Shown here: piece after piece, positions 1 through 64,000 of the stretch
Position numbering within the stretch: position 1 is the first letter of the stretch
Layout of the letters: each line of letters starts with the position of its first letter
DNA from: Tubulanus polymorphus
Lineage: Eukaryota; Nemertea; Palaeonemertea; Tubulaniformes; Tubulanidae
Direction: 5' to 3'
DNA length: 64,000 nucleotides
Assembly: GCF_964204645.1 (NCBI RefSeq)
Contig: NC_134030.1
Location: 6,198,278-6,262,277 of the forward strand
Position numbers and translations under genes: made by a program
The notes under the pieces: model-generated
Told to the model about the DNA's origin: nothing
Databases searched by the model: none
What the model saw: the letters and a program-made list of their open reading frames with translations, nothing else

Positions 1-3000
1 GATGATGACAAGTTGCTGATCGACGAACCGATGACGTTACTGAAAAAAGACGTTGACGCAGATGACGTTCTATTTCGATCGTCTGCGAAACAAGGCAGCA
101 GCAAATCGAAGAAAAAGAAGAAAGATAAATCGAAAAAGACGATTACGATCGAACAGGTTTTGCCGGAGAGACCGAATCTAAGCGGAGCTGGTGACGGGAA
201 TCAACCTAATTTCCCGGATGAACAGTCTCTAGCGTCGTCAACAACTGAGTTGAGTGAAACTGAAACCAATCGAGCGATTAAAGAAAACATTTACACGTAA
301 GTCAGTGCTATTCTTAAAACAGGGTCCCTTTCACTCCTCAATTCCTTAAAAACTTCTAAATGGAAAATGTTTTTGAAGGTGCTTGAAACTCCTTTAATTT
401 GAGAAAAAAATTGCAGAAACTGCTTTAAAACTCCTTCAATGTTGAGAAATACTATATACTTTAGAAGTTGTACATTAGGCTATGCCTAAATCAGTACAGT
501 TGAAACCAGGATCATTTTGTTACCCTATTAGGAGGTTACCGAATTAGAGACAAGTAATATCTAAGATAAATGTACGCTTATAGGGCCTAAAACCACAGAA
601 TTAATGGTTTATGGAGATAAAAAGAACCGATTTAGGATGAGTACTGTACTTGTGAGGCAGGCGCTACCTTGAAATATGAAATTTTCTCCTTTAAAATTCC
701 TTATATTCAGGAATGACTGATCTGTAGGGACCCTGTTAAATGCTTTTGTAAAAACCTCTTGTATCTCACTTCTAGACCTCCCTCGGTGTTGTCTTTTTTG
801 TAGGTTTTTCATCGACTATTTCACAGCGAATGGTCCTATCGTGGCAACAAGTCCGAAGTTACAACAGTTCGTCAATGAGTGCTTTCCCGAAGAAGCAAAA
901 AAACTTGTCATGGATAAAGGAGGAATCGCGAAATTTCTGATGCAAAATTTGAAATTCGCCATGATTGAAGATGTGTTGTGTTTAGTAAAAGATGCCATGC
1001 AAGGTCGAAAAATCGCCAACGAACGGAAGTATGGTAATGCAATGACGTCTTCTGCTAGTTATCACGGCGATGTGACATCATCAGTTCATTACCTCTGGAA
1101 TGACAATTTTGCCCGAACTGAAAGTAATTTAATGGCGTCTAGGTCACACAGTAATAGTGTAGCATCTTTAAAATCTGATACGAGTGAAGGAAAACAAAGC
1201 GCTCGATCATCATCAGGAGAACTTCATATGAAACCTTGTTCGACTCCTGCTCCTATCGTGGATAGTACACTTCATTATTCAGACGTGGCTTCTTCTTCTG
1301 TTTCTAATTCTTACGCAGACATTGGTAAATTGGATGATTTTACCTTACCACCATCTGCTTTACAACAATCTACAAAGAGTGATCTAGGCGGGATAGGTTT
1401 GGACGATTTCGCATTACCTCCTCCTCTGGGTGTTCTAGACAGTGATTATACCCTCCCGCCACCCGTTGCTAATTGGTCAACTGCTGATACGCCATCTACC
1501 CGGTCTCAAAAAGATGTTAGTCAGTCACTGGTAGGTGATACTACGATGACACAATCAGGAAAAAGAGGATCTCATCACGATGTTGTTGTTCTAGACAGTG
1601 ATGTCTGGTCGACTCCGGATATTGGTAACTTACAGGATGAAATTCAAAGAAACGTTATTGGCAGCGGACGAATGAATCGGACGGCTAGTCCTGCGTCAAC
1701 TTCTAGCGGAATTTCAGATAATGGACTGCTGTTTGGTGCCATGAAAAGTAATAAAAAGTCGAAAAAGAAGAATCCATCCGACAACAAGAATACAGAACCT
1801 AAGAAACCTTCCTCCATCTGTTCGGATTCATCGCACTCAGAAATTGCATCACCAGTCAGAAACTCTTTGATTAAAGACAGTGGATTATTGTTTGGAATTA
1901 AACCGAATAAGATTAACAATAGTGAACTTAAATCCAAATCGAAATCTGAAGCTGCATTTGAAACAGAACCAATTCTGACGTCGGATTCGTTTATGACTCC
2001 GGAACAATCAGCCTACGTACAACAGACCGAGTGCGATGAGAAATATATCAGAGATTTAACTGAATCGTTGACAGCTGAACTCGAAACACGTCCGACATTT
2101 TTGAATAATCCGAACTTACGCGAGAACATAGAACAACAAATACGTAGTGATCTATATCGTAGCGGTAGAACATCATTGGATGTCAGTTCCGATGATATAT
2201 CACGTTCCTCGCTGACCAATACGGAACAAGCTATTCCGAGCTGTGTAGCAGAGGTGTCTGTTCAATGCGGTGGCTCGAGTGTGGACTACGTCTCATGCTC
2301 GGTGCAGACGGATGAAATGGTCGATCATATCGAAAAAGAAGCTCTGAAAAGGCAACTGAATGAACTGTTAAATCAGTATTCGACGTTACAGTTTGACAGT
2401 ATATTACAGCAGAAGCAGAGTAAGGAGTTGGTTGACAGGTTTCAGGTTAGTGATAGCTCTAGTCCGATGGTTTGATTTGTTATATGAGACCTCTAATGAT
2501 TTTGAACTTTAAGGAGGAACAAAAGAAATCGATAGCGCTTGAAGAACTGAATCATAAACAGCTAGTAGAAATGGAAGTGTAAGTAGTTTTATAACAGCTA
2601 GCAGGACTTACTGTAACTGTGAACATTTGTAATTTGATTTTTGATGCCGATTTTTAGGTTGCGTACATTGAATTCAAGCACACAGCAGCAGTTTGAAGAT
2701 CTGAAGAGACAGTGGTAATTATTATTTTACGTGCATCGCTTTCTTTAAAAGTGATCATTCCAGGTCATTTCCCTTTTTTCACCGTATTCTATTGTTTCAT
2801 TCAGCCAAGCCGTGTTGAAAGACCAGGAATGCAAACAGAAGGAAAACACTCGGATGATGGTAGATTTCATTCGTGAGCAACAACGCGCGAGAGACGCCGA
2901 GGTGGCGTTGCTCGAAATGAGGAAAACTATCGGTTTTCAGAACCTGTCTCGCAGTTTACATGACACTGAGAGATACATCCTCAAAATAAGAAAAATTATT

Positions 3001-5423
3001 GAATGGTGAGTTAGATTTATCACCATTAATAAGACACTATATCCATGTAGAGACAATAATAAGAAAAGAATCCCACAATACCAACAAAAAATTATAGTAA
3101 GTCTTAAAATATTTCATTGAGCTAGTAGTTTATTTTCAATGTTTCTATTAGTCATCTTCAGAAATAGTGAGTTCGGTTTTTTAGGTAAAGAACATTGAAG
3201 AATTCAAGCCAATTGATATTGTTATTGTCTGATTTTAGCTATGAACTGTATAGGCGTGAGGTTCCAACAGAAGTTTTCGATTGTTTAAGACAGTGGACTG
3301 AAACTAAAGAGATTATTGCTGAAACTATCAATACAACTATAAAGGTATTATGATTCTGAATGTCAAATTCTCTCATAAAAAACTCCTGTGCATCCTCAGC
3401 ATATTGTATTTTGTATGAACCTGTTTTTGTCTTGTTGTTAAGTTGAAGTTTCCGGAATGGATAAATGTTGTTAAGAACGGCGCTCATCTGTCAATGTTCC
3501 CCGAAGCAAACATTCTCCCGTTGCCACCACCAAAACCTAGTTTGCTTCCTAAAAACGTAAGCAGATTTGCACAGATTTGCACAGATTTGCAGTTTTCAGT
3601 GTTGACTGAGTTAAAATTTTGTGAAAATGATATATTTATTTTTCTAGCTCGATATATTCCAACAAAGTGGTGTAGTTCCACCCAGTTTACCTACAGATAG
3701 TGATGAATCATCCCGGTCCACGCCACCTCTGATGGTGAGAATGAAATAATAACCTTTTCATTTGTCAGTCAGGATGGCCGCTTTCCTGGAGAATCACAGA
3801 ATTTTCTTCTCTTAAAAAAATTCAACGAATTTTGTAAAAAAAAAAAAAAGAAGCTAAATATCACAGAAATTTGTTAAAATTGCTATATCACGCGTATGAT
3901 CAAACAGTTTCCAATCTATGTCTTACGTTTTTGACGTGTTAATTGAATTCTTTAATTAGAATTCTTTAATTAGAATTCTTTAGTTAGAATTAGAATTTAG
4001 TTGAATTCTTAGCGGATTGAGTCAGGGAAAACAACGTACATTTCAAGGAATAGTCTGGGATAAAGCAAGAAGTAAAATAAAAGTGGCCACTGACCCTGTT
4101 TGTATCACTTTAATTCACTGATTATTAAAGTAAAATTACAGAACTTTCACTTTCAATATTTCACCATTTCAGCCAACCCCCTCTGCAGCTGGAGGAATTG
4201 AAATGTCTTCGAGTGCGAATAGTTCAAATTCACCGAGTCCAATTCCGTCACAACCTATCCAACCCAAATTGATGAATGGTCGTAGCCGTCGCCGTGGCGA
4301 TAAATCTAATTCAACAATGGACTCAGGACTAGTTCAACCGAATACAGGTTAATACAAGTACATTTTCTTTTCTTCAAGTTCTAGAATTCAGCGTTTGAAC
4401 TTTTAATCTATCGTGTTTTTATGTTTGTAGTCCGGCAGCCTACAACGTCAGGTGTTGCCGCATCTGTGCGGGTGACAGGTGCTACGGCTATGACGGCACC
4501 ACCCCCTGGATTATCTGCACCCCCGGGGTCAGCAGCGTCCTTAATGTTTCCAAACCAGCCGAAAAAACAACCAATGCAAAAGAAAGGAAACTTTGACCGA
4601 ATTGTCGCGGCGATCGGTAAACGATTTCAGAAATATTCCAAGTGCGTTTTCAATCCCGATTTTGCTTGTTATCTCAGCCACTTACCTGGTAATCGGGGAA
4701 AAGTCAGCAAATTTTCTTCAAAAAAGTCAGGGAATTTTGTAAAGAAGCTAAAAATCAGGGAAAAGTTTGACTGTGTTTATTGATTCCATTCTCAACAGAT
4801 CAAGTCAGTAAAAACAACGTGTACATCTAGGAAATAGTCAGAGAAAAGTTAGGGAAAAAGCAAGTCAGATTAAAGTGGCCAGCCTGTTTGAGTTTACTGG
4901 TTGTGATCATAATTTAACAATTTTTTACAGAGCTGAAGTAAGTAACTTATTGAGTATTGTTCGTGTATCAAACGGCGGAACTTTAGAAGGTTTGAAACTT
5001 GAACAGATTATCTCATCGGTCGAGCGATTGGTCACAGAAAACGATCAAGCTATTCATAAACCGGTACGTTTCAATAAATTCCTGAGGTGAAAAAACGATT
5101 CTGAGTTGTACGAAAAACTCCCCTAAAATATCTTTTGTCATGTGTTGTAGAATGTTGAAGATGACGACCCTTGCGTTATATGTCATGACGATATGCATCG
5201 TCATAACACTAGACAACTGGAATGTGGACATCTCTTTCATAAGTTTGTAAGTATATAATCGTGCAATAGTGACTACTATTAAATCGATACTGTGTTCATT
5301 GAGTTATATGAGATTTTCCTCTCTATTTTATAGTGTTTGGATAAGTGGCTCAAAGAACAGAAAACCTGCCCGACATGTCGTAAACTAGTTCTTTTACCAG
5401 AAGAGTTTCCGAGATTAGCATAG
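1..5423 (+). CDS. TTC3/DZIP3-type RING-H2 E3 ubiquitin ligase, 3' part
   Basis: The window opens inside this gene. Thirteen exons join in phase: 1-296, 804-2445, 2514-2578, 2658-2714, 2805-3005, 3239-3344, 3443-3556, 3648-3734, 4173-4347, 4431-4641, 4931-5063, 5151-5246, 5334-5423 (TAG), giving about 1090 visible residues. The order is: a Lys-rich linker; a conserved block with KGGIAKFL and MIEDVLCL; a long Ser-rich disordered segment; a coiled coil (about 2330-3344); the EWINVVKNGAHLS motif; a Pro-rich linker; and a C-terminal RING-H2 finger. The RING reads CVIC, then CGHLFH, then CPTC, followed by LLPEEFP and the stop. This C-terminal layout is typical of TTC3 and DZIP3, which transfer ubiquitin from an E2. 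The expected N-terminal TPRs would lie upstream of the window. Which of the two vertebrate paralogues is closer cannot be decided here. Exon boundaries are inferred from splice consensus and phase. Confidence 0.82.
3070..3175. mobile_element. Half of a foldback MITE, in an intron
   Basis: This stretch of the intron between exons 3005 and 3239 resembles the left arm of the foldback element at 61034-61260. Shared features are an AATCCCACAAT core, a GAGCTAGTA segment and a CTTCAG block in the same order. Only one arm is recognisable, so this is probably a decayed or solo copy. Confidence 0.45.
3556..3592. repeat. Short tandem repeat
   Basis: About three copies of an ~11-bp unit (CAGATTTGCA) start at the splice donor following the exon ending at 3556. 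Confidence 0.7.
3770..4098 (+). mobile_element. hAT-like MITE copy 1
   Basis: A non-coding repeat with inverted ends: CAGGATGGCCGC on the left and GTGGCCACTGACCCTG on the right. Internal motifs (AATTTTGTAAA, CAATCTATGTCTTAC, GATTGAGTCAGGGAAAA) recur in the copies at 4684, 53765 and 54864 and, inverted, at 7760. The CAGGGTGGCCAC-type end resembles hAT transposons. No clear 8-bp target duplication is seen. An internal ~15-bp tandem repeat (GAATTCTTTAATTA) lies at about 3945-4000. Confidence 0.55.
4684..4889 (+). mobile_element. hAT-like MITE copy 2
   Basis: A second, shorter copy of the family at 3770, filling most of the intron 4642-4930. The phrases CAGGGAATTTTGTAAAGAAGC and AAAGCAAGTCA and the terminal GTGGCCAGCCTG are kept. 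The left end is degenerate. Confidence 0.5.
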
Positions 5424-5657
5424 ATTTTCACTGCTGTTATTGTTATGTATATTTGTTTTTCTCTTTATTAATCATTTTCCGTTCATCATTGCCTTTGATG
5501 TGGTTAGATATTCTCAGAACTGTTGCAATTGTCTCGAATGTATTTGAAGATGACATACTTAGAAAGTTTGTAGTTTGTAGAGGTTCTGCCCGGAAAAGTG
5601 CTTCCGATATTGGTTAGTTTCGAAATTTTACCTTAAATGACTTACAAACTATGTTTT

Positions 5658-5663
5658 AATAAA
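5658..5663 (+). promoter_or_regulatory. Candidate poly(A) signal of the RING-ligase gene
   Basis: AATAAA, 235 bp after the TAG stop. Further AATAAA-like sites occur around 6020-6030, so the true 3' end is not fixed. Confidence 0.4.
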
Positions 5664-7101
5664 TTAAGAAAATTATCAATTTTTTAAGTCAATCCCTGTC
5701 CTGCCTCAGGCCAATCACACAGTTTATGGTGTGTTGAATTGATTCAAGAGTTATACAGAGTCCTGTCCTGAGTTCAAGTGTTTATTTTTTTAACTGTTCA
5801 GTAAGCATGTTTATGTTGAACCAACTGAATTTTATTAAGTGTGAATTGGCCGAGTCAATTTAGTATTAAATGTCTTCTGAATACAGAGAAAAGGCGAATT
5901 ATTTTAAACTGCTGGTTAGTGTAGATTATTAGGGTTGGATCCATAGAGAAAATAGGTAAATAAAAGTGCTTTTCATTATTTTGCATTTAGTATAAATATC
6001 TATTTTGCTTATCGATACAATGAATAAATATATTTTGATAATTCCAACTAAGAGTTATTTCATTTAGTTTCTAGGTCTTTAGTACCATTCAGCTCCAAGC
6101 TGGTTAATAGTGGTATTAAGACATGACTGATGAAAATGATGTTGACATTCTCCTGACAACTCATTGTGGAACCAGAATCCTTTAGATAACTAAGATAACG
6201 CTAAAATCTATCACCAAAATATATTTCACCGTAAATTGCAAACTCAAAAATAATTGAAAAGTACAATATATCAAATTACAAATAAATCCTTGTAGCTATA
6301 TCTATGTAATGTACACTTCAAAATGTATAGAAATTAAAATATCACCCAAATAAGGTAGTAACAAACTTCTATAATTATCACAATATAGCTTTGACACAAA
6401 TAAGAACAACCATTAACATTGTTACTTGGTAATGTTTTTGTAAAAACATTTAAGAACATATATTTCTGGATGAATAATAAAAATTTACAACAAAACTAAA
6501 CAAAAAATAAAAGTAACATTTCAACAAAATATATACAGGAAAACGGGACAAAACAAAAAATGCCTACAGTTTGCATATTTGAATGTGCTGCTATTTATGA
6601 AATAATCCTTAATGAAAATTGTTTGAATTAGACTAATGATCGGATTATCAAATAATGGCACATTATAATTAATCTCAATTTTGTAGTACATGTATATACA
6701 AAGCATGTTGGTTTATTATGGTTAAGCATTGTGGAATATATATATATGTATGTTTATTAACAGTAGGCTCAAATTCCAAACGGCAAGAAGAAAATTCTGT
6801 ATAGTAGATTTTCTTCTTCGAAAAGATTTTTGAAATATGATTGTCAACCACAAAATAAGAGATTTGAGCCTGCCTTTAACTGGATAGAGATTCAGAAATA
6901 CACATTCATAGAAAGAATAAAGGCTTGGTATTTGATAGTTATCACAGTTTAACAAATAGACTCTAGTAGCAAAACAAGAGATTCATTCTATATTTACAAT
7001 ACATGTATTATGCTTTTTCTATTACCAAAAGCCTTAATATTTGAGATATTTAGTTTTCAAGCCAAAATGGAAAAAGACATTTCTACGGAGAATTAGAAGC
7101 A
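5664..7101. other. AT-rich gap between convergent 3' ends
   Basis: This stretch separates the 3' ends of the RING-ligase gene (+) and the SAXO-like gene (-). It is AT-rich, with no conserved reading frame and no recognised repeat. Confidence 0.6.
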
Positions 7102-7107
7102 TTTATT
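7102..7107 (-). promoter_or_regulatory. Poly(A) signal of the SAXO-like gene
   Basis: AATAAA on the minus strand, about 125 bp after the TAG stop at 7231-7233. It is the nearest canonical signal. Confidence 0.5.
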
Positions 7108-7230
7108 CCAGATTGTTATCGTCAATGACAGTAGAATCCACCCTGCGCAGTTCCTTCTGTTCCACCTCGCTTTGATTAGTTCTAACTACTGCGAGAAAAG
7201 CCATGATGTCTACCATATTCGTACTTAGCT

Positions 7231-9581
7231 CTATAAAGTAGCAGTAACTAAGTGACAACCGGTGTCTAATTTAGCTTTTCTCGCCTCTTCTCGAGCTTTC
7301 TTACGTTCGGCTCGACGTTGCTTAATCTGTTGTTGAAGCAGGAAAACTTGCGCGCGACACAGATTCACTTTCAGCGGTTGATAATCGGCCTGGTGAATCG
7401 TCGTGAAATCGTGTTTACCTTTACTCGCGATTGGTTTCGCTTCCGGTTTGAAACTTTCGCGAATTTCGGCGTTCTGCGGAACGGTGTACGTGCGATGAGT
7501 AGTCGATGTTACTTCGGCTAGTTTATCGATCTTGGGCATTACGGCGTATTTATAAGCCTCGTGGAAATCGCCCAACCTGTATCTCTGTTCAGGTTTATAT
7601 GCTTTAAACTGCTCCATGTAGTGCGTATTCTTCTCGAAGTTTCCTGCTTTTCCTCGTATCGCTTGACGCGGTGGTAGTGCTCGATTGTTTTGCGCATCGC
7701 TCAAATCTTTCGGTGTATATACAGCCTGAAAATAGAGAATTGTATTAGGTGGAGACATCCAGGGTGGCTACTTTTATTTGACTTGCTTTTTCCATGACAT
7801 GCACATTGTTTTCCCTAACTTGATCTGGTAAAATTGTTTGATTTTATACGCAATCTAAAATTTCCCTGACTTTTGGCTTTTTTTTACAAAATTCCCTCGC
7901 ATTTTTAAAGAAAAGATATTTTCAGGGTTTCGGGGATTTGCTTACACGTTGCCAAGTGACTCCATCCATTGGAACTGTTGGTGGTTCATAAGTATAATCG
8001 CCTAACTTTGCTGCTGGGGGTCGTTTGTGAACTGCGACATCATATCCTTGATATTGATTCATCTGTTCAGTTTCCAAATAAGATCTTAAGTGAAGAAGAA
8101 CAGAGTTAGATTATTGAATGAAAGAAATTCAATACAGAATTTGGCTTTCATTAGATGATTATATATTATTTACTTTCTGTTAAATCGTAGATCAATAGTT
8201 GTAGGCGCTGGTATAGCCATATCGGGTCTGAGCGGGTAGTGCTGCGTATAGTCCGGAAAATCGTACATCTGCTGGGTTTGACCCATGAATTTACCACGAT
8301 TTCCTATTCCCAGTTCGCTCTTCTGGTAAATACGTTCGGCTCTCTGAGCACCGTCGGGTATATCCTTATACGTGTCTCGATGTGTAGTTAACATATCCAG
8401 AGAACCTGATGTTGTAGACAACATATGAGAAATTAGTTGATTGAAAATCGTTGTATCGGGAAGCAGATTTATTAGACTCACCTTCGATCTTTAGGTTTCC
8501 ATCTTTCATTTTCATCATTTCTGGTTTAGGAGCATATGCCCCTGGAAAGGATTGTTGCATTTCTGTTTTCGGTACCCGAGTGCGGTCTGGATACAGTATT
8601 GAACCTAAAGACGCCATCAAATTGTTGTTCATCATACCTTCTTTTAAATTTTCAAAATTGATTTTTTCAGAATTTCTTCTTTACCTGTAAAAGTTGGTAA
8701 ATCCCCATATCTATAATTGATTGGTGGTGTCCAGGTTTTGAAGGTTTCTTTATTCGTAGTTCGATCGTCAAATAATCCTGGTGTCCTCCTAGCAAAACAA
8801 AAACAGCAAACTCATGAAAAAAGGTTATTGGAGTATTATCCAAACATATCAATCCTATATGTTCACATACTTGCGCCGCCCTCTGTGAGCTCCTTTTTGA
8901 ACGACGTAATGTTCAGGCTCCTGCTCTTTCGGAGTGTAGGTTTGTTGATAAAATGTTGTGCCATCAAATTTCACCTTTGGAGGTGTGTATTTTTGCTCCT
9001 AGAAGATATTTCATTTTTATTCATGAGTACCGTATGCAGACAATCAATTTCAACAGAAATCCAGGGATTGGTAAAATGATGTTTAAGATACTGTAGGCCC
9101 TAATCTAAAAATGAAACAAACCTTTTGGAAACCTTCCGGTCTCTTGTGTTCATTGACATCGTGACCCTTATAATCTTTTCTTTGATTCGTATTGTAATCA
9201 CCAGGGGGCGGTAGAAAATGAGGGGTTGGAGGAGGACGTTTGCTAGATCGTGGTTTCTGAGGTTTAGCATGGAATGTTGACTGATAATCAGTCAGTGGAA
9301 TCTCTCCTGGTGGAAGTTTCGGTAGAGTTTGACGTCCTTTTTGGCAATCTTTATGATGAATGTGACGACTACAATTAGAAATTGCATCTGATAAATTATT
9401 CCAGTACTCGCAATGAGAAGATTTCCACCTCCATTCATCAAAATGTAGAGAAGACTTACCCGCAATCGCAGAGTTCACAGTAACATTTTACATCAGGAAA
9501 TTCTTGCATCAAAATCTCCAGCTCAGATTCATGTAAAGAACTGGCAGTTGAAGGCACCGACTCACATGTTTTTGGTGCCAT
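7231..9581 (-). CDS. SAXO/FAM154-like stabiliser of axonemal microtubules
   Basis: Eight coding exons in phase on the minus strand: 9581-9460, 9368-9122, 8998-8871, 8788-8685, 8637-8482, 8405-8174, 8084-7946, 7725-7231 (TAG), about 540 residues. SAXO proteins bind along ciliary and centriolar microtubules and protect them. Support: an N-terminal Cys-rich signature, CYCELCDCGRHIHH, very like the CxCELCxCGRH start of SAXO1/2; then repeated short units of the form DYxxxF / YTPP / KP (for example TDYQSTFHAKP, DYNTNQRKDYKG, NYRYGDLP, YQGYDVAVHKRPPA, LGDYTYEPP) typical of the family's Mn-type repeats. The C-terminus is a basic Arg/Lys/Ala-rich helix near 7260-7340. It is somewhat longer than vertebrate SAXO1. 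The ATG follows stop codons and opens the conserved N-terminus. It lies head-to-head with ODAD4, another axonemal gene. Confidence 0.75.
7760..7940 (-). mobile_element. hAT-like MITE copy 3, inverted
   Basis: Inverted member of the family at 3770, inside the SAXO-like intron 7726-7945. It begins CAGGGTGGCTAC on the plus strand and carries the complements of TCAGGGAAATTT and the AAGCAAGTCAAATAAAA end. Its inner end lies within a few bases of the splice donor of the exon ending at 7946. Confidence 0.5.
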
Positions 9582-10010
9582 TTTGATAAACTAAAAAAGT
9601 TTAAAAATTGATTGCAAAAATGATGTCGTATATCGACATTGTCATTGACTGTTGTTAGTTAAGGATTTCTAATAAAATGATGAAATTCATTAGCCTAGCC
9701 TAAATCAAAATCAAGGCGCTGCACATTAACACTATTTCTATTTGCACATAGGCCTACTATTTCGACTCGATACCTACTAAATTTAACAATTCCGATTTAT
9801 CTGAATATTCCACTGACCTGATTTATGCCGTGGTATTAAACAATAAATATATTCTCGAACTGTCAAATTAGCCTAGATTGTTTACATTAGCAACCCAAGC
9901 TGTGAATCAAGCACTGGGAAAACGGCGGAACTGGCCTCGGACACACTCGGAGCGGAACGGACGTGGCTGACGGCTGAGCGCGGGGAATTCGAGCGTCTGC
10001 ATTTTTGAAA
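9582..10010. promoter_or_regulatory. Bidirectional promoter region, SAXO-like / ODAD4
   Basis: The two start codons diverge across 429 bp that hold no coding sequence. The right-hand part (9895-9995) is locally GC-richer with CpGs, as in a small promoter island. A candidate X-box lies at 9880-9894. Both products are axonemal, so co-regulation by a ciliary programme is plausible. No transcription start evidence is available. Confidence 0.5.
9880..9894. promoter_or_regulatory. Candidate RFX X-box
   Basis: GTTTAC-ATT-AGCAAC. The right half matches the RGYAAC half-site exactly and the 3-nt spacer is allowed. The left half deviates from GTNRCC. It sits between two ciliary genes, which is where an RFX site would be expected. 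Confidence 0.4.
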
Positions 10011-13000
10011 ATGGCGATGATGATGATGATGTACGACGAAATCGATTCAAGCGATGATGCCTCTATTCGCGGCAACTTTCAAGGCTATTTCGCCGAAGGA
10101 GAGTCTTTATATCAGCACAGAGATTACGAAAAAGCCGCTCAAAGTTATACAACGGTAGGTTTTTATTGCAACTGGCAATGAGGACCCCTTTCGTAAATCT
10201 TATTAAATAAAGAAGGGAGAAACCCATCAACAATGCCAACTTTGCAGTACTGTTTAAAAGATCAATAATAAATTCAGAGATTCTTTCAATAAATCAATAA
10301 TTTTTAGGCTTTAGAATTCAAGCCACTGGATCGCGAGTGTTTGGTGGCCAGATCGAAATGCTGGCTCCAAATTGGAGAAGTTGAAAAGGCATTATCCGAC
10401 GCAGAGGAATCGTTATGCGGCGAAAATAAAACTTATCATAAAGTAACTCTGAATTTTCATTTTTTAATCTTATTCAGTATCTCGAGAATTCAGAAATTCA
10501 ACTTGTTGATGTAAATTTGAAAACGTTGTAGTTTCACATCTCTGGAATCTACCTAATAGTTAGTTACCTAATCGTTGGTGGTAAGCTTTTTATAATCGGA
10601 TCGGCTTATACCAACGTATATGTAGTTTGTGAAAATATCCGATCGTGAAACTAAACCACAGACAGGTTACTGACTAGAATCTACCCTAACTATTATTAGA
10701 CGTTTCGGCACATCCTGCTATGGTCCCTAGATCAGCTAATCAGTCATCATATTGATATCCACGGAAATAGTATATTCCACCTGTCTTGATATTCAGTGAT
10801 TGATATTCTATGACTTCAGGGTTTATACCAGAAAGCTGAAGTATTGTATAGTATGGGTGAATTTGAGTTGGCGTTAGTATTCTATCATCGGGGCCACAAA
10901 CTGCGTCCAGAACTCAGCGAATTTAGACTCGGAATACAAAAGGCGCAAGAAGCGATCACTAACGCATGCGGCTGCCCGCAAAAACTGAAACTTACGAAAG
11001 ATGGCGATCTTTCTTTTTATAAACAGCACAAGGTAATTCCATCAAAAATACCGTATTGATAAAAAGCTCTCGTGTCAAATAATGAAGATTTCTTGACAAG
11101 TCTTGGCACGTAGGTAGGGACAACTTGTTATCTAAAAAAATTATTTCGAATGGCCCTTTTTGATTTAGAACGACAATGCTCGGAGTTTCGCTGTTTACGC
11201 GTCAGCGATGCGCTCCCATCATAATAGTAGAGCTAATACAACCAGTCGGCATCGGTCAACAACCGGTCGAGATGTGAAACCAGCCGAAAACCAGAAAACT
11301 GTCGAAACATTGCTGGGTGAAATGTACGGTGATAAACTGTTTCTAGAAAAACTACTGAGCGAGACCAGCAAGGGTAAGCCAACTCCCGTATCAGAGTTAA
11401 AACGAACTTCCGGATGAACTAAGCATTCAGCGGATTGGGGTGGTCACGGGGATCCGAACCTACGTCTTTTCACTAAGGTTGCCGTTTCTTCAACCAGAAA
11501 TAGATACTTGACCTACAGATTTGACACTTATCCTATTGGAAATCGCATCTTTTTTTGTTCATTTCTTTTTTAAAAAAGTCACCAGACATGGCTGCTTTAT
11601 CCAAGAAATGCATTTTTGTGTGGACCCCGGCCCTCCAATTTTCCTAGATTCGCCTCTGCTCCTCAGCTGGCGGGAACTTTTAATATTCGTTTACAGTTAG
11701 TATTGTCAAAGGAGATTACGATGGTAAAATACAAGAGGCGATCAAAGACGGACTTCGTTATTTGGATTCGAGAACGGAATTTTGGAGACAACAGAAACCG
11801 ATCTACGCTCGGAGATTTGAACGACAGGATCAGAGAAGGCAGTTTACAGTACCAGGCTCACATCAATGTTACGCTATTACAGAAATAGAACGTATCGATC
11901 AAGGTTCGATTATCTGTGGTTTTCAAACTTTTTTGCAGCTTCGGGGTTTCCTTAAACGGGATTTTTCTGTATCATAGCTTTGGAAATGCACCAGCCCAGC
12001 GAGGCGCTGAAACGGGCTCGTGCTTGTCTGAAAACGGCTGGTAGTTGGACCCTGTCTCAGTGTCCTCGTCTACCGGAGATCAGGGCTAATCTACACAGTT
12101 TGATCGGTAACGCTTATCTGGAGATGGATAACTTTAAACTGGCTTTATTTCATCACAGACGAGACAGAGAAATATCGTCACAAATGTAAATATCGGAAGT
12201 TTTTTAGTTTTTATTCGCCCTTACGCGTGAAGTGGTCCTAAAGAAACTTATATGTTTTTGTTATTTTCTATATGATAAAGCTGCTGCGAAGAAGGACTAT
12301 CTCGTAGTTTAGACAATATTGGACGCGTTTTCGCCAGATGTGGTCAATTTGAACAAGCTATTACTGTGTAAGTCTCCTAGGACAACCGTTTCATTAAAGG
12401 GTAATACGTAAAAAGAGTCCACTGGCTCTAGCCCTGGGCGCAAAAACACAAAGCATATGCAAAGCTAAAGCTTCACAAATACATTTGAATAATACGTTGG
12501 CAAAATTATTGAATTGTCTATAGTTACTGATTGATACTACATGTATGAGCTTACCCCAAAATCCAGAATTTTCAATATATGATTTATATTTACAATTTCC
12601 TACTCTTTTACGCGTTGAAATACCTATTTCATAAGAAAATACAAACTCAGAATCCTGTTGAGTTTCCGTCGGCGATTTTCTCAACATTGTCGACCACTTT
12701 CTGTAATACTCACTAGAGAATCTTTTTCTTTGCTCAGGAACTACCCCATATACACATGTATAATCTCTCTCTATATGATTTGACTTAAAGATGGGAAGAG
12801 AAGAAACCGCTTGTGAAGGGTAGTCTTGAACAGGCTTGGATCAGCCATGAATTAGGCCGCTGTTATTTGGAACTGAAGGATTTCGACAGCGCTAAAACCT
12901 ACGGCGAAAAGGCTTTGCTATCAGCACGGGAGGCCGGCGATAACGTATGGTGCATGAACGCTTGGGTTCTTCTCGCTCAAAGTCATGGTGAATATTATTC

Positions 13001-13288
13001 AAACTTCTTTACCATTACCAGTATTTTTAGTTGAAAAGCCAGGAAATAAAATAGAAATACTCCGTCTTAGAAATTGCATGAGATTTCCTTAGAAAATGTA
13101 TTTGCCAGGTACTTTGTATACATATATTATATTATAATTTTTCAGTTAGATTACAGGATTACGGACCTGCTGTTGAGGCATTTGAAGAAGCTCTTAGACT
13201 TGCTAAATTACTGGAGGATTGCCCCGCTATACAAGCTATATCATGCGCAGTCGATCAATTGAATAAATCAGTCAAACAGTGCTCTTAA
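10011..13288 (+). CDS. ODAD4: Outer dynein arm docking complex subunit 4 (TTC25)
   Basis: Nine exons in phase: 10011-10154, 10308-10442, 10820-11032, 11169-11373, 11697-11903, 11978-12185, 12281-12367, 12791-12987, 13146-13288 (TAA), about 512 residues. ODAD4 helps dock outer dynein arms onto axonemal doublets of motile cilia. Collinear family blocks are visible: YFAEGESLY and the first TPR near residues 25-60, CLVARSKC, ALVFYHRGHKLRPE with GIQKAQEAI, a GDLSFYKQ segment, then LLGEMYGDK, YLDSRTEFWRQQKPIYAR, and C-terminal TPRs containing NIGRVFARCGQFEQAI and ELGRCYLELKDF. The start gives MAMMMMMYDE before the conserved block; a downstream Met in the run could also be used. The protein ends soon after the last TPR, shorter than the ~670 residues of the human protein, and the stop lies next to LTR-like sequence. 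Confidence 0.88.
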
Positions 13289-13293
13289 TTCTG

Positions 13294-13681
13294 GGTATCT
13301 GACTCTAGACCAGCGGCCCCCGCTGTTCCACAGTTCTGAGTTGACATTTGTGTTTATTGGCTTTATCGATAGAAATGATTTTTCTAAATTTCGAATGTAA
13401 CTGTCTCAGAACTGTGCAACTGAACCGTCCCATGCAAATGTGTAAATGATCACGTTTGGCCCAATATTTGAGAAGAAAGTTAGCAGTCATATTCTATTGG
13501 TTATTTATAAAATGTTTTTCGTCAATCGTTATCGTTTTCTAAAATTTCAATTGTGATGAACGAAAGAATAAACTGTTTTCCCCGTTGCTAAATAAACCGA
13601 ATATGTAGAAGTTTCTCGTCGTCGGTTATTTCTGCATGGAAATCGCTTCTCGTCTTGACCGTAACAGAAACAGTAACAGAA
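13294..13681 (+). mobile_element. Putative LTR remnant, Gypsy-like element
   Basis: The left boundary is uncertain. The block starts a few bases after the ODAD4 stop, contains AATAAA signals at 13567 and 13591 followed by a GTCGTCGGTTATTTCTGCAT segment, and ends directly before a primer-binding-like site. This order (poly(A) signal, short downstream segment, PBS) is that of a 5' LTR. No second LTR was found in the window, so the element is broken or a fragment. Confidence 0.45.
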
Positions 13682-13697
13682 ATGGGGCTCGTCCGGA
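13682..13697 (+). other. Primer-binding-site-like sequence (tRNA-Pro type)
   Basis: TGGGGCTCGTCCGGAA closely resembles the widespread proline-tRNA PBS of animal LTR elements, with one G missing and one change near the end. It lies between the candidate LTR and the gag-like start. Confidence 0.5.
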
Positions 13698-13971
13698 AAA
13701 GTGTCAGGAAAGATGAGAAAATTAGCGAAGAATTGTTCAACGGGTCGGACAGCCTACGTTTAAGGGACTGTGCTAGTCGGTACTCCTTTGCTCAGCCCCT
13801 GTCCGGGGCCCCGTTAAGTAACTTGTGAATTATTGTTGCGAAAATTGGGCCACCGAAAGTGCGGATATGAGAATTTCGTATATTCTCCGGGTTTCGCAAC
13901 CGTTGTTAAATGTGCTAAACTGGTGCTCAGTCCCGTTAACTTTCTGTGAAATTATTGTTGCGAAAATGGCC

Positions 13972-14100
13972 ACCGAAAAAGTGGGGTTGTTTGTGGAAAA
14001 TTCCGGTTGGGAATCGTTCGATAGTCTTATAAAGACTGATTTATTGCACGTGTTGGCTAGTCGTTATGAATTTGAAAAAAAAACGTATTTACTAAGATAA
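13972..14100 (+). pseudogene. Gag-like N-terminal fragment of an LTR retrotransposon
   Basis: A short open frame begins MATEKVGLFVEN and continues with a SLIKTDLLHVLA segment, resembling the conserved start of many Gypsy-type Gag proteins in invertebrates. It stops after 42 residues at 14100, and no downstream protease or polymerase frame follows. The preceding ~45 bp (13932-13980) is a near copy of 13807-13855, a local duplication across the leader. Annotated as a decayed fragment. Confidence 0.45.
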
Positions 14101-14282
14101 ATATTCTTAGAATAGTGTAATGGAATCGTTTACTGATATTTTTTGAGTTATTACAACTCACTTTTGTAAGGGGCGTGTTACGTACCCAAAGTGTGCATTT
14201 AAATTCTGTTTGCATCATCAAAAATACATACGCATTTTTGGTATTATGCATTTCCAATGGTTCCACGGACTAAACTAAGTCG

Positions 14283-14334
14283 AAATTCGACATAATAAGT
14301 AATTCGACTTGATTCGACTTATTATGTCGAATTT
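14283..14334. repeat. Perfect hairpin, 18-bp arms
   Basis: Arms 14283-14300 and 14317-14334 are exact reverse complements around a 16-nt loop. The sequence is built from a TTCGAC / AATAAGT motif that is also directly repeated nearby. Confidence 0.75.
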
Positions 14335-14435
14335 AAGTCGAAATTGTGGAAAAATTATCTCGTACCCGATGTGACACCAAGTGGCTTCCGTAATATACAG
14401 TATTGAAGTTTGCATTACTCTTGTGAAGACCGGTT

Positions 14436-14645
14436 ACCGGTCATCTTCACCCGTCAAGGGATTCGAACCCACTACGCTAAAGCTGTTCGCCGAACTTGTG
14501 GAAGCGAGTTCGGGGTGATACCGGCCCCTGGCAAGCGAGGATGCGGTGACTGATGACTGCGTCACGGATAGACTGGTTGCCGGTCTATACCTATTCTGAC
14601 GACTGCGAATGCAGGTGGCGCAGAATTCGACAGGCGACCAGTCTA
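14436..14645 (-). mobile_element. tRNA-related SINE-like element
   Basis: On the minus strand a full B-box-like GGGTTCGAATCCC is present (14470-14458). The other end carries a GACTGGTTGCC ... GCGACCAGTC inverted pair that recurs with the same B-box-type motif at 57230-57325. A convincing A box was not found, so the RNA polymerase III head is uncertain. Confidence 0.4.
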
Positions 14646-16791
14646 CGTCACGGAATATGAAAGGTGCGATTATGCAAATATGGAGTGGATTGTGTTGTAT
14701 TGTATCGTTGTACAGAGAAGTCGAACTATAGTCATTCAACTGGAACCAGTGTACCGATTCCTGCTGGTAATTTTCCACTGGTCATTTCAAAGCATGCCGA
14801 CGTCGACTCTCAACTCAGAAGATTGGTGCTGCTGGTGCTGTTTTCTATAATTATCAATAAAAATAAAATGAACTTATTAGTCTACTACTACCTGCCTGCT
14901 AATAGTAATATAGTAATTAGCTTCTTCAGGGCAACCACATTCAAACTGGTAAGTTTGGGCTTATTGCAATCTCAAAAACAGGTTCCATGAATGTGGGAAA
15001 AAGAAATATCTAAAAAAAAGTTTATAGGGATCAAAATTTTTTGGGATTCATCCACAGATTTGTTTTTTTTTGGAATCACGATGTCAAAAAGATTTCAAGG
15101 GAAATAAGCAAAACCCGTAGTTGATGATTTAATGATTTTTCTGCCAGTTTCGAAGTTTTTCATCTTCAGATGAATGAAATTTTTTTCGTTTCTCTGATGA
15201 ATATCTCAGGGATTGGATTTTTGTGATAAAATTTTTGATTGTTGAATTTTTTTCTAAATTTCCAAATTGGTCTCTGATCACTAGGGTCGATACAATTTAT
15301 AAGAGAACGGAGTTCGACGCAGGTACAAAAAATGGGTTTCGAAATTAAAGAGGTAAGAAAATGTGTTCAGTATACCCGCTGTATTTAGTTGTTGAATTTG
15401 TCCTAGATCTTAAATCCGATGATTGAAGTTGGATGATTCTATTGATTCAAGATTTTTTTTTTAATTCGACATTTTGTTTTTCAGATCCTAAGATTTAAGG
15501 TTGGTTCATCGATAGTCTACCAGTTGTTACTGTTTCCCCTACAGTACAACTGTTTAGGGAACAATGGCTAGGCCCGGGGTACCAGTACTAGACTAGGTTC
15601 ATCGCTTACCTACCGCTGGTTATCACTATAACACGGCAATGGCCGACAAAGGAATTTTTAGAGGTAAGCACGATAAGCTAATATAAAAGCCAAAAACTTC
15701 TTTGGAAAATGGTTTTGACTGTGGTGTGGTACCGTTACTTGAAAATATAAAGTACTCGTATCCGAAGTTGTCTAAGGCGTTTTTACGAGTATCCGATTTT
15801 TACAATCGATTCCGTGAATGATTTGCTCCGATTGTGCGATCGAATGAGATGTTCGTGAAAATGACGATGGTTTTGGGCTGATCACATGACATAAATATGG
15901 CGACGTTTAGAAAAAGATGGTATTAACTACCCGGTGCGGCCGTCTTGGAAATCAAATCGCTTGCCGAGCGAGTTGGTCGATGGCGGAAATCGATCGGAAA
16001 ATTGTGTTCTTAAAAACGTCGATCGTGAAATTGATCGCAAAAATCGGATGTTCGTAAAAATACCTACAATTTTGGGAAAATAATTCAGTGCTTTCGCCGC
16101 ATACGACGAAATGAAGAATGAAATCTTTAAACGAAATTCAATTGTTTATTTCAGGCGTTCAGTTTGAGGTTTGTATCGTAAACTTGTTAGGCGCTAGGTG
16201 CACATTCTAGGATTAGCCTACATCAGTTCGGGACGGAAATACAGCGTCTGAGGAATCTGCACCAGACGTACGTATCTCACCTCTCCCCGATGCGCATCTG
16301 TTGCTGAAATAAAATCTGTAAGAATAATTTTTGTGTATTTTCTTTTTGTACAGTGTATTACAAGTCAGGACGTGCGACCAACCGTGTCACGGAATACGAA
16401 AGGAAATGATTGCTGATGGTGTTGTAGTATTGTTGTACGGAGAACTAGAATATGGTATGCTATTTTTGATTTATTGGTTTAACTTCTCTTTTCATCGGAA
16501 CGTCAGGAAAATTCGCTATTTTTCTAAGATGTCCGTCACGTTATGAGACCGACTTTTTCAATACCGTACCGCTGAAAAGTAGCACTACTAACACCTATCT
16601 ACACTGCCGTACTTTTATCTTTCTCCACAACTCGCAAGTAGATTTGAAAACAACTTTTTCATCAATTATTTCTCAATCCTAAAGCTATACTACCTTGATA
16701 GAACGGAAAAGACGTCCCCCAATCAATGTTGCCATCTCTACAAATCGGATAGGTGACAGTTGAATACTATGTTGGAGCATGGGCTCGTAAA

Positions 16792-17041
16792 CTGGCTTGC
16801 ATTTATTTTCGTTTTGTTAATAATCTTGCAATTATGGTGCTAAATGTAAACTGCAAATAAATTTGAAATATAATGCCTCACTATATGACATGGTGACCGC
16901 CAGTTACTGATCCGTTACGGCCAATTGTTTATTGGAACTCAAATTGATGTAAATGGTATTTCTGTCATATTTCAAATTTATTTGCAATTCAAATTTAGCG
17001 CCATTCTTACGAGATTATCAACAACCTGGAAATGAAGCCAG
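16792..17041. mobile_element. Foldback (MITE-like) element, ~250 bp
   Basis: Arms of about 80 bp (16792-16872 and 16963-17041) are imperfect reverse complements around a ~90-bp centre. The best-matched core is GCAAATAAATTTGAAATA against its complement, flanked by TGGTGCTAAAT / ATTTAGCGCCA. No coding sequence lies inside. Target duplications are not evident. Confidence 0.5.
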
Positions 17042-17229
17042 AAGCTCTTGCGGTGATTGCGATAGGTTGATGACCGCTGAAATAGGGGATTCACTGGATT
17101 GTTTTTGTCCGGAGTAAGAGTACCAAACGCAGTGGGGGATTCCCTTCAATACTCAGTTCAAATATACTGGCATTCCTGTACTGGAATACCCCTCCTTACT
17201 AATGTTTTGATAATTTAGAAAGTTTGGTT

Positions 17230-18420
17230 GGGTTTGATGGGTGAAACCACATCAATGCGTGGCTAAGTAAGATTTCCCATTACACACTCCAGTACCCACA
17301 GCTTTCATATATCCATCCAAATATTTAGTGGCTTTCTTCCTGGATTAACATGTTTACTTATGAACTTAACGATTAAATGTCTTGTTTATGCTATAGGATA
17401 TGGAATATTTTGGAAGAGTGGACTCAACACAGGAGATCTACCCCTAGATTGGAAGTTGGCAATGGTTACACTGGTCTTCAACAGGGGACAGGCGCCTGTC
17501 AGAAAAAATCAGGCCAGTATGAAAAAAATATGATAAAAATTTGGCACAAATTCCAGGCACAAACACACTGGGCATACACCATGTCAAAGACTAAAACAGG
17601 CATGCCAAGGTTACGGTATCGGTCCAAAACTTGCTTCAACCAGTCAACAAGGACCAATACTTGAAACTCTACAAAAGTGCAGAAAAGGCAGTCATGTCAG
17701 TCTATAATTCAAATATCCTTATCGTTGAAGACTTACACCTACCAGGATGGGACTGAAACAAAATGGAACTAAAGCCAGGTACCACTCAAATACATCACAA
17801 TTTCCTGGAAATGTTGAATGACCATGGCCGGACTCGGATAGAAGAACCCACCTATGACGAAAATACCCTTGATCCAACACTGCAACACTCGTCCAATAAT
17901 GAGCGGACACCATGCCAGGAATATCAGATGTCGTGTACACTGAGATTAATATCTAACGCTCTCATGCAAACTTAACACCCCCGAAGATACCCTAGTACAT
18001 ACAACATAGCAAACTTGGAAAGTGACAGGATAAGTCCACGCATAGTGGGGTTCAAATAACCAAGATTTTCAGCAACAGTAAGTGAACTGAGGATCTGTTG
18101 ATAAACTTATGAAAACAACTAGAGGAAATCATGTCCAAAAACATTCTTTACAAAACTTCCATGCAAAACGACAGCGAACCATGGATAGACCAAGCTCTTT
18201 GCCGATGGATCGAACAATCTGATCGTCTCTACAGCGAGATGATGAAATCTGGCCAACCTGAACGTAGAGTAGAATACAAAAACGGTAGACCAACAGTGCA
18301 ATGAGACATCAGGAGAGCTTACTGGAAATATATCGAAACCGAATGTACGAATGTCAGGGCTGCCAACTAACCAGTTCTCATGTCTCAAGAAACTTGGTAA
18401 CCCTGGGCTGTGAATACTGG
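17230..18420 (+). pseudogene. Degenerate non-LTR retrotransposon, copy 1 (RT piece, then EN piece)
   Basis: Three degraded coding pieces lie in a row on the plus strand. At 17380-17500 a reverse-transcriptase-type segment reads about GIFWKSGLNTGDLPLDWK and TLVFNRGQ (compare the IF..SLNTG.LP.DWK..NV..IF..G region before RT motif 1). At 17740-17960 an endonuclease-type segment reads LPGWD and KMELKPGTTQIHHNFLEML with NDHG and NTLDPT, as in EEP endonucleases of CR1/Jockey-like elements. At 18175-18360 an RCxxYREMxKSGQPE-like linker and AYWKYIE follow. Stops and frameshifts interrupt all three. The RT piece precedes the EN piece, the reverse of a normal element. Confidence 0.65.
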
Positions 18421-19620
18421 TTTTTTCGTCAAGGAGAATGAATCAAGATCCTTATGACTTGATTATGTAGTTTTATGGGGTAAGATGGTATTCCCTGAGC
18501 CGAGTTAATTGCGCTCAGTAGAGGTAGCATCATATTGGTTTCTGGTATTTGGAAGCCATTTTTGTATTTTTCATAATTTCCAGGCTCTAACTAGTAGCCA
18601 GTTTAAGATAAGTAGGTAAAACTGTAGGGACTAGGAGTCACGACCGATGAAATCTTAGGTACTTTGCTGGTTCTAATTTAGTTTAGTTAATAAACGGTTT
18701 GAGCTAACTTGGTAAAATTAAATGGACAGGTTGTGCTAGGGAGTGAAAAACCACACAAGGATTAAAAGTTGTAGGGCTACGGGCAATGTTGCTGGAAGCA
18801 TATTTGTATTTTTCATTTCAGAGCTCTGTATCATAGCCAGTTTGAAATAAAACTGTAGGGACTAGGAGTGAACGATTGAATTTTAGGTACAGTAGGTCTT
18901 AGGTCAAGGTAACTGGAAGCCATTTTGAATTTCTCGTCTTTTATCAACAGTTACTCTTCAACTGCTGTTATCATTGACTGTTCGCTAGCAAGTTAGATAA
19001 AATCAAAATTACTGGACCATTACATGTCATTGATTGGATGCTTCCAAATGACTGGTGGTGGCGCTTCATGCTCTCCCAGCACATCTATTTAAACTCTATT
19101 CTGTCAACTAACTTACATCATCGGCCAAAAGGGGGTTTTCAATCTGAGATATGTATATGGCATATTCGTTACAGGGCAAATTAATTCGAGGTACCTGGTA
19201 TGCTAGTGAAGAGTTGATGACAGTAGTTTTTTTTTAAGTTAATGATTGAAGGGCATCCCGGGGAAAAAGAATCAAAAAGCTGGTAAAAGCAAGCTAGCTG
19301 GTTACCTTGTACTTCAATTATCATTAATGTTTGAAGTATGTAGTTACAACCTCTCCCAATGAATAGGGGAAAAATAGGAAAGGTGCTTTTTGAAGGTGAA
19401 TTAAACAAATTTTCATAAGGAGCTATTATGGATTGCATCCCCATTGTCCTTTCCCTTTTTTACAATCTGATGCTGAAATCTGGTTATGAAATTGTATTAT
19501 TTTGTATTATTATATCTTTTGTAAATAGGAGATAATTGAAGAAATGTAATATTATTATACATTCCTTCATCTCTCCAACATTTCCAACAGCTGCAGTTAA
19601 ACCACAAAACTACAATTCAT
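18420..19620. repeat. Non-coding tail of the ~3 kb block, copy 1
   Basis: Repeated nearly intact at about 26220-27775 and 35530-37095. It contains two or three internal repeats of roughly 240 bp marked by GGAAGCCATTTT and by GTAGGTAAAACTGTAGGGA. No reading frame is conserved between the copies. It ends at a CAACATTTCCAACAGCTGCAG segment; the site occupied by a tRNA-type insertion in copies 2 and 3 is empty here at about 19600-19608. Confidence 0.7.
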
Positions 19621-19719
19621 ATCATAAGTATCTTAAGTCATTCTCCTATGGAGGATCCGGTATTCACAGGCCATGGATATCCAAGTTCGTGAGATCAACA
19701 GGTGTTGGACCCGAGGGAT

Positions 19720-20365
19720 GTGATAGGGAAAAGCGACGAGAAAACCGAAGATATTGTTTATTGATGAGAAGACCGAAAAAGATGTTTATTGATGTGGACC
19801 GAAGATAAAACTGATAGGAAGACCGAAGATGATGTTTATGAGAAGACTGAAGATGATGATTATCGATGAGAAGACCGAAAAAGATGTTTCCTGATGTGGA
19901 CCGACGATAAAACTGATGAGAAGACAGAAGATGATATTTATCAATGTGAAGACCGAAAAAGATGTTTACTGATGCGGACCGAAGATAAAACTGATGAGAA
20001 AAGCGAAGATGATGTTTATCGATGAGAAGACCGAAAAAGATGTTTACTGATGCGGACCGAAGATAAAACTGATGAGAAGACTGAAGATGATGTTTATGAG
20101 AAGACTGAAGATGATGATTATTGATCGAAAGATTTTTACTAATGTGGATCGAAGATAAAACTGATGAGAAAAGCGAAGATGATGTTTATCGATGGGAAGA
20201 CCGAAAAAGATGTTTCCTGATGTGAACCGAAGATAAAACTGATGAGAAGACTGAAGATGATGTTTATGAGAAGACTGAAGATGATGATTATTGATCGAAA
20301 GACCGAAAAAGATGTTTACTGATGCGGACCGAAGATAAAACTGATGAGAATACCTAAGATGAACA
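19720..20365 (+). repeat. Minisatellite, ~30-bp GAAGACCGAAAAAGATGTTTA family
   Basis: Tandem, irregular copies built from GAAGACCGAA, AAGATGTTTACTGATG, GGACCGAAGATAAAACTGATGA and GAAGATGATG. It is shorter in the later blocks (27905-28095 and 37205-37420), so copy number has changed since duplication. The same words make up the A/G-rich half of the satellite monomer. The long minus-strand frame across it reflects the repeat period rather than a gene. Confidence 0.8.
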
Positions 20366-20519
20366 AACATTGCCAGAATTGACCTCACAGAATTCAGGAA
20401 ATTTCTGTCAAGAGTTTTCTGCCAACAATTCTGTTTTCCAGGATTCTGTTTTTCACTTAATTTGGAAACGCCATAAATGCCTTGAGACGGATTTGTTTTC
20501 AAAATCCTTCTCGAATGGC

Positions 20520-23500
20520 TGAAACCTCCAAAACCCTAATCGTATAGACTTAAAACCCTAAACCTATAGACTCTTAATCCTTCTGAAACAAAATGCTTTA
20601 ATCCCTAACCAACTCAATCTTTTACCTACAGAGTCTAAACCCAAACCCTCTAGACTAAATCCTAAACCTGAAGACTTTAAACGCTACGCATAGAGACCCT
20701 AAACCCGAAAACTTAAGTTCCTAAAGCTTTAAGCTATAGACTCAATACCCTCAAAAAGCCTTAAGCTATTAACCTAAAACTTACACACTCCAAACCCATA
20801 GCCCCGAGCCCCTCCTCCCTCTGCCCGCCTCTTAACCGTAATACTTGCATTGTCACATGTTTGGCCTTGGCCATGCTTTTTATCTATAAGTTCAGGAAGT
20901 TTGTTTAAATGCCGAGAGATGTGATGAGGAAAACTGATAACAGCCAAAGGAGATGTTACCTAATGGGAATACTAAAGATGAAAACTGGCAAGAAGTCTTG
21001 AAGAGATGAAAGTTGACAGGATAAGCGAAGACGTTTACTGATGGGAAAGAAGACTTGAAACACTAGTCACCATGAGACAGATTTGTTTCCAAGATCCTTT
21101 CTCAATGGCTGACACTGTAAACCTATAGTCTCTAAGCCCCAACCATACATATCCTTAAAACCCTAAACCTACTTACTAAATATCCTAAAATTATAGTCTC
21201 TAAAACTTTAGACCCTCTTAACCCTAAACCAGACTTGATACCTTAAACCTATTGACCTTAATCCTTCTAAGCAAAACCCTCTAACCCCTTATCCACTAAA
21301 TCCTTACCCTACAGATTCTAAGCCAAACCCTCTACACTAAATCCTAAAACCTGGAGACTTTAAACCCTAAGATATAGACCCTAAACCAATACCCAACACC
21401 TAAAGTTCCTAAAGCCTTAAGCTATATTCTCTTAAACCCTCTAAAGCCTTACGCATTAACTCAAAACTTACACACTCCAAATCCATAGCCCCCTCCTCCC
21501 TCTGCCCGCATCTTAACCACATTACTTGCATTGTCACATGTTTGGCTTTGGCCATGCTTTTTGTTTTTAAGTTCAGGAAGTTTGGTTAAATGCCTAGTGA
21601 TGTGATGAGGAAAACTGATTAGAGCCAAACGAGATGTTACCTAATGGGAAGAATGAAGATGAAAACTGGCACGAGATGAAAGCTGACAGGATAAGCGAAG
21701 ACGTTTACTGATGGGAAAGAAGACTGGAAATACTAGTCACCATGAGACAGATTTGTTTCAAAGATCCTTACTCAATCGCTGAGACTGTAAACCTATAGTC
21801 TCTAAGCCCCAACCATATGTATCCTTTAAACCCTAAACCTACTTACTTAATACCCTAAACCTATAGTCTCTATAACATTACCTTTTAGACCCTCTTAACC
21901 CTAAACCAGACTTGATACCTTAAACCTATTGACCTTAATCCTTCTAAGCAAAACCCTCTAACCCCTTATCCACTAAATCCTTACCCTACAGATTCTAAGC
22001 CAAACCCTCTACACTAAATCCTAAAACCTGGAGACTTTAAACCCTAAGATATAGACCCTAAACCAATACCCTCTCAACCCAAAACCTAAAGTTCCTAAAA
22101 CCTTAAGCTATATTCTCTTAAACCCTCTAAAGCCTTAAGCTATTTTCTCAAAACTTACACACTCCAAACCCATAGCCTGAACCCCTCCTCCCTCTGCCGG
22201 CATCTTAACAATAATACTAGAATCGTCCCATGTTTTCCTTTGGCCATGCTTTTTGTTTTTAAGTTCAGGAAGTTTGCGTAAGTGCCAAGTGATGTGATGA
22301 GGAAAACTGATGAGAAGAATGAAGATGATATTTACTGATGAGTAGATAGAAGATGATGTTAACTGAAAGATGATAACTGGTGATAAGTCAAACGAGATGT
22401 TTCCTGATGGGATGACAGAACATGATAACTGGCAAGAAGTCTCGGGGAGATGAAAACTGACAAGATAAGCGAAGATGTTTTCTGACGAGAAGACTAGAAA
22501 CACTAGTCTCCATGAGACAGATTAGTTTTCAAATTCTTTTCTCAATGGCTGAGACTGTAAACCTATAGTCTCTAAGCCCCAACCATATGTATCCTTTAAA
22601 CCCTAAACCTACTTACTTAATACCCTAAACCTATAGTCTATAACATTATCTTTTAGACCCTCTTAACCCTAAACCAGACTTAATACCCTAAACCTATTGA
22701 CTTTAATCCTTCTAAGCAAAACCCTCTAACCCCTTATCCACTAAATCCTTACCCGACAGATTCTAAGCCAAACCCTCTACACTAAATCCTAAAACCTGGT
22801 GACTTTAAACCCTACGCATATAGACCCTAAACCAATACCCTCTCAACCCAACACCTAAAGTTCCTAAAGCCTTAAGCAATATTCTCTTAAACCCTCTAAA
22901 GCCTTAAGCTATTAACTCAAAACTTACACACCAAATCCATAGCCCCCTCCTCCCTCTGCCCGCATCTTAACCACATTACTTGCATTGTCACATGTTTGGC
23001 TTTGGCTATGCTTTTTGTTTTTAAGTTCAGGAAGTTTGGTTAAATGCCGAGTGATGTGATGAGGAAAACTGATAAGAGCCAAAGGAGATGTTACCTAATG
23101 GGAAGAATGAAGATGAAAGCTGACAAGATAAGCGAAGATGTTTACTGATGAGAAAGAAGACTGGAAACACTAGTCATAATGGGACAGATTTGTTTCCAAA
23201 ATCCTTACCCGACAGATTCTAAGCCAAACCCTCTACACTGAATCCTAAAACCCGGAGACTTTAAACCCTAAGATATAGACCCTAAACCAATACCCTCTCA
23301 ACCCAACACCTAAAGTTCCTAAAGCCTTAAGCAATATTCTCTTAAACCCTCTAAAGCCTTAAGCTATTAACTCAAAACTTACACACTCCAAACCCATAGG
23401 CCCCTCCTTCCTCTGCCCGCATCTTAACAATAATACTAGAATCGTTGCATGTTTGCCTTTGGCCATGCTTTTTGTTTTTAAGTTCAGGAAGTTTGCGTAA

Positions 23501-25350
23501 GTGCCAAGTGATGTGATGAGGAAAACTGATGAGAAAAAATGAAGATGATATTTACTAATGAGTAGATTGAGGATGATGTTAACCGAAAGATGATAACTGG
23601 TGATAAGTCAAACGAGATGTTTCCTGATCGGTTGACAGAACATGAAAAACGAAAAGAAGTCTCAAGGAGATGAAAACTGACAAGATAAGCGAAGACGTTT
23701 TCTGACGAGAAGACTGGAAACACTGGTCTCCATGAGACGGATTAGTTTTCAAATTCTTTTCTCAATGGCTGAGACTGTAAACCTATAGTCTCTAAGCCCC
23801 AACCATATAGACCCTCTAAACCCTAAACCTACTGACTTGATACCTTAAACCCATAGTCTCTTAAATTGTACCCTTTAGACCCTCTAAACCCTAAACCAGA
23901 CTTGATATACTTAACCTATCAACTCTGATCCTTCTAAGCAAAACCCTCTTACCCCTTATCCACTAAATCCTTAACCTATAGATTCTAAACCCAAACCCTC
24001 TAGAACAAATCCTAAATCTGCAGACTTTAAACCCTACACATATAGACCCTAAACCAAAACCCTCTGATCAAAACCTAAACCTACAGTTTCTAAAGCCTTA
24101 AGCTATATACTCTTAAAACCTCAAAACCCTAAAGCTATGAACTCAAAACTTACACACTCCAAACCCATAGCCCCAAACCCCTCCTCCCTCTGCCCGCATC
24201 TTAACCATAATACTTGCATCGTTGCATGTTTGCCTTTGGCCATGCATTTTGTTTTTTAAGTTCAGGAAGTTTGGTTTAGCGCCAAGAGATGTGATGAGGA
24301 AAACTGATGAGAAGAATGAAGATGCTATTAACTAATGAGAAAACCGAAGATGATAACTGATAAGTCGAAGATGTTACCTGATGGGAAGATGACATGAAAA
24401 CTAAAAAGAAGTCTCAAGGAGATGAAAACTGACAAGATAAGAGAAGATGTTTACTGATGAGTAGACTGGAAACACTAGTCACCATGAGTTAGATTTGTTT
24501 CCAAGATCCTTTCTCACTGGCCGAGACTGTAAAACCATAGTCTCTAAGCCCAAACCATATAGACCCTCTACACCCTAAACCTACTGACTTGATACCCTAA
24601 ACCTATAGTCTCTAAAATCTTACCCTTTAGACCCTCTTAACCCTAAACCAGACTTGATATCCTAAACCTATTAACTCTAATCCTTCCAAGCAAAAACCCT
24701 CAAACCTAACGTTGTGGTTTCGTAATAATAAATTTGATCGTATAATTTAAAATTCGAAGTGTGGGATTTCTTCATTTATCTACAGTTTACACGGATTATA
24801 GTGTTTATTCGACAACCCTCGATAACCCTCAAACCTCGTATCCACTAAATCCTTAACTTATCCTTAACCTATAGATTCTTAACCCAAACCCTCTTAGACA
24901 AAATCCTTAACCTGCAGACTCTAAACCCTACGTATATAGACCCTAAACCAAAACCCTCTAAACCCTAAAACCTAAAGTTTGTAAAGCTTTAAGCTATATA
25001 CTCTAAAACCTCAATACCCTAAAGCTATGAACTAAAAACTTACACACTCCAAATCCTTAGCACCTGAGCCCCTCCTCCCTCTGCCTGCATCCTAAGCATA
25101 ATAGTTCAGGAAGTTTGGTTAAATGCCAAGAGATGTGATGAGGAAAATTGATGAGAAGAATGAAGATGATGCTAACTGATGAGAAAACCGAAGATGATTA
25201 CTGATAAGTCGAAGGAGATATTACCTGATAGGAAGACAGAACATGAAAACTCAAAATAAGTCTTGAGGAGATGAAAACTGACGAGATAAGCCAAGATGTT
25301 TACTGATGAGGAGACTAAAAACACTAGTCTCCATGAGACAGATTTGTTTT
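20520..25350. repeat. Satellite array 1 (about 7 monomers, ~690 bp)
   Basis: Monomers are marked by AAGTTCAGGAAGTTTG at about 20888, 21569, 22261, 23023, 23480, 24258 and 25103. Each has a C-rich half of irregular ~21-bp units (ACCCTAAACCTATAGTCTCT), a mixed segment with CCCCTCCTCCCTCTGCCCGC and GGCTTTGGCCATGCTTTTTG, and an A/G-rich half (GATGTGATGAGGAAAACTGAT, GAAGTCTCGAGGAGATGAAA, GAAGACTGGAAACACTAGTC). The 23023-23480 interval is a ~235-bp shorter monomer. A ~110-bp non-repeat segment interrupts the monomer at 24716-24830. Confidence 0.88.
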
Positions 25351-26215
25351 CAAGAAAACCACATGCGTGGCTAAGCAAGATTTCCCCTGGATTTATGTGT
25401 TTATATATGAACTTAACACTCAAATGTCTTGTTTATGCTATAGGATATGGAATATTTTGGAAGAGTGGACTCGGCACAGGAGATCTACCCTAGATTGTAA
25501 GAAGGCAATGGTTACAATGGTCTTCAACAGGGGACAGGCACCTTTCAGAAAAAAAAGGCCAGTATGAAAAAAATATGATAAAAATGTGGCACAAATTCCA
25601 GGCACGAACAAACTGGGCATACACCATGTCAACGACTAAAAACAGGCTTCGAATATAACGATGATACAGCCTCACTTGCCAGGGGTACGGTATCGCTCCC
25701 AAACTCGCTTAAACCGGTCAACATGGACCAATACTAGAAACATCCAAAAGTGTAGAAGTGTCACGTCAGTCAACAATTCAAATACATGTATCGTTATTGC
25801 TGAAGACTAACTTACCAGGATGGGACGGAAACAAAATGGAACTAAAGCCAGGTACCACTCAAGTACATCAGCCTACACACCAAGATTTCCTGGAAATGTT
25901 GAATGACCATGGCCTGACGCAGATAGAAGAACCCAATTGTGGCGAAAATACCCTTGATCCAACACCACAGCAAAAACATTCTATACAAAACTTCCATGCA
26001 ATTAAGACATCGAATGGATAGACCAAGCTCTTCGCGGATGGATCAAACAATGTGATCGTCTTTACCGCGAAATGAAGAAATCCGGCCAACCTGAGTGTAG
26101 AGTAAAATACAAGTATGGTAGACCAATTGGAAGTATATCGAAACCAAGTTGGAATAAGCTCAAGTACCAATGACAACACTAACCAGTTCTCATGTCTCAA
26201 GAAACTTGGTTACCC
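25350..26215 (+). pseudogene. Degenerate non-LTR retrotransposon, copy 2
   Basis: Same three pieces and same permuted order as at 17230. An RT-type segment lies at 25395-25550 (GIFWKSGLGTGDLP, then MVTMVFNRGQ); an endonuclease-type segment at 25805-25970 (LPGWDGNKMELKPGTTQVHQ, HQDFLEMLNDHGLTQ); and a linker at 26025-26160 (ALRGWIKQCDRLYREMKKSG). Frameshifts separate them. Relative to copy 1 it lacks an insertion of roughly 60 bp near 17280-17340. Confidence 0.7.
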
Positions 26216-26219
26216 TGGG

Positions 26220-28230
26220 CAGTGAATATTGGTTTTTTCATCAAGGAGAATGAATGAAGATCCCTATGACTTGACTTTGTAGTTTTACGGGGAAAGATGG
26301 TACTCCCTGAACCAAGTTCAAGCGTCTGTTTCACTGGCATGAGATACGTGCTCTACTGAGACATCACAGTAATCTGCAGCGTACAGGACTTTTAGGATGC
26401 AATTACGGGGTTAATTGCATTGAGTAGTGTTAGCATCATTCTGGTTTCTGGTATTTTGGAAGCAGTTTTTGGTCTTTTCTATGCGCATCAACCCTGTATT
26501 TTTGACATTGGTCTAGGTTGCTAGGGGTTTTCTGTAGGGTGGCCATTAGAAATCAGAGAAAACAACTTAACATCAGGATTTTGTATCCTGTAGGGTCAAG
26601 ATCACAGGAAGCCATTTTGTATTTTTCATTATTTCCAGGCTCAAACTAGTAGCCAATTTAAGATTAGTAGGTAAAACTGTAGGGACTAGGAGTGACTGAT
26701 GAAACTTTAGGTACTTTGTTGGTTCTAATTTAGTTTAGTAAATAAACAGTTTGAGCTAACTTGGTAAAATTAAATGGACAGGTTGTCATAGGGACTGAAA
26801 AACTAGACAAGGATAAAAAGTTGTAGGTCTAAGGTCACCGTCACTGGAAGCCATTTTGTATTTTTTATTTCGGAGCTCTACCTCATAGCCAGTTTGAAAT
26901 AAGTAGGTAAAACTGTAGGGACTAGAAGTAAATTATTGAATTTTAGGTACAGTTGGTCTTGGCTCAAGGCAACTGGAAGCCATTTTGAATTTCTCATCTT
27001 TTATCAATTGTTTAGTCTTCAACTGCTGTTATCGTTGACTGTTTGCTAGCAAGTTAGATTAAATCAAAATTACTTGACCATTACATGTCATTGATTGGAT
27101 GCTTCCAAATGACTGGTGGTGGCGCTTCATGCTCTCCCAGCACATCTTTCTAAACGCTATTCTGTCAACTAACTTACATCATCGGCCAAAAGGGGGTTTT
27201 CAATCTAAGATATGTATATGGCATATTCGTTATAGGGCAAATTAATTCGAGGTACCTGGTATGCTAGTGGAGAGTTGATGACAGTAGGTTTTTTAAGTCA
27301 ATGATTGAAAGGCAGCCCGGGGAAAAAGAATCAAACCGCTGGTAAAAGCGCGTTAGCTGGTAACCAACCTTTTTAATTATCATTAATGTTTGAAGCATGC
27401 CCCAATATTTACAACCTCTCCCAAGGAATGGTGCGTTTTGAAGGGAAATTAAACAAATTTTCTTTAGGAACTATCATGGATTGCATCCCATCCATTCCCT
27501 ATTTTACAATCTGATGCTGAAATCTGATTATGAAGTTGTATTATTTTGTATCATTATATTCATTGTAAATAGGAGATAATTGAAGAAATATTATATTATC
27601 ATAAATACCTACATCTCTCCAACATTTCCAACAGCTGCAGTTCACCTCAAAAAAGCATCCTAAAGCTTTGTATGCTACAGACAGCAGTGATAGCTCAGTA
27701 GAGCGCATGTTTCATGCGCAGTGAAATGGATGCTCAAACCCTGCTCAGGAAGTACCATTTTTCCCTTCAAAACTACAATTCATATCATAAGTATCTTAAG
27801 TCATTCTCCTATGGAGGATCTGGTATTCACAGGCCATGGATATCCAAGTTTGTGAGATCGACAGGTGTTGGATCCGAGGGATGTGATAGGGAAAAGCGAC
27901 TAGAAAAGTGAAGATATTGTTTATGGATGAGAAGACCGAAAAAGATGTTTACTGATGTGGACCGAAGATAAAACTGATGAGAAGACCGAAGATGATGTTT
28001 ATGAGAAGACTGAAGATGATGATTATTGATCGAAAGACCAAAAAAGATGTTTACTGATGCGGACCGAAGATAAAACAGATGAGAATACCTAAGATGAACA
28101 AACATTGCCAGAATTGACCTCACAGAATTCAGGAAATTTCTGTCCAGAATTTTCTGCAAACAATTCTGTTTTTCACTTAATTTGGAGACGCCATAAATGC
28201 CTTGAGACGGATTCGTTTTCAAAATCCTTC
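26220..28230. repeat. Non-coding tail and minisatellite of the ~3 kb block, copy 2
   Basis: Aligns with 18420-20500 and, more closely, with 35535-37565. It includes the GGAAGCCATTTT repeats, the tRNA-type insertion (27653-27766) and a shortened GAAGACCGAA minisatellite (27905-28095). It also has a ~280-bp segment at 26310-26590 that is absent or rearranged in copy 1. Confidence 0.75.
27653..27766 (+). mobile_element. tRNA-derived SINE-like insertion with target duplication
   Basis: An A-box-like TAGCTCAGTAGAGCG is followed by a perfect hairpin GCGCATG/CATGCGC at the anticodon-arm position, then a degraded B-box-like segment (GCTCAAACCCTGC). It is flanked by TCAAAA at 27647-27652 and 27767-27772. 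The matching site in copy 1 of the block (about 19600) is empty. It is not a functional tRNA: the B box is poor and the anticodon loop lacks U33. Confidence 0.6.
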
Positions 28231-31200
28231 TTCAATGGCTGAAACCTCCAAAACCCTAAACCTATAGACCTTTAATCCTTGTGAAACAAAATGCTCTAAT
28301 CCCTAACCAACTCAATTGTTTACCTACAGAGTCTAAACCCAAACCCTCTAGACTAAATCCTAAACCTGGAGACTTTAAACCCTACTCATAGAGACTCTAA
28401 ACCCTCTAAACCCTAAAACTTAAGTTCCTAAAGCCTAAAGCTATAGACTCAATACCCTCAAAAAGCCTTGAGCTATTAACCTAAAACTTACGCACTCCAA
28501 ACCCATAGCCCCCGAGCCCTTCCTCCCTCTGCCCGCATCTTAACCATAATACTTGCATTGTCGTATGTTTGGCTTTAGGCATGCTTTTTATTTATAAGTT
28601 CAGGAAGTTTGTTTAAATGTCGAGAGATGTGATGAGGAAAACTGATAAGAGCCGAAGGAGATGTTACCTAATGGGAAGAATGAAGATGAAAACTGACAAG
28701 AAGTCTCGAGGAGATGAAAGCTGACAGGATAAGCGAAGATGTTTACTGATGAGAAGACTGGAAACACTAGTTACCATGCGACAGATTTGTTTCCAAGATC
28801 CTTTTCAATAGCTGAGACTGTAAACCTATAGTCTATAAGCCCCAACCATATGTATCCTTTAAACCCTAAACCTACTTACTTAATACCCTAAACCTATATT
28901 CTCCATAACATTACCTTTTAGACCCTCTTAACCCTAAACCAGACTTGATACCCTAAACCTATTGACTTAAATCCTTCTAAGCAAAATCCTCTAAACCCTT
29001 ATCCACTAAATCCCCACCCGACAGATTCTAAGCCAAACCCTCTACACTAAATCCTAAAACCTGGACACTTTAAACCCTACACATATAGACCCTAAACCAA
29101 TACCCTCTAAACCCAACACCTAAAGTTCCTAAAGCCTTAAGCTATATTCTCTTAAACCCTCTAAAGCCTTAAGCATTAACTGAAAACTAATATACACTCC
29201 AAATCCATAGCCCCCTCCTCCCTCTGCCCGCATCTTAACCACATTACTTGCATTGGCACATGTTTGGCTTTGGCCATGCTTTTTGTGTTTAAGTTCAGGA
29301 AGTTTGGTTAAATGCCGAGCGATGTGATGAGGAAAACTGATAAGAGCCAAACGAAATGTTACCTAATGGGAATACTGAAGATGAAAACTGGCAAGAAGTC
29401 TCGAGGAGATGAAAGTTGACAGGATAAGCGAAGACGTTTACTGATGGGAAAGAAGACTGGAAATACTAGTCACCATGAGACAGATTTGTTTCCAAGATCC
29501 TTTCTCAATGGCTGAGACTGTAAACCTATAGTCTCTAAGCCCCAACCATACATATCCTTAAAACCCTAAACCTACTTACTAAATATCCTAAAATTATAGT
29601 CTCTAAAACTTTTGACCCTCTTAACCCTAAACCAGACTTGATACCCTAAACCTATTGACCTTAATCCTTCTAAGCAAAACCCTCTAACCTTTTATCCACT
29701 AAATCCTTACCCAACAGATTCTAAGCCAAACCCTCTACACTAAATCCTAAAACCTGGAGACTTTAAACCCTACGCATATAGACCCTAAACCAATACCCTC
29801 TAAACCCAACACCTTAAGTTCCTAAAGCCTTAAGCTATATTCTCTTAAACCCTCTAAAGCCTTAAGCATTAACTCAAAACTTACACACTCCAAATCCATA
29901 GCCCCCTCCTCCCTCTGCCCACATCTTAACCATATTACTTGCATTGTCACATGTTTGGCTTTGGCCATGCTTTTTGTTTTTAAGTTCAGGAAGTTTGGTT
30001 AAATGCCTAGTGATGTGATGAGGAAAACTGATTAGAGCCAAAGGAGATGTTACCTAATGGGAAGACTGAAGATGAAAACTGGCAAGAAGTCTCGAGGAGA
30101 TGAAAGTTGACAGGATAAGCGAAGACGTTTACTGATGGGAAAGAAGACTGGAAACACTAGTCACCATGAGACAGATTTGTTTCCAAGATCCTTTCTCAAT
30201 GGCTGACGCTGTAAACCGATTGTCTCTAATCCCCAACCATACATATCCTTAAAACCCTAAACCTACTTACTAAATATCCTAAAATTATAGTCTCTAAAAC
30301 TTTTGACCCTCTTAACCCTAAACCAGACTTGATACCCTAAACCTATTGACCTTAATCCTTCTAAGCAAAACCCTCTAACCTTTTATCCACTAAATCCTTA
30401 CCCAACAGATTCTAAGCCAAACCCTCTACACTAAATCCTAAAACCTGGAGACTTTAAACCCTACGCATATAGACCCTAAACCAATACCCTCTAAACCCAA
30501 CACCTTAAGTTCCTAAAGCCTTAAGCTATATTCTCTTAAACCCTCTAAAGCCTTAAGCATTAACTCAAAACTTACACACTCCAAATCCATAGCCCCCTCC
30601 TCCCTCTGCCCACATCTTAACCATATTACTTGCATTGTCACATGTTTGGCTTTGGCCATGCTTTTTGTTTTTAAGTTCAGGAAGTTTGGTTAAATGCCTA
30701 GTGATGTGATGAGGAAAACTGATTAGAGCCAAAGGAGATGTTACCTAATGGGAAGACTGAAGATGAAAACTGGCAAGAAGTCTCGAAGAGATGAAAGTTG
30801 ACAGGATAAGCGAAGACGTTTACTGATGGGAAAGAAGACTGGAAATACTAGTCACCATGAGACAGATTTGTTTCCAAGATCCTTTCTCAATGGCTGAGAC
30901 TGTAAACCTATAGTCTCTAAGCCCCAACCATATGTATCCTTTAAACCCTAAACCTACTTACTTAATACCCTAAACCTATAGTCTCTATAACATTACCTTT
31001 TAGACCCTCTTAACCATAAACCAGACTTGATACCTTAAACCTATTGACCTTAATCCTTCTAAGCAAAACCCTCTAACCCCTTATCCACTAAATCCTTACC
31101 CTACAGATTCTAAGCCAAACCCTCTACACTAAATCCTAAAACCTGGAGACTTTAAACCCTACGCATATAGACCCTAAACCAATACCCTCTCAACCCAAAA

Positions 31201-34200
31201 CCTAAAGTTCCTAAAGCCTTAAGCTATATTCTCTTAAACCCTCTAAAGCCTTAAGCTATTTACTCAAAACTTACACACTCCAAACCCATAGCCCGAACCC
31301 CTCCTCCCTCTGCCCGCATCTTAACAATAATACTAGCATCGTCCCATGTTTTCCTTTGGCCATGCTTTTTGTTTTTAAGTTCAGGAAGTTTGCGTAAGTG
31401 CCAAGTGATGTGATGAGGAAAACTGATGAGAAGAATGAAGATGATATTTACTGATGAGTAGATTGAAGATGATGTTAACTGAAAGATGATAACTGGTGAT
31501 AAGTCAAACGAGATGTTTCCTGATGAGATGACAGAACATGATAACTGGCAAGTAGTCTCGAGATGAAAACTGACAAGATAAGCGAAGACGTTTTCTGACG
31601 AGAAGACTAGAAACTCTAGTCTCCATGAGACAGATTAGTTTTCAAATTCTTTTCTCAATGGCTGAGACTGTAAACCTATAGTCTCTAAGCCCCAACCATA
31701 TGTATCCTTTAAACCCTAAACCTACTTACTTTATACCCTAAATCTATAGTCTCTATAACATTTTCTTTTAGACCCTCTTAACCCTAAACCAGACTTGATA
31801 CCCTAAACCTGTTGACTTTAATCCTTCTAAGCAAAACCCTCTAACCCCTTATCCACTAAATCCTTACCCGACAGATTCTAAGCCAAACCCTCTACACTAA
31901 ATCCTAAAACCTGGAGACTTTAAACCCTAAGATATAGACCCTAAACCAATACCCTCAACCAATACCCTCTAAACCCAACACCTAAAGTTCCTAAAGCCTT
32001 AAGCTTTATTCTCTTAAACCCTCTAAAGCCTTAAACATTAACTCAAAACTTACACACTCCAAATCCATAGCCCCCTCCTCCCTCTGCCCACATCTTGACC
32101 ACATTACTTGCAATGTCACATGTTTGGCTTTGGCCATGCTTTTTGTTTTTAAGTTCAGGAAGTTTGGTTAAATGCCGAGTGATGTGATGAGGAAAACTGA
32201 TAAGAGCCAATTAGGAGATGTTACCTAATGGGAAGAATGAAGATGAAAACTGGCAAGAAGTCTCGAGGAGATGAATGCTGACAAGATAAGCGAAGATGTT
32301 TACTGATGGGAAAGAAGACTGGAAACACTAGTCACCATGAGACAGATTTGTTTCCAAGATCCTTTCTCAATGGCTGACGCTGTAAACCGATTGTCTCTAA
32401 TCCCCAACCATACATATCCTTAAAACCCTAAACCTACTTACTAAATATCCTAAAATTATAGTCTCTAAAACTTTTGACCCTCTTAACCCTAAACCAGACT
32501 TGATACCCTAAACCTATTGACCTTAATCCTTCTAAGCAAAACCCTCTAACCTTTTATCCACTAAATCCTTACCCAACAGATTCTAAGCCAAACCCTCTAC
32601 ACTAAATCCTAAAACCTGGAGACTTTTAACCCTAAGATATAGACCCTAAACCAATACCCTCTAAACCCAACACCTAAAGTTCCTAAAGCCTTAAGCTATA
32701 TTCTCTTAAACCCTCTAAAGCCTTAAGCTATTAACTCAAAACTTACACACTCCAAATCCATAGCCCCTCCTCCCTCTGCCTGCATCTTAACCACATTACT
32801 TGCATTGTCACATGTTTGGCTTTGGCCATGCTTTTTGTTTTTAAGTTCAGGAAGTTTGCGTAAGTGCCAAGTGATGTGATGAGGAAAATTGATGAGAAGA
32901 ATGAAGGTGATATTTACTAATGAGTAGATTGAAGATGATGTTAACAGAAAGATGATAACTGGTGATAAGTCAAACGAGATGTTTCCTGATCGGATGACAG
33001 AACATGAAAAACGAATAGAAGTCTCGAGGAGATGAAAACTGACAAGATAAGCGAAGATGTTTTCTGACGAGAAGAAGACTGGAAACACTAGTCTCCATGA
33101 GACGGATTAGTTTTCAAATTCTTTTCTCAATGGCTGAGACTGTAAACCTATAGTCTCTAAGCCCCAACCATATAGACCCTCTAAACCCTAAACCTACTGA
33201 CTTGATACCTTAAACCCTTAGTCTCTTAAATTGTACCCTTTAGACCCTCTTAACCCTAAACCAGACTTGATATACTTAACCTATCAACTCTGATCCTTCT
33301 AAGCAAAACCCTCTAACCCCTTATCCACTAAATCCTTAACCTATAGATTCTAAACCCAAACCCTCTAGAACAAATCCTAAATCTGCAGACTTTAAACCCT
33401 ACATATATAGACCCTAAACCAAAACCCTCTGAAACCTAAGCCTACAGTTTCTAAAGCCTTAAGCTATATACTCTTAAAACCTCAAAACCCTAAAGCTATG
33501 AACTCAAAACTTACACACTCCAAATCCTTAGCACCTGAGCCCCTCCTCCCTCTGCCCGCATCTTAACCATAATACTTGCATCGTTGCATGTTTGCCTTTG
33601 GCCATGCATTTTGTTTTTTAAGTTCAGGAAGTTTGGTTTAGCGCCGAGAGATGTGATGAGGAAAACTGATGAGAAGAATGAAGATGCTATTAACTAATGA
33701 GAAAACCGAAGATGATAACTGATAAGTCGAAGATGTTACCTGATGGGAAGATGACATGAAAACTAAAAAGAAGTCTCAAGGAGATGAAAACTGTCAAGAT
33801 AAGAGAAGATGTTTACTGATGAGTAGACTGGAAACACTAGTTACCATGAGTTAGATTTGTTTCCAAGATCCTTTCTCACTGGCCGAGACTGTAAAACTAT
33901 AGTGTCTAAGCCCAAACTATATAGACCCTCTACACCCTAAACCTACTGACTTGATACCCTAAACCTACAGTCTCTAAAATCTTACCCTTTAGACCCTCTT
34001 AACCCTAAACCAGACTTGATATCCTAAACCTATTAACTCTAATCCTTCCAAGCAAAAACCCTCAAACCTAATGTTGTGGTTTCGTAATAATAAATTTGAT
34101 CGTATAATTTTAAATTCGAAGTGTGGGATTTCTTCATTTATCTACAGTTTACACGGATTATAGTGTTTATTCGACAACTAACCCTCAAACCTCTTATCCA

Positions 34201-34670
34201 CTAAATCCTTAAACTATAGATTCTTAACCCAAACCCTCTTAGACAAAATCCTAAACCTGCAGACTCTAAACCCTACGTATATAGACCCTAAAACAAAACC
34301 CTCTAAACCCTAAAACCTAAAGTTTGTAAAGCTTTAAGCTATAAACTCTAAAACCTCAATACCCTAAAGCTATGAACTAGAAACTTACACACTCCAAATC
34401 CTTAGCACCTGAGCCCCTCCTCCCTCTGCCTGCATCCTAACCATAATAGTTCAGGAAGTTTGGTTAAATGCCAAGAGATGTGATGAGGAAAATTGATGAG
34501 AAGAAAGAAGATGATGCTAACTGATGAGTCGAAGGAGATATTACCTGATAGGAAGACAGAACATGAAAACTCAAAATAAGTCTTGAGGAGATGAAAACTG
34601 ACGAGATAAGCCAAGATGTTTACTGATAAGGAGACTAAAAACACTAGTCTCCATGAGACAGATTTGTTTT
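28230..34670. repeat. Satellite array 2 (about 9 monomers)
   Basis: Markers (AAGTTCAGGAAGTTTG) lie at about 28596, 29291, 29992, 30673, 31377, 32151, 32843, 33620 and 34448, most spaced 680-705 bp with two at ~775 bp. Some neighbours are almost identical (for example 29560-30220 against 30240-30900), showing recent unequal exchange. The last monomer carries the same ~110-bp interruption (34071-34185) as the last monomer of array 1, which ties the two arrays together as a higher-order duplication. Confidence 0.88.
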
Positions 34671-35535
34671 CAAGAAAACCACATGCGTGGCTAAGCAAGA
34701 TTTCCCCTGGATTTATGTGTTTATATATGAACTTAACACTCAAATGTCTTGTTTATGCTATAGGATATGGAATATTTTGGAAGAGTGGACTCGGCACAGG
34801 AGATCTACCCCTATATTGGTAGAAGGCAATGGTTACAATGGTCTTCAACAGGGGACAGGCGTCTGTCAGAAAAAATCAGGCCAATATGAAAAAAATATGA
34901 TAAAAATGTGGCACAAATTCCAGGCTCAAACAAACTGGGCATACAACATGTCAACGACTAAAAACAGGCTTCGAATATAACGATGATACAGCCTCACTTG
35001 CCAGGGGTACGGTATCGTTCCCAAACTCGCTTAAACCGGTCAACATGGACCAATACTAGAAACATCCAAAAGTGTAGAAGTGTCACGTCAGTCAACAATT
35101 CAAATACATGTATCGTTATTGCTGAAGACTAACTTACCAGGATGGGACGGAAACAAAATGGAACTAAAGCCAGGTACCACTCAAGTACATCAGCCTACAC
35201 ACCAAGATTTCCTGGAAATGTTGAATGACCATGGCCTGACACAGATAGAAGAACCCAATTGTGGCGAAAATACCCTTGATCCAACACCACAGCAAAAACA
35301 TTCTATACAAAACTTCCATGCAATTAAGTCATCGAATGGATAGACCAAGCTCTTCGCGGATGGATCAAACAATGTGATCGTCTTTACCGCGAAATGAAGA
35401 AATCCGGCCAACCTGAGTGTAGAGTAAAATACAAGTATGGTAGACCAATTGGAAGTATATCGAAACCAAGTTGGAATAAGCTCAAGTACCAATGACAACA
35501 CTAACCAGTTCTCATGTCTCAAGAAACTTGGTTAC
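34670..35535 (+). pseudogene. Degenerate non-LTR retrotransposon, copy 3
   Basis: Almost identical to copy 2 at an offset of about 9.32 kb. RT-type segment 34715-34870, endonuclease-type segment 35127-35290, linker 35345-35480. It shares copy 2's frameshifts, so the copies duplicated after the element had already decayed. Confidence 0.72.
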
Positions 35536-37565
35536 CCTGGGCAGTGAATATTGGTTTTTTCATCAAGGAGAATGAATGAAGATCCTTATGACTTGACTTT
35601 GTAGTTTTACGGGGAAAGATGGTACTCCCTGAACCAAGTTCAAGCGTCTGTTTCACTGGCATGAGATACGTTCTCTACTGAGACATCACAGTAATCTGCA
35701 GCGTACAGGACTTTTAGGATGCAATTACGTGGTTAATTGCATTGAGTAGTGTTAGCATCATTCTGGTTTCTGGTATTTTGGAAGCAGTTTTTGGTCTTTT
35801 CTATGCGCATCAACCCTGTATTTTTGACATTGGTCTAGGTTGCTAGGGGTTTTCTGTAGGGTGGCCATTATAAATCAGAGAAAACAACTTAACATCAGGA
35901 TTTTGTATCCTGTAGGGTCAAGATCACAGGAAGCCATTTTGTATTTTTCATTATTTCCAGGCTCAAACTAGTAGCCAATTTAAGATTAGTAGGTAAAACT
36001 GTAGGGACTAGGAGTGACTGATGAAACTTTAGGTACTTTGTTGGTTCTAATTTAGTTTAGTAAATAAACAGTTTGAGCTAACTTGGTAAAATTAAATGGA
36101 CAGGTTGTCATAGGGACTGAAAAACTAGACAAGGATAAAAAGTTGTAGGTCTAAGGTCACCGTCACTGGAAGCCATTTTGTATTTTTTATTTCGGAGCTC
36201 TACCTCATAGCCAGTTTGAAATAAGTAGGTAAAACTGTAGGGACTAGAAGTAAATTATTGAATTTTAGGTACAGTAGGTCTTGGCTCAAGGCAACTGGAA
36301 GCCATTTTGAATTTCTCATCTTTTATCAATTGTTTAGTCTTCAACTGCTGTTATCGTTGACTGTTCGCTAGCAAGTTAGATTAAATCAAAATTACTTGAC
36401 CATTACATGTCATTGATTGGATGCTTCCAAATGACTGGTGGTGGCGCTTCATGCTCTCCCAGCACATCTTTCTAAACGCTATTCTGTCAACTAACTTACA
36501 TCATCGGCCAAAAGGGGGTTTTCAATCTAAGATATGTATATGGCATATTCGTTATAGGGCAAATTAATTCGAGGTACCTGGTATGCTAGTGGAGAGTTGA
36601 TGACAGTAGGTTTTTTAAGTCAATGATTGAAAGGCAGCCCGGGGAAAAAGAATCATACCGCTGGTAAAAGCGCGTTAGCTGGTAACCAACCTTTTTAATT
36701 ATCATTAATGTTTGAAGCATGCCCCAATATTTACAACCTCTCCCAAGGAATGGTGCGTTTTGAAGGGAAATTAAACAAATTTTCTTTAGGAACTCTTATG
36801 GATTGCATCCCATCCATTCCCTATTTTACAATCTGATGCTGAAATCTGATTATGAAGTTGTATTATTTTGTATCATTATATTCATTGTAAATAGGAGATA
36901 ATTGAAGAAATATTATATTATCATAAATACCTACATCTCTCCAACATTTCCAACAGCTGCAGTTAAACCTCAAAAAAGCATCCTAAAGCTTTGTATGCTA
37001 CAGACAGCAGTGATGGCTCAGTAGAGCGCATGTTTTATGCGCAGTGAAATGGATGCTCAAACCCTGCTCAGGAAGTACCATTTTTCCCTTCAAAACTACA
37101 ATTCATATCATAAGTATCTTAAGTCATTCTCCAATGGAGGATCCGGTATTCACAGGCCATGGATATCCAAGTTTGTGAGATCGACGGGTGTTGGATCCGA
37201 GGGATGTGATAGGGAAAAGCGACGAGAAAAGCGAAGATATTGTTTATTGATGAGAAAACCGAAAAAGATGTTTACTGATGTGGACCGAAGATAAAACTGA
37301 TGGGAAGACCGAAGATGATGTTTATGAGAAGGCTGAAGATGATGGTTATTGATCGAAAGACCGAAAAAGATTTTTACTAATGCAGACCGAAGATAAAACC
37401 GATGAGAATACCTAAGATAAACAAGCATTGCCAGAATTGACCTCACAGAATTCAGGAAATTTCTGTCCAGAATTTTCTGCAAACAATTCTGTTTTCCAGG
37501 ATTCTGTTTTTCACTTAATTTGGAGACGCCATGAATGCCTTGAGACGGATTCGTTTTCAAAATCC
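35535..37565. repeat. Non-coding tail and minisatellite of the ~3 kb block, copy 3
   Basis: Near-identical to 26220-28230, including the GGAAGCCATTTT repeats, the tRNA-type insertion and the short GAAGACCGAA minisatellite at 37205-37420. Confidence 0.75.
36976..37089 (+). mobile_element. tRNA-derived SINE-like insertion, duplicated copy
   Basis: Same insertion as 27653-27766, flanked by TCAAAA at 36970-36975 and 37090-37095. A-box-like TGGCTCAGTAGAGCG and the GCGCATG hairpin arm are kept, with one change in the loop. It was copied with the higher-order repeat rather than inserted independently. Confidence 0.6.
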
Positions 37566-40500
37566 TTCTTCAATGGCTGAACCTCCAAAACCCTAAACCT
37601 ATAGACTTAAAACCCTAAACCTATAGACCTTTAATCCTTGTAAAACAAAATGCTCTTATCCCTAACCAACTCAATTGTTTACCTACAGAGTCTAAACCCA
37701 AACCCTCTAGACTAAATCCTAAACCTGGAGACTTTAAACCCTACTCATAGAGACTCTAAACCCTCTAAACCCTAAAACTTAAGTTCCTAAAGCCTTAAGC
37801 TATAGACTCAATACCCTCAAAAAGCCTTGAGTTATTAACCTAAAACTTACACACTCCAAACCCATAGCCCCGGAGCCCTTCCTCCCTCTGCCCGCATTTT
37901 AACCATAATACTTGCATTGTCGTATGTTTGGCTTTGGCCATGCTTTTTATTTATAAGTTCAGGAAGTTTGTTTAAATGACGAGAGATGTGATGAGGAAAA
38001 CTGATAAGAGCCGAAGGAGATGTTACCTAATGCGAAGAATGAAGATGAAAACTGGCAAGAAGTCTCGAGGAGATGAAAACAGACAGGATAAGCGAAGATG
38101 TTTACTGATGAGAAGACTGGAAACACTAGTCACCATGAGACAGATTTGTTTCAAAGATCCTTTCTCAATGGCTGAGACTGTAAACCTATAGTCTCTAAGC
38201 CCCAACCATATGTATCCTTTAAACCCTAAACCTACTTACTTAATACCCTAAACCTATAGTCTCTATAACATTACCCTTTAGACCCTCTTAATATAGACCC
38301 TAAACCCATACCCTCTAAACCCTGAACCTAAAGTTCCTAAAGCCTTAAGCTATATTCTCTTAAACCCTCTAAAGCCTTAAGCTTTTAACTCAAAACTTAT
38401 ACATTCAAAACCTATAGCCTCCGAGCCCCTCCTCCCTCTACCTGCATCTTTACCATAATACCTAACCATAATAACCATAATACTTGCCTTGTCGCATGTT
38501 TGGCTTTGGCCATGCTTTTTGTTTTTAAGTTCAGGAAGTTTGGCCGAGTGATGTGATGAGGAAAACTGATAAGATGACTGAAGATGATGTTCACTGATGA
38601 TGAAAACTGGCAAGAAGTCTCGAGGAGATGAAATTTGATGAGATAAGCGAAGATGTTTACTGATGGGAAAGAAGACTGGAAACACTAGTCTCCATGAGAC
38701 AGATTTGTTTCCAAGATCCTTTCTCAATGGCAGAGACTGTAAACCTATAGTCTCTAAGCCCCAACCATATGTACCCTTTTAACCCTAAACCTATAGTCTC
38801 TATAACATTACCCTTTAGACCCTCTTAACCTTAAACCAAACTTGATACCCTAAACCTTATTAACTTTAATCCTTCTGAGCAAAAACCCTCTAACCCCTTA
38901 TCCACTAAATCCTTAACCCACAGATTCTAGGCCCAAACCCTCTAAACTAAATCCTAAAACCTGGAGACTTTTTACCCCTATACATATAGACCCTAAACCC
39001 ATACCCTCTAAACACTGAACCTAAAGTTCCTTAAGCCTTATTCTCTTAAACCCTCTAAAGCCTTAAGCTATTAAATCAGAACTTATACTCACTCCAAACC
39101 CATAGCCCCGAACCCCTCCTCCCTCTGCCCGCATCTTAACCACATTACTTGCATTTTCGCATGTTTGGCTTTGGCCATGCTTTTTGTTTTTAAGTTCAGG
39201 AAGTTTGGTTAAATGCCGAGGGATGTGATAAGGAAAACTGATAAGAGCCAAAGGAGATGTTACCTAATGGGAAGAATGAAGATGAAAACTGGCAAGAAGT
39301 CTCGAAGAGATGAAAGTTGACAGGATAAGCGAAGACGTTTACTGATGGGAAAGAAGACTGGAAACACTAGTCACCATGAGACAGATTTGTTTCCAAGATC
39401 CTTTCTCAATGGCTGAGACTGTAAACATATAGTCTCTAAGCCCCAACCATATGTATCCTTTAAACCCTAAACCTATTTACTTAATACCCTAAACCTATAG
39501 TCTCTATAATATTACCTTTTAGACCCTCTTAACCCTAAACCAGACTTGATACCCTAAACCTATTGACTTAAATCCTTCTAAGCAAAACTCTCTAACCCTT
39601 TATCCATTAAATCCTTATCCAACAGATTCTAAACCTAAACCCTCTAGACTAAATCCTGAAACCTGGACACTTTAAACCCTACGCATATAGACCCTAAACC
39701 AATACCCTCTAAACCCAACACCTAAAGTTCCTAAAGCCTTAAGCTATATTCTCTTAGACCCTCTACAGCCTTAAGCTATTAAATCAAAACTTATACACAC
39801 TCCAAACCCATAGCCCCGAACCCCTCCTCCCTCTGTCCGCATCTTAACCAAAAAGCTTGCATTGTCGCATGTTTGGCTTTGGCCATGCTTTTTGTTTTTA
39901 AGTTCAGATAGTTTGGTTAAATGCCGAGTGATGTGATGAGGAAAACTGATTAGAGCCAAACGAGAGGTTACGTAATGGAAAGACTGACGATGAAAACTGG
40001 CAAGAAGTCTCGAGGAGATGAATGCTGACAGGATAAGCGAAGACGTTTACTGATGGGAAAGAAGACTGGAAACACTAGTCACCATGAGACAGATTTGTTT
40101 CCAAGATCCTTTCTCAATGGCTGAGACTGTAAACCAATAGTATCTAAGCCCCAACCATATGTATCCTTTAAACCCTAAACCTACTTACTTAATATCCTAA
40201 AATTATAGTCTTAACTTTAGACCCTCTAAACCTTGAATCAGACTTGATACCCTAAACCTATTGACTTTAATCCTTCTAAGCAAAAAACCCTCTAACACCT
40301 TATCCACAAATTAAATCCTTACCCGACAGATTCTAAAGCCAAACCCTCTAGACTAAGTCCTAAAACCTGGAGACTTTAAACCCTACGCATAGAGACCCTC
40401 AACCAATACCCTCTAAACCCTAAACCTAAAGTTTCTAAAGCCTTAAGCTATATACTCTTTCCTCTCAAGCTATGAACTCAAAACTTACACACTCCAAACC

Positions 40501-42790
40501 CTTAACCTCGAGCCCCTCCTCTCTCTGCCTGCATCTTAACCATAATACTAGCATTGTCATATGTTTGGCTTTGGCCATACTTTTTGTTTTTAAGTTCAGG
40601 AGGTTTGGTTAAGTGCCAAGAGATGTGATAAGGAAAACTAATGAGGAGAATGAAGATGATGTTAACTGATGAGAAGAATGAAGATGATAACTGATGATAA
40701 GTCGAAGGAGATGTTACCTGATGGGAAGACAGAACATGAAAACTGGCAAGAAGTCTGGAGGAGATGAAAACTGAGAAGATAAGCGAAGATGTTTACTGAT
40801 GAGAAGACTGGAAACACTAGTCTCCATGAGACATTCGTTTTCAAAATCTTTTCTCAATGGCTGAGACTGTAAACCTATAGTCTCTAATCCCCAACCATAT
40901 AGACCCTCTAAACTCTAAACCTACTGACTTGATACTCTAAACCTATAGTCTCTCAAATTTTACCCTTTAGACCCTCTTAACCCTAAACCAGACTTGATAC
41001 CTTAAACCTATTGACCTTAATCCTTCTTAGCAAAAACGCTCAAACCCCTTATCAACTAAATCCTTAACCTATAGAATCTAAACCCAAACCCTAAACCTGC
41101 AGACTCTAAACCCTACGCATATAGACCCTAAACCAAAACCCTCTAAATCCTAAACCTTAAGTTTCTAAAGCCTTAAGCTATATACTCTAAACCCTCTAAA
41201 CCTTAAAGCTATGAACTCAAAACTTACACACTCCAAACCCATAGCCCTCGAGCCCCTCATCCCTCTGCCCGCATCTTAACTACCGGTATAATACTCGCAT
41301 TGTCGCATGTTTGGCTTTGGCCATACTTTTTGTTTTCAAGTTCAGGAAGTTTGGTTGAATGTCAAGAGATGTGATGAGGAAAACTGATAAGAGCCGAAGG
41401 AGATGGTACGTGATGGGAAGACAGGACATAAAAACTGAAAAGAAGTCTCGAGGAGATGAAAACTGATGAGATAAGCAAAGATGTTTACTGATGAGAAGAC
41501 TGGAAACACTAGTCACCATAAGACAGATTTGTTTTCAAAATCTTAATCGCAATGGCCGAGACTGTAAACCTATAGTCTCTAACCCTAACCATTAAGACCC
41601 TCTAACCCCTTATCCACTAAATCCTTTGACATACAGATTCTGAACCCAAACCATCTAGAGTAAATCCTCAACCTGCAGACTCTAAACTCTACGCTAATGA
41701 CCCTTAACTAAAACTCTCCATACCCATAGCCCTCGAGTCCCTCATCCCTCTGCCTTCATCTTAACCATAATACTCGCATTGTTGCATGTTTGGCTTTGGC
41801 CATACTTTTTGTTTTTAAGTTCAGGAAGTTTGGTTAAATGCCGAGAGATGTGATGAGGAAAACTGATAAGAGCCGATGGAGATGTTACCTGATGGTAGGA
41901 CGGAACAGGAAAACTTAAAAGAAGTCTCGAGGAGATGAAAGCTGACGAGATAAGCAAACATATTTACTGATGAGAAGACTGGAAACACTAGTCTCCATGA
42001 GACAGATTTGTTTTCAAAATCTTTTCTCAATGGCCGTGACTGTAAACCTAAAGTCTCTAAGCCCCAACCATATAGACCCTAAACCTACTGACTCCATACC
42101 CTAAACCTATAGTCTCTAACCTTACCTTTTAGACTCTCTCAACCCTACACCAAACTTGATACCCTAAACCAGACTTGATACCCTAAACCTTTTAACTCTA
42201 ATCCTTCTAAGCAAAACCCTCTAACCCCTTTATCCACTAAATCCTTAACCTACAGATTCTGAACCCAAACCCTCTAGACCAAATCCTAAACCTGCAGACT
42301 CTAAACCCTACGCATATAGACCCTAAACCAAAACCCTCTAAACCCTAAAGTTTCTAAAGCCTTAAGCTACAGACTCTAAACCTTTTAGCTATGAACTCAA
42401 AACTTACTCCAAACCCTTAACCCCGAGCCCCTCCTCCCTCTGCCCGCATTTTAACCATAATACTTGCATCGTCGCATGTTTGGCTTTGGCCATGCTTTTT
42501 GTTTTTAAGTTCAGGAAGTTTGGTTAAGTGCCGAGAGATGTGATGAGGAAAACTGATGAGAAGAATGAAGATGATGTTAACTGATGAGAAGAATGAAGAT
42601 GATGTTAACTGATGAGAAAACCAAAGATGATAACTGATAAGTCAAAGGAGATGTTTTCTGATGAAGACTGAAGATAAAAACTGACAAGAAGTCTCAAGGA
42701 GATGAAAACTGATAAGAAGTCCGCGAAGGAGATGAAAACCAATAAGATGACTGATCAGAAAACTGGAGAAGATGTTAATCGATATACGTA
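37565..42790. repeat. Satellite array 3 (about 8 monomers, more diverged)
   Basis: Markers at about 37955, 38527, 39192, 39900, 40592, 41338, 41817 and 42507. Spacing is less regular (480-750 bp) and monomers are more diverged than in array 2, as expected at the edge of an array. It ends in a run of GATGA/GAAGA words at 42540-42780 and passes into unrelated AT-rich DNA. Confidence 0.85.
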
Positions 42791-43110
42791 AATATATTCC
42801 ACATTTTTAAACCTGTCTTGTATGATATTTAATCCATGGCTTCGGCCATTATAGTTTCAGGTCCTTGAGGTAATTTATGATTAGCATAAATTAAGAAGTA
42901 TTAAGGATAATTGATTCATTCTAAAAATTCTGTATAAATAAGTTAAAGGATAAGGTACATTATTCGTTATAGGGTAAGAGTAATTATTAGGAAAGGCAAG
43001 ATAGGTTAACAACAAATATAGTTATAGTAATCACTGATTTAGGTATTAATGATAGTAATAATTGATAATGATAGTTACATATTCTAGGACTTAGATTAGT
43101 TGAATTAAAA
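42790..43110. other. AT-rich array edge
   Basis: AT-rich sequence with a short TTAAGGATAATT-type texture. No gene or known repeat is recognised. Confidence 0.5.
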
Positions 43111-44035
43111 GTTTATTTGGTTTGGTCTTGCTTTTTAAGACCTACTCAGACATTGCTTGTCTGGATCAGTGTCCAGGTTCTAGTATCTCGCATCTCATTA
43201 GTTCGGATTTTTGTTTTGTTTGAATCTTTCATCTTCCGAAGACTCTGCTGATTGTTTTCTAGGTTTCACTGGTTTGGTCTTGCTTTTTAAGACCTAGCTC
43301 AGACATCGCTTGTCTGGACCAGTGTCCGCTAAGTTCGTCCGATACGCTACCGAAAATGTCGAATCCGTGCCGATAAGCTAGTCCGAAAACACTACCGAAT
43401 GTGTCGAATCTGTGCCGATAAGCTAGTCCGATACGCTACCGAAAGTGTCTAATCCGTGCCGACAAATTAGTCTCAACACGCTACCGAAAATGTCAAATCC
43501 GTGCCGACAAGTTAGTCCAGATACTCCAGTGTTGTGAGAAGTCCGCTCCAGTTTTTCGATTTTCTCAAGGTTTCACTGGTTTGGTCTTGCTTTTCAAAGG
43601 CCTAGCCCAGACATCACTAGTCTGGACCGGTTTCCGAGTTAGGTTCAGGTTTCTCGTATCTCAGTCAATTTGTCGGAGAGGTTTAGTTTTGGTATTTTAT
43701 TTTCTCAAGACTGGTGTCCAAGTTAGTTTCGTTCGAGGTCTCATTTGGTTGGATGTTTGTTTTGTTCGGATCTTTCATCTTCTGAAGACTCGCCATAGGT
43801 GCTGATTTATTCTAGGTTTCGCTGGTTTGGTCTTGCTTTTTAAGACCTAGCTCAGACATCGCTTGTCTGGACCAGTGTCCATTAAGTCAATACGAAATCC
43901 GTGCCAATAAGTTAGTCCGATTGCGCCAGTGTTGTGAGAAGTCCGCTCAAGTTTTTATATTTTCTCTAGGTTTCACTGGTTTGGTCTTGCTTTTCAAAGG
44001 CCTAGCCCAGACATTACTATAGTCTGGACCGGTTT
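43111..44035 (+). repeat. Five structured repeats that can form a three-stem cloverleaf
   Basis: Copies at about 43111-43175, 43262-43329, 43566-43632, 43815-43880 and 43969-44035. Each reads CACTGG-TTT, a first hairpin (GGTCTT...AAGACC), CTAGCT or CTAGCC, a second hairpin (CAGACA...TGTCTG), GGA, then CCAGTG, so outer and inner stems close. Copies 3 and 5 differ in both arms yet still pair with a G-T wobble (GGTCTT/AAGGCC and CACTGG/CCGGTT). Copy 4 has CGCTGG/CCAGTG. Copy 1 keeps the inner hairpins but has a poor outer stem. There is no coding potential. The element class is unknown. Confidence 0.65.
43334..43513 (+). repeat. Tandem repeat, ~50-bp unit, about four copies
   Basis: Units contain CTACCGAAAATGTCGAATCC and GTGCCGATAAGCTAGTCC with a few substitutions each. 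It lies between structured-repeat copies 2 and 3. A partial unit recurs near 43895-43925. Confidence 0.75.
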
Positions 44036-45890
44036 CTAGGTTAGGTTTCTTGTAACTCAGGTCGGAGAGGTTTAGTTTTGGTATTTCATTTTCTCAAGCT
44101 CTAGTTCAGGGCTACTCGTCGAGTCTGGTTTCTATAAGGTTACTACTGTAATTTAAAGGATAATTAATGAAGTAATTTATGATAATTAATTACTCTAGTT
44201 AATACTTATAATTTATTCAGCCTAAAATCCACATAGATGCATGAGAGGGTAAGGTACATGTAGGGTAAATAGTAGAGTATTTAATAGAGTGAGGTATCAA
44301 TTAAAAGATAAGGTAACAAATATAGTGAATTTTTAGTTAGCTATAATAGTAATCAATGGAGTAATTAATGATAAGTAGAACTAACGATAATAGCGTTAGT
44401 CTAATATAGACCAAAAAATACATTTTCTTAGGTTTAATTCCTTAAAAAATGTAACTTAACTGTGATTATTTGTATGTATATTTTAAAGGGGAAGGTTTTT
44501 TTCGTTCATGAAATTTTTTCGTTGTGCAAATCCGACGAACCGCACTGAGGATAACGCCGTGCATGCACCCTTTGTATTTTGTGCATGTACAGCAGGCCCT
44601 ACCTCGGTGATGCACCATAACCACTAATGAAATAGAAACATGGTTTGCGATAAGATGAATCTTATTTTCTTATTCATGAATAAGAAAATGGTTTAAAGCT
44701 GATTCTAGTGTATGTACGTACCATGTTTCGCACAAGGGCCGAAACACATAGGACTGATAGGATGGAACTCAATTTATTTCTTTAAGGTTATACAATAAGT
44801 GTATGGCCTACTGTTCAAAGAGCTGCAACAAACTTAAGAAGTGTGTTAAGATTCTGTCTATAATTACGGCTATTAAGCCGAAGTGCCACAAAGATTAGTT
44901 CTTCTTGAAATCCGTCCTGTGTGTCTGCGGAAAAAAATGAACATATATTGTTCTAAACTAAAAACTAAAAACGTTCCTTAATAGACGTGAGACCAATGGT
45001 CACTGTTATATTTTTTCTATAATTTTAGATAAGTGGTCAGGAAACCGGTGACCAGGTCAAAAACCGAGGATATTGAGATCTGAAACTCTAACGAAAGATG
45101 TTCCGAGCATTCGCAACATCATCACAGGAATTAGCATGGAAAAAGATTTTCGGCAGTAGGGCAGCCTCCTCTACTCGTAAATTAATGGAAATTGGAAGCA
45201 GTTGGTGGCGATATTAGATATATATGAAAACTTTTTTATGATGTAGGTTCTAAGAGTTCCGAGTCTGATAACGATGTGATGGCTATTGGTTTGCTGCTGT
45301 TGTTGAACCAAGTGTTCCATGATGTGTCGGACAAATGTTACAGGAAAATATCTCTCAGGTTCGTAATATATTGATTGACTTGTGAGATGCATTAGACTTC
45401 ATTTACCTGGGAGTCGAAATGATCCTGATCAGAGGCAGATCCAGAGCCCTATCTTGAAGGGGTTCTAAATTGTCACAAGGGCACTCACTATTGCGGGAGG
45501 GCGCTTTCTATGTCAAATTTCGGCAAAAAAAGGGCACTTAACATCAAACTTGTGGTTTTCAGGAGCACTTTCTACGCCAAATCATGCCAAACAAGGACAC
45601 TTTTATGTCAAATCCATGGATTTAGGGGCATTTCCAAGGGGCACAGACAAAGCTCGACGGTATCCCAGAACCCTCGGAACCCCCGCTGGATCCGCCCTGC
45701 TGATTGTTGTGTGCCATGGACTCTGCTTGCGACGGTGCTGATCTCATCAGATTATTGTGTACCCCGTATTCTGATTACCTCCAGATTATCACCTGCCCCA
45801 CAAAAGACTCCACATTAATCTGGAGTTGTTTGCCTTTTTATGTTCCTCAGCCTCTACTCATCGCGCATGCCTTGCAGCCTTCGAGGTGGA
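44036..45890. other. No recognised gene; AT-rich and dispersed-repeat DNA
   Basis: The first part (44130-44450) is AT-rich. A 26-bp perfect palindrome lies at 44664-44689. From about 45480 the sequence is richer in GGGCACTT / GGGCGCTTTC phrases, a low-order internal repeat. Short frames across 45170-45390 and 45510-45895 show no recognisable domain. Confidence 0.45.
44664..44689. repeat. 26-bp perfect palindrome
   Basis: Thirteen bases each side pair with no loop, centred on TTCATGAA between 44676 and 44677. Confidence 0.85.
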
Positions 45891-45895
45891 TCTAG

Positions 45896-46505
45896 GAGCA
45901 GAATTTGACAGGAGCACAAAGAAATATAAAGGGCATATACACTGATAAAGGGCAAGTTAAACTCTGTATCCTGGCAGACCAAAACAAGGGCGTAAAAAGT
46001 TTTGAAATTTTAGTGCGTTTTCATACAATTTCTAGGAACTTAAGGGACATACGGTAAGGAATTTTAGCTGAATCCTGTGCTGGACTGCTGTCTTATAAGT
46101 TGCGGGTGGAAAAAATGCCCTGAATTGCCATTGTATCTCCAAAAGGGCACAGGAAAATTGCCGGTCCTGTCTGGACCGTCCCGGCTATTTCTTTGGATTT
46201 TCGCATACCCCAAACTCCAATTACCCTGGAATCGATTTTGGATTATTACTTGCCCTGAACTCAAGTTAATTCAAGGCAATGCATTCCTGCGTAACAGTTA
46301 CACAGGAATGCATTGCCTTGAATTATCACACCCCAACTGACAATATGTATAATGACCCACTACTACCGTATATTTTCATTTTTGATTTTATTTTGCAGGC
46401 TGTGGAAGTTGTGTTAATGAAAACTATCCAGTTATTCAGAAAACAATTCTAGAATCAGTCAAGCAAAAACAACTTCTGAAGAATGTCGACAACTAACTTT
46501 TATGG
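45896..46505 (+). repeat. Direct repeat, left copy (~610 bp)
   Basis: Homologous over its length to 47936-48505, from GCAGAATTTGACAGGAGCAC to AGAATGTCGACA. It has extra sequence where a perfect hairpin is found (46267-46325). The copies are about 2.04 kb apart in the same orientation and differ by scattered substitutions and small indels. Whether they are LTRs or a segmental duplication is unclear, as no polyprotein lies between them. Confidence 0.7.
46267..46325. repeat. Perfect hairpin, 23-bp arms
   Basis: Arms 46267-46289 and 46303-46325 are exact reverse complements. The loop itself contains GTAAC-A-GTTAC. The homologous place in the right direct repeat (about 48290-48325) has only one arm. 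Confidence 0.85.
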
Positions 46506-47935
46506 GTCCCAGTTAAGTTTTACAGGGTCATAGCGAGTCTCTACAAAGTGCTTGTTCTTACTTTGTCTCAATCTCACTATGAACCATATTCAATTTGAAT
46601 AAATTCTAAAAGGCTCCAGTACCTAATTCCACCGCTGTCAGTTTGTTTTTGCTTCATGTCGTTTGGATCTTGGTTTCTTAAGACTAATCCTGCTATTAGG
46701 TTGTTCGTTTAACCTCACAATGGAACAGCCTTTGAAGTGTTGCCTGCACCCTGTAAGCAGCCACACACCAGGACTCGAACCCGCTCATTACTCATTACAT
46801 TTGTCACTCATTTCTGTCACACCTTATGCTGCTGAGGCTCCTCGGTGAAATTTCACTCTTGTAAAGTTTAGTAGTTCATTTCCTCTATATTCATTGTAAA
46901 CAACAACTTTGGAACTGTGGTAAATGGTTTCCAAGGACATCAACGAGGATCCCCGTTTGGCGGACGCCCCAGGCCAAACAGGACATGATAGAACATATGT
47001 TTTTAACATATGTCCATGGGTAGAATAATCATATTCACTAAGAGGTGAAAAATATTTTCAAGAGGTGTTGGCTCTTGTCCAATGTTCCAGTTGCCGGGCA
47101 ACAAGTAACACTGAAGAAAATATCAAACTTATTCGTTTTGGAAGAATATACATTAACGATAATGTCTTAAAAGGTCAATTTTGTGTGCCATGCTTGTGTC
47201 AGAGCGAGATTTGTTTATTTGGCTATGATTTTATTCGATTATGATGTGCATGTTAATTAGTTATGGGAAAGAGTTGCTTTCTTGGTAGTGTCTTATTCAT
47301 ATCGGATTATTACTGTAGGATTTTTAATTATGTCTAGTGTCTGGACTAGGCATATTTTATAGACAATATGAAAGCCAATAATGCATAAATTGTATTAACA
47401 ACTGTATTAACTTTTTAGATTTTGTGAATTTTATTAGTTTATTTTAGTAATAGGGTATCTTGTAACAAATTATTGACATTTAACATTAGGACAATTAATG
47501 TACTTAATTAATACTAGATTTATTACTCTGATCTGAAAGATCAAAATTATTTTACTATCGTTAAAACGATTTTCTTGAGAAAGATGGATGTTATATAGTT
47601 ATTAGGTACAAATCTTATTAGTAGGGATTACTGTTGGTCACAGGAATGTGAACAACAGCAGGATGCAGGGGTTTAAGTATGCAGGATCTGTGATGCAAAC
47701 CAGATGTTGGTTGCATCACAAGATCCACGAGATATTAGAGAGAGTTTTGGAGGGAACATGGGAGTCGAGAGATCATTTGCTTGGGCAAGACGTATTTAAG
47801 AATGAAATACCGGTATGTGAAGAGCGGAGTTTTCGTTATGAGGATCCGAGCAAACCACATATCTCACGAACGGACCAAGGACATCAACGAGGATCTCCGT
47901 TTGGCAAAGACGCCCGGTCCAAACACGACGCCAGG
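46506..47935. other. Spacer between the direct repeats
   Basis: No gene is recognised. 46513-46590 plus 46905-46930 resemble 50081-50190 in LMBR1 intron 3 (AAGTTTTACAGGG, AAGTGCTTGT, GGAACTG, TTAATGGTTTTC phrases). 46932-46985 resembles 47874-47930 (AGGACATCAACGAGGATC). 47040-47640 is AT-rich. A minus-strand B-box-like sequence lies near 46770. Confidence 0.45.
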
Positions 47936-48505
47936 GGCAGAATTTGACAGGAGCACAAAGAAATATAAAGGGCATATATACACTGATAAAGGGCAATTTA
48001 AACTCTGTATCCTGGCAGCCAAAACAAGGGCCTAAAAACTTATTGAAATTTCAGTGCGTTTTCATACAATTTCTAGGAACTTGAGGGACATAAGGAATTT
48101 TAGCTGAATCCTGTGCTGGACTGCTGTTGCGGGTGGGAAAATGCCCTGAAAAATATTGCCATTGTATCTCCAAAAGGGCACGGGAAAATTGCTGGTCCTT
48201 TCTGGACCGTCCCGGCTATCCTTTGGATTTTCGCATGCCCCAAACTCCAATTACCCTGGAATCGATTTTGGATTATCACTTGCCCTGAATTCTGCTTACG
48301 CAGGAATGGATTGCCTTGAATTATCACACCCCAACATGTATAACCCAAGTCTACTACTGTATATTTTCATGTTTGATTTTATTTTGCAGGCTGAGAAGGT
48401 GTGTTAATGAAAACCATCCAGTCATTCAGAAAACAATTCTAGAATCAGTCAATCAAAAATAACTTCTGAAGAATGTCGACACCTAATTTTTATGGTCCCA
48501 GTTGC
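47936..48505 (+). repeat. Direct repeat, right copy (~570 bp)
   Basis: Partner of 45896-46505, in the same orientation. It keeps the CTGTGCTGGACTGCTG, AAATGCCCTGAA, GGACCGTCCCGGCTAT and GGAATCGATTTTGGATTAT landmarks. It lacks the second hairpin arm. Confidence 0.7.
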
Positions 48506-49361
48506 CGGCGCGGCAGTCGCGGCTCTACCACCTAGACCCGGACCACTTTCGAACTGAGTAATGAGCTCGCTGAAAGTGGTCTTAAGACTGGTCTCGGTTG
48601 TAAAATTCGCTATAGAACTAAGTTGGTCTTGGACTGGTCTTGGGTCTAAGCTGTGCAACTATGCAACTAGCTCCCGTTGGCACCGGTATAAAAAGCCGTT
48701 TATGATGAACTATAATCGACGAAGACTTCTTTATTTTCAAAAAAACCAACGTTTTGTTTCGTTTTTATGTTTCTTTTTGTCTGAAATCTCTCAATGAAGC
48801 CAAAAGTAATCAGTTGTTGGTTCGTAATACTGAAATAGTAACGGTACAAGGACTTTGAATCAAAATTATTCCTCGGCAGATTTGAACGAAGGCGCGCGCC
48901 GGCGGCGGCGGCCAGATGTCGGGCCCGCGCGAGGTGCCTAAGCTAAGGAACCGCGCAATTACTAAGATTGTGCCCGGCTGGCCGGTAGGTGCTAGTTCAG
49001 GTTACAGAGTCTTAGAAAACCAACGTCTGAACGATGTAATATAAGATCGACGAAAGGACAGATGGCCATTACCCTGCGTCGATAACTATGGTCGAGATGT
49101 AGCAATAAAATTTAATCTTGAATTGAATTGAATTGTCCGCCGCAGATCCGAATCCGATACCGAGGATTAGTGGCGCAATCACTGGGGAATACCGGCTCGG
49201 GATTCCGATCCCTGCGAGGTCTGAAATTTCCCCGACTGACGTAAGAAAAAAACACATTTGTCACTGGAAAATAATTTCATAATCAAAATCGTGATTGCTA
49301 CCGCTGGAATATTTTAATTTTGAAATGAGGACAAGTGTAACAAGAGTCTGCTCTAACAAAG
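48506..49361. other. LMBR1 upstream region
   Basis: Contains a very GC-rich run at 48889-48931 (GGCGCGCGCC, GGCGGCGGCGGCC) in otherwise AT-rich DNA, a GAATTGAATTGAATTG tail at about 49119-49134 like the 3' end of a LINE or SINE, and a tRNA-like segment at 49160-49220. The last ~60 bases before the ATG would be the LMBR1 5' UTR. No clear TATA box. Confidence 0.45.
49160..49220 (+). mobile_element. Possible tRNA-like (SINE) segment
   Basis: An A-box-like TAGTGGCGCAATCACTGG is followed by a B-box-like GGGATTCCGATCCC about 30 bases on. It sits just after a GAATTG-repeat tail. It is too degenerate to be a working tRNA. Confidence 0.3.
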
Positions 49362-52300
49362 ATGGATGTAAATTTACGAGAACAAATATTTCATAACGCC
49401 GTCAGAGAATATATCGTAAGTTTACAATACAAAAAACTCGTCTACTTTTATAATTTAATCAATCTCAAATGAATTTTTATTGAATTCACTTTACTTGTAT
49501 TCGATCATTATATATTTTTTCAGATCTCTCTTTTGCTGTTTATTTTACTGTATGTCAGTTCATATGCAACGATTTGTGCATTTCGCAGGAGGGCGGATAG
49601 AGAAGATTGCTATTCGGGTAAGAATTAAGAAGTGTGGAGCTGTTGACTTGTTAATGTTGTATTAGATTAGGCAGTGGATATTTTGCCAATGCGCGGTAAT
49701 ATTCCTGTTAAAACTATTTTACTGATAGCTCGTTTCGATTGGCTAATTTTACGCTGCTCATGCGCATTGAGTTGTGCGACTAAGACAATTCAAGGAAATT
49801 GTGGAGAACAGAGTTAGAGTATATAATAGAGCAGATATTTGAACCCGGGCCTCTTTCCAGTAGACCGAGGCTTGTTAAATATCAACCAAGATTATTATTA
49901 GTATATCTTATTATATAGTCGGCAAAATAGTGCTGCAGCAGCAAAATATCCACTTTCTAAAATTAAGTCTTCCAATTAGAAGATTAATTGATACCCAAAT
50001 ATACTAGTCTAGACAGGTTTTAAAACATCTTGATATTGGTTTTCAGGTGATGATGAAGATGCAATGGTATACAGAATCGCGTAAGTTTTACAGGGCTGAT
50101 AGCAAGTCTCCGCGAAGTGCTTGTGCTTGCTTGTCTCAGTCTCACCGTGAACCAACTGCTGTGGAACTGCGGTTAATGGTTTTCAATTCATCAGTGTTTT
50201 CAATAAGAGCCAGGTCCCAGGTCCCAGACCCGTCTGTTGTTTGTAAAGGACCCGCCTGTTTTTCAAACCAGCTTTTGTTTCAGGGACTGTGACATAGGGG
50301 GGACCCTCTTGTTTTTCAAAGGGCCCTGGCTTGTTAATTTCTAATTGAAAACACTGTTCATATTCGAAAATATTGAAAATGTGTTTTTTCTCTTGCTGAT
50401 TTTAGTCTATGGATTTGTACGTTTACACTAGCCGTTTCAGCTGCTGCTGTTTTGCTGCTACCGATCTCAATTGTCAGCAATGAAGTTTTGATTTTATATC
50501 CGAATAGTTACTACGTACAATGGCTTAACTCATCCCTTATACACGGTACGTGGCAAATTCAAACCCTATTATATTATAAATATCTACAGTACAATAAGCC
50601 TTGCAGCGATGTGCTTTTTGGCATGACTATGCCATACTGCTGGTTGGCAAACATAATTATAGCCTAATGAGGGACTCTTGAAGATTGTAAATCCCAGTGA
50701 TTCTCTTTTGTTGTATCTGGCAAGTCTCCAGAAATGGTTAGCTAACAAACTTTGATGTCACGGGCAGCGCCTCTTCTGTAGGCACATCCTACTGGATCCA
50801 AATGGATCCAGTTCCACTGCAATGATTAATTAACCGTTTTGATTTATTTCTATGATTCAGGTTTATGGAATCACGTTTTCCTTTGCTCGAATCTGTCTCT
50901 GTTTATTTTGATGCCTTTCGCTTATTTCTTCACGGAATCGGAAGGACTTGCGGGTTCGAGAAAGGTACTGTTTGTTAACTGTATATTTATGTATATATCT
51001 AAATTTGTGTCGCTACCATCAAAAGCCAGCGTCATTAGTTAGTCAGTAACTTGATTGTAGTATAGTTTGACAATTGCAAATACGTATGTGGAAGCTTATC
51101 TGACATCAAGTTTGCTACCTTATTCACTTAAAAAACTACACAGAAGTAAATGGGTCATCAATTGGATTGGTCATTTGGATGATTCATCCTTATCAGCCAG
51201 ACTGCTTTGATGATTACTTAGTACAGTAACATGATTTTGTTTTTCCCACCACGTTGATTTGGTCTCAATATTTCACTTGAAATTCTACATCCACTGTACA
51301 GTCAATAGTTTACCGTGTCAAGTTTGCTTTTCGCAATTGAGACGCGATGTTTGCCAAGAAAATTATGTAATCAAATATTCAAGCACGTTAACCGCTCTAT
51401 TTGTATAAGTACTTCGGTTCCGAGTACCCGGTAATCTTGAATTCAAAGTTCAAACTTCGCTGTGTTGACCTTGGAATCTATCCTGTTTTTACGTTTCACT
51501 GAAATGAAGATGTTCAAAACAGCATATTCAACGAATTATGAAAAAAAAATAGCTATTCATTTCTGACTGATTTATGATTTTTTATACTTATATTTGACAT
51601 TGTAGGGGATAATGGCTCGCGTGTATGAAACATCGATAGTACTATTACTACTAGCAGTGTTAGTATTCGGTTTAGCCTGGGTCGCATCCGCTCTTATCGA
51701 TAAAGACAAATCCAGTCGACAAACATTATTCGGTAAGACAGACCACTAAGGTGTATTTCTCAGCCATCGTTGGTTTTTACAGCGATTTTGATAATTTTTA
51801 TATGTAATTTAGGTGTTTTAATGAGTTGCAGTTTAATCGGTAGGTAACGCCCCCTATTTATTCAATGATAACTTCTGCTGTATATTTATGCTTTCGGTTT
51901 GATTCATTCATTTGTTCATTCGTTCGTTAGTGTTTGTTAATTGCTCTAGAAGCTATGACTCAAATATTTCAAGTCTCAGTAAGGGTTGTAGTATTATTGG
52001 TTCCCGCGGCATGATGAAAATAACTAGTTATTAGCAACCAGTCATTAGGTTACATGATGAAAAACTAGTGTTCTTTATCTAACATTACATCAGGCATTTT
52101 TATAGCCGTACTATTCTAAGCATCTCTGGTGAGACTTGCTTAAAGGCTTATTGATTTCACATGCTAGACTAGGGGACCCGTGTAAAACATTTGTGACTAA
52201 AATACATCATGAGTATTCATAACCAGTAGTGTGAATGCATGAGACATCAGACCTCCTCATATTTCCCATGTTCTGTGCTTTTCTCGCATTCTTGTTTGTA

Positions 52301-55300
52301 AGAAAGAGCCACATTAATCAATCTAATAGTCTTGCCGTATTCATCATTTTAAATTTCCACATTTTTCTTAATGCAATAAGGCGTATTCCCTTGAACATGA
52401 GAACAAATGTTTTTGTTGTGTTGATATTCTTATTCTTCTTCAAGTTAGATTTCTTCACGGTGTTCATTGTGTACTTAATATTACCCGATACTTCATGATA
52501 TGAATTTGACCTGACTCATAAAAAAAATAAAAAAGAACAACAAATCTGACGTTCTGATAAACTTCAAGGGCTCCCAATGAAAGTACTCAATGTGAATGAA
52601 CTTTCAGAATTTCATACCAATTGATCGGCACAAAGAGATTTAGTCCTTGGAATATTTGATTAGTCATGTAACGTACCGACTTGTCTAGTGAAGGGTTGAT
52701 TTAAAGGGTTAGACTGTGCATTCGTATTTGATTTACTGATAGTTAATGAGGGCTAAATCAAACCTTAGTTCAGCACACAAAAAAATTTCAATTTTTCAAC
52801 ATGAGATATTGCTGCGGAACTGAACCAGGGCCCATTTGTAATGATTGTTAACGCCTGGGAACATTTAAAAAAGTTAATATTTATTTCCACACTTATAATC
52901 CTATAATAAAAGTCCCAGGGGTTAGCTGTCTATAAAACCAGGATTCTTCGTTGCGTGTATTTATGACGAATTATCATTTGTACATATATAGTTTTAGCGA
53001 TATACTTTTCAATAGTCGGGAAATTGGTTTCCCGATCTGATCTATCCTGATAAAGTAACCGTGATCGAGATTTGGTGCTGGAAAAAATCAAACTTACTAT
53101 ATCATCCTTATATCGTATTTGAAAAATAATCAAAAGTACCAATACCATAATATCATTCTGATCTATTTTTCAGATGTATGGAATTTGTATTTGCCGTATT
53201 TATATTCTTGTATATCATTGTTGGGTGTACTGATGTTACTGGGTATGTATTATGATAGTATCTTCTATTTAAATATAATTTACCGTTATGTTATGCTATT
53301 ATACATAACAAAAATGGTCTACCGGTATATATTTTGTTCGCAGTAAAAATAAGCTCATTTCTATTTTGCCTTATGGAAATTAAATGGAATAGAGGTTTAT
53401 ACGATATCATCATATTGTGTGTTTTGTGTTGAGTAATACCAGACAGCACCAGTACCTGGGAATATTGAATACTTCCACTTCAGTTGTCATATATCAACTC
53501 TCGTGATCGTGAAAACTAATATCTTAGCAATCAGAATAGAACGCAAATTGATAGAGTAGCTAACAGTTTCCTTATTAACATGAACTGCTGTTTGTTATAT
53601 TCTTGATTGTTTGATTTTCAGTTTGTACACCGTTTGGTTTCGCAAAGATGTTCACCGTAGTGGGAGGTTTAGTCGTTAAACCTCGGGTATGTCATCTATA
53701 ACTCTCATGAAAAACATCAAAATTTAATGTTTATTAATGAGAAGTTGCTGAAGGAAGATCAGAAAGGTGGCCACTTATGTAGAAATCGGGGATAAGTCTG
53801 GGAATCTTCTTATCTTTTAAAAAGTCAGGGAATAGTTAGGGAATTTTATGAAAATGACTGTGTTAATTGATTAGATTCTTAGCAGATTAAATCAGGAGGA
53901 AAACAGCATGCATGTCAGGGAAAAAGCAAGTCAAAAATGGTCACCCTGTCAGAATTAAACCTTCCAGTTTTCATAAAAGAGATTTTTCAATGGCATCATC
54001 TAGTACACTTCCATTCTGTTCTACATAATTAGAGTTGGTATGCATATTCATTGTAGTATCTACGAGACATTGATGTTGAATTGGATACGGCAAAATTCGA
54101 GGAGGAAAATATACGCCGAAAAATAACGCATTTAAACGGTAAAACAATCGATGCTAAGTCACAAAAATCGCTTTTTTATATTCGATATGGATGATTATTT
54201 TAGTGTCTTATTTGACATAGCTCCGACCCTGGCAAATGGTCATAGCAGTAACAGTGAATTACGACAACGATTAAAAGAAGTTCAAAGCGACAGGAGAGAA
54301 TTAGGTATACTGGGCTAGTAAACAAGGCTTTGGATTGCTCGTGCAAAAAACACAATCTTACATTGGTACTGTTCAGTTGTTGCATAATTGCGTCTTTATT
54401 TTTTCAGAAAAACGTCATCAGGCTTCGTCATTACACCGTAACATCGGTTATCCGCTTGTGATGTTATTACTTCTAGGTCTCACGGTGAGTTTACAATTCC
54501 TTCTCATAAGCGTTTTCAATCCGTGCAAATACAGTACATGTTCGTTTGATTATAGGTCGTTTCGGGACTGATGGTCGCTCAAAATATAATCCAGTTACTA
54601 GTGGGGGAAGCCTTGCCTATGGGTTCGTCATCGAAGGTGAGTTCGACAAAACTAGACTCATATTAACACTGAGATGAGCAGTTTTTTGCTGGAGATTGGT
54701 ACCGCAGTCTGGAGAAGTTTATTCTCAAATTTCTGCATAAGTAAATGATATATTTTATCTTTTGACAGGAAACAGTATTAGGGATAACGTCGTTATCAAG
54801 TCTCGGACCGATCGGTGCAGCTCTAGAAATTATTCTTATTTTGTATCCTTTATTCAGAAACAAGGGGCTTGGGGGCCGAAGTGGGTGGAAATCAGAGGAA
54901 GGTCAGGGAATTTTGTAAAAAAAAAGCTAACGGGGAGAAATTTGTTGAGATTGGTAGATTGTGTGTATAATCAAACATTTTCCATCTATGTCTTACATAT
55001 GTGACCGTGTTATTTGATTGAATTCTTAGCAGATTGAGTTGGCCAAAACAACTTCCATGTCATGGAATAAGCAAGTCAAATAAAAAAGAGGTCACCTTGT
55101 ACATGTATGGTTTCGAGACTCTGTCACATCATTCCTCATGTTTCCGGATAAAACATATTCCTTTCCTTGACAGTATTTTGAATAGATATTTAATGCTAGC
55201 GTCAGTTGTCGGATTGTTTAGTTTTAGTAAATATTTTCGACCGACGTTAAACGATACGCCAATGACGATGATTATTGGAGATTGTATTGTGATATTGATC

Positions 55301-55860
55301 CTCAGTTCTGCTCTTCCAGTATTATCCAGAACTTTAGGTAAGTTCCAGAGTTTGGGAAAATGGGTGCTTATTTTACAGACAACAGGGTGGGAGTAACTAG
55401 TAGGGCAACTTGCAGCCCCCTGCTAAATTTAAGAAAATACAGATTCAGATGCATTTAGGTGTATTGTGAGAGTATTCTCACAAATTCAGTTTGTTTTGTG
55501 AAGAGATTTTTGGTCACCCTTTGTATCTGCAGCTGGTCATCTGAAAAAACCCATTTCCTTTGAAGAACTTTCAAACATTCCATTTCATAATCTAAATCAG
55601 TTGTATTTTTTGCAGGGATTACAAATTTTAATCTATTGGGTGATTTCGGCAGAATGGATTGGCTCGGCAATTTCTATTTGATACTGTCGTATAATCTTGT
55701 GTTCGCCGTGGCAACGGCGCTTTGTTTAGTGAACAAATTCACGGCGACGATTCGTAATGAACTATTCCAACGAATACGTAGTATTTTCAAACGGGACCAT
55801 CGATCAGCGGTATCGGCTCACTCGACGTCGTTGAACGGAGGTGTTTGTTCTGATGACTGA
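49362..55860 (+). CDS. LMBR1: LMBR1/LIMR-family multi-pass membrane protein
   Basis: Fifteen exons join in phase: 49362-49415, 49524-49617, 50047-50080, 50406-50545, 50861-50964, 51606-51732, 53174-53242, 53622-53686, 54057-54138, 54221-54304, 54408-54484, 54556-54636, 54769-54842, 55186-55337, 55616-55860 (TGA), 493 residues against 490 in human LMBR1, so complete. The family (LMBR1, LMBR1L/LIMR, LMBD1) are roughly nine-pass membrane proteins; LMBR1L was described as a lipocalin-1 receptor, while LMBR1's own role is unclear. Highly conserved blocks: TFTLAVSAAAVLLLPISIVSNE, YYVQWLNSSLIHGLWN, LMPFAYFFTESEG, NLYLPYLYSCISLLG, CTPFGFAKMFTVVGG, a cytoplasmic coiled coil around residues 230-285, LSSALPVLSRTLG and LLGDFGRMDWLGNFYL. 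Introns 8 and 13 each carry a MITE. A single gene probably corresponds to both vertebrate LMBR1 and LMBR1L. Confidence 0.93.
53765..53947 (+). mobile_element. hAT-like MITE copy 4
   Basis: Ends AGGTGGCCAC and GGTCACCCT are inverted. Flanks 53757-53764 and 53948-53955 share TCAGAA, a possible decayed target duplication. Internal phrases TCAGGGAATAGT and AGCAAGTCAAAAATGG match the family. Lies in LMBR1 intron 8. Confidence 0.6.
54864..55099 (+). mobile_element. hAT-like MITE copy 5
   Basis: Occupies most of LMBR1 intron 13. It has GTCAGGGAATTTTGTAAA, CATCTATGTCTTACAT, TTCTTAGCAGATTGAGT and the terminal AGGTCACCTTG. The left end is degenerate. Confidence 0.55.
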
Positions 55861-57427
55861 GTTTATAACGACTTACGCCAAACAAGTTCAAATAACATAT
55901 CAGTAATTGTTTTTTAAACGGCTGTGCCAGATGTTTGTCGAGGCTACACTCGCTGAAAGAAATCATGTTTCCGCTATTGGACTATTCTTACAGAGATTCA
56001 GAATGGATGTCCTGGGTTTGTACTGTGGCAAATTCTCATTGCCATCAGCTTCAGATCCTTTTGAGAGGACGGTATTGGACTTAGCCTACTTGTATTTTTT
56101 GTGCTGGATTTGATAAAAAAAACGGTTTAACCCACCATTATTTTGTTTCCTTTCACTCTCTAAAATGTTCCATAATGTTCGTAAAATCTTAATTGGATTT
56201 ATTTCAGTATGTGTAGCGTACAGTTATTTATGGATTGAGTTTATGTTCAAACTGACATTAATTTAGATACAAAATTTTAATTTGATAAGATCCCAACTGC
56301 AATTTTGAGTTGTAAATTGTTAATATTTTAATTCAGTGTTGAGGGATTTGCCTGTAACAAAATGCCTTTGCATCAAATCAGAGTTTTCCAATATTGGTGC
56401 TGAGTTGAGAATTGATAGCAACTCTTGCTATATGACATGCGACCAGTTCTGGAATTCTCGATTTTTGACAATGTTCAATTTTGTCTGGGTTTTTCGCTGC
56501 TACTGTTGTCATTTAATTAGATACTTGGCATTGAATCTCTTTGTGTAAGTTTTACAAAAAGAACAGATTGAATAATATAGAAAAGGAGTTCTGTTTAGCT
56601 TTATGTGTAAGATAGTCATAAGGTGCTATATTTTATATCGTAACAGAAAAATCTGTCTGGCAGAATGAGAAAAAATTCCTCTTGAAATTAAACCACTTAG
56701 ACTATTATCTTTAAGTACTTATGTTCTTCCTCTAAGTGCTTATTATCTTAGTTAATTCAAATTGGCTGTATTAACTGTAAAGTTATTATGATGCATGTAT
56801 CATTATAGATAAATTGTATTATTTGTTATTAAAGGTAATTTATGATATTTTTAGTCATATTCTTGGTTCATTTAAGTTAAGCTGACATTAAAGTGTGACA
56901 GATAATAAGAGAAAAGGTCTGTGAGTCATAGCAGTGTGAGCATTTACTTTATAAAAGATAAAACAAATGTAATATGCTGTCAAAAAACTAATATCTATAT
57001 GTATTTATAATAAAATAAGATAAATCTTAATATGGTATCTTCATGTTTCTTGATGATATGGTTTGAAAAATCTGAGAGATCAAAATTTGGGCTCACCGCT
57101 TGCAGAGATTGGGCATACGAGATACAAAATCGTGTATGGTTGGTACCGTATAACGTTTGATGCAAATAATTGATGATAAGTAAATTCATAGAACTCACAA
57201 TCAATTTGTTAATCAGTTAATGCATCGTTCGATATGGATTCGAACCCAAAATACTCTATCGGCACAAACCCAACTAGACTGGTTATCGGTCTCTATCTTC
57301 TCGAATGGGACAGGCAACCAGTCTAAAACTCAAAATCCAAGATGGCAGCGCCCATGTATAAGTAATTTGTAACACTTTTTAGACGAAAGAATATCAATTT
57401 ATTGACGGATTTAACGTAGATACCATC
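55861..57427. other. LMBR1 3' UTR / ZNHIT2 upstream spacer
   Basis: AT-rich with no conserved frame. AATAAA at 57009-57014 is a candidate LMBR1 poly(A) signal. The stretch 57230-57325 is a SINE-like repeat, leaving about 100 bp for the ZNHIT2 promoter and 5' UTR. Confidence 0.5.
57230..57325 (-). mobile_element. SINE-like element related to 14436-14645
   Basis: A minus-strand B-box-like GGGTTCGAATCC (57247-57236) and the ACTGGTTATCGGTCT ... GACAGGCAACCAGTCT pair match the copy at 14436-14645 in the same order, with a shorter interior. Confidence 0.4.
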
Positions 57428-60400
57428 ATGGACGACATCGAGAGTATACAGGAACCAGCAGGAATTTGTAAAATGTATTTATATTCAGTGGTTTGTTAGA
57501 AAAGAAAGGCAGCAACTTCGATTATTTATATCCTTTATATATTAGTGCTCTCAATTCAATTCAATTAAGATTTTATTCAAACAATATATTACGTTTTACG
57601 GTACCGATGCATGTATGTCCGGTGTAGTTGACTGGCCACTCGGTGTATGTCGGTTGCAACTGAGGGAGACAGCTGTGTCAAGTTGTGAAAAGAGATTATG
57701 CGATAGGACGATAGGTGCAACGCCATCATCCTGGACCTGGTCGTTACTAAAGACTCGCATTGCAGTAATCACTGGCACTGGCAGTCTCAAGGCCACCCTA
57801 CGTCCAACTTAACCAATCATTTCAATCGTTTCAGATGTTTAAAGGATTTGGCAAAATATTCTTGTCCTCGCTGTAATGTCAGATATTGTTCGTCGGTTTG
57901 TTATAAGTCAACAAGTCATGCAGATTGTTCAGAAAGTTTCTACAGAGATTGTTTCATGCAAGGATTGAAGGAATATAATACAGGGTAATACAGTGTGTAA
58001 TTCGATTTCTGAAAGTAGAATCTGACTCACAACTGGGTCGTATTTAGCGTTGTGCTTCATGATGTATTATTTCTGTATTTATAGAGATGACGATCGACGG
58101 AAGATGCAGGAAATGTTGGCCAGATTTGAAAATGAAAATCCGCCTGATGATTTTCTAGATGAATCCGATTCTGATGAAGACACTTTAGAAGATCGATTAC
58201 TAGGATTAGATTTAGGTAAATGTTGTTGCTTCTTCGACTAAAACCTCTCAACATTACTTAAAAGGTTCAACACCGGTATATTTATTACTGAGAATGAATT
58301 TTTGTTTTATTTTGATGCCAGATCGGGACACTGATCAAATCTGGGAAAAACTCACGCATAAAGAACGGAAAGAGTTTGAAGATATGATTCAAGATGGCCG
58401 TCTTGGTAACTTGCTAGAACTGTGGGAACCTTACTGGACTTACAAGGTAAAATCTTCACCTAAAGCCACTTGAAATGGTATAGATTTGATTTTTCTTACC
58501 AGTCACGAGTAATCGTTTATAAACTTTTAATGTTTTTTCAAGCCTTTTATAATTTTTTTCTAGGAATCATTGTTAGTGACCGAGGTTGATCAGCAAAAAG
58601 TCTACGCCAAAAACTCTCCTTCACTGAACAAGAAAATATCGCAGTTTTCGCAATTAATTGTAAGTATATACGTATACATAATCCTGAATTTGAGACAAAA
58701 TAATTTCAATTCAATTACATTGGTTGCCAGTCAGTGCCCGTATCAAGTTCAAAATATTACTTAATGTATTCAAGTGTGTAAATGGCTTGGCACCACAGTA
58801 TTTGCAGGACATTTTGACCGGAACCAGTCCGAATTACCAGATCAGTTTATTCTGACAATCTTATGGTTCTGCGCACAAAAACTTGCCTTGGTGACAGGGC
58901 CTTTTCAGTGTGCGGCCCTAAACTGTGGAACAGTCTTCCATCGGAACTAAAGTCTGCCAAATCCGTTGACAGTTTCAAAACCATGTTAAAGTCCTGGCTG
59001 TTTAAAGAGCACTTCACCACTGAGGAGATAGCACTTTGAACACGTATTGTGGAACGGCGCTATAGTTGAAAGACACTATGTATGTATGTATGTGTGTATA
59101 ACGAAACAGATCGATATATTTTCAGAAGGGAAATGGTTCTCAGTGTATTAGATATAATGTAGTGAATGTACTGTATGGATATGCATACGTCAGTCGATTA
59201 TTTAATGGCGATTATTTAGATATGGCATCACAGGCAGCCCAGGTAGATACATACATGAAGTAGACTCCCTTTTTAAGGTAGGGACACACGAGCGTATTTT
59301 TTCGCCCGATCGCGACGATTAAATTCGCCAGCTTATATGCCCGATATACGAGCGGGCACACGCAGCGATCAAACCGAAATTCGATCAGCGACTGGCACTT
59401 AGTGGGAGAGAGTTAACAAATCACGTGATATCAACATTGCATTCTATTGGTTGATAAAAATGGATCGCTCGGCGGAATTCGTCGAGTGCGGGCAGACGAG
59501 CTAATTTGCGGGCGATCTGATCGCCGGCGTAATAAAAAAAAACCGCGCGAAAATATCAAACATGTTTGATACGGGTGATTCGCCGCGCGACCGAGTCGGA
59601 CGAAAATGTCGTCGCCGTCAGTGACCACACGAGCAATTTTTTCGGGTTATTTATAAATTCGCGGCGATCGGGCGAAAAAATACGCTCGTGTGCTCTTACC
59701 TTTAGATAAGTGAACCACTTGTATTTTACCTCTTGTATAATTTTATGTCTCAATGAGTAAAATATTTCTGAACATTGTTTTTGTTTTGAAGGCTGTTGTG
59801 GATTTATCCGAATCGTTACAAACGAAGAATTTTAACAGCGTTTCTGAATCGGTTCAATCTTGTATCGATCAACTGAATAAGGTATCTATTGAAGTGACAT
59901 CGAATTCGGTTTTAAAATTAAACCCACGGACATAGAAAGACTGTAAGAGGATTTTGACGTTGCAACTCAAATGCGATGAGCCATTTTCAAAAACAAATGC
60001 TATAGCATTTGAGATGAAACATCAAAGTCCTCTTATAGTTTTACTTTGATTGTAGGCTCTATTCTTCAGTGTCTACGGTAACATTCCTACTCGAGTTGCA
60101 CTCAGCCACTTGTTCGGATAAGTTGTTTATTCTCTGTATTTTTCAGCGAGTCGATGAGTTTGGAAATTCTTCCGAGTTTTCAGTTGCTGTTATCGTTGAT
60201 GTTGAAAACATCATCGCCGGACCAAGTACTACTGATGCCACCTATTATACATTAGTTGCACTATCCGATCTTCACAGGATTATAAGAACTGCACGAAAAG
60301 AAATTGATTCAGGTATAAATCAAATCTTTATTGTTATTTCGTTTATTTGCTCATTCATATGTAGAACCTTTGAATTTATTGATTCATGCAATAATTTGTA

Positions 60401-60895
60401 TGTGTTTAGGTTTGAATTCTTGTGATAAGAAGAAAATGAAACCTCACATAATAAACCAACTGAAAAACAACCGAAAGACATATTTCCAATGCGAGAAAAA
60501 AGTTGAATATTTATTGGGGTGGACATCGAAGTATGGTTCATCTCTGTTGAGTTTAATTCCTGAAATTCAAACCTTGTTTTGTAAGTATTTGTTATTACCG
60601 ATTATTAAACTATAATTGATCCTACTGATTGAACCATTTATCAGGTGTTAAAGATCGATGATGATTTGTATTTTGTACAGGTTTAAAGTCGACAGCGATG
60701 ACGTCACATCAACAGGCATTGGAACTAGTAGAAAAACATCTCCAACATTTAAAACCCGACGCTACAACTAAAACTCTAGTTCAGGAAATTCCCTCTGTGA
60801 AAACTAAAATCAAGAAATCAGTTACGTTTACTGAAAATACGGACATTAATGGTGCTAATGATCCACTAGAGACATCTATTGACGATTTGGATTAA
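57428..60895 (+). CDS. ZNHIT2: Zinc finger HIT domain-containing protein 2
   Basis: Ten exons in phase: 57428-57474, 57835-57984, 58085-58215, 58322-58446, 58564-58659, 59126-59242, 59792-59881, 60147-60312, 60410-60580, 60681-60895 (TAA), 435 residues (human about 400). The N-terminal HIT zinc finger is complete only across the first splice: CKIC, then CPRC, YCSSVC and HADC, the C4-C2HC pattern of zf-HIT. It continues with ESFYRDCF as in ZNHIT2. Next come an acidic linker (DESDSDEDTLEDR), the IWEKLTHKERKEFEDMI block and LLELWEPYW, also typical of ZNHIT2. The C-terminal half is helical and less conserved. ZNHIT2 is known as an R2TP-linked assembly factor for U5 snRNP. A non-canonical-looking donor (AT/gtattt at 57475) was chosen for exon 1 because it alone restores frame and the first CxxC. 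Confidence 0.88.
57553..57800 (-). mobile_element. Retroelement tail in ZNHIT2 intron 1
   Basis: On the minus strand the segment ends with AATAAAATCTTAATTGAATTGAATTGA, a simple-repeat tail of the kind left by LINE or SINE retroposition. The body up to about 57800 is GC-richer than the intron but has no recognisable domain. Confidence 0.4.
58700..59060 (+). pseudogene. Non-LTR reverse transcriptase, C-terminal fragment
   Basis: In ZNHIT2 intron 5. The sense translation, allowing a frameshift near 58845, reads LHWLPVSARIKFK-type, VFKCVNGLAPQYLQD, then CLGDRAFSVCGPKLWNSLP, SELKSAKSVDSFKTMLKSW and LFKEHF. This is the well-known region C-terminal to the RT domain in CR1/Rex1-like elements. The rest of the element is absent, consistent with a 5'-truncated insertion. 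The first residue (L) is inferred: the DNA shows an A/T change there. Confidence 0.75.
59276..59701. mobile_element. Harbinger-like MITE (426 bp) in ZNHIT2 intron 6
   Basis: Terminal inverted repeats of about 42 bp: the left end begins AGGTAGGGACACACGAGCG, the right end (reversed) AGGTAAGAGCACACGAGCG, followed by a perfectly matched TATTTTTTCGCCCGATCGC. A 3-bp TTA flanks both sides (59273-59275 and 59702-59704), the TWA-type duplication of PIF/Harbinger elements. The interior is rich in CGATCG and CpG, unlike its host intron. No open frame, so non-autonomous. Confidence 0.75.
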
Positions 60896-60971
60896 CTCGT
60901 AGTTCAGTCTCGGCGTTTAAAGCTTCATGTTACAAGAACGTGTATCATAAAAATCTATTTTGTTATGAAAT

Positions 60972-60977
60972 AATAAA
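60972..60977 (+). promoter_or_regulatory. Poly(A) signal of ZNHIT2
   Basis: AATAAA 77 bp after the TAA stop. Confidence 0.6.
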
Positions 60978-61033
60978 CTTTTGTGAAATATATTGTTCGT
61001 TTGTTCTTGTTGCGGTAACGGTTTGGATAATAT

Positions 61034-61260
61034 ACAGAGAATCCCACAATGATAACAAGAAAATTATATTGAGTCCGAAAATGTTCCCTTTGAGCTAGTA
61101 TTTTATTCAACTTTTTGAATATATGATCGTAGTCTTCTTCAGGAGTACTGCTGAATAATCATACTAGAATAAGATCGAAATGTCGAAGAAAATCTTAGCT
61201 CAAGGAAAACTTTTTCAGGCTTGGTATTATTTTTTCGTTATTGTTGTGGGGTTCTCTATC
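61034..61260. mobile_element. Foldback MITE between convergent genes
   Basis: Left (about 61034-61110) and right (about 61175-61260) arms are imperfect reverse complements. AGAGAATCCCACAAT pairs with the complement of TTGTTGTGGGGTTCTCT, and TTTGAGCTAGTATTTT with the complement of AAAATCTTAGCTCAAGG. It lies between the ZNHIT2 and EF-hand poly(A) signals. A related half-copy is at 3070-3175. Confidence 0.6.
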
Positions 61261-61416
61261 TAAAAAACACAAGTGTTTTATCGCTGTCACTGCGCTTGAC
61301 GGCCAATAATATGTGTGTTGGAGAGGAGGAATCGTCTGGATGAAGGAAATGAGGCACCTAGGTCACTTTATATAAAGAAAAATACAAACTATTCTTTCAT
61401 TCGGTAAGATAAAGCT

Positions 61417-61422
61417 TTTATT
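61417..61422 (-). promoter_or_regulatory. Poly(A) signal of the EF-hand gene
   Basis: AATAAA on the minus strand, about 420 bp after the TAG at 61840-61842. Confidence 0.5.
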
Positions 61423-61839
61423 GAGTGTAAAGTGTATACATTAGGAAGCATCCGCAAGTGTAATAGACATGGACGTATGAACAGTCCTTTCAACCTAAGG
61501 GAATGTTGCTCGATTCCCCTCATAAGAGATGCAGCGAAATCCCGTAGCTGTATAGACCCTAACATATATGAAAGTCTTTCATAATAAAAATGGTAAAAAC
61601 TGTTTAATGATTAGCTGAGATTCTTAAATTTAGTAAACATCAAAGCTGCTGCTATCGAGATATTTCCTTAACACTATTTTGTGTTTTTTTTTTGCATAAA
61701 AGCAACCCAGAACACGCAGATATACGTCTCTACGAAATTTAGGTTGCTAATGAATGACCCCTAGAATATATACGGCGCGTAGGAGCTTATACCAAGAATG
61801 GTGATAGTGTGAAGCTAAAGCATCATCATCCAGATCCAT

Positions 61840-62275
61840 CTATTTTTCTTCTTCCTGCATATGACCCCCGGACAGAATGAAATTTTCAATGAATTCGTGA
61901 TAATCAAGTTCCCCATCCTTGTTCGTGTCTTGCGTTTCGATGAATCTGCTAATCTGTTTCATCGTATATTTACTGCATTTAGTTTCTTCCAGGAGTTTCT
62001 GTAGTTCTTTCGCGTTCAGTTTTCCGCTATGATCCTTATCAGCGGCATTGAACACGTGCAACCAGGCCTCCTTCACGTCGTACCTGCAGTGACAAGAATA
62101 AAAACATTCCTAATGTATTTATCCCGATATAGCCTCGGGTCCCTTAATGAAATAAAGGAATGCCTTAATGATACATCGCAACGCTTCCGTGAATTTACCC
62201 TATCAGTCCTTTGAAGAATTCCTGCTTAGTTAACGTCGAAGCGTCTTCATCAGAGTTACAATAAGCGATCACATT
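61840..62275 (-). CDS. EF-hand calcium-binding protein, last two exons
   Basis: Minus-strand exons 62275-62199 and 62083-61840 (TAG) join in phase and encode about 106 C-terminal residues. Two canonical EF-hand loops are seen: DKDHSGKLNAKE and DTNKDGELDYHE, each with D1, acidic/polar 3 and 5, G6, L8 and E12. A preceding helix-loop-helix (SDEDASTLTKQEFFKGL) has Ser at position 1 and Ala at 5, so it probably binds poorly or not at all. The C-terminus is acidic/basic (MQEEEK). It resembles calmodulin-like or calcineurin-B-like small sensors, but no specific family is recognised. Upstream exons should lie at higher coordinates and were not identified before 64000. It is convergent with ZNHIT2. 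Confidence 0.75.
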
Positions 62276-64000
62276 CTACAAATACAGTAAGTGCGATATT
62301 CACCGTAAATTCTGCATTTTATCCTTGTATGCAACCTTAATAAATCACCAGAGTGTGGATTAAAAAGCGAGGATTTTCTTGAAGAAAATGCCAGGAAGTG
62401 ACCGCGCGCGCCGCAACGTTTGGCGGGTCAACGCCCGCAAACGAGTCAATCTATTACGACCGTCTCGAAGGAAGGTGAGCTGATCCAGCCTACCGGTCAT
62501 GCCGCGCGTAAAAAGATTTCAGTCTCAAGAAGACAGGAAAAGGATTGTATTTTATTTAAAAGGACCTGGCGAATGAATTAGAATACTCTTAATAGGGCCT
62601 GGTCCAGATACCACATATATACGCGACAAGTTTCAGGAAGATTGACTAAAAAGAAGACTCTAGAAGCAATTGATACCCCATGTATATAATCCTGCACCAC
62701 CGCCCGACCACAAATCATTTTTTGTAGATGTATATCTAATATCATACGTAATACCGTATCAGAAAGATCAAATGAAAAGGTTATGTAATTAATAAATATT
62801 GTAATATCCCATGTACATAAAGCGAGCCATGGAGAATCAATAAAAAACGGCCTAATTTCTGTTGACCGTGTCCACGTGCCGAGTTTCGAAAAGATTGGAT
62901 CAGAATTCAAGAAGACTTATGCAAACTAAAGTTTGACGGACAAAATATCTAAACATTTTTGGCCTGCGCACAAGACCGCGTTTTCTCGTGTTAGCATGGA
63001 CATTTTTGTCCTGCGCGCAAACACAACGTTAAGTGCATGGACATTTTTTATCCTGTGGTATAGAGGTCATCGATGGATGATTCAAATAGGATGTGTGTAT
63101 TGCTAGTGGATTACTCATTCTCCAGAGGGGCGGATACAAATTCCGAGACAATTACGCATACGTAATATATCTTATTTTTCCATTTTTTTCACTGTGTTAT
63201 TCTGTGTAAGGTATCCTTTATTGGTTATTTCAATCACTTGACAAAGTGATCACATAGCGAATGCTCCATGTGATGCGTCCTGTGGTAAGGGACTCGCACT
63301 AAGTTCGCGCCGTCAAGTTTCGAGGATTTTCTACTCGGCATACAGGCTTGATCCGTGATCGTGTGGTTACAAGCGATTCCCTCGACTGTCAGGCGATCTA
63401 GGATGGTCCACACTGGTAGTTCCTCTGCGAGGCAAGCAAATTAAATCTACCCCGGTATTCCATACACGATGATCGAGTGGTATACGTATTGAATTTTGTC
63501 GGCAACATGGAAAAGCCCTGGAGATAAAAATCCGCTCCATATGCGACTCGAGAACGGATTTCCAACAGAATGCATTATCGAAGGTCTGCAATATGAGCTA
63601 GAAAAAAAAACCGTTAGCCAACATATGTATAATTGTTTCATAATTGAATTGTATTTAGGGCAACAACCAATTGATCTATCCAAACACGCATAATATTTGC
63701 GTTAATTTGTCCGTGTAATGTTTCATCCCGTGGAAAAACGATCCACATACCGCATACCACATACCATGTCATGTCTCGCTACGATACCGTCCTAAATTCA
63801 TCACAAATGCTTCGAGTTTACATCGTTTTTATAGCTGATCGTAGAATATCGGCCACCGCGTCGTGTTTATCATTTCGTCTGCTGTAGACGTTTCGGTATA
63901 ATTTGCTCTTAAACTAAAATTTTTTCAAAAGCGTCCAGACCTCGGTGTTAAAAATTCGTCGAGCTTTTAAAATGTTTTGAATTTGCGCTATTCTCCAGGG
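62276..64000. other. Upstream of the EF-hand exons; nothing firmly recognised
   Basis: Presumably intron(s) of the EF-hand gene. A CpG-rich patch lies at 62400-62480. At 62960-63055 an ACATTTTT-GTCCTGCGCGCAA-type phrase occurs twice (short direct repeat). A 65-codon plus-strand frame at 63496-63693 shows no domain. Confidence 0.4.

Follow-up and report, generated by a model that had tools for sequence, protein, structure and literature searches.

Long non-coding RNAs are difficult targets for sequence searches, since all that evolution preserves in them is small structured repeats. In repeat-bearing nuclear RNAs of the hsr-omega type, the non-coding locus combines tandem repeats kilobases long with an adjoining unique part that is spliced, and the Drosophila roX RNAs come from two paralogous loci in one genome. 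The mammalian Xist A-repeat, part of a long non-coding RNA, is a short structured unit present in 7.5–8.5 copies with variable U-rich linkers, and its copy number and consensus are conserved but its spacers are not (PMC5742192). In the roX RNAs of Drosophila, focal, repeated RNA secondary structures are reported to be retained even as other parts of the transcript are replaced (PMC4719309).

Consistent with the original prediction, which had named five copies with the arms CACTGG/CCAGTG (outer stem) and GGTCTT/AAGACC and CAGACA/TGTCTG (hairpins), a consensus scan located five copies of a ~66-nt element with these arms in one non-coding stretch at 43110–44036 of the window (the whole 64,000-nt stretch of DNA analysed, C6:6198278–6262277). 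The units of this array and the sequences between them were as follows.

43110–43174, plus strand: copy 1, with which the array begins; A-like core, both hairpins, outer stem weak (covariance-model score 80.8 bits)
43262–43327, plus strand: copy 2, subtype A, full three-way junction (consensus scan and fold)
43326–43524, plus strand: tandem repeats of a 45-nt unit (CCGATAAGCTAGTCCGATACGCTACCGAAAATGTCGAATCCGTG), separating copy 2 from copy 3
43569–43635, plus strand: copy 3, subtype B, forming the three-way junction with U.G pairs in both the outer stem and hairpin 1
43700–43725, plus strand: probable vestigial sixth copy, retaining the left flank TTCTCAAG and ACTGG/TGTCC, hairpins gone
43815–43880, plus strand: copy 4, subtype A, with G.U in the outer stem
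43969–44036, plus strand: copy 5, subtype B, with the longest hairpin-2 loop

Each module has a 6–8-bp outer stem closing two 6–7-bp hairpins, with one U-rich loop (GCUUUUU) and one variable loop. Four or five consecutive T occur in hairpin 1 of every copy, the third copy on contig C8 (see below) having a shorter TTTTT variant, and ~12 bases upstream of the core (TTTTCTCTAGG; TTTTCT-TAGG) are also common to the copies, with flanks that differ between A and B. The two predicted subtypes are real, A comprising copies 2 and 4 and B copies 3 and 5, and the outer stem of copy 1 is indeed weak, its left arm being poor at both of the loci described below.

The eukaryotic genome searched comprises 268 Mb in 77 contigs. 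When all of it was searched with queries of 71 nt (subtype A) and 82 nt (subtype B), the element was found at two sites only, the window array and an array on contig C8, although very diverged copies could escape because the genome search starts word-based. The C8 locus has the same five copies as the window, in the same order and with the same subtypes, and its copy 4 is identical to copy 2 of the window over 66 nt. The homology extends well beyond the arrays, as listed here.

14394–48493, plus strand: paralogous block, homologous to C8:12479413–12516542 on the minus strand
19729–42747, plus strand: tandemly repeated ~690-bp units that contain CCCTAAA-like runs and GA-rich subrepeats of 28, 50 and 78 bp; these arrays immediately precede the five copies
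C8:12482783–12482847, 12482615–12482682, 12482276–12482334, 12482025–12482090 and 12481806–12481868, minus strand: copies 1–5 of the C8 locus (consensus scan)

The block measures ~34 kb in the window and ~37 kb on C8, with unrelated flanks on either side. Its tandem repeats, which make up most of it, are organised in a higher order, show strong GC skew and a CpG observed/expected ratio of 0.3, and are nearly private to two genomic loci; the five-copy array separates them from a downstream part with fewer repeats. With two mismatches allowed, a search for a 17-nt pattern gave nine exact sites, all within the arrays, with matches elsewhere at control level, and a covariance model built from the ten sequences recovered all ten copies at 70–97 bits in 151 kb of fetched loci, with only one chance-level match beyond them. 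Absence of other copies had been named beforehand as a point against the prediction: none was found elsewhere in the genome, yet the C8 locus has all five in synteny. A dispersed transposon or SINE was rejected because the element is confined to the two arrays in the whole-genome searches, and a viral or prokaryotic origin because neither IMG/VR nor the GTDB species genomes contained an exact match to a 24-nt pattern and plasmids contained no match to the array. The same five-copy layout, together with the remnant sixth copy, is found at both loci; therefore, as judged from the two arrays, the layout is older than the C6/C8 split. The remnant at 43700–43725, present at both loci, is probably a deleted sixth copy, and the 45-nt repeats recur at the C8 locus with similar sequence but in different number.

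Like the Xist A-repeat, the locus keeps a repeated unit of predicted structure while the spacers diverge. In Xist, however, the 26-nt unit makes a hairpin and pairs with other repeats as duplexes, whereas the 66-nt unit here folds into a self-contained three-way junction, and no sequence relation to the A-repeat was found in a comparison with Rfam. With the roX RNAs it shares repeated structures that persist amid turnover and two paralogous loci; the motif differs, and no roX family matched in Rfam at the curated threshold. The locus may resemble those of hsr-omega-type RNAs in setting kilobases of tandem repeats beside a spliced part, but its structured units make up a five-copy array of their own, adjoining the long repeats. 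By analogy, then, we regard the resemblance to Xist A-repeats and roX as a likeness of working and not of membership. The family had gone unrecognised in the original prediction, and Rfam 15 likewise gave no match in the window at the curated threshold; at relaxed E-values nothing fell on the copies, and weak sub-threshold matches lay elsewhere. A tRNA or tmRNA was rejected, with no genes found by ARAGORN and two internal hairpins as opposed to the three arms of the tRNA cloverleaf.

The element had been described as a cloverleaf. Folded as plus-strand RNA, the three-way junction, in which the outer stem closes two hairpins, was both the minimum-energy structure and the centroid for copies 2–5 at both loci (8 of 10 copies), with z from −1.9 to −4.3 against shuffles; copy 1, however, folded best as two hairpins only, the outer stem being absent. 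Eight control segments of 66 nt, inter-copy or adjacent, gave z from +1.4 to −2.0. On the minus strand, subtype A forms the junction but subtype B does not. When the whole 938-nt array was folded, the junction was kept by copies 2 and 4, and copies 3 and 5 formed the two hairpins only; this fold was not exceptional (z −1.6).

Downstream of the array, the following features lie on the same strand.

44495–44895, plus strand: second conserved segment, predicted to be strongly structured as RNA (z −3.3 for the plus strand, −2.9 for the minus strand)
45013–45030, plus strand: putative 3′ splice site TTTCTATAATTTTAG, conserved at C8
46380–46603, plus strand: putative last exon, with candidate 3′ splice site TTTGATTTTATTTTGCAG followed by the poly(A)-like signal TGAATAAATT

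The first ~223 nt of the second conserved segment are about 97% identical between C6 and C8, and 81 predicted pairs are in common. The splice-site-like TTTGATTTTATTTTGCAG near ~46398 is identical in 18 of 18 nt at the two loci, and the poly(A)-like TGAATAAATT is present at both, near the end of homology in C8. No conserved reading frame was found: the longest open frames over the array look like chance occurrences, and indels between C6 and C8 break the frame of the putative exons, which makes coding unlikely. Conserved coding exons were rejected, the candidates being partly open in C6 and frame-broken in C8. These downstream signals point to a putative transcription unit, spliced and non-coding, that would be read from the plus strand.

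Several further observations concern this downstream part. The segment 44495–44895 carries a 24-nt palindrome, TTTTCTTATTCATGAATAAGAAAA, and belongs to no Rfam family. The putative last exon is closely preceded by a near-perfect palindrome at 46267–46325 (29-nt arms, 97% complementary, 1 nt apart); matches to MIR7696, mir-2059 and MIR5241 fell on this palindrome, far under the cut-offs, and were rejected. About 600 bp including the putative last exon are duplicated with ~2-kb spacing (45894–46505 and 47933–48495, roughly 90–96% identity), and the duplicate at 47933–48495 has neither the palindrome partner nor the poly(A)-like signal. At 45430–45708, a dispersed repeat with dozens of genomic copies is inserted in the C6 locus.

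Its fold, its recurrence in the same order at C8 and its slow change relative to the surroundings make the element a probable component of a non-coding RNA that is absent from databases. We put at about 50% the probability that the five elements are structural modules of an unannotated, plus-strand, probably spliced non-coding RNA from the duplicated ~34-kb locus (C6/C8). According to this model, the repeat-rich locus, duplicated between contigs C6 and C8, would be transcribed on the plus strand and the transcript spliced; each module would fold as a small three-way junction, and the modules jointly would, as the likely mechanism, provide a multivalent binding platform for one RNA-binding protein, with the module-bearing RNA having a cellular role. 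We consider it doubtful that, further, a new three-way-junction motif forms the functional core of a fast-evolving lncRNA gene, with two paralogs on different chromosomes, that acts as a multivalent protein platform with a chromosome or nuclear-body role. If the locus is transcribed, it would be a compact case, with ten natural variants of the module, two paralogous loci and slow stems amid fast spacers, in which folding and protein binding are open to direct test.

The main rival, less likely than the modular RNA but a serious contender, is that the array is a neutral relic, in which an imperfect foldback was multiplied by local tandem duplication with doubling of the A–B dimer, the block was later copied to another chromosome and the fold is functionless. 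The duplication history is indeed clear, copies 2–3 and 4–5 being a duplicated A–B dimer with flanks in common and long repeats spaced 553 and 400 nt apart; in addition, the surrounding ~23 kb are satellite-like, and copy 1 starts at the array edge without an outer arm. However, in a comparison of the two paralogous loci within this one genome, 9 of 316 aligned core sites differed (2.8%; 97.2% identity) as against 64 of 587 in the inter-copy DNA (10.9%; 89.1% identity), so divergence in the core is about a quarter of that in inter-copy DNA with an equal duplication history (Fisher p = 9e-6), as expected from the claim that the inter-copy DNA is the more variable. The flanking parts differed at 32 of 273 sites upstream and 81 of 962 downstream. 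Substitutions between copies number 1–3 within a subtype and 7–9 between subtypes at both loci; A and B are still distinct at both, and therefore within-locus homogenisation is not the cause of the low core divergence. Indels between the loci in the core are found in the hairpin 1 loop, the hairpin 2 loop and one junction base of copy 1, leaving the stems intact, and 11 of 40 columns are variable in stems compared with 18 of 29 outside them (p = 0.006), the ten copies being few and related sequences because only two paralogous loci were compared. Thus, several constrained copies of a structured unit are present, as five syntenic copies at two loci.

Twenty stem pairs were defined from subtype A, and over these pairs and the ten copies 94.4% of cells are paired; sliding the structure along the alignment as a control lowered this to 19–49%, which is expected because the structure was drawn from those sequences. 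The terminal pairs 6–66 and 45–53 are broken in subtype B. Among the internal pairs, 6 of 18 vary, and the alternatives are all G.U or Watson–Crick on the plus strand, bar one U.U in copy 1 of C6; several of the variable pairs would be A.C mismatches on the minus strand. Five of the six changes run from Watson–Crick to G.U on the plus strand (A.C on the minus strand) and none the reverse (one-sided sign test, 1/32, leaving out the pair already U.G in subtype A), and in a neutral simulation the chance of keeping six of six pairs was 0.0005–0.02, depending on the transition share; both tests take the changes as independent and the structure from subtype A, and they are modest because there are few independent events and transcription strand-biased mutation could contribute. 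Variation limited to loops and plus-strand wobble pairs argues against a neutral relic. The stem changes, predicted to be compensated, are pairing-compatible and mostly one-sided to G.U, but a two-sided change was seen only in pair 9–63 of one copy (C8 copy 3, from U-A/U.G to C-G). The proposed covariation check, run as a shuffle test, was not significant: no covariation above column composition was found (score 0.150 compared with a shuffled mean of 0.154; 274 of 500 shuffles reach the observed value), as the neutral relic would have it. The support is therefore constraint together with wobble-compatible change, and covariation is not part of it. C-to-T decay, which had been raised as a mimic of wobble pairs, is disfavoured as a simple cause by A/G variants on the 3′ arms and by a CpG observed/expected ratio of 0.95 within the array.

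The same strand asymmetry bears on the suggestion that the element is either a folded RNA or a protein-bound DNA structure. The fold that beats shuffles, the core constraint and the plus-strand wobble favour RNA, and DNA fits the asymmetry less well. If the element works as DNA, its inverted-repeat arms would be the binding site of a dimeric protein or would extrude as cruciforms, and it might, for instance, mark a boundary or serve replication where the satellite array gives way to the downstream unit. At the DNA level the hairpin arms form inverted repeats, the perfect palindrome CCAGACTAGTCTGG occurs in C8 copy 3, the array lies at the edge of a large tandem array and the probable sixth copy resembles a deletion between outer arms. 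Nevertheless, the wobble variants pair on one strand only, A.C or G.T mismatches would be disfavoured by a duplex-DNA protein or a cruciform, and the palindrome spacing varies among copies, so that we judge this reading improbable. Equally improbable are independent small RNAs, each copy (about 66–85 nt) being cut from a host transcript like intron-encoded small RNAs: the unit is discrete and evenly conserved amid divergent spacers and shares the ~12 additional upstream bases, but it has no snoRNA, microRNA or tRNA match (Rfam, ARAGORN), its arms are too short for microRNA precursors, and Pol III transcription is unlikely because of the four or five T of hairpin 1 in every copy.

Weak matches to the 690-bp repeat occur on C3, C6, C7, C9 and C10. 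Those on C3, C9 and C10 were rejected as element-bearing relatives, being degenerate CCCTAA arrays without the element; degenerate CCCTAA/CCCTAAA interstitial arrays, weakly like the 690-bp repeat, lie on several contigs. A C/D snoRNA reading of the TGATGA-rich 78-bp repeats was rejected, the Rfam scores being sub-threshold and judged to be chance. The longer repeat units include a decayed fragment at 17.4–18.4 kb, copies of which are repeated and which, from its translation by eye, we take to resemble a non-LTR retroelement; 17061–17267 is part of a dispersed repeat found on most contigs in copies of ~80% identity. Gene fragments in the vicinity have an animal look, with a TTC3-type winged-helix domain at 721–2475 and a sub-threshold LMBR1-like match at 55 kb.
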